Shown here piece after piece: positions 1 through 64,000 of a stretch of 64,000 nt of DNA (positions are counted from its first letter, which is position 1; every line of letters starts with the position of its first letter). The stretch is from Lachnospiraceae bacterium MD329 (lineage in GTDB: Bacteria; Bacillota; Clostridia; UBA1381), in contig VIQV01000022.1 in NCBI GenBank assembly GCA_010206265.1, positions 62,167 through 126,166 of the forward strand, written 5' to 3'. The translations under genes were made by a program, and so were the position numbers. Under the pieces are notes generated by a model. It saw nothing but the letters and a program-made list of their open reading frames with translations, made no database searches and had not been told where the DNA came from.

Positions 1-460
1 AGGACATAGAATACTTGTTTTCTCGCAGTTCACGTCAATGCTGAGAATAATACAGGAAAAGCTGTCGGAGGCTAAAATACCGTCGTTTTATCTTGACGGA
101 CATACACCGTCATATGAACGCGCAGAGCTCAGCGACCGTTTTAACGGCGGTGAAAGGGACGTATTTTTGATTTCACTGAAAGCAGGCGGAGTCGGTCTTA
201 ACTTAATCGGTGCAGACACAGTCATTCATTATGACCCGTGGTGGAATCCTGCTGTTATGGATCAGGCGTCTGACAGAGCATACAGAATAGGACAAAAACG
301 CGCAGTACAGATTATTCGTCTGGCGGCAAAAGGTACGATTGAGGAAAAAATACTTCGTTTGCAGGAGAATAAGCGTTTACTTGCGGAGGATATTGTTCGC
401 GTGAATACAGATACGTTTAAAAATCTTTCAAATGAAGAGATATTATCATTATTCGAATAA
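1..460 (+). CDS. SNF2-family helicase, C-terminal fragment (5' end outside window)
   Basis: Only the last ~150 codons are present; the reading frame is open from base 2 with no start. The opening residues HRILVFSQFTSML match helicase motif IV of SNF2/Swi2 ATPases. The sequence continues with motif V (ISLKAGGVGLNLIGAD) and motif VI (DQASDRAYRIGQ), and ends in the usual C-terminal helix (GTIEEKIL). These ATPases translocate on double-stranded DNA; bacterial members (RapA/HepA-like and SWIM-SNF2 proteins) act on transcription complexes or on unknown substrates. Which subfamily this is cannot be told without the N-terminus. The next gene follows after 18 bases, so the two are probably cotranscribed. 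The family call is secure; the cellular role is open. Confidence 0.93.
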   Translation, partial: GHRILVFSQFTSMLRIIQEKLSEAKIPSFYLDGHTPSYERAELSDRFNGGERDVFLISLKAGGVGLNLIGADTVIHYDPWWNPAVMDQASDRAYRIGQKRAVQIIRLAAKGTIEEKILRLQENKRLLAEDIVRVNTDTFKNLSNEEILSLFE

Positions 461-478
461 GGAAGGGAATGTTGGCAC

Positions 479-2125
479 TTGAAATTTCGAGCCATACTAA
501 ATGATGAATATGATTTGAATGACGAATACCGTGAAGACTTCAAATTCAGACCGTGGCATAAAACACTGATATTTTTTCTTGTTATATGGGCGGTTGTGAA
601 TGCGCTGGCTGTTATATATATTAAGGTCGGGCGGCAGATATATTTTTGGGATAATGCTACTTACTGGGATATATCGCGACGTATTGCAGGAGGAGCGATT
701 ACGGACGGCGGTTTCTGGAAAAATGTATATATGTCGGTTGCAGAGCAGGATTACAATTATATAGCCGCTCTGCCGAGCGCGTTTTTGGCAAAGCTGTTTG
801 GTGAAAGCCGTCTTGTTTATGTTCTCGGATTGGTTAATATGTATTTGCTGCCGTCATATGTAATGGTGTATATGCTTGCAAAAAAGGTTAGTAAAGCCCC
901 GAAAATTGCAGCGGCGCTTACAATACTGCTGTTTCCCGTAATGCCGTTTCTGGCATTTAACGGTTTTGTGGATATAGGAGGACTTCTGATATGTCTTATT
1001 TGCTATAATCTCTATTATACGCGCGATAACCGCAATGATGCGCTTTGGAGGTATTTGCTTATAGGTATATTACTTGTAGCGGTTATGCTGTGGCGCAGGT
1101 GGTATGCATTTTTTGCTGTATCGTTCATTACGGCAATGTTTGCAGACTGCGTATTATTCAGACGTAAATGGTATAAGGCGGTGGCGACAGCAGTTACAGT
1201 AGGACTTATACTGCTGACCTGCTTTTTCGGATTTCTTACAATGAGGCTTTTGCGTGATTACGGTACGCTTTATGCAGGATATAAATTTTCCGTTATGACG
1301 GATTTTAAGCTCATAACACGCTATTTCGGTCTGGGATTGGTCGCTGTGCTTATCGTATGTTCGGTTATGACGGGAATCAAGAAAAAAGAAACAAAAGCAG
1401 TGTTTATGTGGGTGCAGATTGTTGTATGCCTGTTTATGTTCATTGCTACTCAGACTCACGGACAGCAGCACTTGCTGTTGTACATACCGTCGCTGATAAT
1501 GCTTGTGCTTATTGCCATAAAGCATATAACAAAGGAAACAATGCTTATAGGAATAACATTGCTGGCGGTTGTACATTCGGTATATGTTGTTATACCGCGT
1601 ACTCAGCCGCATAATATTCAGGAAATAAAATATATGTCGCTTGTGCCGAGTTTTTCAATGCTGCCCGAATCAAGAAACGATGCAAAGGAAATTCTTGCTC
1701 TGAAACGTAAGCTCGATACGACGGTATACGAGGGTGACAGCCTCGGTGTGCTTGCCTCGTCGTTTACGCTTAACGAGGATATAATTAAAAATGCGGAACC
1801 GTCGCTCGGAGTAAAGGCGATACGTCCTGATTATGTCGTATCACTGCCGCAGGTGGATTCGCGTGATAAAGACCTGTCGCCGCTTTATACCGTAAACTAT
1901 GTTCTTGTTGCCTCGCCTGCCCAGACACACCTTGCCGACGGAAGTCAGACGGTTTTAACGGAGGCGGTAAGGAGCTTTACGGAATATACGGATATTGCGA
2001 CGGCATATGAGGAAATTACCGGTTGCAGAACGGTCATAGACGGTATAGATGTGCGGCTTTTCCATCGTATCGGGGAGGTTAGGAGCGCAGATATAAAAGC
2101 TTTTGAATCGCGGTTGTATAAATAG
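479..2125 (+). CDS. Polytopic membrane protein, GT-C/PMT-like glycosyltransferase candidate
   Basis: 548 residues from a TTG start, with the Shine-Dalgarno sequence GGAAGGG 11 bases upstream. A short cytoplasmic N-terminus precedes about ten hydrophobic segments, followed by a ~170-residue hydrophilic C-terminal domain. The first large outer loop carries acidic residues in WDNATYWDIS, the place where GT-C transferases (PMT, ArnT, RgtA-like) keep their catalytic acidic residues. Such enzymes move a sugar from a lipid-phosphate donor on the outer face of the membrane. The overall architecture and the loop position support the call, but I do not recognise a specific family. It sits 18 bases after the SNF2 gene and has no visible glycan cluster around it. 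Confidence 0.6.
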   Translation: MKFRAILNDEYDLNDEYREDFKFRPWHKTLIFFLVIWAVVNALAVIYIKVGRQIYFWDNATYWDISRRIAGGAITDGGFWKNVYMSVAEQDYNYIAALPSAFLAKLFGESRLVYVLGLVNMYLLPSYVMVYMLAKKVSKAPKIAAALTILLFPVMPFLAFNGFVDIGGLLICLICYNLYYTRDNRNDALWRYLLIGILLVAVMLWRRWYAFFAVSFITAMFADCVLFRRKWYKAVATAVTVGLILLTCFFGFLTMRLLRDYGTLYAGYKFSVMTDFKLITRYFGLGLVAVLIVCSVMTGIKKKETKAVFMWVQIVVCLFMFIATQTHGQQHLLLYIPSLIMLVLIAIKHITKETMLIGITLLAVVHSVYVVIPRTQPHNIQEIKYMSLVPSFSMLPESRNDAKEILALKRKLDTTVYEGDSLGVLASSFTLNEDIIKNAEPSLGVKAIRPDYVVSLPQVDSRDKDLSPLYTVNYVLVASPAQTHLADGSQTVLTEAVRSFTEYTDIATAYEEITGCRTVIDGIDVRLFHRIGEVRSADIKAFESRLYK

Positions 2126-2151
2126 TTTACAAATCGTTTACAGTTCGTATG

Positions 2152-2180
2152 TTGACATATCTGAATCAACGGTCTATAAT
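2152..2180 (+). promoter_or_regulatory. SigA-type promoter for the zinc-ribbon membrane protein
   Basis: A perfect TTGACA (2152-2157) and a perfect TATAAT (2175-2180) are separated by 17 bases, about 30 bases upstream of the Shine-Dalgarno sequence of the gene at 2213. Confidence 0.85.
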
Positions 2181-2212
2181 TTTAAATAAAGAATAATTAA
2201 AGGAGTGTTAAT

Positions 2213-3046
2213 ATGAGAACCTGTATGTATTGCGGTAAAGAGCTTAAACAGGGCGAAACGTGCACTTGTACGCAGGCGGCGGCGCACCGTGCGCGCAAGC
2301 AGGAAAATACATCGGATAATCAGACGTATACAAACGCTTACAGAACGGAAACCTCTTACAGGACCGGCTATGCAGGCAAGGATACGAAATTTGAAAGAGC
2401 GCGTGCACGAAGCAGAGCGAAAAAAGCCGCAAAGCAGGGTATTCCGCCAAAAGACACCTTTTTAAGATATATAAAAAGCGCCTTGCTTTCACCTGCCGAC
2501 GCTGTGGCAAACCCGACTCGTATCGGAAAATGGGCAATGCTAGTTGTTCCTGCGGTGCTGGGCGCGTTTTTGTGGCTGTGCGTGTTTTTTGTAATGCGGG
2601 GACAGTCGGTAAGGCTAATGCATTTTGTCGCAGGCGCAATGGGACTGGGCGGCGGTGACGGTTTAAAACTTGCAGTAACCGTACCTGTGGTAATGCTGTC
2701 GGGAGTAATCGGCGGTATAGTGATATTTTTTGCGCATATGGGTATTTTCTGGCTGATAAACCGCTTTATTATGAGGCTGAAAACTCCGTTCTGGGAATTT
2801 TGCCTTAGGCTTACAACCGCTTGGGTGCCTTTGACGGCAATATGTGTAATAGGTGCGGCTCTCAGTATATTGTCACCTATTACAATAGGAGTGCTTCTGT
2901 TGTGCGGCGGACTGCTGACAGCGGCGCTGACGTATGAGGCGCTTAAAAATGAATGGTCGGCATACCCTTCAAGCAAGGTACTTTATTCTTTGTTTTTGGG
3001 ATATTTTGTGCTGCTGGCATTTGTATCACATTTAATTTTTATATAA
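2213..3046 (+). CDS. Zinc-ribbon membrane protein, YIP1-like
   Basis: 277 residues. The N-terminus carries a compact zinc ribbon (C4, C7, C17, C19 in CMYCGKELKQGETCTC). A basic, Gln/Arg-rich linker of ~60 residues follows, then five hydrophobic helices from about residue 105 to the end. This layout (zinc ribbon, charged linker, YIP1-type membrane domain) is common in Clostridia, but no biochemical function is established for it. A strong promoter lies just upstream and the RidA gene follows after 32 bases, so the two probably share a transcript. There is no signal peptide, so the zinc ribbon should face the cytoplasm. Confidence 0.75.
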   Translation: MRTCMYCGKELKQGETCTCTQAAAHRARKQENTSDNQTYTNAYRTETSYRTGYAGKDTKFERARARSRAKKAAKQGIPPKDTFLRYIKSALLSPADAVANPTRIGKWAMLVVPAVLGAFLWLCVFFVMRGQSVRLMHFVAGAMGLGGGDGLKLAVTVPVVMLSGVIGGIVIFFAHMGIFWLINRFIMRLKTPFWEFCLRLTTAWVPLTAICVIGAALSILSPITIGVLLLCGGLLTAALTYEALKNEWSAYPSSKVLYSLFLGYFVLLAFVSHLIFI

Positions 3047-3078
3047 AATTATGGGTTTAAGAAAGGAAGGATAAAACA

Positions 3079-3450
3079 ATGAAAGAAACAAAAACAACAA
3101 ACGCTCCTGCGGCGATAGGACCTTATTCTCAGGCGATAACGGCAGGCAATACACTGTTTACGTCGGGACAGATACCGATTGACCCTGCGACGGGAAATAT
3201 ACCTGAGGGTGTCGAGGCGCAGGCAAGACAGGCGCTTACCAACGTGAAAAATCTTATTGCGGCGGCAGGCGGCGACATTGCAAACACAATAAAAACAACT
3301 GTGTTTATAAAAGATATGAATGACTTTGCTAAAATCAATGAAATCTATGCAGAGTTCTTTACTGAACCGTATCCAGCGCGTTCGTGCGTTGAGGTGGCAA
3401 GACTTCCGAAGGACGTTTTGCTTGAGATTGAGGCAATTGTTGAATTATAA
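3079..3450 (+). CDS. ridA: RidA family enamine/imine deaminase
   Basis: 123 residues, the normal length of the YjgF/YER057c/UK114 family. RidA hydrolyses reactive 2-aminoacrylate and related enamines released by PLP enzymes, protecting those enzymes in the cytosol. The N-terminal segment [12 protein letters not shown], the central [12 protein letters not shown] and the C-terminal [20 protein letters not shown] are all signature stretches. The Arg in PARS is the substrate-carboxylate-binding residue of active members. The Shine-Dalgarno sequence GAAAGGAAGG lies 8 bases upstream of the ATG. An intrinsic terminator follows directly. Confidence 0.95.
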
Positions 3451-3470
3451 AACAGATTAATAAATTTTAA

Positions 3471-3512
3471 AAAAACAGCGATACATTATACTGATGTACC
3501 GCTGTTTTTTTT
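3471..3512 (+). terminator. Intrinsic terminator after ridA
   Basis: The arms cagcgatacat and atgtaccgctg form an 11-bp stem with one mismatch, flanked by A-rich sequence 5' and eight T residues 3'. Confidence 0.85.
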
Positions 3513-3614
3513 GTATACTCGAAATGAGGTGATGCGTCATACTGCTGATTACGCAATAAGTACTATGCAGTTAGCACAAGGAACGGTTAATAATGTCCGC
3601 ATTAGCTGTATGGG

Positions 3615-3643
3615 TTGCTTTCTGTGTCGTGATATGATATACT
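3615..3643 (+). promoter_or_regulatory. Promoter for the PH-domain gene
   Basis: TTGCTT (3615-3620), a 17-base spacer and TATACT (3638-3643) lie 47 bases before the start at 3690. The promoter overlaps an untypical 45-codon ORF at 3532-3669, which argues that this ORF is not translated. Confidence 0.6.
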
Positions 3644-3689
3644 ATGTCGAAAGACAAACAATATTTTAATAACGAAAGGATTAATAAAA

Positions 3690-4064
3690 ATGATTGATTT
3701 TAATAATGCTTCTTTTATGAAGCTAAAAGAAGTACAAACGGCAGAAGGCACAAACTTAGTAGCTCCTATGTTAGTAGACGGTGAAGAAGTATTACATACT
3801 TTCAAAACAATTCGTGATATGGTTATATTTACAAATAAGCGTATTATATCTGTGAATGTGCAAGGAATTACAGGAACTAAAAAAGATTTTACATCTATGC
3901 CATACAGCAAAATACAGGTATTTTCTGTTGAAACGGCGGGTACTTTGGATTTAGACGCAGAACTTACGGTTTGGTTTTCCGGTGTAGGTAAAGTGAAATT
4001 TGAGTTTAAGAGTAACTTTGACATTAGTGCTTTTAACAAACTGCTAAGTAACTATATACTATAA
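3690..4064 (+). CDS. Bacterial PH-domain protein
   Basis: 124 residues, essentially one domain. The pattern is that of bacterial pleckstrin-homology proteins (PF08000-like): GEEVLHTFKTIRDMVIFTNKRIISVN as the first sheet, then a serine/threonine-rich turn, the phrase YSKIQVFSVETAG, and a C-terminal helix (SAFNKLLSNYIL). The role of these proteins is unknown; the fold can bind ligands or self-assemble. Codon choice is AT-rich (TTA, GTA, ACA) with few of the GCG/CGC/CGT codons of the neighbours, and the flanking intergenic sequences are also unusual, which hints at later acquisition. The Shine-Dalgarno sequence GAAAGGAT precedes the ATG by 9 bases. Confidence 0.85.
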   Translation: MIDFNNASFMKLKEVQTAEGTNLVAPMLVDGEEVLHTFKTIRDMVIFTNKRIISVNVQGITGTKKDFTSMPYSKIQVFSVETAGTLDLDAELTVWFSGVGKVKFEFKSNFDISAFNKLLSNYIL

Positions 4065-4215
4065 CCTACGGTATAATGAAATTTAAGATAATTTCATAAA
4101 AAGACTAATTCAGATGTTACAATACGACGGTAAAGGATTAGATAATGCTGTGAGAGGTGTTCGCGGTCGACAATATGAAGCCGTTATGCGAAAGTGAAAC
4201 AATAACCTTATAAAA
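4065..4215. other. Intergenic stretch with a short orphan ORF
   Basis: A 27-codon ORF (4114-4197, beginning MLQYDGKGLDNAVRG) without a convincing ribosome site lies between the PH-domain gene and the shared terminator. It may be the remains of a longer gene. I cannot assign it. Confidence 0.3.
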
Positions 4216-4255
4216 TAACCCCTCGGCACATATGTGTCGGGGGGTTAAAGTTTTT
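4216..4255. terminator. Bidirectional terminator between PH gene and mgtE
   Basis: The stem taacccctcggcaca/tgtgtcggggggtta has a T run on the plus side and an A/T-rich flank on the minus side. It separates two convergent genes. Confidence 0.8.
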
Positions 4256-5597
4256 ATAAATTATAAAAATGTGTTGCGATTGAGAAGTAAATCAGTATTG
4301 AGGCGGCGTCAACAATGGTTGTAATAAGCGGAGTCGCCATTACCGCAGGGTCAAGACGGCATTTTTTTGCCGCCATAGGCAGTGTACAGCCGATAAACTG
4401 CGACAGGATAACAATTCCGACAATCGCCAGACTTACCACGACCGCAATTTTAACATCACCCTGCATAAGCCATATTCTTACACCGTTTACCACAGCAAGC
4501 GTTATACTTATAACAATTGAAATTCTAAGCTCGGTAAAAACGACTTTAAAAAAGTCCCTGAGCCTTATTTCGTCAACGCTCATACCTCGTATTATCATTG
4601 TAGAGCTTTGCGAACCGCAGTTTCCGCCCACGCTCATAAGCATAGGAATGAAATAAACAAGCTCACTGACTGCTTTAAAAGCTTCGTCATATCTTGAAAG
4701 CAAAGCGCCTGTTATAGCCGCGGAAAGCATAAGTATTAAAAGCCATACTATTCTTTTGCGCGCGTGTTTGAAATCGGAGGTTTTAAAATACGGTTCTTCA
4801 ATAGGACTGATAGCCGCCATTCGTTCAATATCCTCGGTAGCCTCGTCCTGCATTACGTCAATAGCGTCGTCAAAGGTGATAATACCGACAAGTCTGTTTT
4901 CGTCGTCAACGACAGGCATTGTTACAAAGTCGTATTTGTTCATATCCTTTGCTACGTCCTCTTTATCGTCGAGCGTATGCACACATATGATGGTTTTTTC
5001 CATTATATCGCAGATTTTTTCATCGGGCAGGGCAAGCAGCAGATTTTTAACTGACAGATAGCCTAAAAGATGACGGTTGTCGTCCGTTACATAGCAGGTG
5101 TACACCGTTTCCGCTTCGCTGATTGTACGGCGTATGCGCTTAACTGCGTCATTTACGGTCATATCTGGACGCAGGCTTATGTAAGCCGTCGTCATCAGTG
5201 ACCCTGCGCTGTCCTCAGGATATTTAAGTATCTCGTTAATCATATGCCGCATTTCGGGGTCGGTATTTTTCAAAATACGCTTTACGACATTAGCAGGCAT
5301 TTCTTCTACAATATCTGCCGCGTCGTCAACATAAAGCTCGTCAAAAACCTCTTTCAGTTCATTATCGGAAAAACCGTTTATTAAAAGTTCCTGACTGTCT
5401 GTATCCATAAGCGCAAACGTGTCGGCGGCAAGGTCTTTCGGAAGAAGTCTGAATAAAAGCGGCAGACTTTCCTCTCGTATTTCTGAAAAAATTGCCGCAA
5501 TGTCTGCCTCGTTCATTTCAGAAAACAGTTCGCGAAGAGAATAATATTGCTTTTCAAAAAGCAGCTGTTCAATCGTTGGTATTGTTTCGTAAGCCAT
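4254..5597 (-). CDS. mgtE: Magnesium transporter MgtE
   Basis: 447 residues. Order: N-terminal superhelical domain (1-125), two CBS domains (~130-255, with SLMTTAYISLRP and VTMPVVDDENRLVG), and five membrane helices (~270-447). The MgtE signature MLMSVGGNCGSQSSTMIIRG and the pore segment PLITTIVDAASILIYF with its conserved Asp are present. MgtE is a Mg2+-gated channel: the cytosolic domains bind Mg2+ and close the pore. The longest frame begins at a GTG at 5606, but AAGGAAG sits 8 bases before the ATG at 5597, so I use that start. The leader is too short for an M-box riboswitch. Confidence 0.95.
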   Translation of the reverse strand: MAYETIPTIEQLLFEKQYYSLRELFSEMNEADIAAIFSEIREESLPLLFRLLPKDLAADTFALMDTDSQELLINGFSDNELKEVFDELYVDDAADIVEEMPANVVKRILKNTDPEMRHMINEILKYPEDSAGSLMTTAYISLRPDMTVNDAVKRIRRTISEAETVYTCYVTDDNRHLLGYLSVKNLLLALPDEKICDIMEKTIICVHTLDDKEDVAKDMNKYDFVTMPVVDDENRLVGIITFDDAIDVMQDEATEDIERMAAISPIEEPYFKTSDFKHARKRIVWLLILMLSAAITGALLSRYDEAFKAVSELVYFIPMLMSVGGNCGSQSSTMIIRGMSVDEIRLRDFFKVVFTELRISIVISITLAVVNGVRIWLMQGDVKIAVVVSLAIVGIVILSQFIGCTLPMAAKKCRLDPAVMATPLITTIVDAASILIYFSIATHFYNL

Positions 5598-5669
5598 TCT
5601 CTTCACTTCCTTTCTGTAATATAGTATAACCTTATTTTAAGTGTGTGTCAATTTTTTTTGAAAAAGGTA

Positions 5670-5698
5670 TTGACATTCTGTTTATTTTACTGTATAAT
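5670..5698 (+). promoter_or_regulatory. Consensus promoter of tRNA-Asp
   Basis: TTGACA, 17 bases, TATAAT: an exact SigA consensus ending 20 bases before the tRNA. Confidence 0.9.
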
Positions 5699-5718
5699 AG
5701 CAAGGCAGTTAAAAATGT

Positions 5719-5795
5719 GGCCCGGTAGTTCAGTTGGTTAGAACGCCAGCCTGTCACGCTGGAGGTCGTGAGTTCGAGCCTCATCCGGGTCGCCA
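5719..5795 (+). tRNA. tRNA-Asp (anticodon GTC)
   Basis: A 77-base cloverleaf. The acceptor arms GGCCCGG/CCGGGTC pair with one G-U. The anticodon stem is CCAGC/GCTGG with loop CTGTCAC and the anticodon GTC at 5753-5755. The T-loop is TTCGAGC, and CCA is encoded at 5793-5795. It is a single-gene unit between a consensus promoter and its own terminator. Confidence 0.98.
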
Positions 5796-5796
5796 C

Positions 5797-5829
5797 ATCG
5801 GAACAAGTTTTACTTGTTCCGATTTTTTT
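5797..5829 (+). terminator. Terminator of tRNA-Asp
   Basis: A perfect 10-bp stem ATCGGAACAA/TTGTTCCGAT with a short loop, followed by seven T residues. Confidence 0.92.
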
Positions 5830-5834
5830 GTCTG

Positions 5835-6668
5835 CTATTTTTTATATGCATTTCTAAGCATTTTAATTTCATTTGCATAGCCGTCAAGCTCATTCGGTGT
5901 TTCCAGTATTATCGGAATATTCTGTAATTTCGGGTGGTTGATAATATTTTTCATTGTTTCAAAACCAATAGTGCCTTCGCCGATTTTTTCGTGTCTGTCC
6001 TTATGGCTCTCAAACGGGTTTTTGCTGTCGTTCATATGCATTGCTTTAAGCCTGTCAAGACCGATTACCCTGTCAAATTCATCAAGCACGCCGTCAAGGT
6101 CGTTTACAATATCGTATCCGCCGTCGTAAACGTGACAGGTATCAAGACATACGCCGAGCTTTTCATTAAGCGTTACGCCGTCTATTATTGCTCTGAGTTC
6201 ATCAAATGAACGCCCTATTTCACTTCCTTTTCCCGCCATTGTTTCAAGCAGTACGGTTGTTGTCATATCTGGTGTAAGAACCTCATTAAGCTGTTTTATA
6301 ATCAGCTCAATGCCCGTTTCAGCCCCCTGCCCGACGTGACTGCCGGGGTGGAAGTTGTAATACTGGTTCGGGGTGTATTCCATACGCATAAGGTCATCTC
6401 GCATAGTATTCAGCGCGAATTCACGTGTTTCCGGCTTGTCCGAGCAGGCGTTTAAAGTGTAGGGCGCGTGCGCGACAAGCTTTGCAAAATTGTGTTCGCT
6501 GATAAATTCAAGAAAGTCTTTAACGTCCTTTTCGTCTATATCTTTTGCTTTGCCTCCGCGCGGATTGCGTGTAAAGAAAGCAAAGGTGTTTGCGTCTATT
6601 CCAACCGCCTCTTTTGCCATATGCAAATAGCCTTTTGACGCGGATAAATGGCAGCCTATATTTAACAT
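5835..6668 (-). CDS. nfo: Endonuclease IV (AP endonuclease)
   Basis: 277 residues, the usual family length (~280). It cleaves DNA 5' of abasic sites in base-excision repair, using three zinc ions in a TIM barrel. The metal-binding signatures are visible in order: [61 protein letters not shown], and [10 protein letters not shown]. The frame opens at 6713, but GAAAGGACT lies 7 bases before the ATG at 6668, and the product then begins [13 protein letters not shown] as in homologues. It is transcribed divergently from the ABC-F gene, with overlapping promoters. Confidence 0.97.
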
Positions 6669-6699
6669 AATATCAAGTCCTTTCAGGTGTAATTTTCCC

Positions 6700-6728
6700 T
6701 TGCAATTATACACTAATTATAGTATAAT
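6700..6728 (+). promoter_or_regulatory. Promoter of the ABC-F operon
   Basis: TTGCAA, 17 bases, TATAAT (6723-6728). It overlaps the divergent nfo promoter face to face. Confidence 0.8.
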
Positions 6729-6744
6729 TTTATTGTTATTTCAA
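6716..6744 (-). promoter_or_regulatory. Promoter of nfo
   Basis: On the minus strand, TTGAAA (6744-6739), 17 bases, and TATAAT (6721-6716). Its -10 overlaps the -10 region of the divergent promoter, so the two units may compete for polymerase. Confidence 0.8.
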
Positions 6745-6772
6745 GAAAAATTTAAATTGAAAGGAATACATA

Positions 6773-8386
6773 ATGATAACTGTAACTAATTTAAGTCTGA
6801 ATTTCAGCGGTCAGAACCTGTTTTCGGACGTAAACTTAAAATTTACATCAGGTAACTGCTACGGAGTTATAGGCGCAAACGGCGCCGGAAAGTCAACATT
6901 TTTAAAGATACTGTCAGGTGAAATAGACTCAACGACAGGTGATGTGTCAATTGACCCGAACTGCCGTATGTCAGTATTAAAGCAGGACCATTTTGCCTAT
7001 GACGATTATTCCGTGCTTGACACCATAATTATGGGCAATAAGCGTCTTTATGACATAATGAAGGAGAAGGACGCGCTATATGAAAAGGAAGATTTCTCCG
7101 ACGAGGACGGCATAAAGGCGGCGGAACTGGAGGCTGAATTTGCCGAGATGGACGGCTGGGAGGCTGATTCTGACGCGTCAAAGCTGCTGCAAGGATTGGG
7201 GCTTGATGAAAGCCTGCTGTATTCAAATATGGCGGATTTAAGCGGAAACGATAAAGTGAAGGTGCTTTTGGCTCAGGCACTTTTCGGGAACCCCGATATC
7301 ATTCTTCTTGACGAGCCTACAAACCATCTTGATTTACAGGCTATTGAATGGCTGGAAGATTTCCTGCTTGACTATGAAGGTACGGTTATTGTCGTATCGC
7401 ACGACAGATATTTCTTGAATGTGGTTTGTACACATATAGTTGATATTGATTACACAAAAATTAAAATGTATGTCGGCAACTATGAATTCTGGTATGAATC
7501 AAGTCAGATGATTGAACGAATGATTAAACAGCAGAACAAAAAAGCCGAAGAAAAAATTAAGGAATTACAGACGTTTATTCAGCGTTTCTCCGCGAATAAG
7601 TCAAAGTCAAAGCAGGCGACCAGCCGTAAAAAAATGCTTGATAAGCTTACCGTTGAGGAACTGCCTGCGTCGTCAAGACGTTATCCGTTTGTAGGATTTG
7701 ATATGGACAGAGAGGCAGGACGCGATTTGCTGACGGTTGACAGTATTTCAAAAACGGTAAACGGTGAAACACTTCTCAATAACGTATCATTTACGTTAAA
7801 TCACGATGATAAAATTGCTGTCATAGGTGAAAATGAAATTGCGGTTACTGCGCTTATGCAGATTTTAGCAGAGGAATCGGAACCTGACAGCGGCAGTATT
7901 AAATGGGGTGTAAGTACGTCGCGCAGTTATTTCCCTAAGGATAACAGTGCATATTTTGACGGCTGTGATTTAAACCTTGTAGACTGGCTGCGTCAGTACA
8001 GTGCAGAAGGCTTTGAAACGCAGAATGAATCGTATATACGCGGTTTTCTTGGCAGAATGCTGTTTTCGGGTGATGATGTATTTAAGCAAGTAAAGGTGCT
8101 TTCGGGCGGAGAAAAAGTACGTTGTATGCTGTCGCGTATGATGTTGTTCGGCTCAAACGTACTTCTTTTGGACCAGCCTACAAACCATCTTGATTTGGAA
8201 TCTATTACTGCCGTTAATAACGGTCTTAAAGCTTTTAAGGGTAATGTAATATTCTCGTCGCACGACCACGAGTTTGTTAATACCGTGGCAAACAGAATCA
8301 TTGATATTAAGTCTGACGGCTCAGTTGTAGACAGAATGTGCACCTTTGATGAGTACATTGAAATGCAGAAGGAGGGCAAGGTATAA
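6773..8386 (+). CDS. ABC-F family ATPase (YkpA/YbiT-like)
   Basis: 537 residues: two ATPase cassettes joined by a charged helical linker (~residues 230-300), with no membrane helices. ABC-F proteins act on the ribosome, in translation control or antibiotic protection. NBD1 has an intact Walker A (GANGAGKST, 34-42) and Walker B (IILLDEPTNHLD), but its signature reads LSGNDKVK. NBD2 has a broken Walker A (GENEIAVTAL) and Gln in place of the catalytic Glu (LLLDQPTNHLD), but a canonical LSGGEKVR. Thus one composite site looks competent and the other dead. I recall partial NBD2 degeneration in YkpA relatives, so this may be lineage-typical. Its stop overlaps the next start by one base. Confidence 0.92.
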   Translation: MITVTNLSLNFSGQNLFSDVNLKFTSGNCYGVIGANGAGKSTFLKILSGEIDSTTGDVSIDPNCRMSVLKQDHFAYDDYSVLDTIIMGNKRLYDIMKEKDALYEKEDFSDEDGIKAAELEAEFAEMDGWEADSDASKLLQGLGLDESLLYSNMADLSGNDKVKVLLAQALFGNPDIILLDEPTNHLDLQAIEWLEDFLLDYEGTVIVVSHDRYFLNVVCTHIVDIDYTKIKMYVGNYEFWYESSQMIERMIKQQNKKAEEKIKELQTFIQRFSANKSKSKQATSRKKMLDKLTVEELPASSRRYPFVGFDMDREAGRDLLTVDSISKTVNGETLLNNVSFTLNHDDKIAVIGENEIAVTALMQILAEESEPDSGSIKWGVSTSRSYFPKDNSAYFDGCDLNLVDWLRQYSAEGFETQNESYIRGFLGRMLFSGDDVFKQVKVLSGGEKVRCMLSRMMLFGSNVLLLDQPTNHLDLESITAVNNGLKAFKGNVIFSSHDHEFVNTVANRIIDIKSDGSVVDRMCTFDEYIEMQKEGKV

Positions 8387-9039
8387 TGAAATTTGAAAAT
8401 ACAGAAGTTTTGGGGTTTAAAAGCGCCTTGCGCGGTATGCGTAACCCTCTTGAATCGTGGAAAAAAAATGACACAACCGAAGACGGCGGCAGGATAACAG
8501 TCGGTGAAAATGATTTGGGGCTTGCCCAAAGACTGATACGCTCAGGAAGTGAGCATAGAAAGTTTATGCGTCAGATTTTTGTGTCTGTGGATATTACTGG
8601 ACCTTTGTACTGGTGGAAGGAATTTGATACATATAAAGTCGGTACGGTTGCTAACAGTACGTCTACTATGCATAAGCTTGCCTCAACGCCGATTACAAAA
8701 GAATGTTTTGAAATTGACGATTATGAATCGTCGCTTGACTATGACGGTACAATGCTTGGTGATGTTATTGACAGGCATATTGAATTTTTGGAAAGTATGC
8801 GTGTAAAATATCTTGAAACAAAGGATAAGGCATACTGGAAGGAGCTTATACGCTGGCTTCCGTCTGCGTGGCAGCAGACCAGAACTGTTACAATGACATA
8901 TGAAAATCTTCTGGCTATGTGTTCCAAGGGTCAGCGCCGTTTCCATAAGCTGACTGAATGGTCGGTGTCATTTATTGCGTGGGCAAGAACTTTGCCTTAT
9001 GCGCAGGAACTGTTATTTATTGATGAATTGGAGGAATAA
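8386..9039 (+). CDS. ThyX-like protein (flavin-dependent thymidylate synthase fold, altered motif)
   Basis: 217 residues. The segment from ~residue 45 (GLAQRLIRSGSEHRKFMRQI) through the phrase YKVGTVANSTSTMHKL lines up with the ThyX core, where the substrate-binding signature RHRxxSxNExSxRY would fall. Only the Asn and the second Ser of that signature are kept; the Arg/His residues are not. The C-terminal part (RRFHKLTEWSVSFIAWARTLPY) resembles phage and clostridial ThyX-like proteins. Thymidylate synthase activity is therefore doubtful, and it could bind another nucleotide. It starts within the ABC-F stop codon and ends 2 bases before the SLH glycosidase, so translation is coupled. Confidence 0.55.
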   Translation: MKFENTEVLGFKSALRGMRNPLESWKKNDTTEDGGRITVGENDLGLAQRLIRSGSEHRKFMRQIFVSVDITGPLYWWKEFDTYKVGTVANSTSTMHKLASTPITKECFEIDDYESSLDYDGTMLGDVIDRHIEFLESMRVKYLETKDKAYWKELIRWLPSAWQQTRTVTMTYENLLAMCSKGQRRFHKLTEWSVSFIAWARTLPYAQELLFIDELEE

Positions 9040-9041
9040 CA

Positions 9042-10949
9042 ATGAAAAAAATAATATCGCTTTTGCTTGCGGCGTCCGCTTTTCTGACGTCGTCTGCATT
9101 TGCGAAATCTGATGATTGGATAAATCCCAATCTGGATAAAATGCACGCTATGCTCTATGAAGAGGATTTCCGTGTGTTTGCGGAAAGCAGAGCGGAGAAT
9201 TATGTTTATTACGGCGCAAAGTTTGAGCCGCGTTCAGGTTCAATTATCGGTACGCCGTTTAACTGCGATTTCGACGGTATAGACAACGGAATAAAGACAT
9301 ATTACGAGTGGTTTACTCCGTCGGAGGAATTGAAAAATCATAACGTGCCCCGCAAGGAGGTAGCGGAAAAGGAAAGCGACCATACCAAGCTTATAGGCTG
9401 GAACTGGAATTTTGCAAGTAAAGTCCCCGTAAATATGAGCGAGTATGAGAATTATGTAAAAAACTATATTGATAATCTTGCCGCGCGCGGTGAGGATATT
9501 CTCCTTGTGTTCGGCAAGGAAATGAATATTGACGATAACTTTATTGACGAGCAGGTATTTATAGACTGTTTCAGATATGTTGCGGATTACGCGCACACGA
9601 AAGAAAATATAGCAATGGTATGGGCGCCTAATGACACGGGCGGTCTTGATACGCGTCTTATTGACTTTTATCCCGGTGACAAATATGTAGACTGGATTGG
9701 CTGCAGTCTTTACAGTATGCCGTATTTTACAGGTGATAAAAACGCAAACGAGGGCGCTAATATCGGATTTATTATGGGCCCTTATGCCAATCCCGTAATG
9801 CGCGCAAAGCTGATACACAATTTTATGGTTGAGAATAATATTAAAAAGCCTGTATTCATAACGGAAGGCGGCGTGGGCTACCAGTCGCCAGACGGTGAGG
9901 ATTTTTCGGGCTGGGCTGTACAGCAGCTTCGTAAATATTACGGAGAGCTGGTAAGGGCATATCCTGAATTTAAATGTATAGTTGCATTTAATAACTATGT
10001 GCCGCCGGGTGATTACTACCGTTACGATATGGGTTCAAACCCTATGCTTTTGGAGAATATTCAAATGCTTACAAAAGATCCCGTGTATATTACAGACTAC
10101 ACGAAAAATTCAGACGTATCATATGTCGGATTATATAACGGTATGGAGGTCGGTGATACACTTAAATTGTCCGCTTACGGTTATCAGCCGAAAGTGCAGT
10201 GGATGAAAGTGAAATATTTCGTTGACGGCAGAGAGGTTCATCTTACAGAATATCCGCCGTATAAGTATACGGTAACAGGTCTGAGCGAGGGTAATCATAC
10301 TGTCAGAGCAGAGTTTTATACAAACGATAATCTTGTCAAGAGTCTTGAATATAATGTAAATGCAAAACCGAAACTGAACCGCGTCTATAAAGATGAGGAA
10401 TATCTTGGCGGATGTGACTTTTCGGATATGGACAGTATGAGCGCCGAGGTTAAAAACGCGGTTGCGGAACTGAGTGAAAGAGGAGTAATAAGCGGAATCG
10501 GCGATAACAAATTCGCGCCTATGTCAAAGGTGACAAGAGCTGAAATATCGTCAATGCTTGTACGCGCTCTGAAATTAAGCGGCGGAAACGAAACATTTCC
10601 CGATGTGGCTGAAAGTGCGTGGTATTATAAACCCGTATTATCGGCAAAAAAGGCAGGACTTTTGGACGGATTTGAGGACGGTACTTTCCGTCCTGAAAAA
10701 AACGTTACAAACGAGCAGTTAATCGCCATTCTGGCAAAGCATATGGAAAAGCTCGGAATGAAGTCAAAAAACACAAAATTACCGTTTACAGATGTAATAA
10801 ATACGTGGGCTCAAAAATATGTACAACTCGGTTATGAAAATGGTATTACGCTCGCTTATGAAGGAAACACATTCCGCAGTGAAACTGCTGTGACGCGCGC
10901 CGACTGCGCGGTTATGATAAATCGTTTTTTAAAGGTGATTGAAAAATGA
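9042..10949 (+). CDS. SLH-anchored GH26-like glycoside hydrolase
   Basis: 635 residues. Signal peptide of ~21 residues (LLLAASAFLTSSAFA). A TIM-barrel domain follows to ~350, with GH26 features: LLVFGKEMN (putative acid/base Glu160), then WAPND, FYPGDKYVDWIGCSLY, and KPVFITEGG (putative nucleophile Glu275). Residues ~365-450 form a beta-sandwich Ig-like module. Three SLH domains (~456-635) would bind the secondary wall polymer and hold the enzyme on the cell surface. GH26 members are mostly beta-mannanases or mixed-linkage glucanases; the substrate here is not fixed by sequence. It follows the ThyX-like gene by 2 bases and overlaps the amidohydrolase by 4. Confidence 0.85.
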   Translation: MKKIISLLLAASAFLTSSAFAKSDDWINPNLDKMHAMLYEEDFRVFAESRAENYVYYGAKFEPRSGSIIGTPFNCDFDGIDNGIKTYYEWFTPSEELKNHNVPRKEVAEKESDHTKLIGWNWNFASKVPVNMSEYENYVKNYIDNLAARGEDILLVFGKEMNIDDNFIDEQVFIDCFRYVADYAHTKENIAMVWAPNDTGGLDTRLIDFYPGDKYVDWIGCSLYSMPYFTGDKNANEGANIGFIMGPYANPVMRAKLIHNFMVENNIKKPVFITEGGVGYQSPDGEDFSGWAVQQLRKYYGELVRAYPEFKCIVAFNNYVPPGDYYRYDMGSNPMLLENIQMLTKDPVYITDYTKNSDVSYVGLYNGMEVGDTLKLSAYGYQPKVQWMKVKYFVDGREVHLTEYPPYKYTVTGLSEGNHTVRAEFYTNDNLVKSLEYNVNAKPKLNRVYKDEEYLGGCDFSDMDSMSAEVKNAVAELSERGVISGIGDNKFAPMSKVTRAEISSMLVRALKLSGGNETFPDVAESAWYYKPVLSAKKAGLLDGFEDGTFRPEKNVTNEQLIAILAKHMEKLGMKSKNTKLPFTDVINTWAQKYVQLGYENGITLAYEGNTFRSETAVTRADCAVMINRFLKVIEK

Positions 10950-11755
10950 TAATAGATTTTCACACGCACATATTTCCTGACAAAATTGCGTCGAGAACAA
11001 TTGAGATACTTGAAAATAATATAACCTCGCGCGGCAAGGAGGGTAAAGCAGTCATAGCCGCTACGGCTGACTCACTTTTGGAATCAATGAATCTTAACGG
11101 AATAGAGTATTCCGTTGTACTGCCGATAGCAACTACGCTTACGCAGTCTGTGACAATAAATAATTTTGCCAAAACGGTTAACAATACAGACAGATTATTT
11201 TCTTTTGGTTCTCTGCACCCTATGCAGAAGGATTGGGAAAGCGTGCTGTATGATATAAAAGAAAAAGGTTTGCTCGGAATAAAACTGCACCCTGAATATC
11301 AGAATTTTTATATTGACAGCAGGGAAAGCATACAGATTCTTAAAAAATGTGAGGAGCTTGACCTTTTGACAGTAATTCACGCAGGACGTGACATAGGAGT
11401 TGAACCGCCTGTGCATTGTATGCCCGAACGTTTGAGGCACACGCTTGAATATGTAAAAGGCGATAAAATAATAGCAGGGCATCTGGGCGGCTGGCAGGTC
11501 TGGGACGATGTGGAAAAGTATCTGGTCGGTACGCCGCTGTATTTTGATACGGCATATACGGTTGATTTTATTTCGAAGGAGCAGTTATGCCGTATAATCA
11601 AGAATCACGGAAGTGATAAAATAGTACACGCAACCGATTCACCTTGGGAAAAACAAGGTCACGCGGTGCAGGTAATCAGCTCACTTCCGCTTACGGACAG
11701 TGAAAAAAATAATATTTTTTACCTTAATGCGAAAAAACTTCTAAAAATAGGTTGA
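10946..11755 (+). CDS. Amidohydrolase (amidohydro_2/TIM-barrel metal hydrolase)
   Basis: 269 residues. The N-terminal DFHTHIFPD supplies the HxH metal motif. VIHAGRDIG, IIAGHLGGWQVWDD and VHATDSPW supply the remaining His and Asp ligands in the usual order of PF04909-type hydrolases and decarboxylases. The substrate is unknown. Its ATG overlaps the stop of the SLH glycosidase (ATGA), so it is the last gene of the tightly coupled unit that begins at 6773. No signal peptide is seen, so it is cytosolic. Confidence 0.88.
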   Translation: MIIDFHTHIFPDKIASRTIEILENNITSRGKEGKAVIAATADSLLESMNLNGIEYSVVLPIATTLTQSVTINNFAKTVNNTDRLFSFGSLHPMQKDWESVLYDIKEKGLLGIKLHPEYQNFYIDSRESIQILKKCEELDLLTVIHAGRDIGVEPPVHCMPERLRHTLEYVKGDKIIAGHLGGWQVWDDVEKYLVGTPLYFDTAYTVDFISKEQLCRIIKNHGSDKIVHATDSPWEKQGHAVQVISSLPLTDSEKNNIFYLNAKKLLKIG

Positions 11756-11780
11756 GTTAATAACAATAAAGTGATACAAT
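11752..11780 (+). promoter_or_regulatory. Promoter upstream of mbl
   Basis: TTGAGT (overlapping the preceding stop codon), 17 bases, TACAAT. A small hairpin (aaattgc/gcaattt, 11797-11821) lies between it and the gene. Confidence 0.65.
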
Positions 11781-11843
11781 TATCTTATACATATGAAATT
11801 GCAGCCGTAAAAGCAATTTTTATCTTGATTTAGGAGTTAAAAA

Positions 11844-12869
11844 ATGTTTAACAATGATATAAGTATAGACCTTGGCACCGCCACAATGATGGTCTATATA
11901 AAAAATAAAGGAATAGTGTTAAGGGAACCGACGGTAATAGCCGTGAATATCAGAACAAACGAGGTTTGCGCGGTCGGTAAGGAGGCGCTTGATATGCTGG
12001 GCAGAACACCGCCGCATATACAGGCGGTTCGTCCGCTGATTGACGGTGTTATCTCCAATCTTACCATGACACAGGAAATGATACGTCACTTTTTTCGGAA
12101 AATATTTTCACGTACTATCGGACATCCGCGTATAATGATGTGTGTTCCGAGTGGTGTTACGGACGTTGAACAACGCGCAGTTATTGAGGCGGCGCGTGAT
12201 GTAGGGGCGCGTGACATTTATATAATAGAGGAGCCTGTTGCCGCGGCTTTGGGCGCAGGATTTGATATTTCCCGTCCGCACGGAACAATGATTGTAGATA
12301 TAGGCGGCGGAACGACTGATATTGCCGTAATGTCACTGGGCGGTGTCGTGGTAAGCCGTTCGCTGAAAATCGCAGGTGATGAATTTAACGACGCTATTGT
12401 ACGGTATATGCGTAAAGAAATGGGAATGGTAATAGGTCCGCGTACAGCGGAACGTATTAAAATGGAAATAGGCGGAGTTATTCCGCGCAGTAAGGAGCTT
12501 TTGTGCGAGGCTAAGGGAATAAGCGTTATTTCGGGACTGCCGAAGTCTGCGATTATTTCTTCAAACGACCTGTATCCTGCGTTTGATGATTTTGTTTATA
12601 ATATTACCGAACGCGTCAAGGAGGTTTTGGAGGAAACGCCTCCCGAACTTCACGGGGATATTATTCAGGACGGTATTATAATGACGGGCGGAGGTTCGCT
12701 GATTTACGGTCTTGACAGGCGTATTTCAGATGAAACAGGCGTTAAGGTTGTGCTTGCGCCGGATATAGTGGATTGTGTTGCGCTCGGCGCGGGTATTGCG
12801 CTCGACGGTATTGATACCGTAAATGAGCCGACGCATATATTCCATAAGAAAGCCTATATAAGAGATTAA
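11844..12869 (+). CDS. mbl: MreB-family actin homologue (Mbl)
   Basis: 341 residues, one actin fold. Phosphate-1 loop SIDLGTATMMVY, phosphate-2 loop VDIGGGTTDIAVMS and adenosine motif IMTGGGSLIYG are all intact. The protein polymerises under the membrane and directs the elongation machinery for cell-wall synthesis. I favour Mbl over MreB because fabZ follows directly, and mbl lies close to fabZ (ywpB) in Bacillus subtilis, while mreC/mreD are absent. This paralogue choice is inference from context. Confidence 0.93.
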   Translation: MFNNDISIDLGTATMMVYIKNKGIVLREPTVIAVNIRTNEVCAVGKEALDMLGRTPPHIQAVRPLIDGVISNLTMTQEMIRHFFRKIFSRTIGHPRIMMCVPSGVTDVEQRAVIEAARDVGARDIYIIEEPVAAALGAGFDISRPHGTMIVDIGGGTTDIAVMSLGGVVVSRSLKIAGDEFNDAIVRYMRKEMGMVIGPRTAERIKMEIGGVIPRSKELLCEAKGISVISGLPKSAIISSNDLYPAFDDFVYNITERVKEVLEETPPELHGDIIQDGIIMTGGGSLIYGLDRRISDETGVKVVLAPDIVDCVALGAGIALDGIDTVNEPTHIFHKKAYIRD

Positions 12870-12882
12870 AGGAGAGAAAAAT

Positions 12883-13344
12883 ATGAAAAAAGATCCAATT
12901 ACACTGACAAACATAGAAATTCAGAAGATTTTACCGCATCGCTATCCATTTTTGCTTGTGGATAAAATTGTTGATTTTGAAGAGGGCAAAAGTATAACGG
13001 GAATTAAGAATGTGACGGCAAATGAACCTCAGTTTACAGGTCATTTTCCGGGTAATCCTATTATGCCGGGGGTTCTTATAACAGAGGCGCTTGCTCAGGT
13101 GGGCGCAGTGCTGCTGCTGTCTATGCCTGAAAACAGAGGTAAACTTGGAGTGTTCACGGGTATTAATAATTTTAAATTCCGACGTCAGGTAGTGCCTGGT
13201 GACACGCTGGAGCTTCACGCAGACCTTATTACATACCGTCACGGAATGGGTAAGGCGAATGTAAAGGCTACTGTAGGCGGACAGACTGCGGCAATGGGAG
13301 AAATTTCCTTTGCGGTTGTAGATAACATAGCGAACGAAGAATAA
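12883..13344 (+). CDS. fabZ: (3R)-hydroxyacyl-ACP dehydratase FabZ
   Basis: 153 residues. A hot-dog-fold dehydratase of type II fatty acid synthesis, converting 3-hydroxyacyl-ACP to trans-2-enoyl-ACP in the cytosol. The signature LPHRYPFLLVDKI, the catalytic His in GHFPGNPIMPGVL and the catalytic Glu in ITEALAQVGA are present. GGAGAG lies 8 bases upstream of the start. The stop overlaps the next ATG by one base. It stands apart from any other fatty-acid genes in the window. Confidence 0.97.
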   Translation: MKKDPITLTNIEIQKILPHRYPFLLVDKIVDFEEGKSITGIKNVTANEPQFTGHFPGNPIMPGVLITEALAQVGAVLLLSMPENRGKLGVFTGINNFKFRRQVVPGDTLELHADLITYRHGMGKANVKATVGGQTAAMGEISFAVVDNIANEE

Positions 13345-14072
13345 TGATAAAAAAAGATGAATGTTTAGACGATTTACAAAACGGTCTTTTTATAATTCAA
13401 AAGCAGAACGGCTTCAAATTTGGAATTGACGCCGTTTTGTTGGCTGATTTTGCAAAAAGTGCAAGGAGTTCTGCCACTCTGGATTTATGTACAGGTACGG
13501 GTATCGTACCGATACTGCTTTCGGAAAAAACAGACACACAGCAGATTTTCGGCTTGGAAATTCAGGAAGATATTGCCGAAATGGCTCAGCGCAGCGTTCA
13601 ATATAACAATCTTAATGAACGCGTTTATATAACAGGCGGAGATTTAAACAACGCTCCTTGTATTTACGGCAGAAGTAAATTCGACAAGATTACCTGTAAT
13701 CCGCCGTATATGAAATGCGGCGCAGGACTTCAGAATGACACGGATACGAAGTCTGTTTCGCGTCACGAGATACTGTGTACGCTTGATGATGTACTTCGTG
13801 TATCGAGAGAGCTTTTAATGTCAAAGGGCAGATTTTTTATGGTACATAGGGCGTCGCGTCTGGCAGATATTTTGTGTACAATGCGTAAATACAGGATTGA
13901 ACCGAAACAACTGAGATTGGTACACCCGTCACCCGAAAAAGCGCCTAATCTTGTATTGGTCGAAGGTATGAAGGACGGAGGCGAGGAGCTTAAAATTTTG
14001 CCGCCGCTGTATGTTTATGATTCAGACGGCAGTTATTCGGAAGAAATAAATAAAATTTACGGACGGAAATAA
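13344..14072 (+). CDS. trmN6: tRNA1(Val) (adenine37-N6)-methyltransferase
   Basis: 242 residues, SAM-dependent. Motif I is LDLCTGTGIVPILLSEK. The catalytic CNPPYMKCG is the NPPY motif of N6-adenine methyltransferases. Post-motif VSRHEILCTLDDVLR and FFMVHRASRLADIL are typical of the TrmN6/YabB family. It overlaps fabZ by one base, and rsmI follows after 10 bases, the classic yabB-rsmI (yabB-yabC) pairing of Firmicutes. Confidence 0.93.
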   Translation: MIKKDECLDDLQNGLFIIQKQNGFKFGIDAVLLADFAKSARSSATLDLCTGTGIVPILLSEKTDTQQIFGLEIQEDIAEMAQRSVQYNNLNERVYITGGDLNNAPCIYGRSKFDKITCNPPYMKCGAGLQNDTDTKSVSRHEILCTLDDVLRVSRELLMSKGRFFMVHRASRLADILCTMRKYRIEPKQLRLVHPSPEKAPNLVLVEGMKDGGEELKILPPLYVYDSDGSYSEEINKIYGRK

Positions 14073-14082
14073 GGAGATATTA

Positions 14083-14928
14083 ATGAACGGAAAATTATAC
14101 TTATGCGCGACGCCGATAGGCAATCTCGGCGATGTATCTCCGCGGTGTCTGGAGGTATTTAACGAGGTTGATATAATCGCGGCGGAGGACACGAGAAGAA
14201 CATTACAGCTTTTAAATCATTTTGAAATATCCAAGCCGCTGACAAGCTATCACGAACATAATAAGCGTGAAAAGGGAGGATATATAATATCGCTGTTAAA
14301 AAACGGTAAAAATGCCGCGCTTGTATCTGATGCAGGCACGCCTGCAATTTCAGACCCCGGTGAAGATTTGGTTAAGCTGTGTATTGAAAATGATATTGAG
14401 GTCACTTCAATACCAGGCGCAGTTGCAGGGATAAACGCACTGATACTTTCGGGAATTTCTACGCGCCGTTTCGCTTTTGAAGGTTTTTTGTCCGTGAATA
14501 AACGTCACAGGAGAGAGCACCTTATGAGTATGAAAAACGATACGCATACGCTTATTTTCTATGAGGCGCCGCATAAGCTCAGAAATACGCTTTCTGATAT
14601 GGAAAAGGTATTCGGGGGTGACAGGAAAATTGCGCTTGCGCGTGAATTGACAAAATTACACGAGGAGGTGCGCCGCTGTACAATAGCGGAGGCGTCGGCG
14701 TTTTATGCTGAAAACAATCCGAGAGGAGAATATGTGCTTGTTGTTGAGGGAGCGTCGGGTGAAGTTCGTGAAACAGAAGAAAATGAATGGGACGGTATAT
14801 CCGTTAAGGAGCACGTTGATAAATATATTGAAGAGGGAATGACACCGAAAGACGCCATTAAAAAAGCTGCTGAGGACAGGGATTTACCAAAGAGAGAGGT
14901 TTATAATGAATATCACAGGTCTGAATAA
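14083..14928 (+). CDS. rsmI: 16S rRNA (cytidine1402-2'-O)-methyltransferase RsmI
   Basis: 281 residues. SAM-dependent tetrapyrrole-methylase fold. LYLCATPIGNLGDVSPR at the N-terminus, AAEDTRRT, LVSDAGTPAISDPGEDLV, SIPGAVAGINALILSG and IFYEAPHKLRNTL are all RsmI signatures. The enzyme methylates the 2'-O of C1402 in the ribosomal decoding centre. The C-terminal extension with charged helices is the usual family tail. Start ATG with AAGGAG 7 bases upstream. Confidence 0.97.
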   Translation: MNGKLYLCATPIGNLGDVSPRCLEVFNEVDIIAAEDTRRTLQLLNHFEISKPLTSYHEHNKREKGGYIISLLKNGKNAALVSDAGTPAISDPGEDLVKLCIENDIEVTSIPGAVAGINALILSGISTRRFAFEGFLSVNKRHRREHLMSMKNDTHTLIFYEAPHKLRNTLSDMEKVFGGDRKIALARELTKLHEEVRRCTIAEASAFYAENNPRGEYVLVVEGASGEVRETEENEWDGISVKEHVDKYIEEGMTPKDAIKKAAEDRDLPKREVYNEYHRSE

Positions 14929-14973
14929 AAGTACATACTTACAGCTTTTACGACAGAAGGGAATTGTTTAATT

Positions 14974-15261
14974 ATGAAAAAGAAAACATTATTTCTTATT
15001 GGCGCGGCTGCCGCGGGTATATACGGAGCGGTGAAGGGAAAAGGACCTTTTAACAGACTGCGTTTTAAAAAACAGCACGAAAGAATTGCAAATTACGTTG
15101 AAACCCATTATCCGCGCGCGGTATATTCACCGATTTCCGCTACGGAAAAAGGCTATGTTACAGTAATACGGCGTCTTGGACAGCCGTCTATAATTTTATA
15201 TGTGACGATTGACAGTGACGGAAATTATATATTTTCCGAAAACACTGTTCAGGACTCGTAA
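14974..15261 (+). CDS. Small protein with N-terminal hydrophobic segment, unknown
   Basis: 95 residues. An N-terminal Lys-rich stretch and one hydrophobic, Ala/Gly-rich helix (TLFLIGAAAAGIYGAV) suggest a membrane anchor or uncleaved signal. The rest is a soluble alpha/beta region with the phrase IANYVETHYPRAVYSP and a beta-hairpin-like C-terminus. I do not recognise the family. It follows rsmI by 45 bases with a good ribosome site (GAAGGGA), so it may be the last gene of the mbl transcript. Confidence 0.7.
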   Translation: MKKKTLFLIGAAAAGIYGAVKGKGPFNRLRFKKQHERIANYVETHYPRAVYSPISATEKGYVTVIRRLGQPSIILYVTIDSDGNYIFSENTVQDS

Positions 15262-15266
15262 CCTTT

Positions 15267-15303
15267 AACCTCCGTTTAGCATAATATATGCTGAAAGGAG
15301 GTT
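15267..15303 (+). promoter_or_regulatory. Hairpin enclosing the ribosome site of the Cys-rich miniprotein gene
   Basis: A 16-bp stem (5' arm 15267-15282, 3' arm 15288-15303) with one G-U pair, one mismatch and a 5-base loop. The whole Shine-Dalgarno sequence AAAGGAGG (15294-15301) lies inside the 3' arm. It could terminate upstream transcripts (weak T run), or hold translation of the next gene off, or both. Confidence 0.6.
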
Positions 15304-15309
15304 TTATTT

Positions 15310-15504
15310 ATGGGACTTTTTGGATGTGGTAATAACAACGGAGGCGATAGCTGGATTTGGCTTATCATAATTGTTGTTCTTGTGCTGATTTGCTGTGACG
15401 GCAATATTTTCGGCGGTAACAACAATTGCTGCTGCGAACCCTGTTGTGACCCTTGCTGCGATCCGTGCTGTGACCCTTGTCACGGTAGGGACAATTGCTG
15501 CTAA
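15310..15504 (+). CDS. Cys-rich single-span miniprotein
   Basis: 64 residues in three parts: a short Gly/Asn-rich start (MGLFGCGNNNGGD), one strongly hydrophobic helix (WIWLIIIVVLVLICC), and a Cys-rich tail in which CCDP is repeated three times, followed by a His and a terminal CC. The tail could bind metal or form a disulfide-linked coat. Small proteins with a similar hydrophobic/Cys layout occur in Clostridia, sometimes linked to sporulation, but I cannot name a family. The gene has its own structured leader and a strong terminator. Confidence 0.75.
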   Translation: MGLFGCGNNNGGDSWIWLIIIVVLVLICCDGNIFGGNNNCCCEPCCDPCCDPCCDPCHGRDNCC

Positions 15505-15513
15505 AACCTTATA

Positions 15514-15548
15514 AAGACTGTCTGCCTTGATGCAGGCAGTCTTTTTTT
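15514..15548 (+). terminator. Terminator after the Cys-rich gene
   Basis: A 13-bp stem AAAGACTGTCTGC/GCAGGCAGTCTTT with one G-U pair, followed by a run of T residues. Confidence 0.9.
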
Positions 15549-15613
15549 GTAGCATAAACGAGTTATGGTCCATATTATATATTACAATAAATTTGGAAAG
15601 GATTGATTTTATT

Positions 15614-16099
15614 ATGGAATATAACAGAGAAGCGGCGGTTGCATATGCGAAAAAATGGGCATATGCCAGAAACCCCGCATTCTATGATTTTTCAGACATA
15701 GGAGGCGACTGCACAAATTTTGCGTCGCAGTGTATATATGCAGGCAGCGGAATAATGAATTATACTCCGATTTACGGCTGGTACTATATTTCGGTAAACG
15801 ACCGGGCGCCTGCGTGGACCGGCGTTGACGAGCTGTACAGGTTTCTTACGACAAACCGCGGACCGGGACCGAGAGCAATAGTAACGGGATTAAAGGAAAT
15901 ACGAGGCGGAGATATAATACAGCTGCAATTTTCACCCAAACAGCGTTTTGACCATTCACCTGTAGTTATTGACCCAGGCGACGGTACGCCCGAAACAATT
16001 CTTGTTGCGGCTCATTCATATGACGCAAACTGCCGTCCGCTTTCGTCATATGCCTATGGAAAGCTGCGTCCGTTACATATTACGGACGTCGGAGAGTAA
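15614..16099 (+). CDS. Amidase-domain protein (papain-like, amidase_6)
   Basis: 161 residues, essentially one domain of the PF12671 type. It begins YNREAAVAYAKKWAYARNPAFYDF. The catalytic Cys is in GGDCTNFASQCIYAG and the His in FDHSPVVID; the ...AHSYDAN segment near the C-terminus is also typical. Related domains cleave peptides or cell-wall cross-links, but many are uncharacterised. The frame opens at 15527 inside the preceding terminator. GGAAAGGA, 11 bases upstream, supports the ATG at 15614. There is no signal peptide, so the protein may be cytosolic, or released by spore or cell lysis. Confidence 0.85.
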   Translation: MEYNREAAVAYAKKWAYARNPAFYDFSDIGGDCTNFASQCIYAGSGIMNYTPIYGWYYISVNDRAPAWTGVDELYRFLTTNRGPGPRAIVTGLKEIRGGDIIQLQFSPKQRFDHSPVVIDPGDGTPETILVAAHSYDANCRPLSSYAYGKLRPLHITDVGE

Positions 16100-16116
16100 A
16101 AAATATTGTTTGCCTG

Positions 16117-16145
16117 TTGAATAATTATCATTTTAGTGGTAAAAT
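16117..16145 (+). promoter_or_regulatory. Promoter of the ABC exporter operon
   Basis: TTGAAT, 17 bases, TAAAAT. The promoter is bracketed by a perfect inverted repeat (see the separate entry). Confidence 0.75.
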
Positions 16146-16159
16146 AAGTAATGATAATT
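16123..16159. promoter_or_regulatory. Operator-like inverted repeat at the ABC exporter promoter
   Basis: AATTATCATT (16123-16132) and AATGATAATT (16150-16159) are perfect 10-base inverted arms 17 bases apart, enclosing the -10. The layout fits repressor binding. No regulator gene is adjacent. Confidence 0.5.
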
Positions 16160-16187
16160 TTACAAAAAGGGGTTAAAGAATACAGAT

Positions 16188-17909
16188 ATGAAAAAGTTAT
16201 TTCCGTTTTTAAAGCCATACCGCTTACAGCTGACGGTAGGACCGTTCTTTAAGCTGTCAGAGGCGGTACTGGAAATTTTAACGCCTACGCTGATGGCGCT
16301 TTTGATTGACAACGGCGTGAATACAGGCGATAAGGGTTATATAATAAGAATGGGTATTATTATGCTGGTCATTGCGACCTGCGGTGTTTTGTTTGCGTAT
16401 ATATGCCAGTACAGTGCGTCTGTTGCGTCGCAGGGCTTCGGCACGGACGTAAGAAACGCCCTGTTTAAGAAAATCGGTACATTTTCGTTTGCCGAACTTG
16501 ACCGTTTCGGCGCGCCGTCGCTCATTAACAGAGTAACGGGCGACGTGAATCAGCTCCAGTCTGCCGTGGCAATGCTTATACGACTTGTTATACGGGCACC
16601 GTTTTTGTGTATAGGCGGACTTGTTATGGCAATGGCGATTGATTTAAAGCTGTCAATAATATTTATGATAGTAATACCTTTGTTTATATTTGTTTTGTTC
16701 CTTGTGATGTTCAAGGCGGTACCTCTGTATACAATGGTACAGAAAAAGCTTGACGCTCTGACGCTCGTACTTCGCGAAAACCTGTCGGGTGTACGCGTAA
16801 TACGCGCGTTTGCGGGCGTAAAGCGTGAGCGTGAACGCTTTAAGGAAAGTAATGACGATTATTATTTAACTGCGGTACGCGTCGGCAGAATCGCCGCGCT
16901 TACCAATCCTGCAACGACAATTATAATGAATCTTGCGGCGATTGCAGTAATATATTTCGGAGGAATAAGAGTTAATACGGGTCATCTTACACAAGGAGAG
17001 GTTATAGCTTTTATAAACTATATAACCCAGATTTTAAATGCTATGATAGTTGTGGCAAATCTGGTTGTATTGTATACAAAGGCATATGCGTCCGCAAAAC
17101 GTGTAAGCGAGGTACTTTCAGCCGATACAAGCATTAAGTATGGAAAGACATCGTTATCTTCTGCAGGCAGTACAGCGGTGGAGTTTAAAAACGTGTCGTT
17201 TACCTATGCGCGCAGCCGTGTTGCGGCGGTGGACAAGCTGAACCTTGCCGTTAAAACAGGTGAAACGATTGGTATTATAGGCGGTACTGGTTCGGGTAAA
17301 ACTACGCTTGCAGGTCTTATTCCGCGTTTTTATGACGCTACGGAAGGCGAAGTTAAAATAAACGGCATTGATGTTCGCGATTACAGCGAGGAGGCTTTAA
17401 GAGATACAGTCGCTATAGTACAGCAGAGAGAAATGTTGTTTTCGGGAACTATTGCGGAAAATCTGCGTATGGCTAAGCCAGACGCGTCATATGATGAAAT
17501 GCGCGGCGCACTGGAGGCATCTCAGGCGGCTGAATTTGTAGACAAACTTGAAAACGGCGTTGAAACATACGTTACACAAGGCGGAAACAATCTGTCGGGA
17601 GGGCAGAAACAGCGTCTTACAATTGCCAGAGCGCTTATAAAGAAATCACTGATACTGATTCTGGACGACAGCGCCTCGGCTCTTGACTATGCTACAGACG
17701 CGTCTTTAAGACGCGCGATAAAGGAGAGTACAGACGGTCAGACGGTTATTATAATATCTCAGCGTGTAAGCAGTGTTAAGGACGCTGACAGAATAATTGT
17801 AATGGACGACGGCGAAACTGTCGGAATAGGTACTCACGCAGAGCTTTTAAAGAACTGTGAAATATACAGAGAAATATGCTTGTCGCAGGAGCAGGAGGAT
17901 ATAGCGTGA
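16188..17909 (+). CDS. ABC exporter half, subunit with degenerate Walker B
   Basis: 573 residues: six membrane helices (~1-310), then one ATPase domain. Walker A is GGTGSGKTT and the signature NLSGGQKQR. Walker B reads LILILDDSAS, with Asp replacing the catalytic Glu. That replacement is the mark of the non-catalytic half of heterodimeric multidrug exporters (BmrC, LmrC, TM287 type). It pairs with the next gene, which is canonical. Substrate unknown; such pairs export drugs, lipids or peptides. Its stop overlaps the start of the partner. Confidence 0.93.
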   Translation: MKKLFPFLKPYRLQLTVGPFFKLSEAVLEILTPTLMALLIDNGVNTGDKGYIIRMGIIMLVIATCGVLFAYICQYSASVASQGFGTDVRNALFKKIGTFSFAELDRFGAPSLINRVTGDVNQLQSAVAMLIRLVIRAPFLCIGGLVMAMAIDLKLSIIFMIVIPLFIFVLFLVMFKAVPLYTMVQKKLDALTLVLRENLSGVRVIRAFAGVKRERERFKESNDDYYLTAVRVGRIAALTNPATTIIMNLAAIAVIYFGGIRVNTGHLTQGEVIAFINYITQILNAMIVVANLVVLYTKAYASAKRVSEVLSADTSIKYGKTSLSSAGSTAVEFKNVSFTYARSRVAAVDKLNLAVKTGETIGIIGGTGSGKTTLAGLIPRFYDATEGEVKINGIDVRDYSEEALRDTVAIVQQREMLFSGTIAENLRMAKPDASYDEMRGALEASQAAEFVDKLENGVETYVTQGGNNLSGGQKQRLTIARALIKKSLILILDDSASALDYATDASLRRAIKESTDGQTVIIISQRVSSVKDADRIIVMDDGETVGIGTHAELLKNCEIYREICLSQEQEDIA

Positions 17910-19630
17910 TGGAAAAGAAAGGAACACTTCAAAGACTGTATTCATATATTGCAGACAATAAAAGATACCTGATTTTACTCATAATATCGGCAATACTGGC
18001 AAATGTATTTATGCTTGCCGCGCCGTATCTTTCAGGACGGGCTATTGATTTTATAAGAGGCACGGGCGACGTTGATTTTAAGATGGTACTGAAGTTTACG
18101 GGAATATTGTTCAGCGTATATTTGTTAAATGCCCTGTTTACTTGGGGAATGACGGTATTCACAAACGTGCTTTCAAACCGTACAATAGAAAAAATGCGTT
18201 CGGACGCTTTTATGAGCATATCACGTCTGCCGCTTAAATTTTTTGATTCACATTCGCACGGTGATGTTATAAGCAGACTGACAAATGATATTGACGCAGT
18301 TTCGGAAGGTCTGTTACAGGGAATAACGCAGTTTTTCTCAGGGCTTGTAACCGTAATCGGTTCGCTTGTGATAATGTTTATGCTAAACTGGCGTATTACA
18401 TTGTGTATTATTGTAATAACTATAATATGTATATTTGTATCAAAAGCTATTGCGACAAATTCAGGCAAGATGTTTCGTATGCAGGCGCAGACTGTCGGTG
18501 AGCTTAACGGATATGTTTCTGAAACACTGGGTAATTTAAAGGTTGTAAAAGCGCTCGGTTATGAAGACAGGAGCAGTGAAAAATTTGCGGAAATAAACAG
18601 CCGTTTATATGACTGCGGTCAGAAGGCGCAGTTTTATTCGTCGCTTGTAAATCCTACTACGCGTTATATAAATAACCTTGCGTATATTTCAGTCGGTGTT
18701 TTCGGCGGACTTGCGGCGGTTATGGGACATCTGAGCGTAGGTATAATATCAAGTTTTTTAATATATGCAACGCAGTTTGCACGGCCTATAAATGATATGA
18801 CAAGCGTATTGACTCAGTTGCAGTCGGCTCAGGCTGCTGCTTTTAGAATATTTACGCTTAATGATATTCCTCCTGAGGAATCGGACGCAGACCGTCCTGA
18901 TTTGGAGGTAAGAAACGGTGAAGTGGAGTTTAAGGACGTAGACTTTTCGTACGATAAAAACCGTGAGCTGATAAAAAATCTTAATATAACGGCTAAAAAG
19001 GGACAGAGAGTAGCAATTGTCGGTCCGACGGGCGCAGGAAAAACCACTATTGTAAACCTGCTTATGAACTTTTACGGTGTGGATAACGGTGCAATTATTG
19101 TTGACGGACAGAATATTGATTCTGTAACACGCGATAGTCTGCGTCGCAATTTCGGTATGGTTTTGCAGGATACTTGGCTTTTTACGGGTACAGTGCGTGA
19201 AAATATTGCATACGGTAAGGAAAATGCGACTGACGAGGAGATTATTGCGGCGGCAAAGGCTGCGTCTGCCGACAGTTTTATAAGGCGTTTACCTGACGGC
19301 TACGACACAATGATAACCGAGGACGGCGGTAATTTATCGGGCGGACAAAAACAGCTTTTGACAATTGCGCGCGCAATGCTGTCGAATCCGAGAATGCTTA
19401 TACTGGACGAGGCAACTTCAAATGTTGATACAATGACGGAGCAAAGAATACAGCGCGCTTTCCTTAAAATGATGGAGGGCAGAACAAGTTTTATCATAGC
19501 ACATCGTCTTTCTACTATACGCGAGGCGGATTTAATACTTGTTATGGACGCAGGACGTATTGTTGAGCAGGGTACTCATAAAGAACTTTTGGCTAAAAAC
19601 GGATTTTATGCGAGGTTGTATAACAGCTGA
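17909..19630 (+). CDS. ABC exporter half, catalytically canonical subunit
   Basis: 573 residues: six membrane helices, then an ATPase domain with Walker A GPTGAGKTT, signature NLSGGQKQL and a normal Walker B MLILDEATSNVD; H-loop IAHRLST. It completes the heterodimer with the preceding subunit. The longest frame starts at 17876. A GTG at 17906 and an ATG at 17909 both follow AGGAGG (17893-17898). I choose the ATG, which overlaps the upstream stop (TGATG). A patatin-like gene follows after 24 bases, probably on the same transcript. Confidence 0.94.
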   Translation: MEKKGTLQRLYSYIADNKRYLILLIISAILANVFMLAAPYLSGRAIDFIRGTGDVDFKMVLKFTGILFSVYLLNALFTWGMTVFTNVLSNRTIEKMRSDAFMSISRLPLKFFDSHSHGDVISRLTNDIDAVSEGLLQGITQFFSGLVTVIGSLVIMFMLNWRITLCIIVITIICIFVSKAIATNSGKMFRMQAQTVGELNGYVSETLGNLKVVKALGYEDRSSEKFAEINSRLYDCGQKAQFYSSLVNPTTRYINNLAYISVGVFGGLAAVMGHLSVGIISSFLIYATQFARPINDMTSVLTQLQSAQAAAFRIFTLNDIPPEESDADRPDLEVRNGEVEFKDVDFSYDKNRELIKNLNITAKKGQRVAIVGPTGAGKTTIVNLLMNFYGVDNGAIIVDGQNIDSVTRDSLRRNFGMVLQDTWLFTGTVRENIAYGKENATDEEIIAAAKAASADSFIRRLPDGYDTMITEDGGNLSGGQKQLLTIARAMLSNPRMLILDEATSNVDTMTEQRIQRAFLKMMEGRTSFIIAHRLSTIREADLILVMDAGRIVEQGTHKELLAKNGFYARLYNS

Positions 19631-19654
19631 TATTTTCACAAGGAGGCTGCAAAT

Positions 19655-20722
19655 ATGGATTACGGACTTGTTCTCGCCGGCGGCGGTATGCGCGGAGCAT
19701 ATCAGATAGGAGTATGGCGCGCGCTGACGGAGATGAAAATTAGAATAACCGCGGTGGCAGGCGCGTCAATCGGCGCGATTAACGGAGCAATGTTTGTTCA
19801 GGGGGATTACAAAAAAGCAGAGCAGTTTTGGCGTGAAATAAAGCCTGATGATATTATTGCGCCTATGATTACCGATTCGGGAGAAATGCGTGATATTATA
19901 AAAGAAGGAATAGTTGATATGTCACCGCTTGAAAAACTTCTTTCAGGCGTTGTTGATGAAAGAAAGCTAAGAAAATCCCCGATTGATTTTGGTATTGCCG
20001 CATTTTCCTTAAATAAAAAAACGGGTATTTCAAAATTCAAGTCTGAAATACCAAAGGGAAAAATAGTTGATTATCTTATGGCAAGCGCCTGTATACCGGG
20101 AGTAAAGGCGAGAAAAGTCGGTGACGATACGTTTATGGACGGCGGAGTATCAAACAATATGCCTGTAGATATGCTCGCCGCGAGGGGTATGAATAATCTG
20201 ATATGCGTTGATATAAAGGGTATCGGTATTTGCAAAGATATTGACCTTAGCGGAAAAAACGTAATAGAAATAGTGTTTGATAAGCCTGAAACAGGTGTTG
20301 CGGAGGTAGATTCAAAGGGTATAGATTTAAGTATAAAAGCGGGATATATCGACTGTCTGCGTGCATTCGGACGTGTAGAAGGTGATAAATACGCATTTAT
20401 GTCCAAGGACTATCGCGCTGTAAAAGGAATGTATTCAAAAGAGTTGATTTTATCGCTTGAAACGGCAGCTGAAATTTTTGGAATGGACGTGCGGAGTATT
20501 TATACATTTGACGAGCTGGTAAAGAGCACTTTAAACGCATACCGTAAATATGAGGCTGCTATGGACAGCAATTCGGGAACTCTTGAAAAAATCCGTAATC
20601 TTGGTGACAGAGCGGTTACGGCGCACCTTGTAAAAAATGGAGGAGATTCATTGGGCGGGTCGCTGTTTGCCGCGTGTAAACGCGCCGCCTCTGCGATAAT
20701 TTATTTCAGCCGCGAAATTTGA
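19655..20722 (+). CDS. Patatin-like phospholipase
   Basis: 355 residues. Oxyanion loop GGGMRGAYQIGVWRAL, nucleophile elbow GASIG (Ser), and catalytic Asp in DGGVSNNMPVD: the complete Ser-Asp dyad of patatins. They hydrolyse acyl esters of lipids. The ~100-residue C-terminal helical extension (after ~250) is not part of the patatin core and I do not recognise it. No signal peptide or membrane segment. Start ATG with AAGGAGG 10 bases upstream. Position after the exporter pair suggests a lipid-related task, which is inference. Confidence 0.92.
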   Translation: MDYGLVLAGGGMRGAYQIGVWRALTEMKIRITAVAGASIGAINGAMFVQGDYKKAEQFWREIKPDDIIAPMITDSGEMRDIIKEGIVDMSPLEKLLSGVVDERKLRKSPIDFGIAAFSLNKKTGISKFKSEIPKGKIVDYLMASACIPGVKARKVGDDTFMDGGVSNNMPVDMLAARGMNNLICVDIKGIGICKDIDLSGKNVIEIVFDKPETGVAEVDSKGIDLSIKAGYIDCLRAFGRVEGDKYAFMSKDYRAVKGMYSKELILSLETAAEIFGMDVRSIYTFDELVKSTLNAYRKYEAAMDSNSGTLEKIRNLGDRAVTAHLVKNGGDSLGGSLFAACKRAASAIIYFSREI

Positions 20723-20731
20723 TTTTTACTA

Positions 20732-20760
20732 TTGTATTTAGTCGAAAAAGATTATATAAT
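20732..20760 (+). promoter_or_regulatory. Promoter of the HlyD-like/yggS/sepF unit
   Basis: TTGTAT, 17 bases, TATAAT, 33 bases before the HlyD-like start. Confidence 0.75.
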
Positions 20761-20792
20761 ATAGAGTAAGAAAACAAAGGGGATACCGGTGA

Positions 20793-21977
20793 ATGAAAAA
20801 ATTCTTTATCGCAGTTTTAAGTATAGCGGTTGCGGCTATGGTGGGTTATGGAATAAGCTATGCCATATCGCCTGTAAAAACGCAGAAACTTGAATATATT
20901 GCACAGGAAAACGCTATAAATACCAACGGCTTTATTATTCGCGACGAATGGGTTATGTATTCCAGAAGCGCAGGTACTGTTTATCATTCTGTTGCAGACG
21001 GCAGCCGAGTTCCGAAGGACGGAAGTATAGGTTCGCTGTTTTATGGTGATGTTTCGGAAGACAGTATAAAGGAGCTAAAGGTTGTTGATAATAAAATAAA
21101 AAAAGCGGAATCAGACGAAAGCGGACATTCTTTGTCGGATTTAGACGCAACAACGGTTGAAAACAGTATTTACCGTCGTGAAAACGATATAATAACTGCT
21201 GCACGGAAAAACGATATTTTGACAATATCCCGTTATAAACGTGATATAAACAGTCTGCGTGAAAACAATGAACTTGCCGCGGCAGGTACGCTTAATCAGC
21301 TTAAAGAGCAAAAAACGCAGATTTTAGACAGTATAGGCGTTATGCAGGAGGATATTTACGCTCAGATTTCAGGTGTGTTCACCTCTTATGTTGACGGATA
21401 TGAAACAATTCTTGTGCCTGCTGAAATAGAAAATTATGACGTTGCATATTTTGAATCGCTGTCGCAGTCGCCTCAGATAAGAAAGATAGACAATAAGGTA
21501 GACGCAGGCGGAGAAGTATGTAAAATTGTAAATAATCACGTCTGGTATGTGATGATGAGTATTCCGGCTGATACTATGAGCGGACGCAGTGTGGGCGACA
21601 GCGTTAAAATGCGCTTTAACAATATGGCGGACGCGGTTGTAAAGGGGAGTATATACAGTATTTCGGGAGAACAGAACGGCAGAGTTGCCGTTACGGTCAA
21701 ATGTCCCGAATATCTTGAGAGCGCTTTTTCGTACAGGCTTGTTGATGTGGATTTGATTTTTGAAAGCTTTAACGGTTATAAAATACCTGTTCACGCAGTT
21801 CGTACAGAAGATGACGGCAAACAGAAAGTTATCGGAATAAACGGCAACAGACAGTATGACTGTTACTGCAATGTATTGTTCACCGATACAGACGGCGGAT
21901 ATGCTATTGTTGACACTGCCGAAAATGCCGAAAATAAACTTTCGCAGATGGAAAGGATACTTGTCGGCGAAAGATAA
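20793..21977 (+). CDS. HlyD-like membrane-fusion protein
   Basis: 394 residues. One N-terminal membrane helix, then a biotinyl-lipoyl-like beta segment (residues ~35-80: FIIRDEWVMYSRSAGTVYHSV), a helical region (~95-190), the second half of the lipoyl domain (ISGVFTSYVDGYE) and a beta-barrel with a C-terminal domain. This is the adaptor layout, usually facing outward. No transporter is adjacent. Instead it stands in front of yggS-sepF-ylmH-divIVA, a placement common in Clostridia, so a role in the division envelope is more likely than drug export. That last point is inference. Confidence 0.8.
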   Translation: MKKFFIAVLSIAVAAMVGYGISYAISPVKTQKLEYIAQENAINTNGFIIRDEWVMYSRSAGTVYHSVADGSRVPKDGSIGSLFYGDVSEDSIKELKVVDNKIKKAESDESGHSLSDLDATTVENSIYRRENDIITAARKNDILTISRYKRDINSLRENNELAAAGTLNQLKEQKTQILDSIGVMQEDIYAQISGVFTSYVDGYETILVPAEIENYDVAYFESLSQSPQIRKIDNKVDAGGEVCKIVNNHVWYVMMSIPADTMSGRSVGDSVKMRFNNMADAVVKGSIYSISGEQNGRVAVTVKCPEYLESAFSYRLVDVDLIFESFNGYKIPVHAVRTEDDGKQKVIGINGNRQYDCYCNVLFTDTDGGYAIVDTAENAENKLSQMERILVGER

Positions 21978-21990
21978 GGAGAGATGTATT

Positions 21991-22686
21991 TTGAGTATAG
22001 ATGAACGTCTGAAAGAAGTTGATTTAAAAATTACCGCTGCCGCTGAAAAAAGCGGCAGAAAACGCAGTGATATAACGATGATTGCGGTTACGAAAACACA
22101 CCCTGCCGATATGATGAATGAAGCAATAAGGTGCGGAGTTACCGATATAGGCGAAAATAAACCGCAGGAGGTTCGTGATAAATTTGATGACATACTTCCT
22201 GTAAAATGGCATCTTATAGGTCATTTACAGACAAATAAGGTGAAATATATAATAGATAAGGTGTGTCTGATTCATTCGGTGGATTCAATCAAACTGATGG
22301 ACGAGATAGAACGTCAGGCTCAAAAACATAATCTTGTAATGGACATACTTATTCAGGTAAACATTTCAGGTGAGGCGACAAAATCGGGAGTGAGTAAAGA
22401 CGAGGTAGAGGAATTACTTTTATATGCAGGAAAATTAAAGAATATCAGGGTCAAAGGTCTGATGACGGTTGCGCCAAAAACCGACAATTCTGTTACAAAT
22501 ATATTACATTTTGATAACATACGACAACTTTTTATTGACATAAAGCAAAAAACATACGATAATGTTAATATGCAATACTTATCTATGGGGATGAGTGGGG
22601 ATTATGAAACTGCAATTGAATGCGGAGCAAATATGGTCCGCATAGGCAGCGCCATTTTTGGCGAAAGAGATTATTCTCTAAAATAA
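21991..22686 (+). CDS. yggS: PLP homeostasis protein YggS/YlmE
   Basis: 231 residues, the standard length. An alanine-racemase-like barrel without racemase activity that binds PLP and buffers its cellular level. The PLP lysine is in TMIAVTKTHPADMMNEAI. GENKPQEVRDKF, WHLIGHLQTNKVK, VNISGEATKSG and YLSMGMSGDYETAIECGANMVRIG are all signatures. The open frame reaches back to 21856 inside the HlyD-like gene, but AAGGAGAG sits 7 bases before a TTG at 21991, and this gives the canonical N-terminus. Confidence 0.96.
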   Translation: MSIDERLKEVDLKITAAAEKSGRKRSDITMIAVTKTHPADMMNEAIRCGVTDIGENKPQEVRDKFDDILPVKWHLIGHLQTNKVKYIIDKVCLIHSVDSIKLMDEIERQAQKHNLVMDILIQVNISGEATKSGVSKDEVEELLLYAGKLKNIRVKGLMTVAPKTDNSVTNILHFDNIRQLFIDIKQKTYDNVNMQYLSMGMSGDYETAIECGANMVRIGSAIFGERDYSLK

Positions 22687-22706
22687 TACAGAAAGGGAAC
22701 GGGGAT

Positions 22707-23159
22707 ATGAGTTTTATCAATTCAATAAAGAACTTTATCGGTATTGAAACGGAAGATGATTATTATGATGACGAATATTATGATGAGGAGGACGAAATAG
22801 AAGAGGACTCCAGACCGCGGTACGGTGCGCCTTTTGCAAGAAAGAGCACGTCAAAGGTAGTGCCTATAAATCCGGGTGCATCATCGAGAATAAGAATTAT
22901 GAAACCGTCAAGCTTTGACGAATCTACAGGTATTGCCGACGAAATTAAGAGCGGCAGACTTGTGATATTTGATGTTGGCAATCTTGATGATAAGGATGCA
23001 AGACGCGTTATTGACTTTGTGTCGGGCGCTGCTTACGGCGTAAGCGGAAATGTAAGACGCGTATCGGGCTTTGTTTTTGTTGCCGCTCCGAAAAATATTG
23101 ATATTACGGGCGAAAATTTAAGAGAACAGACAAGAAATTCATTTGATTGGAATGTATAA
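22707..23159 (+). CDS. sepF: Cell division protein SepF
   Basis: 150 residues. An amphipathic N-terminal helix (MSFINSIKNFIGI) that should bind membrane, an acidic Tyr/Asp/Glu linker, and a C-terminal SepF domain (~65-150) with IFDVGNLDDKDARRVIDFVSGAAYG and GFVFVAAPKNI. SepF forms rings, tethers FtsZ to the membrane and shapes the septum. The ATG at 22707 follows GAAAGGGA; the longer frame runs back into yggS and is not used. A terminator-like hairpin separates it from ylmH. Confidence 0.96.
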   Translation: MSFINSIKNFIGIETEDDYYDDEYYDEEDEIEEDSRPRYGAPFARKSTSKVVPINPGASSRIRIMKPSSFDESTGIADEIKSGRLVIFDVGNLDDKDARRVIDFVSGAAYGVSGNVRRVSGFVFVAAPKNIDITGENLREQTRNSFDWNV

Positions 23160-23172
23160 AATGGGTGCCGGA

Positions 23173-23214
23173 GGGACTGCCTGCGTAAACAGCGCAGACA
23201 GTCCCTTGTTTTTT
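23173..23214 (+). terminator. Terminator-like hairpin between sepF and ylmH
   Basis: GGGACTGCCTGCG/CGCAGACAGTCCC form a 13-bp stem with one mismatch and a short loop, followed by TTGTTTTTT. It could trim or attenuate transcription into ylmH-divIVA. Confidence 0.75.
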
Positions 23215-23235
23215 AGTAAGTACCGAGAGGTGAAT

Positions 23236-23982
23236 ATGAACACGGACAGTAAATTACTTTTTGCCAGAACGGAGGATTTGTTCTCGTTGTGTCAGAAACA
23301 TTGCGAGGCAAAGTTTTCTCAGTTTCTTGACAGCGGAGAGGCGGCATTGATTGAGGATAAATTTTCTATGCCGTATGGGTATAATACTATGTTTTTCGGA
23401 GGATATGACGGAGCGGAGCGAAAGATTTTAGGTGTGTTTCCTGAATGGGAGGAAGCAGGGAGAGAGGCTTTTCCTTTGTCGGTGGTACGCTTTGATGTGC
23501 CGAAATTCAGGACTCTGACTCATCGCGATTATTTGGGAACACTGATGTCGCTTGGGCTTGACCGTTCAAAAACGGGGGATATTCTTGCAGACAATACAGG
23601 TGCATATGTGGTTCTAATGAGCGACATTGCCGAGTATGTTGTAAGGAATGTAACAAAAATTGCTTCGGCAGGCGTTAAGGGAAGAATTGCAGAGGACTTT
23701 ACGGCTCCGAAACCGAAAATGAAGGAAAGAATGTGCGTATGCGCGTCGGCGAGGCTTGACGCTGTTGTGGCGGCGGCATTTAACATCTCGCGTAACGCGG
23801 CGGAAAAAGCAGTAAATTCAGGCGGAGTAAAAGTGAATCACAGAGAGGTGTATGACCGTTCAAAACAAATTGACGAGGGGGATTTAATATCGGTAAAGGG
23901 TTTTGGAAGGTTTATTTTTAAAGAAATCGGTTCGGGAACAAATAAGGGCAGACTTCATATAACTGTGGAGCTATTTGTATGA
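23236..23982 (+). CDS. ylmH: YlmH family RNA-binding protein
   Basis: 248 residues. N-terminal YlmH domain (FSMPYGYNTMFFGGYDGAER, then the HRDYLGTLMSLGLDR and GDILADNTGAYVVL signatures) followed by a C-terminal S4 RNA-binding domain (~180-248: RLDAVVAAAFNISRNAAEKA, VKVNHREVYDRSKQI). YlmH is a ribosome-associated factor, reported to help rescue stalled nascent-chain complexes, and always travels with the sepF/divIVA cluster in Firmicutes. The frame is open from 23143, but the ATG at 23236 has GAGAGGTG just upstream. Confidence 0.93.
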   Translation: MNTDSKLLFARTEDLFSLCQKHCEAKFSQFLDSGEAALIEDKFSMPYGYNTMFFGGYDGAERKILGVFPEWEEAGREAFPLSVVRFDVPKFRTLTHRDYLGTLMSLGLDRSKTGDILADNTGAYVVLMSDIAEYVVRNVTKIASAGVKGRIAEDFTAPKPKMKERMCVCASARLDAVVAAAFNISRNAAEKAVNSGGVKVNHREVYDRSKQIDEGDLISVKGFGRFIFKEIGSGTNKGRLHITVELFV

Positions 23983-23998
23983 GGAAGGAGTGCAAAAC

Positions 23999-24439
23999 GT
24001 GCTTAGACCAATTGATATTCAGAACAAGGAATTTGAAAAAAAAATAAAAGGTTATAATTGCGATGAAGTGGACGATTTTCTTGATGTGGTGATACAGGAT
24101 TATGAACTGTTGTGCAAGGAAAATCAATCTTTAAAGGATAAAATCGGGCTTCTGACAGAAACAGTAGACAGATATAAACAAATGGAGGCTACAATGCAGA
24201 AGTCAATTGAAATGGCGCGTATGGCGGCGGAGGATACAAGACGAAACGCCGAGGCGGAGGCGAATGCTATTTTAAGCAAGGCTAAGCTTGACGCGTCACA
24301 TCTTGCGCGCCAGATTGACGACGAGCATATGAAACGTCATCGTGAAATGCTTGCGGTTAAGCAAGAAATAGAGCAGTATAAGACTCGTATACGCACTCAT
24401 TGTGAAGGTATGATAAAAATGCTTGATAATCTGGAATAA
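23999..24439 (+). CDS. divIVA: DivIVA family septum/pole protein
   Basis: 146 residues from a GTG with AAGGAG 8 bases upstream. The N-terminus VLRPIDIQNKEFEKKIKGY and NCDEVDDFLDVVIQDYE match the DivIVA lipid-binding head (the usual order is start-LTPLDIxNKEF). A long coiled coil follows. The family senses negative membrane curvature and recruits partners to septa and poles. Terminal gene of the HlyD-yggS-sepF-ylmH unit. The GTG start is inferred from spacing; the longer frame would add eight untypical residues. Confidence 0.94.
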   Translation: MLRPIDIQNKEFEKKIKGYNCDEVDDFLDVVIQDYELLCKENQSLKDKIGLLTETVDRYKQMEATMQKSIEMARMAAEDTRRNAEAEANAILSKAKLDASHLARQIDDEHMKRHREMLAVKQEIEQYKTRIRTHCEGMIKMLDNLE

Positions 24440-24531
24440 AAAATTATATTTTTTGAAAGGATTTGCATTTCTGAATCGTATTATAAGTGAAAGGCTAAAA
24501 AACTATATAAAATGATATGGAGGAAATGAAG

Positions 24532-24780
24532 ATGAAAAAAATAATTATAACGGCTTTGGCAGTGACAACAATTGTTATGAGCGCGGCAGCTGTATCGGCA
24601 GAGGCAGGAAGACATCATTATGTATGTCAGGGTGTATACGGCGGAGTATGCACGGTTGAAAACTGTCCTAACGGCTGTAACGGTGTTTACGAATACGGAC
24701 AGTATTACGGTCAATATAGAAGATACAATGGTCAGGGAAGACATTGCGGCAGAAATGCAGGTTACTGCCATAACAGATAA
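24532..24780 (+). CDS. Small secreted His/Tyr/Cys-rich protein
   Basis: 82 residues. Signal peptide with a clear cleavage region (AAAVSAEA, ~22). The mature part of about 60 residues is rich in Tyr, Gly, His, Asn and Arg and has six cysteines (VCQGVYGGVCTVENCPNGC, then two near the end). It could bind metal or be disulfide-bonded. No family recognised. The ATG at 24532 follows ATGGAGGA. The gene lies 5 bases before the ECF sigma gene and is probably controlled by that system. Confidence 0.75.
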   Translation: MKKIIITALAVTTIVMSAAAVSAEAGRHHYVCQGVYGGVCTVENCPNGCNGVYEYGQYYGQYRRYNGQGRHCGRNAGYCHNR

Positions 24781-24785
24781 TTAAA

Positions 24786-25268
24786 ATGAAAAGCGATTAC
24801 GAAATAAACAGCGCTGTTGAAAAATACGCCGATATGATTCGGCGTATTTGCTTATTGCATTTGAAAAATTATCACGATACGGAGGACATATTTCAAACGG
24901 TATTTCTGAAATATTTTTTGTATTCGGACAGCTTTGAAAGCGACGAGCACGAAAAGGCGTGGTTTATAAGAATTACAATAAATGCCTGTAAAGATTTTTT
25001 GAAAAGCTTTTACCGCAGGAATGTTGTTCCGCTGGACGCGATAGAAGAAGGAGAAGTTTTGGTGAGCGATGAACAGTCTGAAGTTTTAGAGGCGGTTCTG
25101 TCTTTGCCCTCTAAGTATAAAAATGTTATTTATCTGTTTTATTACGAGGGTTATACTGCGGTTGAAATAGCAAAATTGCTACATAAAAAGGATAATACGG
25201 TTTATACATTGCTTGCAAGGGCGCGGAATCTTTTAAAGGATAGGCTGGGAGGTGATGATTTTGAATAG
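24786..25268 (+). CDS. ECF-type RNA polymerase sigma factor
   Basis: 160 residues. Sigma region 2 (MIRRICLLHLKNYHDTEDIFQTVFLKYF) and region 4 with helix-turn-helix (LPSKYKNVIYLFYYEGYTAVEIAKLLHKKDNTVYTLLARAR) and nothing else, as in ECF sigma factors. It lacks a good ribosome site of its own (ATAATTAAA before the ATG), so translation probably depends on the gene just upstream. It overlaps the anti-sigma gene downstream. The promoter motif it reads cannot be deduced. Confidence 0.93.
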   Translation: MKSDYEINSAVEKYADMIRRICLLHLKNYHDTEDIFQTVFLKYFLYSDSFESDEHEKAWFIRITINACKDFLKSFYRRNVVPLDAIEEGEVLVSDEQSEVLEAVLSLPSKYKNVIYLFYYEGYTAVEIAKLLHKKDNTVYTLLARARNLLKDRLGGDDFE

Positions 25269-25980
25269 AATCAAAAATGCCTTTGACAGTGTCAGAGCAG
25301 AAGAATCATTGAAAGAAAATACACTGAAATTCATACAGGACAGGCACATTCCAAAACAGCGCGCCTTTATTCCAAAGTACAGATATGCTTTAATACTTAC
25401 GGCATTTATAATTGTTTTTTCAGGTATTGGCGGATATTCAATACTTAATTCTGCGGTATCGTATATAAGTATAGACGTAAATCCGTCAGTCGAACTTGGA
25501 TTAAACCGTTTTGAAAATGTTGTTTCGGCAGAGGGCTATAATGATGATGGCAGTGAAATTCTTTCGGGAATTGACTTGAAAGGGAAATCATATACAGAGG
25601 CAATAGATATGCTGCTGTCAATGCAGGAATTTGATAAGTATATGGACGGTAATGCAGTATTGGAATTTACGGTTGCTGCGGATAATCAGGAGAGCATTAT
25701 AACAGGTATAAAAGGCTGTGACGCGTATAACAGATATAGAGGCGCGTGTCATTCGGCAGATAATGAGCTTGTTAAGGACGCTCATAAAAATGGTCTTTCT
25801 CTCGGCAAGTACAGAGCGTATCTTGAACTTTCGCAATACGATTCATCTGTTACAGCGGAGGATTGCAGGGATATGACAATGCACCAGATACACGATATGA
25901 TTGACGAACATACAGACCGTCATAATGATGGAAACCAAAGAGGTTACGGACATCATAGAGGAAGACATATGAAGGAATGA
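25261..25980 (+). CDS. RsgI-like membrane anti-sigma factor with His-rich tail
   Basis: 239 residues from a TTG with GGGAGG 8 bases upstream (GTG 25252 and ATG 25255 lie too close to it). Cytosolic N-terminus of ~45 residues that should hold the sigma factor, then one membrane helix (YALILTAFIIVFSGIGGYSIL). The outer domain begins with the RsgI-type phrase YISIDVNPSVELGLNRFENVVSAEG. The C-terminus is His-rich (about ten His in the last 35 residues, HHRGRH near the end). In Clostridium thermocellum, RsgI-type anti-sigmas carry carbohydrate-binding domains; here the sensor end looks metal-like instead. Confidence 0.85.
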   Translation: MNRIKNAFDSVRAEESLKENTLKFIQDRHIPKQRAFIPKYRYALILTAFIIVFSGIGGYSILNSAVSYISIDVNPSVELGLNRFENVVSAEGYNDDGSEILSGIDLKGKSYTEAIDMLLSMQEFDKYMDGNAVLEFTVAADNQESIITGIKGCDAYNRYRGACHSADNELVKDAHKNGLSLGKYRAYLELSQYDSSVTAEDCRDMTMHQIHDMIDEHTDRHNDGNQRGYGHHRGRHMKE

Positions 25981-26012
25981 AAAAGGGACTGAATTTCAGT
26001 CCCTTTTAATTA
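25979..26012. terminator. Bidirectional terminator between convergent genes
   Basis: A perfect 12-bp stem AAAAGGGACTGA/TCAGTCCCTTTT, with T-rich flank in both directions. It serves the sigma operon and the minus-strand gene at 26006. Confidence 0.88.
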
Positions 26013-27229
26013 TTATCGCTGTAAAGATATACCCATAAAATAGTCAGTAATGCTATTGCAACGCCGCCGCCGATACAAACTATCGGCAGGTGTGTTTTCT
26101 TATCAATAGATTTCTCGATTTTGATATGGTTCTCTTTATTACTTTCTTCACCGTATTTTGAATGTTTCAAAAGTGAAAGCGATCCCTTTGATTTTTTATA
26201 AAGCAGGGTGTTTCTGTCGTAATCGGTTTTGATTTGTTTTAACTCTCTGTCAGAGAGCGGTATACAATCCGTTCTTACCTTTAAAATCTGATAACCGTTT
26301 TCAGCGTCGTCGCTGCGTCTTAAAAGCGCGTAATTGTAATATGTACGGTCGGTTGAAAAACGCAGATAATATATTTCGTCGCCAAGATTATACGCCTCAG
26401 AAATAAGATAGAACTTATCCGTACTCGGCTCAACATTGAGCGCATTTCTGTATTCGTCAATAGATGAATAATTTGCAATGTCAAAGTCGGTAAATTTAAC
26501 GGCGTCCTTTAATACTGCCTCCATTTGCTTTTCGTCCTCGTCACGCAGACGTTCGGAAATGTCATCATAAGTCACGCTGTCTGCCGCTGAATTTTTAAGA
26601 CTGTCAAAAAATTCTCCAATGTATCTGTTGTAGTTTGAAACATCTACATCAGGGTGGAAATAGTTGTTTCCAAAATCCATAACTCCTGATTCACTCAGAA
26701 CAACAGGCGCATTTACATATTCAAATGCGTCGCCGTTGACTACCGTATAGTAATCTGAACGCACAACACTGCCGTTTTCCAGCGTACTGTATATAACGTA
26801 GCGTTTTTCGTTGTTTGAAGCAAGTGAAAACAATCCGCCCTGACCGTCGGCAAACTGACTGTAACCAACATCAAGGATAGCTACGCGCTCCGCTTTTTCT
26901 TTTAGTTCATCATATTTCCATATATGGCACGACGCGACAGAGTAATCTGCGTCAGCCAGAAAAATTACAAGATACGGATTTTCATTATTATCAAAATTAA
27001 CAACATCACTGTACACTATTCCGTGAGGCAATTCACCGCGGATACTGTCACCGGCATTTTCCGTATGCATTGAGCCGTAGGTAAACAGATAATCGTTTAA
27101 AACGTAGGCATATACCGCCGACATCTTTCCGACAGGCTCGTCTGCGCTGGCGCCGCTGAAGGAAAAACAGGATATTACGATTACAGCCGAACAAAACACG
27201 GATAAAAGCCTGAATATCCTTTTTTTCAA
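26006..27229 (-). CDS. Membrane-anchored extracellular protein, unknown
   Basis: 407 residues. N-terminal signal peptide (LLSVFCSAVIVISCFSFSGASA), a ~340-residue extracellular domain with alternating Tyr-rich strands, then a single C-terminal membrane helix (VCIGGGVAIALLTILWVYLY) and a very short tail: a type I membrane protein. It has no known family that I recognise. The frame opens with GTG at 27235, but AGGGGG stands 7 bases before a TTG at 27229. A consensus promoter lies upstream (27315-27287). It is convergent with the sigma operon. Confidence 0.75.
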   Translation of the reverse strand: MKKRIFRLLSVFCSAVIVISCFSFSGASADEPVGKMSAVYAYVLNDYLFTYGSMHTENAGDSIRGELPHGIVYSDVVNFDNNENPYLVIFLADADYSVASCHIWKYDELKEKAERVAILDVGYSQFADGQGGLFSLASNNEKRYVIYSTLENGSVVRSDYYTVVNGDAFEYVNAPVVLSESGVMDFGNNYFHPDVDVSNYNRYIGEFFDSLKNSAADSVTYDDISERLRDEDEKQMEAVLKDAVKFTDFDIANYSSIDEYRNALNVEPSTDKFYLISEAYNLGDEIYYLRFSTDRTYYNYALLRRSDDAENGYQILKVRTDCIPLSDRELKQIKTDYDRNTLLYKKSKGSLSLLKHSKYGEESNKENHIKIEKSIDKKTHLPIVCIGGGVAIALLTILWVYLYSDNN

Positions 27230-27286
27230 CGTCACACCCCCTAATTCCGCAAAACAATAGTTTTGTTTACATAATTCCCGATATTT

Positions 27287-27315
27287 ATTATACAGTTAAA
27301 ATTGTAACAATTCAA
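27287..27315 (-). promoter_or_regulatory. Promoter of the gene at 27229
   Basis: On the minus strand, TTGAAT (27315-27310), 17 bases, TATAAT (27292-27287). Confidence 0.8.
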
Positions 27316-27388
27316 CGTGATTTCTGTTAAGAGCATATTACAATAATATGGCAAATTGTGTTTAAAGGGGTTTTTAGGGGAAGAGGAA

Positions 27389-27411
27389 TTGCCGTAATAC
27401 GGCAAATTGCC
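27389..27411. promoter_or_regulatory. Overlapping palindromes at the argC promoter
   Basis: TTGCCGTA-A-TACGGCAA (27389-27405) overlaps GGCAA-A-TTGCC (27401-27411), ending 3 bases before the -35. A further GGCAAATTG lies at 27350. Operator-like. The same core recurs upstream of the XRE gene at 31301. Confidence 0.6.
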
Positions 27412-27413
27412 TA

Positions 27414-27442
27414 TTTACAAATTAAATATTTTGTACTATAAT
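27414..27442 (+). promoter_or_regulatory. Promoter of argC
   Basis: TTTACA, 17 bases, TATAAT. The palindromes abut the -35, a position where a bound repressor would block polymerase. Confidence 0.75.
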
Positions 27443-27485
27443 TAGACAGGATAGGCAATTTTACAATATGAAAGAAGGATTAATT

Positions 27486-28523
27486 ATGATAAAAGCGGCA
27501 GTGCTCGGCGCTACGGGCTATGCAGGCATAGAGCTTGTAAGACTGCTTACGGCTCATAACGAAACAAGTATTGAAATACTTGGCTCACAAAGCTTTGCAG
27601 GTCAGAAAATAAGCGAGATTTACGGAAATTTCAATCATATACTTGAAAAAGAGTGTGAAGAGGTTGACCTTGATGAGGTGTCTAAGTGTGATGTTGCATT
27701 CACGGCTCTGCCTCACGGCGCGTCAAAGACGGTTATACCGTCGCTTTTGGAAAGAGGTCTGAAGGTTATTGATTTGAGCGGTGATTACCGTTATGACGAC
27801 GCAAAAGTTTATGAGGAATGGTATGGTGAAAAACATTCTTCACCTGAACTGTTAAAGGAGTCTGTTTACGGACTTCCCGAATTACATAGGGAGAAGATAA
27901 AAAAGGCGCGTTTAATAGGAAATCCGGGCTGTTATACGACGTGTTCAATACTCGGCGCAGCACCGCTTTTGGCTAATAAAATCGGTGAAACGAAGAATAT
28001 AATAATCGACGCAAAATCAGGAGTTACAGGCGCGGGAAGAGGTTTAAAACTGCAAAACAGTTTTTGTGAATGTACGGAAAATACAAAAGCTTACAATATT
28101 GCAAAACACCGTCATACATCAGAGATTGAACAGGAGCTTTCAAATATAGCGGGTGAAAAGCTTATGTTATCGTTTACGCCTCACCTAATACCGCAAAAGC
28201 GCGGAATACTGGCAACGATTTATGTGAATCTGAACCGACCGTCAAGCTCGGAGGAGCTTACGGAAATGTATAAGGAATACTATAAGAACGAGTTTTTTGT
28301 ACGTGTTAAGAATAGCGGCAGTCTGCCTGAAACAAAACACGTTGCAGGTTCTAACTTTGTTGATATAGGCGTTTGCTATGACGAGCGTCTGCAAAGGGCG
28401 GTAGTTGTATCGGCGCTTGACAATATTGTAAAAGGCGCAGCAGGACAAGCCGTTCAAAATATGAATTTATTGTTTGGCTTAGATGAAAAAACAGGTCTTG
28501 GTAATGCAGGATTTTATTTATAA
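27486..28523 (+). CDS. argC: N-acetyl-gamma-glutamyl-phosphate reductase
   Basis: 345 residues. Reduces N-acetylglutamyl phosphate to the semialdehyde with NADPH, third step of arginine synthesis. NADP-binding [14 protein letters not shown] at the start, the catalytic Cys in [17 protein letters not shown], and the C-terminal [17 protein letters not shown] are diagnostic. The ATG at 27486 follows AAGAAGGA; the longer frame adds six residues. argB follows after 14 bases; argJ and argD are not in the window. Confidence 0.97.
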
Positions 28524-28537
28524 TAGAAGGTGACACA

Positions 28538-29410
28538 ATGCAGGAACTTATAAAAAAAGCGGGTATACTTATTGAGGCGCTCCCGTATATACAGAAATTT
28601 GCAGGAAGAACCGTTGTGGTAAAATACGGCGGCAATGCAATGATTAACGAGGATTTAAAAAACTCTGTAATGGAGGATATTACACTTTTAAAATTTATCG
28701 GTCTTAACCCGATAGTCGTACACGGAGGCGGACCCGATATTTCAAAGGCGCTGGACGAACGCGGTGTTAAGAGTAAATTTATAAACGGTCTTAGAGTTAC
28801 GGACGACATCACAATGCAGACTGCTCAGCAGGTACTTATAGGAAAAACCAACAAGGAAATTGTAGCGCTGCTTAACACAAAGGGCGGACGCGCTGTAGGC
28901 GTAAGCGGTATTGACGGCAGTTTTATCGAATGTAAAAAACAGTATACAGAAGTAGACGGTAAAAAGACAGATATAGGCTACGTCGGAGATATTGTTCATA
29001 TAAAAAACTGTCTTATAAATCTGCTTTCATCAGACCAGTATATACCAGTTATTGCTCCGATTGGTACGGACGAGGAAGGAAACAGCTATAATATAAACGC
29101 AGATACAGTAGCGGCGGCAGTCGCCTCAGCTGTACAGGCGGAAAAGCTGATTTTGCTTACAGACGTTGAAGGAGTTAAGGATAACGACGGTAAAGTTATA
29201 TACGAGGTTCACAAGAACGAGATATTTGAAATGATAAACGACGGTACAATAAGCGGCGGTATGATACCAAAGGTGCTCGGCTGTCTGGAGGCGATTGACG
29301 GCGGAGTTGCAGGTGTGCATATTATAGACGGACGTATTCCGCATTGTCTGCTGCTTGAAATATTTACAAAAACAGGTATCGGAACACTTATAAAGAGCGA
29401 CAAGTATTAA
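28538..29410 (+). CDS. argB: Acetylglutamate kinase
   Basis: 290 residues. Phosphorylates N-acetylglutamate, the step before ArgC and usually the arginine feedback point in linear/cyclic pathways. [44 protein letters not shown] and LTDVEGV are amino-acid-kinase signatures in the right order. Feedback-sensitive enzymes carry an extra N-terminal helix; here the N-terminus ([20 protein letters not shown]) is long enough to include it, which suggests inhibition by arginine. That is inference. Confidence 0.97.
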
Positions 29411-29470
29411 GACTAAGTCTGAATAAATTTCTTTCAGCTTTGTTTTACGGAAGGAGTTAATGATTATATT

Positions 29471-31177
29471 ATGAAAATGTCAAATTTGTTTATGCCGACA
29501 TTGAGAGAGGTGCCGGCAGAGGCTGAAATAGCAAGTCATCAGCTTATGCTGAGAGCAGGACTTATAAGAAAGCTTGCGTCGGGTATATATTCATATTTAC
29601 CTCTCGGTCTGCGTTCACTTAAAAAGGTTGAGCAGATTGTCCGTGAGGAAATGGACAACGCAGGCGCGCAGGAGCTTTTAATGTCAGCTCTTCTGCCGTC
29701 AGAGGCTTATCAGGCGTCGGGACGCTGGGAGGTTTTTGGTCCGAGTATGTTTAAGCTTAAAGACAGAAATGACAGAGATTTTTGTCTTGGACCTACTCAC
29801 GAGGAGTTGTTTACACAGGCGGTAATCGATGGTGTGCGTTCATATAAGGAATATCCTATGACGCTTTATCAGATTCAGCACAAGTACCGTGACGAGGGAC
29901 GTCCGCGTTTCGGTGTAATCAGAAGCCGTGAATTTGTGATGAAGGACGCGTACAGCTTTGACTTGGACGAGAAGGGACTTGATGAGTCGTATAAAAAGAT
30001 GTACAGCGCATATTGCAGAATATTTGAACGTCTTGGTCTTGATTTTACAATAGTTGACGCTGACAGCGGCGCAATGGGTGGCAGCGGCAGTCAGGAATTT
30101 ATGGTTAAATCTCCTGTAGGCGAAGACGGTATTGCATACTGCGACGCGTGCGGATATGCGGCAAACTATGAAAAGGCGGAATGTATTCCGCAGGAAATGC
30201 CTTCGGTTGAGGGTGAATTTGAGATGGAGAAAATCCATACTCCAAATGCTCATACAATTGAAGAACTGGTAAAATTCCTTAATGCAGAGGCTTATAACTT
30301 CGCAAAGACGATTATTTATAAGGCTGACGATAAGTACATTGCTGCTATGGTGCGCGGTGACAGAGAGATTAATGAAGTAAAGCTTAAAAATCTCGTAGGC
30401 TGTACAGATGATTTGGAGCTTGCGGAACCGTTTATGGTTCGTCAGCTTACAAATGCGGAAGTGGGCTTTGCAGGTCCTGTAGGACTGGATATTCCCGTAT
30501 ATGCGGACAAGGAAGTGGCTATGATGAAAAACTTTATCATAGGCGCAAACGAAACCGATATGCATTATAAAAATGTTAATATAAACAAGGATTTTACGCC
30601 TGTAACAGTAGCGGATATCCGTACTATCGGTGAGGGCGACGTTTGTCCCAAGTGCGGAAAACCGATTAAGAGTGCGCAGGGTATAGAGGTCGGTCATATT
30701 TTTAAGCTTGGTACAAAGTATTCAGACGCCCTTGGATTAAAATACCTTGACGAGGACGGTAAGAGCAAGACTGTTATTATGGGCTGTTACGGTATAGGCG
30801 TTACACGCTGTCTGGCAGCAGCCATTGAGCAGAATAATGACAAAGACGGTATTATCTGGCCTGTATCAATCGCGCCGTATCAGGCAATGGTTATACCTGT
30901 AAACAGTAAGATTGATGAACAGGTACAAGCCGCTGAAGATATTTACAACAGATTGAAAGCTCAGGGTATAGAAGTGCTTTTGGACGACAGAAACGAAAGA
31001 GCCGGCGTTAAATTTAAGGACGCTGATTTGATAGGTGTTCCGGTAAGAATTGTTGTAGGTAAAAAGTGCGGCGAGGGTATTGTCGAATATAAGGAGCGCA
31101 GGTCGTCCGAGGCAGTTGAAAAGACTGTGGACGAGGCTGTAAACGACGTTATAAAGTTTATAAATGAGAATAAATAA
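29471..31177 (+). CDS. proS: Prolyl-tRNA synthetase (bacterial type with editing domain)
   Basis: 568 residues, typical of the bacterial ProS form. Class II core with motif 1 ([20 protein letters not shown]), motif 2 ([25 protein letters not shown]) and motif 3 ([17 protein letters not shown]). GPTHEELFT is the family signature. The INS editing domain (~225-400, clearing Ala-tRNA-Pro) lies between motifs 2 and 3, followed by the anticodon-binding domain. The 60-base upstream gap has no room for a T-box leader. A terminator follows. Confidence 0.98.
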
Positions 31178-31184
31178 TAAAGAA

Positions 31185-31214
31185 GAGCGTACCTTTAACG
31201 GTACGCTCGTTTTA
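31185..31214 (+). terminator. Terminator after proS
   Basis: GAGCGTACC/GGTACGCTC, a perfect 9-bp stem with a 6-base loop, followed by GTTTTAT. Confidence 0.85.
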
Positions 31215-31215
31215 T

Positions 31216-31260
31216 GATAAGAGAACTTGTCTTTTTAAAGACGGGGGGAGAACTCTTATC
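31216..31260 (+). other. Structured intergenic element
   Basis: Outer 8-bp arms GATAAGAG/CTCTTATC enclose an inner hairpin (GTCTT/AAGAC) and a run of six G residues. It could be a small structured RNA, a leader or a DNA-binding site. No family recognised. Confidence 0.4.
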
Positions 31261-31275
31261 TTAAATTATATTATA

Positions 31276-31313
31276 GGGTATTTTGCCCTAAATGTCAATA
31301 GGGCAAATTGCCC
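31276..31313. promoter_or_regulatory. Operator cluster upstream of the XRE regulator
   Basis: TTTGCCCTA (31282-31290) and TAGGGCAAA (31299-31307) are perfect inverted arms 8 bases apart; GGGCAA-A-TTGCCC (31301-31313) is a second, overlapping palindrome. This is what autoregulation by the following gene would look like. Confidence 0.6.
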
Positions 31314-31341
31314 TTGGATATACTATCAATGAGGTGATAGT

Positions 31342-31575
31342 ATGTTAAGAATAAAAGACTTGCGCGAGGATAATGATTATACGCAGCAGTATATAGCAGA
31401 TTATCTGCATTGTGACCAATCTGATTATTCTAAATACGAACGCGGAAAACGGAATGTTCCTTTGTGGGCGCTGCATAAACTGGCAGATTTATATGATACA
31501 AGCATAGATTATCTTGCGTGCAGAACAGACGAATCCAGACCGTATCCCAAGAGCAAAAAGACAGTACAGCGTTAA
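31342..31575 (+). CDS. XRE-family transcriptional regulator
   Basis: 77 residues, a lone Cro/CI helix-turn-helix domain (LREDNDYTQQYIADYLHCDQSDYSKYERGKRNVPLWALHKLADLYDTSIDYLA) with a short basic tail. The ribosome site GAGGTGAT precedes the ATG by 5 bases. It probably binds the palindrome cluster just upstream and perhaps the related site at argC. The terminator stem begins inside the end of the gene and is shared with the convergent clpC. Confidence 0.9.
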   Translation: MLRIKDLREDNDYTQQYIADYLHCDQSDYSKYERGKRNVPLWALHKLADLYDTSIDYLACRTDESRPYPKSKKTVQR

Positions 31576-31594
31576 TGCCGTACTGTCTTTTTAT
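31555..31594. terminator. Bidirectional terminator between XRE gene and clpC
   Basis: AAAAAGACAGTAC/GTACTGTCTTTTT: a perfect 13-bp stem with a U-run equivalent on both strands. The XRE stop codon lies in the loop. Confidence 0.92.
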
Positions 31595-34048
31595 TTACGC
31601 TTTATTTACCGTAAATTTGTCCTCGCTTACGTCCAGTGAAACTGTATCGCCTGTTTTGACTGCGCCGTCGATTATCTGCTCTGACAGCATATCCTCGATT
31701 TCATTCTGGATAGCGCGTCTTAGCGGACGCGCGCCATATACGGGGTCAAACCCGGACTTTGCTATTTTTTCAATTGCCGCGTCAGAAAAACTGATGTTGA
31801 TTTCGTTTAATTTCAGTCGTTCCGACAGCGATTTCAGCATAAGCGACGCGATTGACTTAATATCCGCCTCTGAAAGACGGTCAAATACGATAATATCATC
31901 AATTCGGTTGAGGAATTCAGGCTTAAATGCGCGCTTTACCTCTTCCATAACTTTGTTTTTGATTTTTTCGTGCTCGCTCAGACCTTTATCATCATTTTCG
32001 CTTGAAAAACCAAGCTTTGAAGATACGTTGCCGAGAATTTCTTTTGCGCCGAGATTAGAGGTCATTATAATAACAGTGTTTTTAAAATCTACTTTTCTGC
32101 CCTGAGCGTCAGTAAGAATACCGTCGTCAAGAATCTGGAGCATAATATTAAATACGTCAGGGTGTGCTTTTTCAATTTCGTCAAAAAGAATTACTGAATA
32201 GGGGTGCTTTCTGATTTTTTCGGTTAGCTGACCGCCCTCTTCAAAACCTACATATCCCGGAGGTGAGCCGATAAATTTTGATACGGCGTGTTTTTCCATA
32301 TATTCAGACATATCAACACGTATAAGTGCGTTTTCACTGCCGAACATAGCCTCGGCGAGTGATTTTGACAGTTCTGTTTTACCGACACCCGTAGGACCGA
32401 GGAACAGGAATGAACCTATCGGACGTTTCGGGTCTTTAAGTCCGGCTCTGCCGCGTTTGATTGCTTTTGCGACAGCTTTTACTGCCTCATTCTGACCGAT
32501 AACGCGCTCGTGAAGAATGTTTTCGAGGTTTTTCAAACGTTCCATTTCCTCCTCTTTAAGACGTGAGGCGGGAATATGAGTCCAGTCTGCAAGTATTTCT
32601 GCAATATCGTCCTCGTTGACTACGAGTGATGATGACGAGCCTGCGCCTCTCCAGTCGCTCTTCAACGTGTCCACTTCCTCTTTTAATATCTTTTCACGGT
32701 CGCGGATTTCAGCGGCTTTTTCAAAGTCCTGTGCTGTAATTGCCTCCTGTTTTTCGGATATAAGCGTTTCAAGCTGTTTTTCCTTCTCTTTCAGGTCGGC
32801 AGGTTCAGTTTGTGAGCCTAAACGTTTTTTTGATGCCGCCTCGTCGATAAGGTCAATAGCCTTGTCGGGCAGAAAACGGTCTGTGATATAACGCGCGGAT
32901 AGACGGACTGCGGCTTTGAGTGCGTCATCTGTAATTGTAACGCTGTGATGAGCCTCGTATTTGTCGCGTATACCGTTCAGTATTTCAAATGCCTCGTCTT
33001 CTGTAGGTTCACCGACAGTGACAGGCTGGAAACGGCGTTCAAGAGCCGCGTCCTTTTCAATGTTTTTTTTGTATTCCTTTAGTGTTGTTGCGCCTATTAC
33101 CTGCAATTCACCTCTGGCAAGAAACGGCTTTAAAATATTTGAGGCGTCCATACTGCCCTCTGCGCTGCCTGCGCCGACGATAGTGTGCAATTCATCTATA
33201 AACAATATTATATTTTTTGCCTGCAATACTTCATTTACAACCTTTTTCAGGCGTTCTTCAAATTCGCCTCTGTATTTCGCGCCTGCCACCATACTTGACA
33301 GGTCAACGGAAACAAGTCTTTTGGTTTTTAAAGGTTCGGGAACGTCGCCGGACGCTATTTTTTGTGCAAGACCTTCTACAACCGCCGTTTTACCTACTCC
33401 CGGTTCACCTATAAGGCAGGGATTGTTTTTTGTACGTCTGGACAGGATTTGAGTTACACGTTCAATCTCTTTTGAACGCCCGATTACAGGGTCAAATTTA
33501 TCGTCTTTTGCAAGCGCTGTAAAGTCGCGTCCGAACTGGTCGAGCGTGGGGGTGGGGGAGTTCGGATTGGGTGAATAGTCGCCTGCGGGCATTTCATCAA
33601 GGTCGCCCTCGCTGTCAATGGCGCGCAGGGTGTCGCTGTAAATATCCGAGAAATCAATGCCTGAAGTGCTTAGTATTTTAGCCGCCACGCCTTCTCCGTC
33701 ACGGATTATTGCCATTAGAATATGCTCCGTGCCGATATATTTGTGCCCTAAACGGCGTGCCTCGATAACGCTCATTTCAAGTATACGCTTTGAGCGCGGT
33801 GTGAGTGGCAGTTCTGTCTGCTGCGGCAGAGGCGCGCCCGAGCCGATATACTCCTGAATTTTCTGTGTTACCTTGTCAGCGGTAAGACCGTTTTCTTCGA
33901 GCATTTTTGCGGCAACGCCGCTGCCCTCGCGGATAAGTCCCAAAAGCAGGTGTTCACTGCCTATATAGTTGTGTCCGAGTTCTGCGGCGGCGTCGTGCGC
34001 CTCGCTTATGGATATTCTTGCTTTTTCCGTAAAATTTGAAAATAACAT
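31595..34048 (-). CDS. clpC: ClpC AAA+ unfoldase
   Basis: 817 residues. N-terminal Clp repeat domain ([20 protein letters not shown]), AAA1 (Walker [11 protein letters not shown]), a mid-region coiled coil with a UVR-type segment ([17 protein letters not shown]) characteristic of ClpC rather than ClpA/B, AAA2 (Walker [11 protein letters not shown]) and the C-terminal D2 subdomain. It unfolds substrates, including those marked with phospho-arginine by McsB, for ClpP. The frame starts at 34057 with TTG, but AAAGGAG is 9 bases before the ATG at 34048. Last gene of the ctsR operon. Confidence 0.98.
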
Positions 34049-34063
34049 AGAAATCAACTCCTT

Positions 34064-35062
34064 TTATATATTATCCCTGATTAATTCTGCTCTTTTTCTG
34101 TCGCGCTCCGGAGGTGCAAGCTCTTTGTCGCCGCTTAAAAGTGCAGGCTCTGTGATTACCATACATTCCAGCGGAGAAATTTTTCCCTCTTTGGGAAGTA
34201 TACCCATATTTTGACCGAGCATTACCTCCGAAAGCAGGGATTTTGCTTCAGCTGATGTTATACATCTCGCGTATTTAAGAGTGCCGTAGGAACGGTACAG
34301 CTTATCTGAAAGCGCGTCGGCATTGCTATCGTTTAATGCCTTGCGTGCCTTTGTTTCCATTTCGGTAAGCTGTCTTACAATATCCTTTAGTTTGTCAATT
34401 GACTGCTGCTCTGAAATACCGAGCGTCATTTTATTTGAAATCTGATACAGATGTCCGTATGCTTTTGTACCTTCGCCGTAAAGACCGCGTACCTCTATAC
34501 CGAGGCTTGCCGCAGAGGAAATAACTCTTCCTATGTTTTCGGTAATGGTCAGCGCAGGGAGATGGAGCATTACTGAGGCGCGCATACCTGTGCCGGTGTT
34601 TGTCGGACAGGCTGTAAGATAACCAAAATCGCTGTCAAATGCGTAGGTAAGATTTTCTTCAAGCACGTCGTCAACCTTTGACGCAAGCGAGTATGATTCA
34701 TCAAGCTTTAGTCCTGCCTGAATTACCTGTAAACGAATATGGTCCTCCTCCATAAGCATAATACTCATAGTTTTATCTTTATTTATAAGCACGGACTTGC
34801 CCTGTCCGTTACACATTACGGGACTTATCAAGTGTTCCTCAGCCATTGCCTGTTTCGTTACGGCAGGGGTTGTGTCGAGATTAAAAAAATCAAAATCTTT
34901 TGACAATGTGGAATTACCTGAGAGGATTGCGTCTTTAATTTTTGACGTTGCCTCGCTTGTGGATTTAAGCGCATTCGGGAACGGTATGCCTGCAAGGTTG
35001 CGGGCAAGACGTATTCTTGTAGATACAACTATATCCGCGTCGTTGTTTTTATACCAAATCAT
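34064..35062 (-). CDS. mcsB: Protein-arginine kinase McsB
   Basis: 332 residues. Guanidino-kinase-fold enzyme that phosphorylates arginine side chains, tagging proteins for ClpCP and inactivating CtsR. ATP-binding VSTRIRLARNLAGIPFP and the catalytic Cys region YLTACPTNTGTGMRASVMLHLP are diagnostic, and the C-terminal lobe is complete. The ATG overlaps the mcsA stop (ATGA), so the two are translationally coupled, as usual, because McsA activates McsB. Confidence 0.97.
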   Translation of the reverse strand: MIWYKNNDADIVVSTRIRLARNLAGIPFPNALKSTSEATSKIKDAILSGNSTLSKDFDFFNLDTTPAVTKQAMAEEHLISPVMCNGQGKSVLINKDKTMSIMLMEEDHIRLQVIQAGLKLDESYSLASKVDDVLEENLTYAFDSDFGYLTACPTNTGTGMRASVMLHLPALTITENIGRVISSAASLGIEVRGLYGEGTKAYGHLYQISNKMTLGISEQQSIDKLKDIVRQLTEMETKARKALNDSNADALSDKLYRSYGTLKYARCITSAEAKSLLSEVMLGQNMGILPKEGKISPLECMVITEPALLSGDKELAPPERDRKRAELIRDNI

Positions 35063-35430
35063 AGTCCTTTCACCTCGTTTTCCATACTGCGTATTTCTTT
35101 ATGCAGTTTTGCCGCCTTTTCATAGTCCTCGTTTTTGACTGCCGCTGAAAGCTCGGCTTTCAGCGAGTCATATTTTCTTTTCATCTTTAATTTTTTACCC
35201 GATTCTGACGGGATTTTTCCTGTATGAACCGTGTTGGGGTGTATTTTGGCAAGAGTTTGTTTAATGGGTATTCTGAATATGCTGTAACACTCGCCGCAGC
35301 CTATTTTACCCGTGTTTATAAAGTCGGAATAAGTATGACCGCATACGGGGCATTTCTTTTCCTCTTTTGCAGGTGTCGGCTGCATAAAAATATCAAAACC
35401 GTCAAAAAAATCTGAAAACAAATCATACAT
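35059..35430 (-). CDS. mcsA: McsA, activator of McsB (short form)
   Basis: 123 residues. A zinc site (CPVC and CGEC, 22 residues apart) and a C-terminal UVR segment (LKAELSAAVKNEDYEKAAKLHKEI). Bacillus McsA is ~185 residues with two zinc-finger pairs. Here the first pair at the N-terminus is missing and the gene starts with an acidic, Phe-rich segment (MYDLFSDFFDGFDIFMQ). It still lies in the canonical ctsR-mcsA-mcsB-clpC order, so the function should hold. Confidence 0.9.
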   Translation of the reverse strand: MYDLFSDFFDGFDIFMQPTPAKEEKKCPVCGHTYSDFINTGKIGCGECYSIFRIPIKQTLAKIHPNTVHTGKIPSESGKKLKMKRKYDSLKAELSAAVKNEDYEKAAKLHKEIRSMENEVKGL

Positions 35431-35451
35431 TTTAATTACCTCCCAATAAAA

Positions 35452-35901
35452 TTATTTTTCTGTATTTAATAACATATTCTTTAATATATTTGCTCTTAAC
35501 ATACTGCGAAGAGGTTCGTCAGCCGTAAGTGTGCTGTCTGATATTCCGCTGAGAATGAGTGAGGCGGTGTGTTCGTTAATTGCGCCGCGACGCACAAGAT
35601 TTATAAGGTGCGCTCTTGCGGTCTTTTCGTCTATACTGTTGCCGACGGCACGTATAGCAGTGATTATAATATCATCTGTATCCTGTAATTGTTTTATTTT
35701 TAAGTATCCGCCTCCGCCTCGGCGCGATTCCACGATATAGCCGTGTTCAGGAGAGAAACGCGTCGATATAACATAATTTATTTGCGAGGGCGCGCAACCG
35801 AAAATTGACGCAAGCTCATTTCTTCGCAGTTCCAGCCATTCACTGCTATCCTCTTTTAAAAGTTCTGTAATGAACGCCTCTATTTTATCACTTAAACCCA
35901 T
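35452..35901 (-). CDS. ctsR: CtsR, repressor of class III heat-shock genes
   Basis: 149 residues. Winged HTH with the characteristic LRRNELASIFGCAPSQINYVISTRF and the glycine-rich wing ESRRGGGGYLKI that contacts the minor groove; the C-terminal dimerisation domain is complete. It represses its own operon and is inactivated by heat and McsB. The frame opens at 35943, inside the operator, but AAAGAGGTGA stands before the ATG at 35901, giving the standard N-terminus. Confidence 0.96.
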   Translation of the reverse strand: MGLSDKIEAFITELLKEDSSEWLELRRNELASIFGCAPSQINYVISTRFSPEHGYIVESRRGGGGYLKIKQLQDTDDIIITAIRAVGNSIDEKTARAHLINLVRRGAINEHTASLILSGISDSTLTADEPLRSMLRANILKNMLLNTEK

Positions 35902-35915
35902 TCCGCAATCACCTC

Positions 35916-35938
35916 TTTGACTTTGACTTTCTTTGACT
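35916..35938 (-). promoter_or_regulatory. CtsR operator (tandem heptads)
   Basis: On the minus strand AGTCAAA-GAA-AGTCAAA, exactly the CtsR consensus RGTCAAA-NAN-RGTCAAA, plus a third overlapping AGTCAAA. It lies just after the -10, across the expected transcription start. Confidence 0.95.
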
Positions 35939-35948
35939 TTCAACTACT

Positions 35949-35976
35949 ATTATACTCATTTTGCCCATTTTGTCAA
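35949..35976 (-). promoter_or_regulatory. Promoter of the ctsR operon
   Basis: On the minus strand TTGACA (35976-35971), 16 bases, TATAAT (35954-35949). Confidence 0.88.
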
Positions 35977-36013
35977 TGAATATTCTGTATATAATTTTTT
36001 AATAATTTATGAA

Positions 36014-36042
36014 CAAAAAAAGTCTGCCTCAAAAGGCAGACT
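36014..36042 (-). terminator. Terminator of the prfA/SDR unit
   Basis: Reading the minus strand: AGTCTGCC/GGCAGACT with a 6-base loop, followed by seven T residues. Confidence 0.9.
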
Positions 36043-36054
36043 GATATGTTATTT

Positions 36055-36897
36055 TTATACTCCAAAATATGCCTGAAAACCGCCGTCTACAGGAATCATT
36101 GCTCCTGTGACGAACCCTGACAGTGTATCGTCGGCAAGGTACAGCATTGTGCCGACTAAATCCTCGGGCACTCCGAACCTGTCCATAGGCGTATGTGCTA
36201 TAACCTTTTTTGAACGCTCTGTAAGTGAACCGTCAGCGTTTAAAAGCAGTGTTTTGTTCTGTTCGGTCTGAAACCAGCCAGGAGCGATAGCATTTACGCG
36301 TATACCGCTTTTTGCGAAATGTACTGCAAGCCATTCCGTAAAGCTTGCGATACCGGCTTTTGCCGCGCAGTACGCGCTGACCTTTGTAAGCGGATGGTAA
36401 GAACCCATAGAGGCAACGTTTATAACTGTCGTACCCTTTCTGCCAAGCATATCGGACAGAAATACCTGTGTGGGCAGAATAGTTCCTACTATATTTAAAT
36501 CGAAAACATAGCTGAAATTTTCTTTTTCAAGGTCAAAAAATGAAATAACATCAGGATTTTCAATATCTCCGCTTTCAAAAAACTCTTTTGTTGTGTTACC
36601 GCGCGGGTGATTTCCGCCTGCGCCGTTTACGAGAATGTCAACCTTGCCGAAAGCGTCATTTACAGCTTTTTTCGCAGACGTTATACTGTCTTTGTCCACG
36701 ACGTCGCACACAACCGCAAGCCCATTGCCGCCTAGAGAGTTAATCTTATCGCATACTGTTTCCAGTTTTGAAAGGGTGCGCCCAAGTACGGCAACATTCA
36801 TACCCTGCTCGGCAAACGCGTAAGCAAATGCACTGCACAATACGCCGCTGCCGCCTGTTATAACAACTGTTTTTCCTTTTAGATTGGTAAATTCCAT
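36055..36897 (-). CDS. uxuB: SDR-type D-mannonate oxidoreductase (UxuB/YjmF-like)
   Basis: 280 residues. Rossmann start VVITGGSGVLCSAFAYAFA, NAG motif VNGAGGNHPRG, and the active-site Ser-Tyr-Lys (YCAAKAGIASFTEWLAVHFA). The insert FFDLEKENFSYVFDLNIVGTILPTQVF and the end GIRVNAIAPGWFQTEQN are strongly characteristic of the Bacillus YjmF/UxuB branch, which interconverts fructuronate and mannonate in hexuronate breakdown. The name is from family resemblance; other polyol substrates are possible. Start ATG at 36897 follows AGGGAGAG. It lies 22 bases after prfA. Confidence 0.85.
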   Translation of the reverse strand: MEFTNLKGKTVVITGGSGVLCSAFAYAFAEQGMNVAVLGRTLSKLETVCDKINSLGGNGLAVVCDVVDKDSITSAKKAVNDAFGKVDILVNGAGGNHPRGNTTKEFFESGDIENPDVISFFDLEKENFSYVFDLNIVGTILPTQVFLSDMLGRKGTTVINVASMGSYHPLTKVSAYCAAKAGIASFTEWLAVHFAKSGIRVNAIAPGWFQTEQNKTLLLNADGSLTERSKKVIAHTPMDRFGVPEDLVGTMLYLADDTLSGFVTGAMIPVDGGFQAYFGV

Positions 36898-36919
36898 TTT
36901 TTCTCTCTCCCTGTAATTT

Positions 36920-37987
36920 TTATTCGGCATTTGCCAGTTTTGCCGCCTGATCTGCGGTTACAAGAGCGTCTACTATCTCGTCAAGTGAACCGTCAAGCAC
37001 TTGTTCAAGCTTGTAAAGGGTCAGATTTATTCTGTGGTCAGTCACACGGCTCTGCGGAAAGTTATACGTTCTTATGCGCTCGCTTCTGTCGCCCGAACCT
37101 ACCTGTGACTTTCTTTCGTCCGCAATTTCCTTGTGGCGCTGTTCCTCCATAACCTCGTAAATACGCGAACGAAGGATTTTCATTGCCTTATCCTTATTTT
37201 TATGCTGAGATTTTTCGTCCTGACAAGACACGACAATGCCTGTCGGGATATGAGTAATTCTTACGGCTGAATCCGTTGTGTTTACGCACTGACCGCCCGG
37301 ACCGCCTGCGCGGAACACGTCAATTCTCAAATCGTTTTGATTTATTTCAACTTCAACTTCTTCTACTTCGGGAAGTACGGCAACGGTAACGGCAGAAGTA
37401 TGAATACGTCCGCTTGATTCAGTTTCAGGTACGCGCTGTACGCGGTGTACGCCGCTTTCGAATTTCAGACGGCTGTAAGCCCCCTGACCCTCTATCGAGA
37501 AACTGACTTCCTTGTAACCGCCTATGTCGGTTGGGTTTGAGCTTAGAATATCAATTTTCCAGTTCTTTGTTTCTGCGTACATTGAATACATACGCATTAA
37601 ATCAGCGGCAAACAGCGCCGCCTCGTCGCCGCCCGTACCGCCGCGTATTTCCATAATTACGTTTTTATCGTCGTTAGGGTCTTTCGGGAGCAGGAGCAGT
37701 TTCAATTCTTCTTCGGCGGTTTTTACGGTTTCCTCAGCCTCTGACATTTCTGCGCGTATCATTTCCTCAAAATCTTTGTCCTGAGGAGCGGAAAGCATTT
37801 CCTTATCGTCCTCAATCGTCTGTTTGGCGGATTTGAGTTCTCTGTATTTATCTATAATCGGCGTAAGGTCAGAATGTTCCTTACAGTATTTGCGCCACGA
37901 ATCCTGATCTGCAATAACTTCGGGGTCGCTTATTTTTTCAGAAACAAAAGCAAAGCGTTCTTCTAACGCCTCTAATTTATCAAGCAT
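36920..37987 (-). CDS. prfA: Peptide chain release factor 1
   Basis: 355 residues. The catalytic GGQ motif is in [18 protein letters not shown]. The RF1-type recognition loop region and the C-terminal [20 protein letters not shown] are present, and the coiled-coil N-terminal domain is normal. It releases the polypeptide at UAA and UAG. The frame starts at 37993, but AAGGAG is 8 bases before the second ATG at 37987. It is divergent from the NlpC/P60 gene. Confidence 0.97.
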
Positions 37988-38019
37988 ATTCATATCTCCT
38001 TATAATTTCAATCATAGCT

Positions 38020-38048
38020 ATTTTATAATATTTTACCATAAGTGTCAA
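38020..38048 (-). promoter_or_regulatory. Promoter of prfA
   Basis: On the minus strand TTGACA (38048-38043), 17 bases, TAAAAT (38025-38020). Confidence 0.82.
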
Positions 38049-38103
38049 CATTAAACTTTAACAATACTGAAAAAATAGTCATAAAAAATTAACATTTTGT
38101 TTA

Positions 38104-38132
38104 TAGACAAGTTAAAATAAATTTGATATAAT
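38104..38132 (+). promoter_or_regulatory. Promoter of the NlpC/P60 wall-protein gene
   Basis: TAGACA, 17 bases, TATAAT. Divergent from the prfA promoter, ~60 bases away. Confidence 0.7.
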
Positions 38133-38169
38133 ATACAATGTATAATTTTGAGTAAGGACGGTGATGTGC

Positions 38170-40650
38170 TTGAAAATAAGTAAAAAAGTAGTATTGTGCG
38201 CCATTTTATCGGCGGTACTGCTTGCTTCGGGTGCACACAAGATAAGCGAGGTTGTACTTGCGTCGTCGGCTGTACCGCAGACTGAGGCGCTTGAACGAGC
38301 AGTGGAATTGTACGAAAGCCTTACACTGTCCGAGGTTGCCGTGCCCGACGGACTGGAGGTAGCGGAGTTTGACGAGGGACTGTTAAAATCAGTAGTGCTC
38401 GGCTACATAAATCTTGAGGATACGCAAGAGGCTTTAGAGGAAAAAACAATAAGGAAACAGGATTTTATATCAATCCTTTACAAGACAATAGTAAGCTATA
38501 ACGACAGCTACACAATATACGAGGACGAATCGAACGCGATTTTAAATAAATGCTACGACAATGCGTACATAGACGAAAAGAACAGAATTCCCTATGCATT
38601 TATGATGAAACAGGGAATAGTGACGGCGAAGTTCGGCAGTGAACCTAATAAGGAGCTTACGCGTGAGGAATGTGAAACGCTTATAACTACGGTTTATGAT
38701 ATGTTTGCTCAGAATGTGACTATGACGGTAAATGGCGGTGAAATCACGGTCGGCTCGAATATCGGTACGGTGATTGACACATTCGGCGAGCCTAACCGCA
38801 TAGACGAAACCGAATACGGCTTTGACTGGTATGTTTATAATGCCGACTGCTCCTCATATTTTATGGTTGGAGTTGAGGCGGACAGAATATGCGCTTTCTA
38901 TTCAAACAGTCAGGCATTTGACATAGACGGTATAAACGCCGGTGACGATTTTGCGCGTACAGCGGATTATACAGATAACCGCTGTTTCAGGTTCTATCAT
39001 ACGCCCGACGGCAAAGTGGATTCGGTGCTTTACAATCCGCGTTACCGCGACGGGGTTGATACAGCCTCAATCAAGCGTTCAAAATCAATGATACTTCTCG
39101 ATATGATAAACGCAAACCGCGCAAAAAATATGCTGCCGATTTACGTTGAGGATTCGCAGATGAGCTCACAAGCTTGGCTTGGTACACTTGGTGTAACGAA
39201 TGAACGCGATGATATGATTACACAATCTGGTTTTGACGTGTTCTCGGTATACAGACAGCTTTTGGAGGACGAAAGCGAAATACTGACACAGGACGCGCTG
39301 TATACGACGGCGGTAGGGATAAGCACTTCTACCGATATGTCGGGCGGAATAAATACAAGTATAATTTCAGATACGGATAAGGCGGCGGCTGTTGAAGAGG
39401 TGCAGACCGTAAGCCTTCCCGACGAGGACTATACCATAAACGGCGTTGACGAAGTAACTGCACCCGTACTGCTGCTTCCGACAATGGAAACGGAGTACCG
39501 TGCGGGTGATGATGTTGTTATACAGCTTGAGGAGCAGACAGCGACGGAATATCACATAGAAATGTTCGATGTTGAGAATGACGAATATGCTGTGAATGAG
39601 TACATAATTACTGATGAAACGGAAATAACTCTTCCTTCCGAGCTGTTTAAGGAAGGACGCGATTACAGACTTATTGTAAGCGCTGTTACCGATTATGGTG
39701 ACGCGCTGAGCGCGGACGAACTGATGTTAAGCTACGGCAGCGCGTATGACAGCGGTGTGGAAATTATAACGCCGTACGCGAACGGCATACTTGACGGTGA
39801 TACGGTTGAAATATCGTGGAAGTCAGACCGTTACCACGATTTTTATGTTGACCTTTATTGTGATAACCGTCTTGTTGCAAGTAAGATAGTCGAGGATGAA
39901 AATGAGGCGGTAATACAGGGCGTCGGAACAGGAAAATGTTTCTTGTATGTTACAGCTCTGAGGCGCGGTACAAAAGTGGAAAAAGCTCAGGACTGCGTTG
40001 CTTTTGAGGTAAAACAGCCTGAACCTGTAATAGACGAAATAATTCTTGACCGTGACGATAAGTACTACTTTGTATACGAGGACGAGGAACTCGGACTGCT
40101 GTACTTCTATGATGAAGAGCTGGTGGACATAGATGAAGGCGGCAGGACTGTAACAAAGAAAAAGATAATCAGAAAACAGGTAAAAGCTACCGCAGGCTAT
40201 AAAAAGCTTGCTCGTTGGCGAAGTAAACCCGAATACACAACCGGTGACCCGACTGTAACGGCACATAATATCCGCTATGACAGCGCAGCGGGCGCGGCGA
40301 TAGTGGCTGAGGCGGAGAAGTATCTCGGCACACCGTATGTCTGGGGCGGAACAACGCCGTCGGGCTTTGACTGTTCGGGACTTGTACAGTATGTGATGAA
40401 TACGCTTGGTATAAATGTAAGCCGTGTTGCGGAGGATCAGTTCAGGAACGGAACTGCTGTAAACCGCGACGAGCTGCAGGCAGGTGATTTGGTTTTCTTT
40501 GAGCAGAACGGATATATTCACCACGTTGGAATATACGCAGGAAACAATATGATGATACACGCTCCGCGTACGGGAGATGTTGTAAAATATCAGTCGATTG
40601 ATACTGATTATTACCGCAGTGAATATGCAGGCGCAAGGCGTGTTTATTGA
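38170..40650 (+). CDS. Secreted multidomain protein with CAP-associated and NlpC/P60 domains
   Basis: 826 residues from TTG (GTG 38161 also possible). Signal peptide (VVLCAILSAVLLASGA), then a weak SLH-like region (~45-185). A CAP-associated domain follows (~195-270: ITVGSNIGTVIDTFGEPNRID). Next is a CAP-like segment (~300-390: LLDMINANRAKNMLPIYVEDSQMS), in which I do not see the usual His/Glu metal site. Two Ig/fibronectin-like modules (~430-610) come next. The C-terminal NlpC/P60 domain (~710-829) has Cys in SGFDCSGLVQYVM, His in HHVGIYAG and a third polar residue in MIHAPRTG. It should cleave peptidoglycan peptides outside the cell. Confidence 0.88.
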   Translation: MKISKKVVLCAILSAVLLASGAHKISEVVLASSAVPQTEALERAVELYESLTLSEVAVPDGLEVAEFDEGLLKSVVLGYINLEDTQEALEEKTIRKQDFISILYKTIVSYNDSYTIYEDESNAILNKCYDNAYIDEKNRIPYAFMMKQGIVTAKFGSEPNKELTREECETLITTVYDMFAQNVTMTVNGGEITVGSNIGTVIDTFGEPNRIDETEYGFDWYVYNADCSSYFMVGVEADRICAFYSNSQAFDIDGINAGDDFARTADYTDNRCFRFYHTPDGKVDSVLYNPRYRDGVDTASIKRSKSMILLDMINANRAKNMLPIYVEDSQMSSQAWLGTLGVTNERDDMITQSGFDVFSVYRQLLEDESEILTQDALYTTAVGISTSTDMSGGINTSIISDTDKAAAVEEVQTVSLPDEDYTINGVDEVTAPVLLLPTMETEYRAGDDVVIQLEEQTATEYHIEMFDVENDEYAVNEYIITDETEITLPSELFKEGRDYRLIVSAVTDYGDALSADELMLSYGSAYDSGVEIITPYANGILDGDTVEISWKSDRYHDFYVDLYCDNRLVASKIVEDENEAVIQGVGTGKCFLYVTALRRGTKVEKAQDCVAFEVKQPEPVIDEIILDRDDKYYFVYEDEELGLLYFYDEELVDIDEGGRTVTKKKIIRKQVKATAGYKKLARWRSKPEYTTGDPTVTAHNIRYDSAAGAAIVAEAEKYLGTPYVWGGTTPSGFDCSGLVQYVMNTLGINVSRVAEDQFRNGTAVNRDELQAGDLVFFEQNGYIHHVGIYAGNNMMIHAPRTGDVVKYQSIDTDYYRSEYAGARRVY

Positions 40651-40667
40651 GAAAGGTTGGGGGACAA

Positions 40668-41315
40668 ATGGTAGAGCTTAGAGCGCGGACGCGCGCAGGA
40701 TACAGACGGAAAAATACGGTTATTGTAACGGCAATGACTCTGCTTTCGGTGTTTTCACTCGCTATGATGGTGTATAACCTGATAAAAAAGGAATGGTTGT
40801 TTTGCGTTGCTTGGTTTATCGCGCTGATTCTGGCGGCAACATACGTTCTTATAAGGATAAATTCCGTTTTTGCGACATATATAGCAACCGACCGCGAAAA
40901 CCTGTATATGAAAAACTGGTCAAACGATTTTCTGCCGTATGATTATGACAGTAAGCTGAAAATTTTCAGTGAGTTTATCCCTGCAAAGACAAAGCTTGTA
41001 GAGATACCTCTTGATGAAATCCATACTGTTGTAATAGGTACGAAAAATTTTGTAAAGCGTAATACCGACGCGTCAATGCCGTTTCATAAGAGTCTGAAAA
41101 AGATTGAAAAGACAAAGGATTTCTATAGAAAAAAAACTTTGTCGAGTATGGATATATTTTATGTGGAAACGTATGCGCGCGAGTGTTACTATATGCCTAT
41201 AGTGAATTTTGACACAAAGGACGTAACAAAAATCGTACAGATTATGGCGCGGAAGAATATTGACTTGGAGCTGAAAGTTGGCAGCCGTGATTATCGTTCT
41301 TTACTAAAAGGATAA
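40668..41315 (+). CDS. Basic membrane protein, unknown
   Basis: 215 residues. Arg-rich N-terminus (RARTRAGYRRKN), then two adjacent hydrophobic helices (VIVTAMTLLSVFSLAMMVYNLI and FCVAWFIALILAATYVLI), and a soluble ~140-residue C-terminus that reads like a PH/bPH-type beta domain (ENLYMKNWSNDF, PLDEIHTVVIG). The function is unknown. The frame begins at 40647 overlapping the preceding stop; I use the ATG at 40668 after GGGGG. It is probably cotranscribed with the wall hydrolase. Confidence 0.65.
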   Translation: MVELRARTRAGYRRKNTVIVTAMTLLSVFSLAMMVYNLIKKEWLFCVAWFIALILAATYVLIRINSVFATYIATDRENLYMKNWSNDFLPYDYDSKLKIFSEFIPAKTKLVEIPLDEIHTVVIGTKNFVKRNTDASMPFHKSLKKIEKTKDFYRKKTLSSMDIFYVETYARECYYMPIVNFDTKDVTKIVQIMARKNIDLELKVGSRDYRSLLKG

Positions 41316-41397
41316 ATGGGTCTTTGTATAAAATCCACAAAAAATGACGAATAAATTATGATAGATTAACAAAATCAGACGTAAAACCAAAAAAGAA

Positions 41398-41426
41398 TTG
41401 AAATTTAATAATAATTAGTTTATAAT
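41398..41426 (+). promoter_or_regulatory. Promoter of the dockerin-like/cohesin-like unit
   Basis: TTGAAA, 17 bases, TATAAT. An ~85-base untranslated leader follows, including a small hairpin (CGCC/GGCG near 41455-41472). Confidence 0.85.
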
Positions 41427-41517
41427 GTAGATATATGAATGTAACTTGTATGTGCGCCGAGCGAAAAGGCGTTCAAACAAAGCAAAAAAATCTAAATTAG
41501 AAAAGGGGTAAACAAAA

Positions 41518-42147
41518 ATGAAGAAATTTACAAAATTATTTCTATCATGCACGGCAGTAGCGGCAATCACAGCTGCGCTTTCTGCATCAGCAATGGCTGC
41601 TGAGGTTGACCTAAAGGGCAGCGACGGTATTGTGGGTACATACGACACCGAAACAGGCGTTGTTTCGTTGACAACATTACCAAATGCAGATGATGCAATC
41701 AAGACAGTGCTTGTTCTTAAGCCTTCTGAAGTTTCGGCTTCTGATACAGGTATTACTGTAGTAGCTGAGAACATTATCGGTATTGACCAGACAGCTGAGC
41801 TTACAGAGGTTAAGCTTGACGCGTCAAAGGTTAATACAGAGAACAACAATTATACTGTTCTTGTTGGCGGTTCATCAGGTAAGGTTTACAAGGCAACATT
41901 TGGCGGTAAAACAGCAGCAGCTAATTACGGTCAGGTTACTTTAGGCGATACAGATATCGACTTTGAAGATGCTGTACTTATCTTAAAGTACGAACTTGAC
42001 AAAGTGACACTTACCGATGAGCAGAAACTTAATGCTAATATTGTAGACATTGAGGCAGGCGAAATCGACTTTGAAGATGCTGTTGATATTCTTAAGTATG
42101 AACTTGATAAACCTTGTGAGCTTAAGAAACTTCTTGGCGAGAATTAA
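41518..42147 (+). CDS. Secreted protein with two dockerin-like repeats
   Basis: 209 residues. Signal peptide (AAITAALSASAMAAE). A ~110-residue beta-rich domain of unknown type, then two related repeats at the C-terminus: LGDTDIDFEDAVLILKYELD (~140-160) and VDIEAGEIDFEDAVDILKY (~180-198), separated by a helix. This is the two-repeat plan of type I dockerins (acidic loop, then DxxxILKYxL helix), but the first Ca2+ loop is shortened and both depart from the DxNxDGxV consensus. It lies 59 bases before a gene with two cohesin-like modules. Dockerin homology is strong in outline but unproven. Confidence 0.7.
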   Translation: MKKFTKLFLSCTAVAAITAALSASAMAAEVDLKGSDGIVGTYDTETGVVSLTTLPNADDAIKTVLVLKPSEVSASDTGITVVAENIIGIDQTAELTEVKLDASKVNTENNNYTVLVGGSSGKVYKATFGGKTAAANYGQVTLGDTDIDFEDAVLILKYELDKVTLTDEQKLNANIVDIEAGEIDFEDAVDILKYELDKPCELKKLLGEN

Positions 42148-42205
42148 TAATTATGCATTAAAAGCTATAACTTTGTTATTATAGTTTGAAGGGAGAACAA
42201 TTAAA

Positions 42206-44716
42206 ATGAAATTAGTTACAAAGAAATTTGTGTCTTTGTTTGCAGCAATGACAATGTTGTTTTCTGTATGTGGTGTTTTTGCAAATGCTGCATCAAATGC
42301 AGACAGCATAGACGCAGGATATGTATTAGTGTTTGATGAGGCAGCTTCTAATGTCAATCAAGCAGTTGTAAAAGTACAGTTAAAAAATATTGCAGGTCCA
42401 TTTAGCGGTATGAATTTTACACTTCCAGTAGACACAGAGTATGTTGATGTAGAAAAGCTTACAGATGCATCATACGTGTTTGACGCAAATGTAAAGAATG
42501 CTAATGGCGGAGCAAGTTATTCAGAAGGCACAGGAATCAAGATGAATTGTGCGAGCGGTGCTGGATTTGCGCTTGCAAATGCAGATGGTACGGTAGTAAC
42601 AATCACATTACCGTTAAAGAAGGCTATTACTTCATCTATGACATTGACACTTTCAGCAGGAAAGATTACACCGGCGGAAGGAAATAAATATCAAATAGGT
42701 GCAGAAACAACAGAAACAGTTGTTGGTATTACAGCTCCGACAGTAGATGTTCCAAGAGATCCAAGTACACCTCCAAGCACGGTTGATCGTCCGGGTGAAG
42801 AAGAATTGCCGGTAGGTCCAACTCCGATAGAACCGCAGCCGGATACAGGATATAATCTTGTACTTGACAAAGCTAATACAGATTTAACATCAAAGGTTAC
42901 TGTAAAGGTACAGTTAAAGAATATTGCAGGTCCATTCAGTGGTATGAACTTTACACTTCCGGTTGATACAGATGTCATTGATGTAGAAAAGCTTACAGAT
43001 ACATCATATGAGTTTGATGCTAATGTAAAGAATGCTAACGGTGGAGCAAGCTATTCAGAAGGCACAGGAATCAAGATGAATTGTGCAAGTGGAGCAGGAT
43101 TTGCGCTTGCAAATGCAGATGGTACAGTAGTAACAATTACATTACCGTTAAAGAAAGCTATTACTAGCTACATAGATATGACACTTTCAGCAGGAAAGAT
43201 TACACCTGCAGAAGGAAATAAATATCAAATAGGTGCAGAAACAACAGAAACAGTTGTTGGTATTACAGCTCCAATTTTGAGAGTTGATCCAGAAGATTTT
43301 GGAACTAAGCCTGTCGTTAAGAAGACAGCTGCTTTGAAGGATTATACTGATAAAGACGCTGCAACAGCTGCTAAGGCTGTAGAAGATGCAGGTAAGACAA
43401 CATATATGACAGTTGACGTTAAGAAAGACGGCGTAGCTGCAACATATGGTTCAGACTTTATCGCTAAGTATGATGGTAAGGAAATCAAGACTGTTGAAGA
43501 ATATAAAAACATAATTCACGGTTATGTAGCAGACAAGAAAGTTTCAGATGTTATCGCTAAGATGACATTTGAGTTCTATACAGATGGTAAGTTTGCAATT
43601 TCAACTACAGTAAATGCTGCAGAAGATGAAATTCAGTTAGTACCTCCTGTAGAAGATAAGGAAGTTGGCGGCGGCAATGAGCCGGAGCCTCCAAAGCCAT
43701 CAGAGCCTAAGTTTAAAGCAAACTTCAATCCATCAAGACCTGATGTTGGTGACACTGTAGTAGTTACAGCTGAAATTTCAGACGCTACAGATGTAACAAT
43801 TACATTTGACGAGGCTGCTTTCAAGGCTGATACAGATTCAGCTAACCTTGTATCTTACCTTGGTATCTATCCTAAGAAGGATGTAGATAACTCAACAGAG
43901 GATGATACAAAGTATCTTGAAAACACTTGGGAATTCAAGGCTATGGCTGCAGGTGAACTGACAGTTCCGTTCAAGGTTTCTTATACAAAGGTATCTGACG
44001 GTACAAAGGTTACAGACGAAGTTCAGAAAGCAACTGTTAAAATCAGCGAAGTAGATAACAACAATGGCGGTAACGGCGGCTCAGGCAGCGGAGATAAGGA
44101 TAATGGCAATAATAGTGGCGGTGGCGCTATAGCTCCTCCTGCAAACGGTGGTGTAAATGGTGGTCTATTCACATCATTCTCTGACTTAGATCAGGCTGAA
44201 TGGGCTAAGCAGGCTATAATGGTACTTTCAGTTAAGGGTATAGTTTCAGGTTACGGCGACGGTACATTCAACCCGAACGGTAACATCACAAGAGCAGAAT
44301 ACTGCCAGATTCTTATCGGCGCAATCGGTAAGACAAACTTAGCTGCAGACGTTCTATTCAATGATGTACCTTCAGAGGCTTGGTACTATCACGCAGTATC
44401 AGTAGCTAACTCACTTGGTATTGTATCAGGTTACGGCGATGGTAACTTCGGTCCGAACGACTTGATTACAAGACAGGATATGGCTCTTATGACATATAAG
44501 GCTGCTCAGGTAATGAACAAAGATGTATCTTCTGTAAGAACAATGTCATTTGCTGACGCTGGTTCAATTGCTGAATATGCTGCAACAGCTGTTCAGACAC
44601 TTGCAGACGCAGGTATCATCAATGGTGTATCTGATACAGAGTTTGCTCCGGTAGCTAACGCTACAAGAGCTCAGGCTGCTAAGATTCTTTACGATACATT
44701 TGTAAAGGTTAACTAA
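42206..44716 (+). CDS. SLH-anchored surface protein with duplicated cohesin-like modules
   Basis: 836 residues. Signal peptide (~27). Two beta-sandwich modules at ~35-180 and ~215-360 resemble cohesins (VVKVQLKNIAGPFSGMNFTL ... GTVVTITLPLKKAI) and are nearly identical. A Pro-rich linker of ~35 residues separates them. Then an unknown Lys-rich domain (~370-480), a further Ig-like module (~505-610), a Gly/Asn-rich linker and three SLH domains (~655-836) that bind the wall polymer. Together with the preceding dockerin-like protein this has the plan of a small anchoring scaffold. Codons are unusually uniform (GCT/GCA/AAG/ACA), as in abundant surface proteins. Confidence 0.82.
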   Translation: MKLVTKKFVSLFAAMTMLFSVCGVFANAASNADSIDAGYVLVFDEAASNVNQAVVKVQLKNIAGPFSGMNFTLPVDTEYVDVEKLTDASYVFDANVKNANGGASYSEGTGIKMNCASGAGFALANADGTVVTITLPLKKAITSSMTLTLSAGKITPAEGNKYQIGAETTETVVGITAPTVDVPRDPSTPPSTVDRPGEEELPVGPTPIEPQPDTGYNLVLDKANTDLTSKVTVKVQLKNIAGPFSGMNFTLPVDTDVIDVEKLTDTSYEFDANVKNANGGASYSEGTGIKMNCASGAGFALANADGTVVTITLPLKKAITSYIDMTLSAGKITPAEGNKYQIGAETTETVVGITAPILRVDPEDFGTKPVVKKTAALKDYTDKDAATAAKAVEDAGKTTYMTVDVKKDGVAATYGSDFIAKYDGKEIKTVEEYKNIIHGYVADKKVSDVIAKMTFEFYTDGKFAISTTVNAAEDEIQLVPPVEDKEVGGGNEPEPPKPSEPKFKANFNPSRPDVGDTVVVTAEISDATDVTITFDEAAFKADTDSANLVSYLGIYPKKDVDNSTEDDTKYLENTWEFKAMAAGELTVPFKVSYTKVSDGTKVTDEVQKATVKISEVDNNNGGNGGSGSGDKDNGNNSGGGAIAPPANGGVNGGLFTSFSDLDQAEWAKQAIMVLSVKGIVSGYGDGTFNPNGNITRAEYCQILIGAIGKTNLAADVLFNDVPSEAWYYHAVSVANSLGIVSGYGDGNFGPNDLITRQDMALMTYKAAQVMNKDVSSVRTMSFADAGSIAEYAATAVQTLADAGIINGVSDTEFAPVANATRAQAAKILYDTFVKVN
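42368..42738 (+). repeat. Cohesin-like module, copy 1 (direct repeat)
   Basis: 371 bases matching 42902-43272 without gaps. By hand count ~40 differences (about 89 % identity), many of them synonymous, with a cluster of changes near 42635-42650. Confidence 0.9.
42902..43272 (+). repeat. Cohesin-like module, copy 2 (direct repeat)
   Basis: Second copy of the in-frame duplication described at 42368. The start-to-start distance is 534 bases. Confidence 0.9.
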
Positions 44717-44735
44717 TTTAAATATTAGTAAATAT

Positions 44736-44766
44736 AAGAACAGTCCCTCGGGACTGTTCTTTTTTA
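44736..44766 (+). terminator. Terminator after the cohesin-like gene
   Basis: AAGAACAGTCCC/GGGACTGTTCTT with a very short loop, then six T residues. Confidence 0.93.
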
Positions 44767-44838
44767 TGTCTGATATTAAATTAAAAAGTGATAGGATAAA
44801 GGACAGATGTAATATTATTTAAAAATTCCAATAAACAA

Positions 44839-44867
44839 TTGCAATTCAGTGATTTTTTTGTTATAAT
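44839..44867 (+). promoter_or_regulatory. Promoter of ung
   Basis: TTGCAA, 17 bases, TATAAT. Confidence 0.82.
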
Positions 44868-44895
44868 ATACATATATAGCAAAGGGGGCACACAG

Positions 44896-45570
44896 ATGGT
44901 TAACATAGGGAACGACTGGGACAATATTTTAGATGGTGAATTTGACAAGGAATACTATAAAAAATTGCGTGCCTTTTTGAAAGCGGAATATTCAACACAT
45001 AATATCCATCCTGATATGTATGACATTTTTAATGCGTTAAAATGGACGTCATATGCAGATACAAAGGTGGTTATACTTGGTCAGGACCCTTACCACGAGG
45101 TGGGTCAGGCACACGGGCTTGCATTTTCCGTACAGCGTGGGGTTAAGATTCCTCCGTCGCTGCTTAATATGTATAAGGAACTTCAAGATGAACTTGGTTT
45201 ATATATACCGAATAACGGCTATCTGGAAAAATGGGCGCGTCAGGGAGTATTGCTTTTAAACTCTTCTTTGACTGTTCGTGACGGAATGGCAAATTCTCAT
45301 CGTAATAAGGGTTGGGAAATATTTACTGACCGTGTTGTAGAGTTGCTTAATTTAAGAGAAGAACCTGTAATCTTTATGCTTTGGGGCAATAACGCTAAAG
45401 AAAAGATAAAAGTAATTACAGGTACACATCATAAAATTTTGACGGCGGCTCATCCAAGTCCGTTGTCGGCAAGCCGGGGATTTTTCGGCTGCGGTCACTT
45501 CAAAACGGCAAACCGTTTATTAAAGGAAATGGGTAAGAAGCCGATTGACTGGCAGATAGAAAATATTTAG
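44896..45570 (+). CDS. ung: Uracil-DNA glycosylase (family 1)
   Basis: 224 residues. Removes uracil from DNA after cytosine deamination or dUTP incorporation. Catalytic water-activating Asp in [21 protein letters not shown] and the leucine-loop motif [17 protein letters not shown] are intact. The frame opens at 44839, upstream of the promoter -10, and the ATG at 44896 follows AAAGGGGG by 9 bases. It heads a run of housekeeping genes through uppP. Confidence 0.98.
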
Positions 45571-45616
45571 AAGTATATAGTTAAAAATGCAGTAATACTT
45601 ATGAAAGAGCTATGAT

Positions 45617-46204
45617 ATGACGATTTTTGGAATTACGGGCGGCAGCGGCAGCGGTAAAACACTGGCAAGCAGTATGTTTGCCGAATTGGGCGTTGAGATT
45701 ATTGATGCAGACGCTGTATCGCGTGAGGTTACAAATAAAGGTTCAAAATGTCTTAATGAACTTGTTGAATATTTTGGAAATGAGATTTTACAGACTGACG
45801 GTACACTGAACCGCAGGCATCTTGCTTCAATAGCTTTTTCAGACGTGGAAAAGACAAAAATGCTGAATACCATAACGCATAAGTATATTAAAGATAAAGT
45901 ATCTGATATTATAGCAAATTCAACTGCGGAACTTGCCGCAATTGACGGCGCAGTTATCATAGGAAGTATTTTTGAACAGGACTGTGAATTTATTGTTTCG
46001 GTTATTGCAGACAGAGATATAAGAGCTGAACGAATTAAGGAACGTGACAAGCTGACGGACTTTCAGGTTGCACAGCGTCTTGATGCTCAGCCGAACGAGG
46101 AGTTTTACAGGTCACATTCACGTTATATAATTCAAAATAACGGAACAGAACAGGAATTAAAAAAGCAGGTAGCGGACGTATATAGTAGAATAAAAGAGGT
46201 ATAA
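45617..46204 (+). CDS. coaE: Dephospho-CoA kinase
   Basis: 195 residues. Last step of coenzyme A synthesis, phosphorylating the 3'-OH of dephospho-CoA. P-loop GITGGSGSGKTLAS, the DADAVSREV motif, and the LID region (ADRDIRAERIKERDKLTDFQVAQRLDAQ) are all present. The usual HPLV/I segment is replaced by IGSIFEQDC around residues 115-123, a small departure. It lies 3 bases from the next gene. Confidence 0.93.
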   Translation: MTIFGITGGSGSGKTLASSMFAELGVEIIDADAVSREVTNKGSKCLNELVEYFGNEILQTDGTLNRRHLASIAFSDVEKTKMLNTITHKYIKDKVSDIIANSTAELAAIDGAVIIGSIFEQDCEFIVSVIADRDIRAERIKERDKLTDFQVAQRLDAQPNEEFYRSHSRYIIQNNGTEQELKKQVADVYSRIKEV

Positions 46205-46206
46205 TT

Positions 46207-46752
46207 TTGAGTAAAATTTTTAAAGCTGTTTTAGCTCTTGTAGCGATAGCAGTCGCTATTTTGGGAGTAATCGGCGGTATTGAAACGAGCCAGAGGGTGA
46301 AATATCCTGTCGCATACGCTGATTTTATTGTTAAATATTCAACGGAAAATGACTTAGACCCGTTTTTGGTTATGGCAGTAATAAAAGCTGAGAGTAATTT
46401 CGTGCCTGAGGCACATTCTGGCATTGCAGGCGGATTAATGCAGTTGACGGAAGAAACTGCCGAATGGAATGCAAACGATATGAATTATAAGGGCAGTTAT
46501 GACTATATGGACCCTGAAACGAATATTATGTTCGGCTGTCATTATCTGAGGCACTTAATTGATATATATGGTAATATTGATACGGTACTTGCCGCTTATA
46601 ACGGAGGTATGGGCAATGTTGACAGCTGGCTGAAAAATCCTGAATATAGTGACGACGGTACGTCGCTTAAATATATCCCGTTTCCTGAAACCCGTAATTA
46701 TGTTGTAAGGGTAAATGAGAATTGGGAGCATTATAAAAATATGGCAGAATAA
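46207..46752 (+). CDS. Lytic transglycosylase (SLT domain)
   Basis: 181 residues from a TTG with AAAGAGGT 6 bases upstream. N-terminal membrane anchor (VLALVAIAVAILGVIGGI), then the SLT/goose-lysozyme-like domain: catalytic Glu in VIKAESNFVPEAHS, GGLMQLTEETAEW, and AAYNGGMGNVDSWL. It cuts the MurNAc-GlcNAc bond of peptidoglycan to 1,6-anhydro ends outside the membrane. CoaE and this gene are commonly adjacent in Clostridia. Confidence 0.95.
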   Translation: MSKIFKAVLALVAIAVAILGVIGGIETSQRVKYPVAYADFIVKYSTENDLDPFLVMAVIKAESNFVPEAHSGIAGGLMQLTEETAEWNANDMNYKGSYDYMDPETNIMFGCHYLRHLIDIYGNIDTVLAAYNGGMGNVDSWLKNPEYSDDGTSLKYIPFPETRNYVVRVNENWEHYKNMAE

Positions 46753-46771
46753 AAAGGAGAGGAGAATTGGT

Positions 46772-47395
46772 ATGTCACTAATTATTACAATCGGAAGGCA
46801 GTTTGGAAGCGGAGGCAGAGATGTTGGCGAGAAGGTTGCGGAGTATTTTAATATTCCGTTTTACGATAAAGAACTGGTTGAAATGGCTGCGCAGAAAAGC
46901 AATATGAGCAAGGAGGCATTGCGTGAAGTAGATGAACACGCGACGAACAGTTTCTTATATTCGCTTGCGTCGGGTAACTATTCAATGCGCGGTATAAACG
47001 CGCCGATTTATTACGAAATGCCGATTAATGATAAATTATTTATTGCTCAGGCAGAAATTATTAAAGAGGTTGCAAAGAAGGGTTCGTGTGTAATTGTAGG
47101 ACGGTGCGCCGATTATGTGCTTGATGGTGAAAATGTTGATTTAGTAAATGTTTTCATTTACGGCGGTGTGGATTACAGGGCAAAGCGCGTTATGCAGGCT
47201 TTGGATATAACGCAGTCAAAAGCGCGTGACAAGGTGATTAAAACCGACAAACAACGCCGTACTTATTATGACTACTACACAAACAGAGATTGGGGACTTA
47301 TGTCCAACTATGATTTATGCGTTAATGCTGAAAAATTTGGTATTGAAGGCGCGGCGCAACTTATTATTAACAGCGTAAAATCAAAGTTGAGATAG
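46772..47395 (+). CDS. Cytidylate-kinase-like protein (Cytidylate_kin2)
   Basis: 207 residues. Begins LIITIGRQFGSGGRDVGEKVA, a P-loop variant (GxxxSGGR) used by the PF13189 family instead of GxxxxGKS/T. Then YDKELVEMAAQKSNMS and CVIVGRCADYVL. It resembles nucleoside-monophosphate kinases but its substrate is not known; it is distinct from the true CMK. GGAGAGGAG precedes the ATG at 46772. The frame opening at 46715 overlaps the preceding gene and is not used. Confidence 0.9.
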   Translation: MSLIITIGRQFGSGGRDVGEKVAEYFNIPFYDKELVEMAAQKSNMSKEALREVDEHATNSFLYSLASGNYSMRGINAPIYYEMPINDKLFIAQAEIIKEVAKKGSCVIVGRCADYVLDGENVDLVNVFIYGGVDYRAKRVMQALDITQSKARDKVIKTDKQRRTYYDYYTNRDWGLMSNYDLCVNAEKFGIEGAAQLIINSVKSKLR

Positions 47396-47407
47396 GAGTT
47401 GTTGCAA

Positions 47408-48247
47408 TTGTTTTTGAATATTCTTAATGCGATAGTGTTTGGGGTTGTTCAGGGTATTACAGAATGGCTCCCGATAAGCAGTACGGGACATATGATTTTG
47501 CTTGACCAGTTTATCAGGCTTGGTCACGATAAGGCTTTTAAGGATTTGTTTTTTGTCGTGATTCAGTTTGGTTCGATTTTGGCAGTGGTAACTTTGTATT
47601 TCCGTAAATTAAACCCGTTTTCGCCGTCAAAATCAGCAATAGAAAAACGTGACACTTGGACTATGTGGGGTAAGGTACTTGTAGGGTGCATACCTGCGGC
47701 AGTTATCGGCTTACTGTTTGACAAGCTGATTATGGAAAAGACATATAACTGGTATGTTGTTGCAGCGGCTCTCATTATCTACGGAATTCTGTTTATTGTG
47801 ATAGAGAGCAGGAATAAAACACCTAAAATTAATGCGATAAGTGAAATGTCGTACAGAATGGCGGCGGCTATCGGTATATTTCAGGTGTTGGCAATGATTC
47901 CGGGTACATCACGCAGCGGTTCTACCATTTTAGGCGCGGTAATACTGGGTGCAGGCAGAAATGTGGCGGCTGAATTTTCTTTCTTTCTTGCCGTTCCTGT
48001 AATGCTTGGTGCAAGCGCGTTAGAAATACTGAAATATTTTATGGAGTTTGGTCTGTTCAGCGGTGAACAGTGGATTACGCTGCTTGTAGGAATGATTGTG
48101 GCATATGTTGTTTCAATATTTGCAATAAGATTTCTTATGGATTATATCAGACGTCACGATTTTAAGGCGTTTGGCTATTACAGAATTATTCTCGGTATTA
48201 TTGTGATATTGTATTTCACGATTTCACACGCAGCAGTTGTAGGATAA
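47408..48247 (+). CDS. uppP: Undecaprenyl-diphosphatase UppP (BacA family)
   Basis: 279 residues, about eight membrane helices. Recycles undecaprenyl pyrophosphate to the monophosphate carrier for wall synthesis; overproduction gives bacitracin resistance in known hosts. Signatures: GITEWLPISSTGHMILLDQF (catalytic Glu/His region) and PGTSRSGSTILGAVILG (P-loop-like). TTG codons at 47399, 47402 and 47408 all fit the frame. AGGAG at 47394-47398 gives the best spacing to 47408. Confidence 0.96.
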   Translation: MFLNILNAIVFGVVQGITEWLPISSTGHMILLDQFIRLGHDKAFKDLFFVVIQFGSILAVVTLYFRKLNPFSPSKSAIEKRDTWTMWGKVLVGCIPAAVIGLLFDKLIMEKTYNWYVVAAALIIYGILFIVIESRNKTPKINAISEMSYRMAAAIGIFQVLAMIPGTSRSGSTILGAVILGAGRNVAAEFSFFLAVPVMLGASALEILKYFMEFGLFSGEQWITLLVGMIVAYVVSIFAIRFLMDYIRRHDFKAFGYYRIILGIIVILYFTISHAAVVG

Positions 48248-48277
48248 AAAAAGACAGCTCATTGAGCTGTCTTTTTA
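48246..48277. terminator. Bidirectional terminator after uppP
   Basis: AAAAAGACAGCTCA/TGAGCTGTCTTTTT, shared with the convergent DUF4363 gene. Confidence 0.9.
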
Positions 48278-48655
48278 TAATACATTTTCCAGTTTCATTT
48301 TATAATTTTGAGGCAGGTGCTCAAACAGAAAATCAAGTACACGGCAGTTTGAAAGTGCGTCGGTTTTTTCTTCGCCCTCAACATATGAGTACAGTTCTGA
48401 AATATTCATTTCGATTTTATCAATATCTTCGTGATTGCCTGTGGCGGCAAGGACTGCGTGATGTCTGTCAAGATAGTCAATCAGTTCATTAACGTACTCT
48501 GCGGCGGTATTATATTGTTCATCATTAATTGCCTCAATAACCTTGTCGTTAATCTCGCCCAGCTCGCGTGATACGGAATCCATATGCTTTGTGTATGCCA
48601 TACTTCCGGTAAGAATCAAAACGGCAATAAATGCCGATATTACAACACCTTTCAT
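48275..48655 (-). CDS. DUF4363 protein
   Basis: 126 residues. One N-terminal hydrophobic helix (VVISAFIAVLILTGSMAY), then a helical extracellular part typical of DUF4363 (LGEINDKVIEAINDEQYNTAAEYVNELIDYLDRH). Function unknown. The start overlaps the end of the DUF421 gene, the usual partner of DUF4363 in Clostridia and Bacilli. Confidence 0.85.
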   Translation of the reverse strand: MKGVVISAFIAVLILTGSMAYTKHMDSVSRELGEINDKVIEAINDEQYNTAAEYVNELIDYLDRHHAVLAATGNHEDIDKIEMNISELYSYVEGEEKTDALSNCRVLDFLFEHLPQNYKMKLENVL

Positions 48656-49338
48656 TTCATAGCTCTCCTCTTTAGCTGTATAAACAATTCGCCTTCCGCG
48701 TCAAGCGATGCTATAAAAATATCTTTTATTCTGTTTATACTGCGTTTTTTCATTTCTGATTCAAACCACTTAATATCTTTTCCTGACCTTTCAAGTTCGC
48801 GCTTGTCAAGCACACCGTCCGATACAATGGTACAGGGCAGACCGTCGTGACGAAGGTTTTTTAATGCGAGGTCTTCGGTTGTTGCCGTGCGTGCACTGTC
48901 TTTCGGTATTATGCTCAATTTTCCGCTTGTCTCAATAACAGCGACCTGAACATCTGAAACGTCGTGACAGCTGTTGAGGCGCAGTTCTTCAAGCAGATCG
49001 TTTATGTTGAAGCGCAGTCTTGCAAGCTCGCGTTCGTCAATCTGCCCGTCATATATAATAATACTTGCCTCGCCGCTTAGAAGTTTGCGCATACGCTTAC
49101 TTTTAAGGCTTAAATACGACATCATTACTTCTGCTATAATCAATGTCATAACAGGCAGTATTCCTGATATAAGAGGTATGTCAATCGCCTGCATAGGCAC
49201 TGAGGCGAGGTCTGAAATCATTATAGCAACAACAAGCTCAGAAGGCTGTAATTCTCCGAGCTGACGTTTGCCCATTATACGCATTGCTATTATAACTATG
49301 ATATATAAAATCAGTGTTCTTACTACGAGTATAAGCAT
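48652..49338 (-). CDS. DUF421 (YetF-like) membrane protein
   Basis: 228 residues. Three membrane helices (MLILVVRTLILYIIVIIAM onward) and a cytosolic domain with the family's RQLGELQPSELVVAIMISDLAS and LLSGEASIIIYDGQIDERELARLRFNINDLLEELR. YetF homologues are linked to spore-germinant receptor placement or general envelope roles, but function is not settled. The frame opens at 49362; GGAGGT precedes the ATG at 49338. Confidence 0.92.
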   Translation of the reverse strand: MLILVVRTLILYIIVIIAMRIMGKRQLGELQPSELVVAIMISDLASVPMQAIDIPLISGILPVMTLIIAEVMMSYLSLKSKRMRKLLSGEASIIIYDGQIDERELARLRFNINDLLEELRLNSCHDVSDVQVAVIETSGKLSIIPKDSARTATTEDLALKNLRHDGLPCTIVSDGVLDKRELERSGKDIKWFESEMKKRSINRIKDIFIASLDAEGELFIQLKRRAMK

Positions 49339-49395
49339 AAAGTTACCTCCGTTTTTTCTCAAATCTTAGTATTTCACGACAGTGAATTTTTATGT

Positions 49396-49424
49396 ATCAC
49401 TTTACTTTCACAAACTAAAGTGAT
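49396..49424. promoter_or_regulatory. Operator-like palindrome of the TrpR-like gene
   Basis: ATCACTTTA (49396-49404) and TAAAGTGAT (49416-49424), perfect 9-base inverted arms 11 bases apart. They cover the -35 and spacer and reach the first base of the -10. Confidence 0.65.
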
Positions 49425-49429
49425 ATAAT
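49401..49429 (+). promoter_or_regulatory. Promoter of yerC
   Basis: TTTACT, 17 bases, TATAAT. Almost entirely inside the palindrome. Confidence 0.75.
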
Positions 49430-49486
49430 ATTAAAGATATAAAACTTATGCAAAAATGTTGTTCTACAAAGTAAGGAGAATGTTTG

Positions 49487-49780
49487 ATGAAAGAAATTAA
49501 CGATAAAAGTATGGACGTGCTGTTTAACGCAGTGTTGCAGTTACAGACCAAGGAGGAATGTACTAAATTTTTTGCGGACTTATGTACTATTTCCGAGTTA
49601 AAGTCTATGAGTCAGCGTATGGAGGTTGCACTTATGCTCAGAGATAAAAATGTATATACCGATATTGCCGCTAAGACGGGCGCTTCAACCGCTACCATAA
49701 GCCGTGTGAACAGGTGTATAAACTATGGTGCGGGAGGGTATAATCTAATACTTGACCGAATGGAGAAGGGGAAGATATGA
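49487..49780 (+). CDS. yerC: TrpR-like protein YerC/YecD
   Basis: 97 residues, all helical. LFNAVLQLQTKEECTKFFADLCTISELKSMSQRMEVALML and the HTH segment YTDIAAKTGASTATISRVNRCINYGAGGY match the YerC family, relatives of the trp repressor. The regulated genes are not known in general. The ATG at 49487 follows AAGGAG by 8 bases. Its own promoter is covered by a perfect palindrome, pointing to autoregulation. It overlaps the methyltransferase gene (ATGA). Confidence 0.92.
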   Translation: MKEINDKSMDVLFNAVLQLQTKEECTKFFADLCTISELKSMSQRMEVALMLRDKNVYTDIAAKTGASTATISRVNRCINYGAGGYNLILDRMEKGKI

Positions 49781-50514
49781 ATACCTATTCAGATATGGCT
49801 CAGGTCTATGACGCATTTATGCACAAGGACATAGACTATGAAAAATGGGCGGACTATATCGAAAATCTGTTTGACCTGTACGACGTAAATCCTCAGCTTG
49901 TATGTGATTTGGCGTGCGGTACGGGAAATATGACAATTCCGCTTGCTCGGCGAGGTTATGATATGACAGGTGTTGATATTTCGGAGGAAATGCTGAATGT
50001 CGCTCGTGATAAAGCTGACGGACTTGATATTTTGTTCCTCAATCAAAACATAACAGACCTTGATTTGTACGGCACAATGGGCGCGTTTATTTGTATGATT
50101 GACGGTCTTAATTATGTCCTGCCGCCCAAGAGTCTTTTAAAGCTTTTCAAGCGTATAAAAACCTGTTTTATAGACGACGGCGGATTGTTTATTTTTGATA
50201 TAAGCACAGAGTATAAGCTGAAAAATATAATCGGTTCAAATACGTTTATTCACGGTGGTAAAAAGATATTTTACGCGTGGCAGAACAGGTATTTTGAAAA
50301 GAAAAAGCTTTCCGATATGTTCCTTACATTTTTTATAGAGAAAAACGGAACGTATTCACGTTTTGAGGAACGTCATCTGCAGCGCGCTCACGGTGAAAAC
50401 GAACTTCGTGCACTGTTAAAACAGGCAGGCTTTACAACTGTTGATACATATGACGAGCTTACATTTTCAAAGCCGCGCGAAGAAAGCGGACGTATTGTGT
50501 TCGTGTGCCGTTAA
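49777..50514 (+). CDS. SAM-dependent class I methyltransferase
   Basis: 245 residues. N-terminal YSDMAQVYDAFMHKDIDYEKWADYI, motif I VCDLACGTGNMTIPLARRG, the acidic loop MTGVDISEEMLNVARDKA and motif IV FICMIDGLNYVL. It belongs to the broad UbiE/Methyltransf_25 group; the substrate is unknown. Translation is coupled to yerC by the ATGA overlap. An imperfect terminator follows. Confidence 0.9.
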   Translation: MNTYSDMAQVYDAFMHKDIDYEKWADYIENLFDLYDVNPQLVCDLACGTGNMTIPLARRGYDMTGVDISEEMLNVARDKADGLDILFLNQNITDLDLYGTMGAFICMIDGLNYVLPPKSLLKLFKRIKTCFIDDGGLFIFDISTEYKLKNIIGSNTFIHGGKKIFYAWQNRYFEKKKLSDMFLTFFIEKNGTYSRFEERHLQRAHGENELRALLKQAGFTTVDTYDELTFSKPREESGRIVFVCR

Positions 50515-50516
50515 AA

Positions 50517-50551
50517 CAAGGAAATTTATAGGTTTTTCCTTGATTTTTCTG
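50517..50551 (+). terminator. Probable terminator upstream of gyrA
   Basis: CAAGGAAA/TTTCCTTG, an 8-bp stem followed by ATTTTT. It overlaps the -35 of the gyrA promoter. Confidence 0.6.
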
Positions 50552-50568
50552 CCGTTTTGTGGTAAAAT
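50540..50568 (+). promoter_or_regulatory. Promoter of gyrA
   Basis: TTGATT, 17 bases, TAAAAT. Confidence 0.65.
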
Positions 50569-50616
50569 AATTAAGATAGATAAAAATAACAAATCCGTTA
50601 AACTTAGGAGGAAAAT

Positions 50617-53136
50617 ATGGCTAAAAAGTCTGAGGATTTAAAGCTGGATATGGACGCAATTCAAAACCAGCATATTGTGAATGTTGACCTCAACAGTGAG
50701 ATGAAAAAGGCATATATCGACTACGCAATGAGCGTTATCGTAAGCCGTGCGCTGCCTGATGTGCGCGACGGTATGAAGCCTGTTCACAGACGTATATTGT
50801 ACGATATGTACGAATCAAATCTTTTATATGAAAATGATTTTAAGAAATCCGCGGCTACTGTCGGTGATGTGCTCGGTAAGTATCATCCTCACGGTGACAC
50901 GTCGGTTTACGACGCAATGGTTCGTATGGCGCAGGATTTTTCGCTCCGTTATCCGCTTGTACAGGGTAAGGGTAACTTCGGTAGTGTGGACGGCGACCCG
51001 GCTGCCGCTTACCGTTATACGGAGGCTAAAATGTCACAGATATCCGCGCTTATGCTTACGGATATTGAAAAAGATACGGTTGATTTTGTACCGAACTATG
51101 ACGATAAACTGAAAGAACCTGATGTACTTCCGTCGAGATTCCCTAACCTGTTGGTAAACGGCTCGTCAGGTATTGCGGTTGGTATGGCGACGAATATACC
51201 CCCTCATAATCTGAATGAGGTTGTGAACGGAATAATCGCCGTAATTGACGACCCTATGATTACTACTGAGGAGCTTATGACTTATATTCAGGGTCCTGAC
51301 TTCCCGACAGGCGGAGTAATTATGGGTAAGAGCGGTATCAGGAATGCATACACTACCGGCAGAGGCAGAGTAATTCTCAGGGCAAAGGCTGAAATAGAGG
51401 AGCATAACGGAAAGCATAGAATTATTGTTTCCGAGATACCGTATCAGGTGAATAAGGCACGTCTTGAAAAGCATATAAATGAGCTTGTGCGCGATGGTAA
51501 AATTGACGGTATTTCGTCAACGCGTGATGAGTCTACAGAGATTATACGGCTTGTTATTGACCTTAAACGCGACGCAAATCCTAATGTGGTATTAAATAAT
51601 CTTTATAAATTTACGCAAATGCAGGATACATTTGGTATTATCCTTATCGCGCTTGTTGATAAGGAGCCGAAGGTGCTGACACTGCGTGAAATGATTGATT
51701 ATTATATCGCACATCAGGAGGACGTTATAACAAGACGTACCCAATTTGAACTCCAAAAAGCGCTTGACCGCGCGCATATTTTAGAGGGTTATAAAATTGT
51801 TATAGACAATGTTGACGAGGTTATACGCATAATCCGCGCGGCTAAGAATATTCCTGACGCAAAGGCAGCATTATGCGAGCGTTTCGGTCTGTCGGACGCG
51901 CAGGCTGACGCTATCGTTAAAATGCAGCTCGGACGTTTGTCGGGTATGGAGCGTGAAAAAATCGAGGAGGAATATGCCGAGATTTGCGCTAAGATAGAGG
52001 ATTACAGAGATATTCTTGCCAATGAAAGCCGCGTGCTTGAAATAGTTAAGGAGGATCTTGTTAAAATCAGAGATAAATACGGCGACGAAAGAAGAACGGA
52101 AATATCAATGGTTACAAACGAGATTGATATTGACGACCTGATAGACGAGGAGGACATTGTTGTTACAATGACTCATAACGGCTATACAAAACGTCAGCCT
52201 GTTGACACATATAAGTCACAGCGCCGCGGCGGACGCGGTATTTCGGGTATGACTACACGTGAGGAGGATTTCGTCGAGCACCTGTTTACTACGACTACTC
52301 ACCATAATCTTCTGTTCTTTACGACAAAGGGTATTGTGTATAAGCTGAAAGGCTATCAGATACCCGAGGCGTCGAGACAGGCAAAGGGTATGGCTATTGT
52401 AAATCTTCTGCCGATAGAAACTGATGAAAAGGTTACGGCAATGATTGCGATTAAGGATTTTGAGGACGGTAAGTATCTGACATTTATTACGCGTAACGGT
52501 GTTGTTAAAAAGACGCCTCTTATGGATTATGCGAAAATCCGTAACAGCGGTCTGCGCGCTATAAATATAGACGAGGACGACGAGCTTATCCGCGTTAAAC
52601 TTACCGATAATGAACAGGACCTTATTCTGGGTACGCATAACGGTTATGCGATACGTTTCAGCGTAAGCGAGGTTCGTCAGACGGGACGTACAACAAGAGG
52701 TGTTAAGGGTATCGACCTGCGCGACGGTGATTATGTTATAGGCGCGTCCACGGCATTGCCTGAAACACAGCTTTTGACCGTAACGGAAAACGGTTACGGC
52801 AAAAAGACTCCGCTTGACGAGTATCGTATTCAGTCGAGAGGCGGTAAGGGTATCTTCACTTATAAGATTACGGATAAAACAGGCAGACTTGCGGGAATGA
52901 AAACGGTTACTGACGGGGACGATATAATTCTTATTACCTCGGACGGCGTTATCATAAGAATGCACACTGACGAAATATCATCTTACAGCCGTCAGACGCA
53001 GGGCGTAAGAGTGATGAAGCTTGCAGACGACGTTAATGTTGTAAGTATTGCCCGTACCGAAAGGGAAGAGGAATCCGAGGAAGAAGAACAGACATCAGAG
53101 CAGACAGAGAATCAGGCAGAAGGAGAAGTTGAATAA
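50617..53136 (+). CDS. gyrA: DNA gyrase subunit A
   Basis: 839 residues. DNA-cleaving and wrapping subunit of gyrase. Winged-helix core with the catalytic Tyr in [15 protein letters not shown]-terminal [21 protein letters not shown], the QRDR stretch [20 protein letters not shown] (Ser usually at the quinolone position is Thr here). The six-bladed C-terminal domain has the GyrA box QRRGGRG, which marks gyrase rather than topoisomerase IV. The acidic Glu-rich tail is usual. gyrB is not in the window. A cyclophilin gene follows after 2 bases. Confidence 0.98.
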
Positions 53137-53138
53137 TT

Positions 53139-53948
53139 ATGAAAAAATCAGTTAGTATTACAGCTATAATTTTATCAATAATGATGCTTTTGACATCTTG
53201 TAAGTCGGGAGAAGAACAGAATGGCGCGCCTACGCCGAATCCCGAACTTGTAAAGAATACAATAAACGCAGCAATAGAGCTTGAAGACGGTGACACAATA
53301 GAGCTTGAACTATATCCCGATCTTGCGCCCGAAACGGTGGCAAACTTTGTTGAGCTTGCAGAAGATGGTTTTTATGACGGAACAATTTTCCATAGAGTTA
53401 TTGAGGACTTTATGATTCAGGGCGGCGGTTATGATGAAAATCTGAAAGAGCAGAAAACCACTTCAATTAAGGGTGAATTTGCCGATAACGGTTTTGAAAA
53501 TACTCTTTCTCATACTCGCGGAGTAATTTCAATGGCGCGTACACAGGTTATGGACAGCGCGTCAAGTCAATTCTTTATAGTACAGCAGGATTCTCCGCAT
53601 CTGGACGGTAAATATGCCGCATTCGGTCGTGTTACTGAAGGTATGGAAGTTGTTGATGATATTGCGTCTGTAAAAACAGGTACGGTGGCGTCGGCAGGTA
53701 TGGAGGACGTTCCTGTAAAAGCGATAGTTATTGAAACAATTACTATTGATTCGGGTTCCGGTTCTAAAAAGAGCAGTAAGTCATCTAAATCGACCTCGAA
53801 ACCGTCGAAGAATGACGATGAAGATGAGGACGAGGAAACACCTAAACCGACTGCAAAGTCAACTGCAAAACCGTTACAGGACGACGAAGAAGATGATGAA
53901 ACCGACGATGAATTGTCACAGATTGCGCCGCCGGCAGAATTATTTTAG
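53139..53948 (+). CDS. Lipoprotein cyclophilin (peptidyl-prolyl isomerase)
   Basis: 269 residues. Lipobox LLTSC (Cys ~21), so it is membrane-tethered outside the cell. Cyclophilin domain (~45-200): FHRVIEDFMIQGG, the SMARTQVMDSASSQFFIV core and HLDGKYAAFGRVTEGMEVVDDIA. A low-complexity tail (~205-269) rich in Lys, Ser, Thr, Pro and acidic residues may reach through the wall. It begins 2 bases after gyrA, so the two are cotranscribed, and it is followed by a paralogue without signal. Confidence 0.94.
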   Translation: MKKSVSITAIILSIMMLLTSCKSGEEQNGAPTPNPELVKNTINAAIELEDGDTIELELYPDLAPETVANFVELAEDGFYDGTIFHRVIEDFMIQGGGYDENLKEQKTTSIKGEFADNGFENTLSHTRGVISMARTQVMDSASSQFFIVQQDSPHLDGKYAAFGRVTEGMEVVDDIASVKTGTVASAGMEDVPVKAIVIETITIDSGSGSKKSSKSSKSTSKPSKNDDEDEDEETPKPTAKSTAKPLQDDEEDDETDDELSQIAPPAELF

Positions 53949-53960
53949 GGAGGTATATTA

Positions 53961-54434
53961 ATGAATATTGAAATAGAAATGGAAGACGGAAAGGTTATCA
54001 AAGCGGAACTTTATCCAGATATTGCACCGATAACCGTTGAGAATTTCAGAAAGCTTATTGAGGATAATTTCTTTGATGGCTTGATATTTCACCGTGTAAT
54101 TGCAGGATTTATGATTCAGGGCGGCGGATTTACCGTTGACGGTGAACAAAAACACACTGAGAGTATAAAGGGTGAGTTTGACCAGAACGGTGTGCCAAAT
54201 CCGCTAAAGCATACGCGTGGTGTGTTAAGTATGGCGCGTACAATGTTTCCGAATAGTGCGTCGAGTCAATTCTTTATTATGCACGATGACGCACCGCACC
54301 TTGACGGTCAGTATGCTGCATTCGGTAAGGTTACGGACGGTATGGAAGTTGTTGATGAAATTGCCGAAACTCAAACTGATATGCAGGACAGACCGATTGA
54401 TAATCAGGTTATAAAAACGATACGTTTTGCATAA
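53961..54434 (+). CDS. Cytosolic cyclophilin (peptidyl-prolyl isomerase)
   Basis: 157 residues, a minimal cyclophilin with no signal peptide. FHRVIAGFMIQGGGF, SMARTMFPNSASSQFFIMHDDAPHLDGQYAAFGKV and VVDEIA are the active-site and fold signatures. It is similar over its length to the preceding lipoprotein, so the pair is a duplication split between cytosol and outer surface. Start ATG with GGGAGGT 7 bases upstream. Terminator directly after. Confidence 0.95.
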   Translation: MNIEIEMEDGKVIKAELYPDIAPITVENFRKLIEDNFFDGLIFHRVIAGFMIQGGGFTVDGEQKHTESIKGEFDQNGVPNPLKHTRGVLSMARTMFPNSASSQFFIMHDDAPHLDGQYAAFGKVTDGMEVVDEIAETQTDMQDRPIDNQVIKTIRFA

Positions 54435-54461
54435 AAAAAGAGCCTTATGGCTCTTTTTTAT
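54433..54461. terminator. Terminator after the cyclophilins
   Basis: AAAAAAGAGCC/TGGCTCTTTTTT with a 3-base loop; A and T runs on both sides make it usable from either strand. Confidence 0.92.
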
Positions 54462-54481
54462 CATATGTCAGTAAAAAGGCT

Positions 54482-55135
54482 CTATCCTCTATATGTCCAC
54501 ATTGCGCTGATTTGTCCTTTCAGTCTGTCATAGCTCCACGCCCGCGCACTGTTTACACTGCTGTTCGGGTCATTCACACGAAACGAACCGTTCTCGTATG
54601 AGGTGAGTACAATAAAATGCCCTTCATCGGTAAAATCACCGCGAGTGACACTGCATATAACGGGATAACCGTTATTAAGCCTGTCCGCAATCGTTTTTTC
54701 ATCAAGAGGAAGTTCTTTTACTTTAAGTCCGAGTTTCTTGGCGCCGTCAGACATAAGCGACCAGCTTGTACCTATTCCGTCCACATAATAACCGTTTGTC
54801 TGTGAAAATTCCGCAACAGACGCAGGGGTCATATCCTGATTGCCTGTCAGAGCAACAAGTACCATTGAGAGGCAGGTAGGACCGCAGCCGCTTATTTCAA
54901 TCGTACTGTTACCGTATGGGGTATCTTTCCAACGTTCGTCTGTCTGCAAAAGCAGTGGAACACCGTCCTCTGCATTAATGCCGCTGTAACGCATATTTTT
55001 GGCAAGACGCGTACCGCAAAGTACCGCGCTGATTACTAATATAACAATCATTATGCCGCGCATACGTCTAATGCGTCTTGCTCTTTTTCTGCGAGTACGC
55101 TGTGCTCTGCTGTTTCTCAATTCTGTTCGTGTCAC
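54482..55135 (-). CDS. C39-like cysteine peptidase domain protein
   Basis: 217 residues. A very basic N-terminus (RAQRTRRKRARRIRRMRG), one membrane helix (IMIVILVISAVLCG), then a Peptidase_C39_2 domain: LLQTDERWKDTPYG, catalytic Cys in ISGCGPTCLSMVL, His in GHFIVLTSYENGSFRVNDPNS. Outside-facing; substrate unknown, members often process wall or secreted peptides. The frame opens with GTG at 55141, but GGAGG lies 8 bases before the GTG at 55135. Confidence 0.88.
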   Translation of the reverse strand: MTRTELRNSRAQRTRRKRARRIRRMRGIMIVILVISAVLCGTRLAKNMRYSGINAEDGVPLLLQTDERWKDTPYGNSTIEISGCGPTCLSMVLVALTGNQDMTPASVAEFSQTNGYYVDGIGTSWSLMSDGAKKLGLKVKELPLDEKTIADRLNNGYPVICSVTRGDFTDEGHFIVLTSYENGSFRVNDPNSSVNSARAWSYDRLKGQISAMWTYRG

Positions 55136-55309
55136 TTCCACCGCCTCCGTCCATTGCCCTTTTAGTCATTGTATCATATATTAGATACATAAGTGAAGAG
55201 TTTGGTTTAAAAGTTTATAAATTTTTTATGTTTATAGACTTTATATAAAATGAGGAGCTTATCTTCATTCTATATATAAATACGGATTAGACGGTTAAAA
55301 TATCGCATT

Positions 55310-55813
55310 TTATCCTAAAATTTTTTTATAAGAAGTTTTTTGCGAGAGAAAACGGCACAGTTCATCTGTGTTTTCCTTAATGCCCGACTTTACAACAATA
55401 CTTACGCTTTCCATTGAATGAAAAATAAAAATATACCTGCTTGTTTCAAGCACTTTAAGAAGTGAACTGTAGCTGTAATCGGTAGTGACAGAGTTTGTAC
55501 GTTCTGAAACGTAGTTCTCATAGAAAATAAATCGTGTTGTAAGACTTGAATTCCTTGCACGTTTATACGGCTTTTTATATGCTACGCGAGGATATACCAG
55601 CAACACGGCGCCAATCCATACCGCAAGCACTGCCCACATAATACCAAATTCTTTATTATAAATATACAGACCTGCCGCAATCAAAAGCACGCCTATAACC
55701 GCTGTAATCATCGTGTACACGCGCAGTCTTTCTCTGTAATAGATTTTGTAAAAATCCTTGTAAACGGCAGGTGTCATTTGAGTGACCGCCGTATAGAGCT
55801 TTGTATTTTCCAT
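55310..55813 (-). CDS. YcxB-like membrane protein
   Basis: 167 residues. Two adjacent membrane helices (VYTMITAVIGVLLIAAGLYIY and WAVLAVWIGAVLLVYPRVAY), then a C-terminal beta domain (FIFYENYVSERTNSVTTDYSYSSLLKVLETSRYIFIF) typical of the YcxB-like family (PF14317). Function unknown. Start ATG with AAGGAG 8 bases upstream; it follows the 142-residue membrane protein by 11 bases. Confidence 0.85.
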   Translation of the reverse strand: MENTKLYTAVTQMTPAVYKDFYKIYYRERLRVYTMITAVIGVLLIAAGLYIYNKEFGIMWAVLAVWIGAVLLVYPRVAYKKPYKRARNSSLTTRFIFYENYVSERTNSVTTDYSYSSLLKVLETSRYIFIFHSMESVSIVVKSGIKENTDELCRFLSQKTSYKKILG

Positions 55814-55824
55814 ATGCAGACTCC

Positions 55825-56253
55825 TTATTCAAATCTTAAAAGCTTTCTTAAAAATGCGCCTATGACCGTTGCGCCGAATGCAAAAATCAAATAAACAATT
55901 CCCATAATAACAGTTGTCTGAATCGTATATGCAAGCGTATCAAACTTATAGTACATAGGTATTGAAATAAGCGCAAGAAATCCCATAAATGCAGGCAGTT
56001 TAAGGTTAAATCCTTTTTTTATGCCGTAAATCAGTCCTGCAAGTGAAATGAAAATAGGGTTTAACATCATAAGAAAAGTTTGCAGCAGCAAAAGCTGACC
56101 GTTTTCTCCGAGCATTACCATTATCAGAGGCGCAATATGAAACATTATAAGCGTAGCTATAATATAGATTTTTGAATCATCTACGCTGAAATCATTTTTA
56201 GCAATTGCACTTTCTTTTTTCTTTATGGTTTTGCGTCTGTTCTTTTTACTCAT
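55825..56253 (-). CDS. Four-helix membrane protein, unknown
   Basis: 142 residues. Lys/Arg-rich start (SKKNRRKTIKKKE), then about four hydrophobic helices (MFHIAPLIMVML, FLMMLNPIFISLAGLIYGI, AFMGFLALISIPMYY, TVIMGIVYLIFAFGATVIGAFL). No motif recognised. It lies 16 bases after hisF on the same strand, which suggests cotranscription but no histidine function. Confidence 0.75.
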   Translation of the reverse strand: MSKKNRRKTIKKKESAIAKNDFSVDDSKIYIIATLIMFHIAPLIMVMLGENGQLLLLQTFLMMLNPIFISLAGLIYGIKKGFNLKLPAFMGFLALISIPMYYKFDTLAYTIQTTVIMGIVYLIFAFGATVIGAFLRKLLRFE

Positions 56254-56269
56254 ATCTGTTATACTCCTT

Positions 56270-57031
56270 TTACAGTCTTACGCTTTCGCCGTTACTGCGA
56301 AGATATTTTTTTAAATCGTTTATTTCTATTTCCTTGAAATGGAACAGGCTCGCGGCTAACACAGCGTCCGCCTTACCTTCGCGGAATGCGTCGAGAAAAT
56401 GTTCCATTGTGCCTGCTCCGCCCGACGCGATTACAGGGATTTTTGCATTTTCGCTTATTTTTTTTGTAAGTTCAAGGTCATAACCTGCTTTTGTTCCGTC
56501 ACAGTCCATACTGGTGAGCAGTATTTCACCTGCGCCCAGTTCCTCAGCCTGTTTAGCCCATTCAAGCGCGTCTATACCTGTATTTACTCTGCCGCCGTTC
56601 AGGTATACGTCCCAGCCGCTTTTGTCGTCCCTGCGCTTGGCGTCAATAGCGCACACCACACACTGACTTCCGAATATTTCAGCTGCCTCGCGTATCAGTT
56701 CAGGACGCTTTATCGCCGCACTGTTTACAGCAACTTTATCCGCGCCTGCGTTAAGTATACGTCTGAAATCTTCGACGGTGCGTATACCACCGCCGACAGT
56801 GAACGGTATAAAGACCTGTTTGGCGACAGCCTCAACCATTTCAGTTACTGTATTCCGTTCGTCGGAAGAGGCGGTTATATCGAGAAATACAAGCTCGTCC
56901 GCTCCTGCCTTATCATATACCCTCGCACATTCGACGGGGTCGCCTGCGTCTATTAAATTTACAAAGTTTACTCCCTTTACAACTCTGCCGTTTTTTACGT
57001 CCAGACAGGGAATTATTCGTTTTGCGTACAT
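56270..57031 (-). CDS. hisF: Imidazole glycerol phosphate synthase, cyclase subunit
   Basis: 253 residues. A (beta-alpha)8 barrel that closes the imidazole ring using ammonia from His[20 protein letters not shown] contains the N-terminal catalytic Asp, and [10 protein letters not shown] the second Asp; [15 protein letters not shown] and [15 protein letters not shown] are phosphate-binding loops. It follows hisH by 2 bases, the expected heterodimer order. The other his genes are not in the window. Confidence 0.98.
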
Positions 57032-57033
57032 AA

Positions 57034-57642
57034 TTATCTCCCTAAATTGATAAAATTCTTTAATATCTTCATTCCTGTTTCACCGCTTTTTTCGGGGTGA
57101 AACTGCGTCGCGAATACATTGTCTTTCTCAACCGCTATTCCTAAACGTTCGCCGTAATCGGTATAGGCGGAAACTACGCCTTCATCAGACGCGTTGAGAT
57201 AATACGAATGAACAAAGTAAACGAACGGATTTTCACCGATATTATTTAAAATACGGCTGTCCTTTACGACCTCGATACTGTTCCAGCCCATATGAGGTAT
57301 TTTAAGCCCTCTGTCGGGTATTTTTACAATAGTGCCTTTAAAAAGTCCGAGCCCTTTAACGTCTGGCGCCTCCTCGCTTTTTTCAAACATAAGCTGTAAG
57401 CCAAGACAAATGCCTAAAAGAGGTGTGCATTTGTCAGCAACTTCAAAAATCACTTCCTTCAGACCGCTTGCTGTAAGCGCATTCATTGCGCTGCCGAATG
57501 CTCCGACTCCGGGTAAAATAACCTTATCAGCGGATAGTATTTCCGAGGCGCTGCCTGTTATTTTTGATTCTGCGCCGAGAAAGTCGAGAGCATTTTTTAC
57601 GCTGTGAAGATTTCCAGCGCCGTAATCTATTATTGCAATCAT
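57034..57642 (-). CDS. hisH: Imidazole glycerol phosphate synthase, glutaminase subunit
   Basis: 202 residues. Class I glutamine amidotransferase: [12 protein letters not shown], oxyanion [10 protein letters not shown], catalytic Cys in [13 protein letters not shown], and the His/Glu pair in [10 protein letters not shown]. It delivers ammonia to HisF. The frame opens at 57702, and two ATGs (57648, 57642) follow GGGGAG; the second has 7-base spacing and is used. Confidence 0.97.
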
Positions 57643-57673
57643 AATCATTCTCCCCAAAAGTTTGTATGTAACT

Positions 57674-57702
57674 ATTGTAGCACAATTTTTTCCTTTTAGC
57701 AA
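57674..57702 (-). promoter_or_regulatory. Promoter of the hisHF operon
   Basis: On the minus strand TTGCTA (57702-57697), 17 bases, TACAAT (57679-57674). It lies just beyond the hppA terminator. Confidence 0.75.
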
Positions 57703-57719
57703 CAGTTTAGAGCATAAAC

Positions 57720-57752
57720 AAACAGAGCTGCCGCATTTAGCAACAGCTCTGT
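57720..57752 (-). terminator. Terminator of hppA
   Basis: Minus strand: ACAGAGCTG/CAGCTCTGT, a perfect 9-bp stem with a longer loop, followed by TTGTTT. Confidence 0.7.
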
Positions 57753-57761
57753 AAAAATTCT

Positions 57762-59849
57762 TTAGAATAAGCCCATACCGCCGTAGGTTGCTACAATTGC
57801 CGCAAAGACGATTGAAACCATTGACAGAAGTTTTATAAGGATATTAACCGATGGACCGGAAGTATCCTTGAACGGGTCACCGACTGTATCGCCGACAACT
57901 GCCGCTTTGTGGTTTTCACTGCCCTTACCGCCGAAGTTGCCTGCCTCAATGTACTTCTTGGCATTATCCCAAGCACCGCCTGAGTTTGCCATCATAATAG
58001 CAAGAGCAAAGCCTGAGATAAGCGCGCCTGCCAGCATTCCGACAACGCCGTTTACTCCAAGTACAAGACCTACGATTATCGGAGAAATAATTCCGAGCGC
58101 GGCAGGAAGAATCATTTCTTTAAGCGAGGACTTTGTACAGATGTCAACGCAGGTTTCGTAATCAGCCTCAGCCTGACCCTCCATAAGTCCCTTGATTTCT
58201 CTAAACTGACGTCTGACCTCAACAACGATTTTCTGAGCCGCGCGTCCGACTGCCTTCATAGTAAGAGCGCTGAACAGGAACGGCAGCATTGCGCCGACAA
58301 ACAAGCCGATTAGTACGGCAGGATTTGTAACTGAAAGGTTAAGTGTCTGTCCCAGTCCTTCGATTTTATCGGTATATGAAACGATAAGCGCAAGAGCAGT
58401 AAGAGCCGCAGAACCTATTGCAAAGCCTTTGCCTGTAGCTGCTGTGGTATTTCCGAGCGAATCAAGCGCGTCTGTTCTTTCACGAACCACTTCGGGAAGT
58501 CCTGACATTTCAGCAATACCGCCTGCGTTGTCGGCAACGGGACCGTAAGCGTCTGTAGCAAGTGTAATTCCGAGCGTTGACAGCATACCAACCGCCGAAA
58601 GTCCTACGCCGTAAAGTCCCGATTCAAAGCTTGTGTTTCCGCCTGCTGTGAAGAAACTTACAATAATTGAAATACCGATTATAATTACGGGAATGGCAGT
58701 TGACGCCATACCGAGCGCTATACCGTCAATAATAATTGTAGCCGAGCCTGTTTCCGACGACGCCGACAGCTTCTTTGTCGGGTTATATGAATCTGACGTA
58801 TAGTATTCAGTGAAGAATCCAATCAGAACACCTGCAACAAGTCCCGAAATAACTGCCCAGAATACGTTCGAATTGTCGGGGAGGAGTGTGAATATAAGCA
58901 CTGCCGCACCGATTGCCGAAAGTATTGAGGAAATATATGTACCGCGTCTTAGCGAACCTAAAAGTGATTTCTGAGTTGCGCCTTCTTTTGTCGATACAAA
59001 GAATGTACCTATTATAGAGGCGATTATACCGATTGCCGCAATAAGCATAGGTACAATTACGCCGCTGAAACCAAGACCGGCAGCCGCCGCAAGCGCGCCG
59101 CAGGAAATAATTGAACCTACATATGACTCATACAAATCAGCGCCCATACCTGCAACGTCGCCGACATTATCTCCAACGTTATCTGCGATACAAGCAGGAT
59201 TTCGAGGGTCGTCCTCAGGTATGCCTGCCTCAACTTTACCTACAAGGTCAGCGCCGACGTCGGCAGCCTTTGTAAATATACCGCCTCCCACACGCGCGAA
59301 CAGAGCCATTGAGCTTGCGCCCATACCAAAGGTAAGCATTGCAGTCATAATATCATTAATATCAAGTTTAAACACAAACTTCAGGAGCATAAACCACACG
59401 CTTATATCAAGAAGTCCCAAACCTACAACAGTAAGTCCCATAACAGAGCCTGACGCAAAAGCTATTTTAAGACCTTTGTTAAGTCCCTGCTGCGCTCCGT
59501 TGGCAGTTCTTGTATTTGCATATGTAGCTATTTTCATACCGATAAATCCTGAAAGACCTGAGAAAAAGCCGCCTGTCAGGAAAGCAAACGGTACGAACGG
59601 CGTTAAAAAGCCTGCAAATGCAAGCACAAGCAGTATAACAAACATTATAGCAAAGAAAATGCCTACTGTTTTATACTGACGCTTTAAATACGCCATAGCG
59701 CCCTTACGGATTTTTTCGCCGATAGCTTTCATTGCGTCTGTTCCTTCAGGCTTTTTCTTAACGGAGAAAAAGTTGAACATTGAGAACGCAAGCGCAATTA
59801 CAGCGCATACAAATACCGCTACCGGTGCAATTGTTTCAAAATTGTTCAT
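57762..59849 (-). CDS. hppA: Membrane-bound pyrophosphatase (ion-pumping)
   Basis: 695 residues, about 16 membrane helices. Couples hydrolysis of pyrophosphate to export of H+ and/or Na+. The substrate-binding [21 protein letters not shown] and the [20 protein letters not shown] loop are intact. The cation-selectivity site reads [10 protein letters not shown] with Ala, the K+-dependent form (K+-independent enzymes have Lys there). Whether it pumps H+ or Na+ cannot be settled by eye. It is a single-gene unit. Confidence 0.97.
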
Positions 59850-59943
59850 TATGGATTACCCCTTTCCACTATTTGTTTTGTATCTTCATTTTATAACTAT
59901 TATGCTAAATAGTCAAGTCATATAACGAAATTGTAATTTATTA

Positions 59944-59972
59944 TTGACAAAATTGTCTTATTAGAATAAAAT
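59944..59972 (+). promoter_or_regulatory. Promoter of the CapA-like gene
   Basis: TTGACA, 17 bases, TAAAAT. Confidence 0.8.
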
Positions 59973-60007
59973 TACTATATGAAATATATTTTATTTGGAG
60001 AAGTTTA

Positions 60008-61057
60008 ATGAGTACAAGAAAAATAGTATCCGTTATTGCGGCGGCATTGTTTATAGCAGGCGTTGCAGTGGGAATTTCGGGAAAAACAATAAAGATAAAA
60101 AAGGCGGACAAGGAGTATACTCCGACCGTTTCGACAGTGTGTATAACAGCGGTTGGCGACTGTACCTTTGCAACTGATGCAAACGCTCCGAGCGACGGCA
60201 GCTTTGTTTCATACGCAGAGGCGCAGAACGGCGATTATTCGTATTTTTTCAGAAATGTCGCGCAGCTTTTTGCGGAGGACGACCTTACTATAGTTAACCT
60301 TGAGGGTACGCTTTCAAATCAGGGTTCGCGACAGGATAAAACGTTTGCTTTCCGCGGCAAGCCCGAATATATACAGATTTTATCCTCGTCGAGCGTTGAG
60401 GCGGCGAACCTTGCCAATAACCACAGCGCGGATTACGGTGACGTCAGCCTGACCGACACGATTAAATATTTAAACGAGGCAGGTATATCCAATTTTATAG
60501 GAACAAACACTTCAATCCGTGAAGTGAACGGTATTTCCGTCGGACTTGTCGGCATAAACGCGCTGAACGAGGCGGAGGCGGAAAAGCTTGAAAAGGCAAT
60601 CGGTTCGGTAAAGGGACTAGGCGCGCAGCTTGTTATAGTGAGTATGCACTGGGGCGAGGAAAAATCGAATGAACCGTCAGCCGAACAGATACAGTTAGCG
60701 CACAAGGCGGTTGATTTGGGAGCTGACCTTGTTATAGGAACGCACCCTCACGTTTTACAGGGCATAGAGAAGTATAACGGACGTTATATAGCGTACAGCA
60801 TTGGTAATTTCTGTTTCGGAGGTAATAATAACCCTGCCGATAAGGATACCGTTATTTACAGACAGGTATTTACTTTTGTAGACGGAGTAATGCAGGAGGA
60901 CGACAATATGGCGCTGATTCCTGCGACTATCTCTTCGCACGACGAATATAACGACTATCAGCCTGCAATCGCGCAGGGCGACAGAAAGGTTGAAATACAA
61001 AACCGTCTGCTTGAATATTCTATGCAGTTCGGAATGCCGAGCTTGAATTTCAGATAA
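60008..61057 (+). CDS. CapA-family metallophosphatase-like protein
   Basis: 349 residues. N-terminal hydrophobic signal or anchor (VSVIAAALFIAGVAVGISG), then a PGA_cap domain: TAVGDCTFAT, IVNLEGTLSN, FRGKP, AANLANNHSADYG, SMHWGEE, and LVIGTHPHVLQGIEKYNGRYIAYSIGNF. The Asp, Asn, His residues form the metal site of calcineurin-like enzymes. The family includes poly-gamma-glutamate synthesis protein CapA, but the capB/capC genes are absent here, so a capsule role is not supported. GGAG lies 7 bases before the ATG. Confidence 0.9.
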   Translation: MSTRKIVSVIAAALFIAGVAVGISGKTIKIKKADKEYTPTVSTVCITAVGDCTFATDANAPSDGSFVSYAEAQNGDYSYFFRNVAQLFAEDDLTIVNLEGTLSNQGSRQDKTFAFRGKPEYIQILSSSSVEAANLANNHSADYGDVSLTDTIKYLNEAGISNFIGTNTSIREVNGISVGLVGINALNEAEAEKLEKAIGSVKGLGAQLVIVSMHWGEEKSNEPSAEQIQLAHKAVDLGADLVIGTHPHVLQGIEKYNGRYIAYSIGNFCFGGNNNPADKDTVIYRQVFTFVDGVMQEDDNMALIPATISSHDEYNDYQPAIAQGDRKVEIQNRLLEYSMQFGMPSLNFR

Positions 61058-61155
61058 AAAGATACTTTAAAATAATGTTAAAAAATGCATACTCCACTTT
61101 TTGTATACGCATATAAGGTTTTAGATTAGTTTGGCGACTATTAGGAGTAGCGTTT

Positions 61156-61190
61156 TTATGCGCTATCTTGCTGATAGCGCATTTTTTATT
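61156..61190 (+). terminator. Terminator within the 61058-61306 interval
   Basis: ATGCGCTATC/GATAGCGCAT, a perfect 10-bp stem followed by six T residues. An upstream TAGCG (61147-61153) could pair with the 5' arm instead, as in attenuators. Confidence 0.75.
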
Positions 61191-61215
61191 GCAAAGGAGG
61201 GCAGAGAACGTAAGT

Positions 61216-61290
61216 ATGTCGGCTTACATTACAATTGAATATAGAGGATTTTATTTAATTATGTGTGCATTGAACCCCCGTTATATATAA
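61216..61290 (+). CDS. Possible 24-residue peptide
   Basis: ATG to TAA, 24 codons (MSAYITIEYRGFYLIMCALN and four more). AAAGGAGG stands upstream but 15 bases away, rather far. Central hydrophobic residues and the MSAY start recall small holin-like toxins of Firmicutes; the resemblance is slight. The stop lies inside a perfect terminator palindrome. Treat as doubtful. Confidence 0.3.
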   Translation: MSAYITIEYRGFYLIMCALNPRYI

Positions 61291-61308
61291 CGGGGGTTCT
61301 CTCTTTTT
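61272..61308 (+). terminator. Terminator, perfect 28-base palindrome
   Basis: GAACCCCCGTTATA/TATAACGGGGGTTC, 14 bp arms without mismatch, then CTCTCTTTTT on the plus strand. Confidence 0.85.
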
Positions 61309-62785
61309 ATTCGTGGTCGCGTTCCATATCAACAGACATAAATTCGTGACCGTTCAGCATTTCGGTTATATTGTCGTCCTCTTTGCCCTTTATTTTCTTC
61401 ATTCTTGCGGTTTTAAGCTGGGTCATCGGCGCAATTGACCCCGGACCCGCCATACAGCCGCCTTCGCAGGCCATACCCTCGATAATATCCTCGGGCAGCT
61501 TATTCACATTCAGCATTGCAAGAGCGACTTTACATTCTTTAAGACCGCTGCAGCCCTTAGCCTTAATCGGGTCGGTACAGCCCATTTCTTTAACAGCTTT
61601 CATAACTGCCTCTGTAACTCCGCCTGCACCAGAGAAACGGCGTCCGTATGAAGTAGCTTCTGTCGGGGTTTCCTGACAGTTAGACGGGTCAATTCTTCTT
61701 GAATCAAACATTGCGTTAAGTTCCTCAAAGGTCATAACTGCGTCGGGACTGCCTTCAACTCCGAATTTAGCCTCTTCCTTTTTAGCCATACAAGGACCGA
61801 TAAATACTATATAAGCATTAGGTATATTTTCTCTTATCCATCGTACCGTTGCAACCATAGGAGAAACTGTGTTCGACATTTTATCGACAAGTTTCGGGTA
61901 GTGCTTTCTTATCAGAGTTACAAATGCAGGACAGCAGGAGGTTGTCATTTTCTCGCCCTTTTCGTGGTTTTCAATAAGCTCCTGTGCCTCGTTATACGCA
62001 ACAGCGTCAGCACCGAGCGCAACCTCTACAACTTCGTCAAAGCCAAGCTCTTTTAATGCTGTAATCATACGTCCGATAGTAGCCTCAGCGCCAAACTGTC
62101 CTTCGACAGCAGGGGCAGGGATAGCGACGGTTGTGGTATTCTTATCGTTTATTTTGTTTATTACCTCAGTTATCTGTGACATATCTGAAATTGCGCCAAA
62201 CGGACAAGCCGCCGCGCAGTGACCGCAGCTGACGCATTTGCTTTCGTCAATTGTAGCAAGCTTGTCGCCGCCTATTGTAATAGCGCCGACGTCGCAGCTG
62301 CGTTTGCAGGGACGCATTAAATCTGCTATTGCGTGATAAGGACAAGCCTCGGCGCACTTTCCGCATTCACGGCATTTTGTCTGGTCAATATATGCGCCTC
62401 TGCCTGTAATTGTTATCGCGCCGAACGCGCACGCGCTCTGACACGATTTTGCCATACATTTCTGACAGTTTTCAGTTACCTGAAAACGGTTAATGGGACA
62501 GCCCTCGCAGGCAGCAGGGATAACCTGTATTGTATTGCTCTTTACCTCAATGTTTTCTACGTTATGTATGGGAAGCGGCGGTTTGCCCATTGCAAGGCGT
62601 ACGCGCTGTCTTATAATTTCTCTTTCTTTATATACGCAGCAGCGAAATCTCGGTGTTGCCGTAGGTATAATTTTGAAAGGGATATTGTCAATATTTTCTT
62701 CGTTGAGCCCGTCGTTAAACGCAAGCTCCGCAACAGCTCTGAGAGCCTCGTATTTCATTTGTCTTGTATCTGTGTTACGTTCCAT
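61307..62785 (-). CDS. [FeFe] hydrogenase, monomeric group B type
   Basis: 492 residues. The N-terminal part (RFRCCVYKEREIIRQRVRLA) and the iron-sulfur region with CEGC, CQKCMAKSC, CRECGKCAEACPYHA and CVSCGHCAAACPFGA (two canonical 4Fe-4S ferredoxin sites and others) match group B enzymes. The H-cluster domain has L1 TTSCCPAFVTLI, L2 FIGPCMAKKEEA and L3 MACEGGCMAGPG, so all four cluster-ligand Cys and the proton-transfer Cys are present. Group B members are poorly characterised; a role in H2 production or sensing is inference. The ATG at 62785 follows AAAGAGGGTGG. Confidence 0.92.
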   Translation of the reverse strand: MERNTDTRQMKYEALRAVAELAFNDGLNEENIDNIPFKIIPTATPRFRCCVYKEREIIRQRVRLAMGKPPLPIHNVENIEVKSNTIQVIPAACEGCPINRFQVTENCQKCMAKSCQSACAFGAITITGRGAYIDQTKCRECGKCAEACPYHAIADLMRPCKRSCDVGAITIGGDKLATIDESKCVSCGHCAAACPFGAISDMSQITEVINKINDKNTTTVAIPAPAVEGQFGAEATIGRMITALKELGFDEVVEVALGADAVAYNEAQELIENHEKGEKMTTSCCPAFVTLIRKHYPKLVDKMSNTVSPMVATVRWIRENIPNAYIVFIGPCMAKKEEAKFGVEGSPDAVMTFEELNAMFDSRRIDPSNCQETPTEATSYGRRFSGAGGVTEAVMKAVKEMGCTDPIKAKGCSGLKECKVALAMLNVNKLPEDIIEGMACEGGCMAGPGSIAPMTQLKTARMKKIKGKEDDNITEMLNGHEFMSVDMERDHE

Positions 62786-62821
62786 TTTAAATCCACCCTC
62801 TTTATAAATATTCCTATTTTT

Positions 62822-62850
62822 AATATACACTATTTTCGTCAAAAAGTCAA
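62822..62850 (-). promoter_or_regulatory. Promoter of the hydrogenase gene
   Basis: On the minus strand TTGACT (62850-62845), 17 bases, TATATT (62827-62822). Confidence 0.75.
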
Positions 62851-62888
62851 TTGGAAACTGCATTACTTCTCAATTCCTTAAATCGCTA

Positions 62889-62918
62889 TTGACATAGTGT
62901 GCCGATTGGATTTATAAT
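62889..62918 (+). promoter_or_regulatory. Promoter of the CCA-adding enzyme gene
   Basis: TTGACA, 18 bases, TATAAT. Confidence 0.82.
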
Positions 62919-62941
62919 ATTTAATAGGAGTGTGTGTAGAA

Positions 62942-64000
62942 ATGAATATCAGACTGCCAGACAGCGTTATAAATATTTTAAACCGGCTTAATGAGGGCGG
63001 TTTTTCTGCATTTGTTGCGGGAGGGGCTGTGCGTGATATTCTGATGGGAAGAACACCCAGCGATTATGATATAGCTACAAGCGCAGGTCCCAAGACTATA
63101 AAATCTCTGTTTTCACGTACAATTGATACGGGAATAAAGCACGGGACTGTGACTGTTGTGGAAAATAAAACAGGTTATGAGGTAACAACTTTCAGGCGTG
63201 ACGGAGAGTATTCGGACGGACGTCACCCGAACAGTGTACAGTTTGTGGACGAACCGCGTGAGGACTGCGCGCGCCGTGATTTTACAATAAATGCAATGAT
63301 GTATAGTCCCAAAGATGGTTTTTTAGACTTCTTCGGCGGACAGCAGGATATTGAAAACAGGCTTGTGAGGTGTGTCGGAGTAAGCGAGGAACGCTTTAAG
63401 GAGGACGCGCTGCGTATGCTGCGTGCTGTGCGTTTTGGTGCGGTTTTATCCTTTAAGGTTGATGACGACGCTTACCGCGCAATAAAAAAATGCGCTGTGC
63501 TTATAAAAAAAGTGAGCAGCGAGCGTATTTTAGAAGAGCTTAATAAGATTTTATTGTCGGAAAATCCTGATTCTATTAAGGATTTACATAACTGCGGATT
63601 ATTAAAATATATTATGCCTGAGGTTGACAGGTGCTTTGGCGAGCCGCAGAAAAATAAGTATCATATTTATGATGTGGGTGACCATATTATGCATACGGTA
63701 AAATATACGCCTGCAGACCTTGTACTTCGCTGGGCGGCGCTTATGCACGATATCGGCAAGCCTGCCTGCGCGAGCCGTGATACAAACGGAATAATACATT
63801 TTTACGGTCATCACCGTGAAAGCTGCCGTCTGGCGGTAGACCTGCTTCACCGTCTGCGTATGGATAACGATACAATACGCGACGTGTCCGTACTTGTGGA
63901 AAACCACGATGTTCGAATTGAACCGTCTATGCCTGCGGTAAAGAGAATGATATCGCGTACAGGTGAGGCGCTGTTTGAAAAGCTTTTGCAGCTTCAGTTA
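62942..64000 (+). CDS. cca: CCA tRNA nucleotidyltransferase (3' end outside window)
   Basis: 353 codons are present and the frame is still open at the window end. Adds or repairs the 3' CCA of tRNA. Head domain with GGAVRDILMGRTPSDYDIAT (the nucleotide-binding Gly motif and catalytic DxD), TTFRRDGEYSDGRHP, RRDFTINAMMYSP, and neck helix RMLRAVRFGAVL. An HD-type domain follows (MHDIGKPACASRD, then FYGHHRESCRLA, VENHDVR), as in the longer bacterial form. TAGGAG precedes the ATG. It is divergent from the hydrogenase gene. Confidence 0.96.
   Translation, partial: MNIRLPDSVINILNRLNEGGFSAFVAGGAVRDILMGRTPSDYDIATSAGPKTIKSLFSRTIDTGIKHGTVTVVENKTGYEVTTFRRDGEYSDGRHPNSVQFVDEPREDCARRDFTINAMMYSPKDGFLDFFGGQQDIENRLVRCVGVSEERFKEDALRMLRAVRFGAVLSFKVDDDAYRAIKKCAVLIKKVSSERILEELNKILLSENPDSIKDLHNCGLLKYIMPEVDRCFGEPQKNKYHIYDVGDHIMHTVKYTPADLVLRWAALMHDIGKPACASRDTNGIIHFYGHHRESCRLAVDLLHRLRMDNDTIRDVSVLVENHDVRIEPSMPAVKRMISRTGEALFEKLLQLQL

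What the first reader, a model, noticed from the sequence alone, without database searches (positions are those of the whole stretch)
41398..44766. Two-gene surface complex: dockerin-like protein plus SLH-anchored double cohesin-like protein
The first product ends in two repeats (DIDFEDAVLILKYELD and EIDFEDAVDILKYELD) with the two-helix plan of dockerins but altered Ca2+ loops. The second has two cohesin-like beta-sandwiches and three SLH domains. They share a consensus promoter and a strong terminator, 59 bases apart. The classical cohesin-dockerin partnership makes a self-assembling, wall-anchored mini-scaffold the natural reading. The dockerin-like protein has no enzyme domain, so it may be an adaptor or a structural subunit rather than a cellulosome enzyme. 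Other dockerin-like proteins could dock to the same scaffold. This is the best candidate in the window for an undescribed system.
Basis: partly seen in the sequence, partly recalled or inferred. Interest (0 to 1): 0.75.

Follow-up and report, generated by a model that had tools for sequence, protein, structure and literature searches.

The report
Private lock-and-key cell-surface protein pair
Two neighbouring bacterial genes appear to make a wall-anchored protein with two sockets and a small partner with the matching plug, a pairing best known from cellulose-digesting machines but here apparently used for an abundant non-enzymatic surface coat whose plug and socket differ greatly from one species to the next.

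Summary
ORF1 (41518-42147, 209 aa) has a signal peptide, an Ig-like domain and a dockerin fold (model aligns to 62 of 62 residues of dockerin 2ccl_B at 1.1 A), although Pfam sees no dockerin and both calcium loops are degenerate. ORF2 (42206-44716, 836 aa) has two Pfam cohesins and three SLH domains. The pair is not peculiar to this genome: in 42 of 47 loci examined (window included) the ORF1 gene is followed within 127 bases by a partner gene, mostly SLH-anchored with two near-identical cohesin-like modules. Modules are alike within a protein and very different between species. ORF2 and ORF1 have the two highest codon-adaptation values of 58 window ORFs, above the ribosomal mean. Promoter and a leader hairpin are conserved in most of the closer relatives. 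Best reading: a dedicated, highly expressed, non-enzymatic cohesin-dockerin surface complex, perhaps the S-layer or main coat, with species-private specificity, possibly calcium-independent here. Binding is not shown: a tethered AlphaFold model of a relative gave no confident docking. Eight library searches listed no description of this system. New variant of a known kind.

The parts
41398..41426 (+). promoter TTGAAA-17-TATAAT
   Evidence: 11 of 12 matches; TATAAT identical in 21 of 21 aligned leaders, which were chosen out of 32 because the element was recognisable
41427..41517 (+). 5' leader of the operon, including TATATGAATGTAACTTGTATG and a ribosome-binding site AAGGGG at 41503-41508
   Evidence: the leader motif occurs once in the genome at up to 3 mismatches
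41452..41474 (+). leader hairpin, arms 41452-41458 and 41468-41474
   Evidence: covariation on an alignment not fitted to it: 89.5% of cells paired, 4 of 6 pairs changed on both sides, slid versions 12-58% paired
41518..42147 (+). ORF1, 209 aa, secreted dockerin-type protein
41518..41598 (+). ORF1 signal peptide (residues 1-27, by eye)
   Evidence: sequence; alike in relatives
41602..41904 (+). ORF1 Ig-like beta-sandwich domain (residues 29-129)
41920..42114 (+). ORF1 dockerin fold with two degenerate calcium loops (residues 135-199)
42206..44716 (+). ORF2, 836 aa, SLH-anchored double-cohesin protein
42350..42721 (+). cohesin module 1
   Evidence: Pfam PF00963, C45:104516-104887
42857..43252 (+). 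cohesin module 2
   Evidence: Pfam PF00963, C45:105023-105418; 83% identical to module 1 over 155 residues
43262..44125 (+). ORF2 middle region (residues 353-640), stalk-like; its first part has matches in many relatives
44174..44680 (+). three SLH domains (44174-44302, 44357-44485, 44546-44680)
44736..44766 (+). intrinsic terminator, 11-bp stem and T run

Best explanation
The operon makes a dedicated, non-enzymatic cohesin-dockerin surface complex. ORF2 is held on the cell wall by its SLH domains and displays two near-identical cohesins; ORF1 is secreted, docks through its C-terminal dockerin and presents its Ig-like domain outwards. Each ORF2 should hold up to two ORF1. Both look very highly expressed, so the complex is probably a main coat (S-layer or S-layer-like) of this family. 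The dockerin has two like faces, as in dual-binding dockerins, and the interface diversifies quickly while staying matched inside each species, so each species has its own private plug and socket. In the window species both calcium loops are degenerate, so docking there may need little or no calcium. Shown: folds, gene pairing, conservation, within-protein identity, codon bias, leader hairpin. Inferred: binding, stoichiometry, coat role, calcium independence, reason for the divergence.
Against: No binding data. The read-through fusion of L057 gave pTM 0.39 and pLDDT about 40-75 over the dockerin, so no docking can be claimed. A first, loosely bounded co-variation test was weak (r 0.18, P 0.04; partial 0.13, P 0.10). 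Low within-protein mismatch is not confined to recognition positions: positions 5 and 13 have 1 and 0 of 30, and position 15, a contact in PMC5429695, has 10 of 30. Pfam sees cohesin in 2 of 28 partners and dockerin in 13 of 32 ORF1s. Foldseek alone ranks Ig-like chains above the dockerins for ORF1, none at E 0.001, and for L057 ranks some adhesins above single cohesins. Other dockerin proteins exist in the genome. The genome has 116 SLH matches, and one other SLH frame has equal codon bias (L179, 0.826), so ORF2 need not be the only coat protein. Codon bias is not a measure of protein amount.
Confidence: 0.68

Rival explanations
1. A small cellulosome-like scaffold: ORF2 mainly collects dockerin-bearing enzymes encoded elsewhere, and ORF1 is one client among several.
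For: Two other dockerin-bearing proteins over the Pfam cut-off and one weak one in the genome, one with an M60 peptidase domain; two more cohesin-bearing proteins, one under the cut-off.
Against: None of the three has a glycoside hydrolase hit in Pfam at E 0.01; by eye their repeats carry mostly intact calcium loops and other recognition residues; ORF2 has no carbohydrate-binding module hit; clients would not explain why a partner gene follows ORF1 in 42 of 47 loci.
Confidence: 0.14
2. The two proteins do not dock in this species: the dockerin is decaying after losing its calcium loops, and ORF2 works alone as an adhesin or coat protein that merely uses the cohesin fold.
For: Both calcium loops have lost the ligands at positions 1 and 3. 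The tethered model of a relative showed no confident docking.
Against: The fold is still predicted with confidence; both repeats keep nearly the same recognition helix (positions 9-24, 88% identical); codon bias of ORF1 is second highest in the window; a decaying gene should not keep these.
Confidence: 0.12
3. The cohesin-like modules bind an outside ligand (host mucin, fibre or another microbe) and diversify with it; ORF1 is an accessory.
For: Cohesin modules change faster at amino-acid sites than the SLH part in 5 of 5 species pairs compared; MSCRAMM-type adhesins share the broad fold and rank high in Foldseek.
Against: Recognition positions of the dockerin diversify too and co-vary with the cohesin; cohesins rank above adhesins in the VIA comparison, with a tie at its low end.
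Confidence: 0.06

Closest known systems
Cell-surface anchoring scaffoldins with SLH domains (OlpA, OlpC, SdbA of Clostridium thermocellum; architecture recalled; OlpA and OlpC cohesin structures appear)
   Same: Secreted protein with cohesin modules, a linker and SLH domains that holds dockerin proteins on the wall.
   Different: There the dockerins belong to enzymes or enzyme scaffolds (recalled). Here the partner is a small neighbour-encoded protein without an enzyme domain, and both genes look very highly expressed.
Type I dockerins with dual binding mode (C. thermocellum, C. cellulolyticum; PMC5429695 passages)
   Same: Duplicated loop-helix repeat, same fold, recognition residues alike in both repeats.
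   Different: Window copy has no Pfam-level match and degenerate calcium loops; recognition residues differ strongly from species to species.
Non-cellulosomal cohesin-dockerin pairs (Clostridium perfringens two-protein complex, cited in PMC5429695; Archaeoglobus fulgidus cohesin 2xdh)
   Same: Cohesin-dockerin modules used outside a cellulosome.
   Different: The passage in PMC5429695 reports a single binding mode for the C. perfringens case; here both repeats look equivalent, and the anchor is SLH.
Scaffoldin-containing bacteria unlikely to make conventional cellulosomes (Lachnoclostridium sp. MSJ-17, Paenibacillus guangzhouensis; PMC11557425, section 15 read)
   Same: Largest scaffoldin with two cohesins; SLH-anchoring scaffoldins in P. 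guangzhouensis.
   Different: No operon of a dockerin protein and its own anchor is described in that section.

Membership tests
Cohesin (PF00963) | Sequence match over the curated cut-off | tested here: met
   41.3 bits against 24.1, two stretches, window ORF2
Cohesin (PF00963) | Cohesin fold | tested here: met
Cohesin (PF00963) | Binds a dockerin | not testable with these tools
   Tethered model of L057 had pTM 0.39; no interface can be read
Dockerin type I (PF00404) | Sequence match over the curated cut-off | tested here: not met
   No Dockerin_1 hit in window ORF1 at E 1; 13 of 32 aligned ORF1 proteins match at E 0.01
Dockerin type I (PF00404) | Duplicated loop-helix repeat and dockerin fold | tested here: met
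Dockerin type I (PF00404) | Calcium ligands at loop positions 1, 3, 5, 12 in both repeats | tested here: not met
   Window lacks 1 and 3 in both repeats; by a strict rule 17 of 30 species have all four in both repeats, 4 in one, 9 in neither
Cellulosome | Dockerin-bearing glycoside hydrolases | tested here: not met
   ORF1 has no enzyme hit; the three other dockerin-bearing proteins found have no glycoside hydrolase hit. Genome about 91% complete
Cellulosome | Carbohydrate-binding module on the scaffoldin | tested here: not met
   No such Pfam hit in ORF2 at E 1
S-layer protein | Wall anchor by three SLH domains and secretion signal | tested here: met
   N-terminal signal seen by eye
S-layer protein | Very high expression | tested here: inconclusive
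   CAI 0.80 and 0.77, ranks 1 and 2 of 58 window ORFs, ribosomal mean 0.727, ribosomal range 0.64-0.82; codon bias only
S-layer protein | Two-dimensional lattice | not testable with these tools
   needs electron microscopy

The most novel reading that the evidence does not exclude
A two-component bacterial coat in which the outer protein is clipped onto an SLH-anchored protein by cohesin-dockerin docking, with a lock and key that is remade in every species while the two sockets and the two faces of the plug stay matched within it: a natural series of dozens of orthogonal, in part calcium-independent, cohesin-dockerin pairs.
Probability: 0.38. Interest if true: 0.85.

Novelty: new variant of a known kind. 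Interest (0 to 1): 0.63.

Why it matters
Cohesin-dockerin docking is studied mostly as cellulosome assembly. If this is right, a family of largely uncultured Clostridia uses it for an abundant surface coat, and offers dozens of naturally diverged one-to-one pairs in which the rules of dockerin specificity, dual binding and calcium need can be tested directly. It also shows that Pfam misses most of these cohesins (2 of 28 partners matched) and more than half of these dockerins (13 of 32 matched), so surveys based on it undercount the interaction.

Tried and rejected
Sequence searches of the PDB with ORF1 (one weak, unconvincing hit) and with the N-terminal part of ORF2 (none) did not help. NCBIfam gave for ORF2 one SLH-region match far under its cut-off and one weak match, nothing for ORF1; PHROGs matched only the SLH part of ORF2. 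Rfam found no family at 41300-42250. Folding the window leader alone gave z -1.19, not notable; the case for the hairpin rests on covariation, where one measure, the number of further pair types, was not beyond the shuffles (61 of 500 as high). The stem table picked the best stem in each sequence, so its pairing is by construction and is not used as proof. Only 21 of 32 leaders were aligned, those with a recognisable element; L051, L060 and L075 have a related but more divergent one, and L055, L056, L061, L062, L068, L073 and L074 show none by eye, while L059 is cut off by the contig end. Three co-variation measures were run: a weak one on loosely bounded repeats and two on 16-residue cores; all are given. 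In the closest pair of species (L043, L044) the two cohesin copies within a protein are not closer at silent sites than the same copy between species; in the other four pairs they are. A wish to call the window's calcium loops shortened was dropped: counted back from the last ligand they are not short, only degenerate. Library searches for a published description; listings seen, nothing on this system noticed. That is no proof of absence, since most subscription journals are not held. Two alignments for the complex model (A4, A5) were dropped because some partner rows were misaligned; A6 was used. L069, L072, L076 (unrelated frames), L066 and L071 (dockerins on long proteins) were dropped before the ORF1 alignment; L052 and L064 (truncated, or a single repeat) before the repeat counts; L058 gave no ORF1 frame in the ORF calling.
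Full report
Observation. The window is contig C45:62167-126166 of a 2.74-Mb draft genome of 86 contigs, about 91% complete. The nine named relatives found are MAGs labelled uncultured Clostridia (six, five of them with isolate names 'Lapin'), Oscillospiraceae (two) or Bacillota (one).

The calcium loops. Counted back from the last ligand (position 12), the window's loops read V-T-L-G-D and V-D-I-E-A at positions 1-5, so positions 1 and 3 are lost in both repeats and 5 is kept only in the first. By a strict rule (D or N at 1; D, N or S at 3 and 5; D or E at 12) 17 of 30 ORF1 proteins have all ligands in both repeats, 4 in one and 9 in neither. Of the nine, three (L056, L063, L074) fail only by a threonine at position 3, which PMC5590126 (passage) mentions as an occasional residue there, and L065 has an insertion that was read without a gap. 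That leaves five with plainly altered loops: the window, L050, L054, L062 and L075. Full loops are the commonest state.

A conserved two-gene system. A single-sequence search with ORF1 hit 37 of 150 related genomes. A profile of 32 rows hit 67 of 70 genomes of the family, all 17 genera, 26 of 26 of those at least 90% complete; many of these are partial matches, and by my reading of that table 45 of 70 genomes have a near full-length one. In the wider class 95 of 392 genomes match at 1e-9 (family members included), many with the dockerin or N-terminal part alone. I looked at the flanks of 47 loci: 32, the window among them, and 15. In 42 the next gene on the same strand begins within 10-127 bases; its product starts like a secreted protein by eye, and two partners (L070, L126) are cut by the contig end. 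In three loci (L040, L052, L132) the contig ends first; two (L055, L138) lack such a neighbour. Of 28 partners scanned 21 have SLH domains; most of the others are shorter proteins without a visible anchor. In the second set four more partners have SLH, one tested (L140) and three by eye. Pfam recognises cohesin in only 2 of the 28, but 20 of 28 carry two tandem modules, those of L057 have the cohesin fold, and in L139 the neighbour is an unmistakable cohesin.

A private lock and key. The two cohesin modules of one protein are 62-88% identical (median 79%), while the first module in two species is 22% identical at the median (largest 64%), 20 proteins compared. For the dockerin repeats, 60 of 60 find their best match, ties allowed, in their own sibling; identity over positions 9-24 is 0.88 within and 0.25 between, medians of 30 proteins. 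This is not uniform. Positions 10, 14, 17 and 18 differ between the two repeats in 1, 1, 1 and 2 of 30 proteins although they differ between species in 91, 86, 57 and 90% of comparisons, while positions 6, 16 and 24 differ within the protein in 17-18 of 30. I picked out those four after seeing the table; positions 5 and 13 are as uniform. A set fixed beforehand from recall (10, 11, 17, 18, 22; 10 and 17 are named in a passage of PMC5590126, 11 in one of PMC5429695, which also names 15) has a mean within/between ratio of 0.11 against 0.34 for the other variable positions, exact P 0.018, or 0.027 after leaving out four rows. Silent sites within proteins are well diverged (median pS 0.37 for 20 pairs of cohesin copies and 0.49 for 30 pairs of dockerin repeats), so the identity is not just very recent copying. 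Dockerin and cohesin similarity co-vary among 19 species: by BLOSUM score r 0.32, P 0.0014, and given N-domain and SLH similarity r 0.27, P 0.003; by identity r 0.25, P 0.014, partial 0.22, P 0.016; N-domain with cohesin given the rest r 0.11, P 0.08. A looser first test was weak. Cohesin modules change faster at amino-acid sites than the SLH part in 5 of 5 species pairs, by 1.1 to about 5 times.

An abundant product. With 20 frames of the ribosomal-protein cluster around L5 of the same genome as reference (recognised by position and by eye), ORF2 (0.80) and ORF1 (0.77) have the highest codon-adaptation index of 58 window ORFs of at least 120 aa; the reference mean is 0.727 and the window median 0.579. 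In relatives, measured with the same reference, ORF2 exceeds every other ORF of at least 150 aa in the locus in 28 of 29 loci and ORF1 in 25 of 29. Among the frames at 30 SLH loci of this genome, of 116 SLH matches and some sharing a protein, one other frame is as biased (L179, 0.826; ORF2's own two pieces 0.835 and 0.823), so there may be more than one major SLH protein. In 21 aligned leaders out of 32 the promoter and leader are better conserved (mean column identity 67%) than the proteins (26% and 21%, over other sets of rows). The leader hairpin shows covariation on an alignment made without it: 12 cells changed on both sides against 2.8 in shuffles. The leader motif occurs only once in the genome. 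A 5' hairpin and strong promoter fit a long-lived, abundant mRNA (inference).

Other cohesin and dockerin proteins of the genome. Two more cohesin-bearing proteins with a copper amine oxidase N-terminal domain (one under the cut-off), two dockerin-bearing ones over the cut-off and one under it; one has a peptidase M60 domain, none a glycoside hydrolase hit. By eye their repeats differ from ORF1's in the recognition helix, so a second, separate cohesin-dockerin set is likely.

Complex model. The tool folds one chain, so I folded relative L057, whose two genes lie in one frame, as a read-through chain. The domains are good (cohesins pLDDT mostly 88-97) but pTM is 0.39 and the dockerin region is at about 40-75. 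This shows neither docking nor its absence.

Comparison. The parts are those of cellulosome anchoring scaffoldins, but the defining cellulosome features tested (dockerin-bearing glycoside hydrolases, carbohydrate-binding module) are not met. PMC5429695 (passages read) says that dual binding comes from internal symmetry, and that some non-cellulosomal dockerins, including a C. perfringens two-protein case, are single-mode; the symmetry seen here would be an exception. PMC11557425 (abstract, outline and one section read) describes bacteria with small scaffoldins and few enzymes but, in what I read, not this operon. The other papers were seen as listings only, except PMC5590126 (passages).

Verdict. 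A real, conserved, dedicated cohesin-dockerin surface pair: likely. Abundant coat: probable. Private specificity: well supported by sequence, untested by binding. Calcium independence in this species: inferred from loop degeneration.

Noticed in passing
window 41427-41517: 5' leader with a covarying hairpin and a stretch (TATATGAATGTAACTTGTATG) nearly unchanged in the same-genus leaders aligned; may be an mRNA-stability element.
   Followed up: partly
L080 and L081 (G000:C3:40000-75000): A second surface cluster: giant SLH proteins (1567 and 2421 aa frames) beside two large proteins that end in dockerin-type repeats sharing the motif DGSVNAVDAN.
   Followed up: partly
L077:6538-7728 and L078:6960-7928: Cohesin domains (the second under the cut-off) joined to copper amine oxidase N-terminal domains; the same pairing follows an ORF1-type gene in L139.
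   Followed up: partly
L079:8055-12926: 1623-aa protein with a dockerin near its N-terminus, FnIII domains and a peptidase M60 (enhancin-like) domain.
   Followed up: no
L141, L142, L143, L144: The N-terminal domain of ORF1 also occurs on other small secreted proteins without dockerins in some relatives, and the profile matches within frames of about 2100 aa in several same-genus genomes.
   Followed up: no
G000, whole genome: 116 SLH matches: a surface rich in SLH proteins.
   Followed up: no
window 38161-41315 and 44839-45570: Gene order around the operon (NlpC/P60 protein and a 222-aa protein upstream; a gene that I take from recall for uracil-DNA glycosylase downstream) recurs in some same-genus loci such as L043 and L048.
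   Followed up: partly
L064:3904-4446 and L064:4540-7422: One relative has a single dockerin repeat and three tandem cohesin-like modules by eye, a natural test of the dual-face idea.
   Followed up: no
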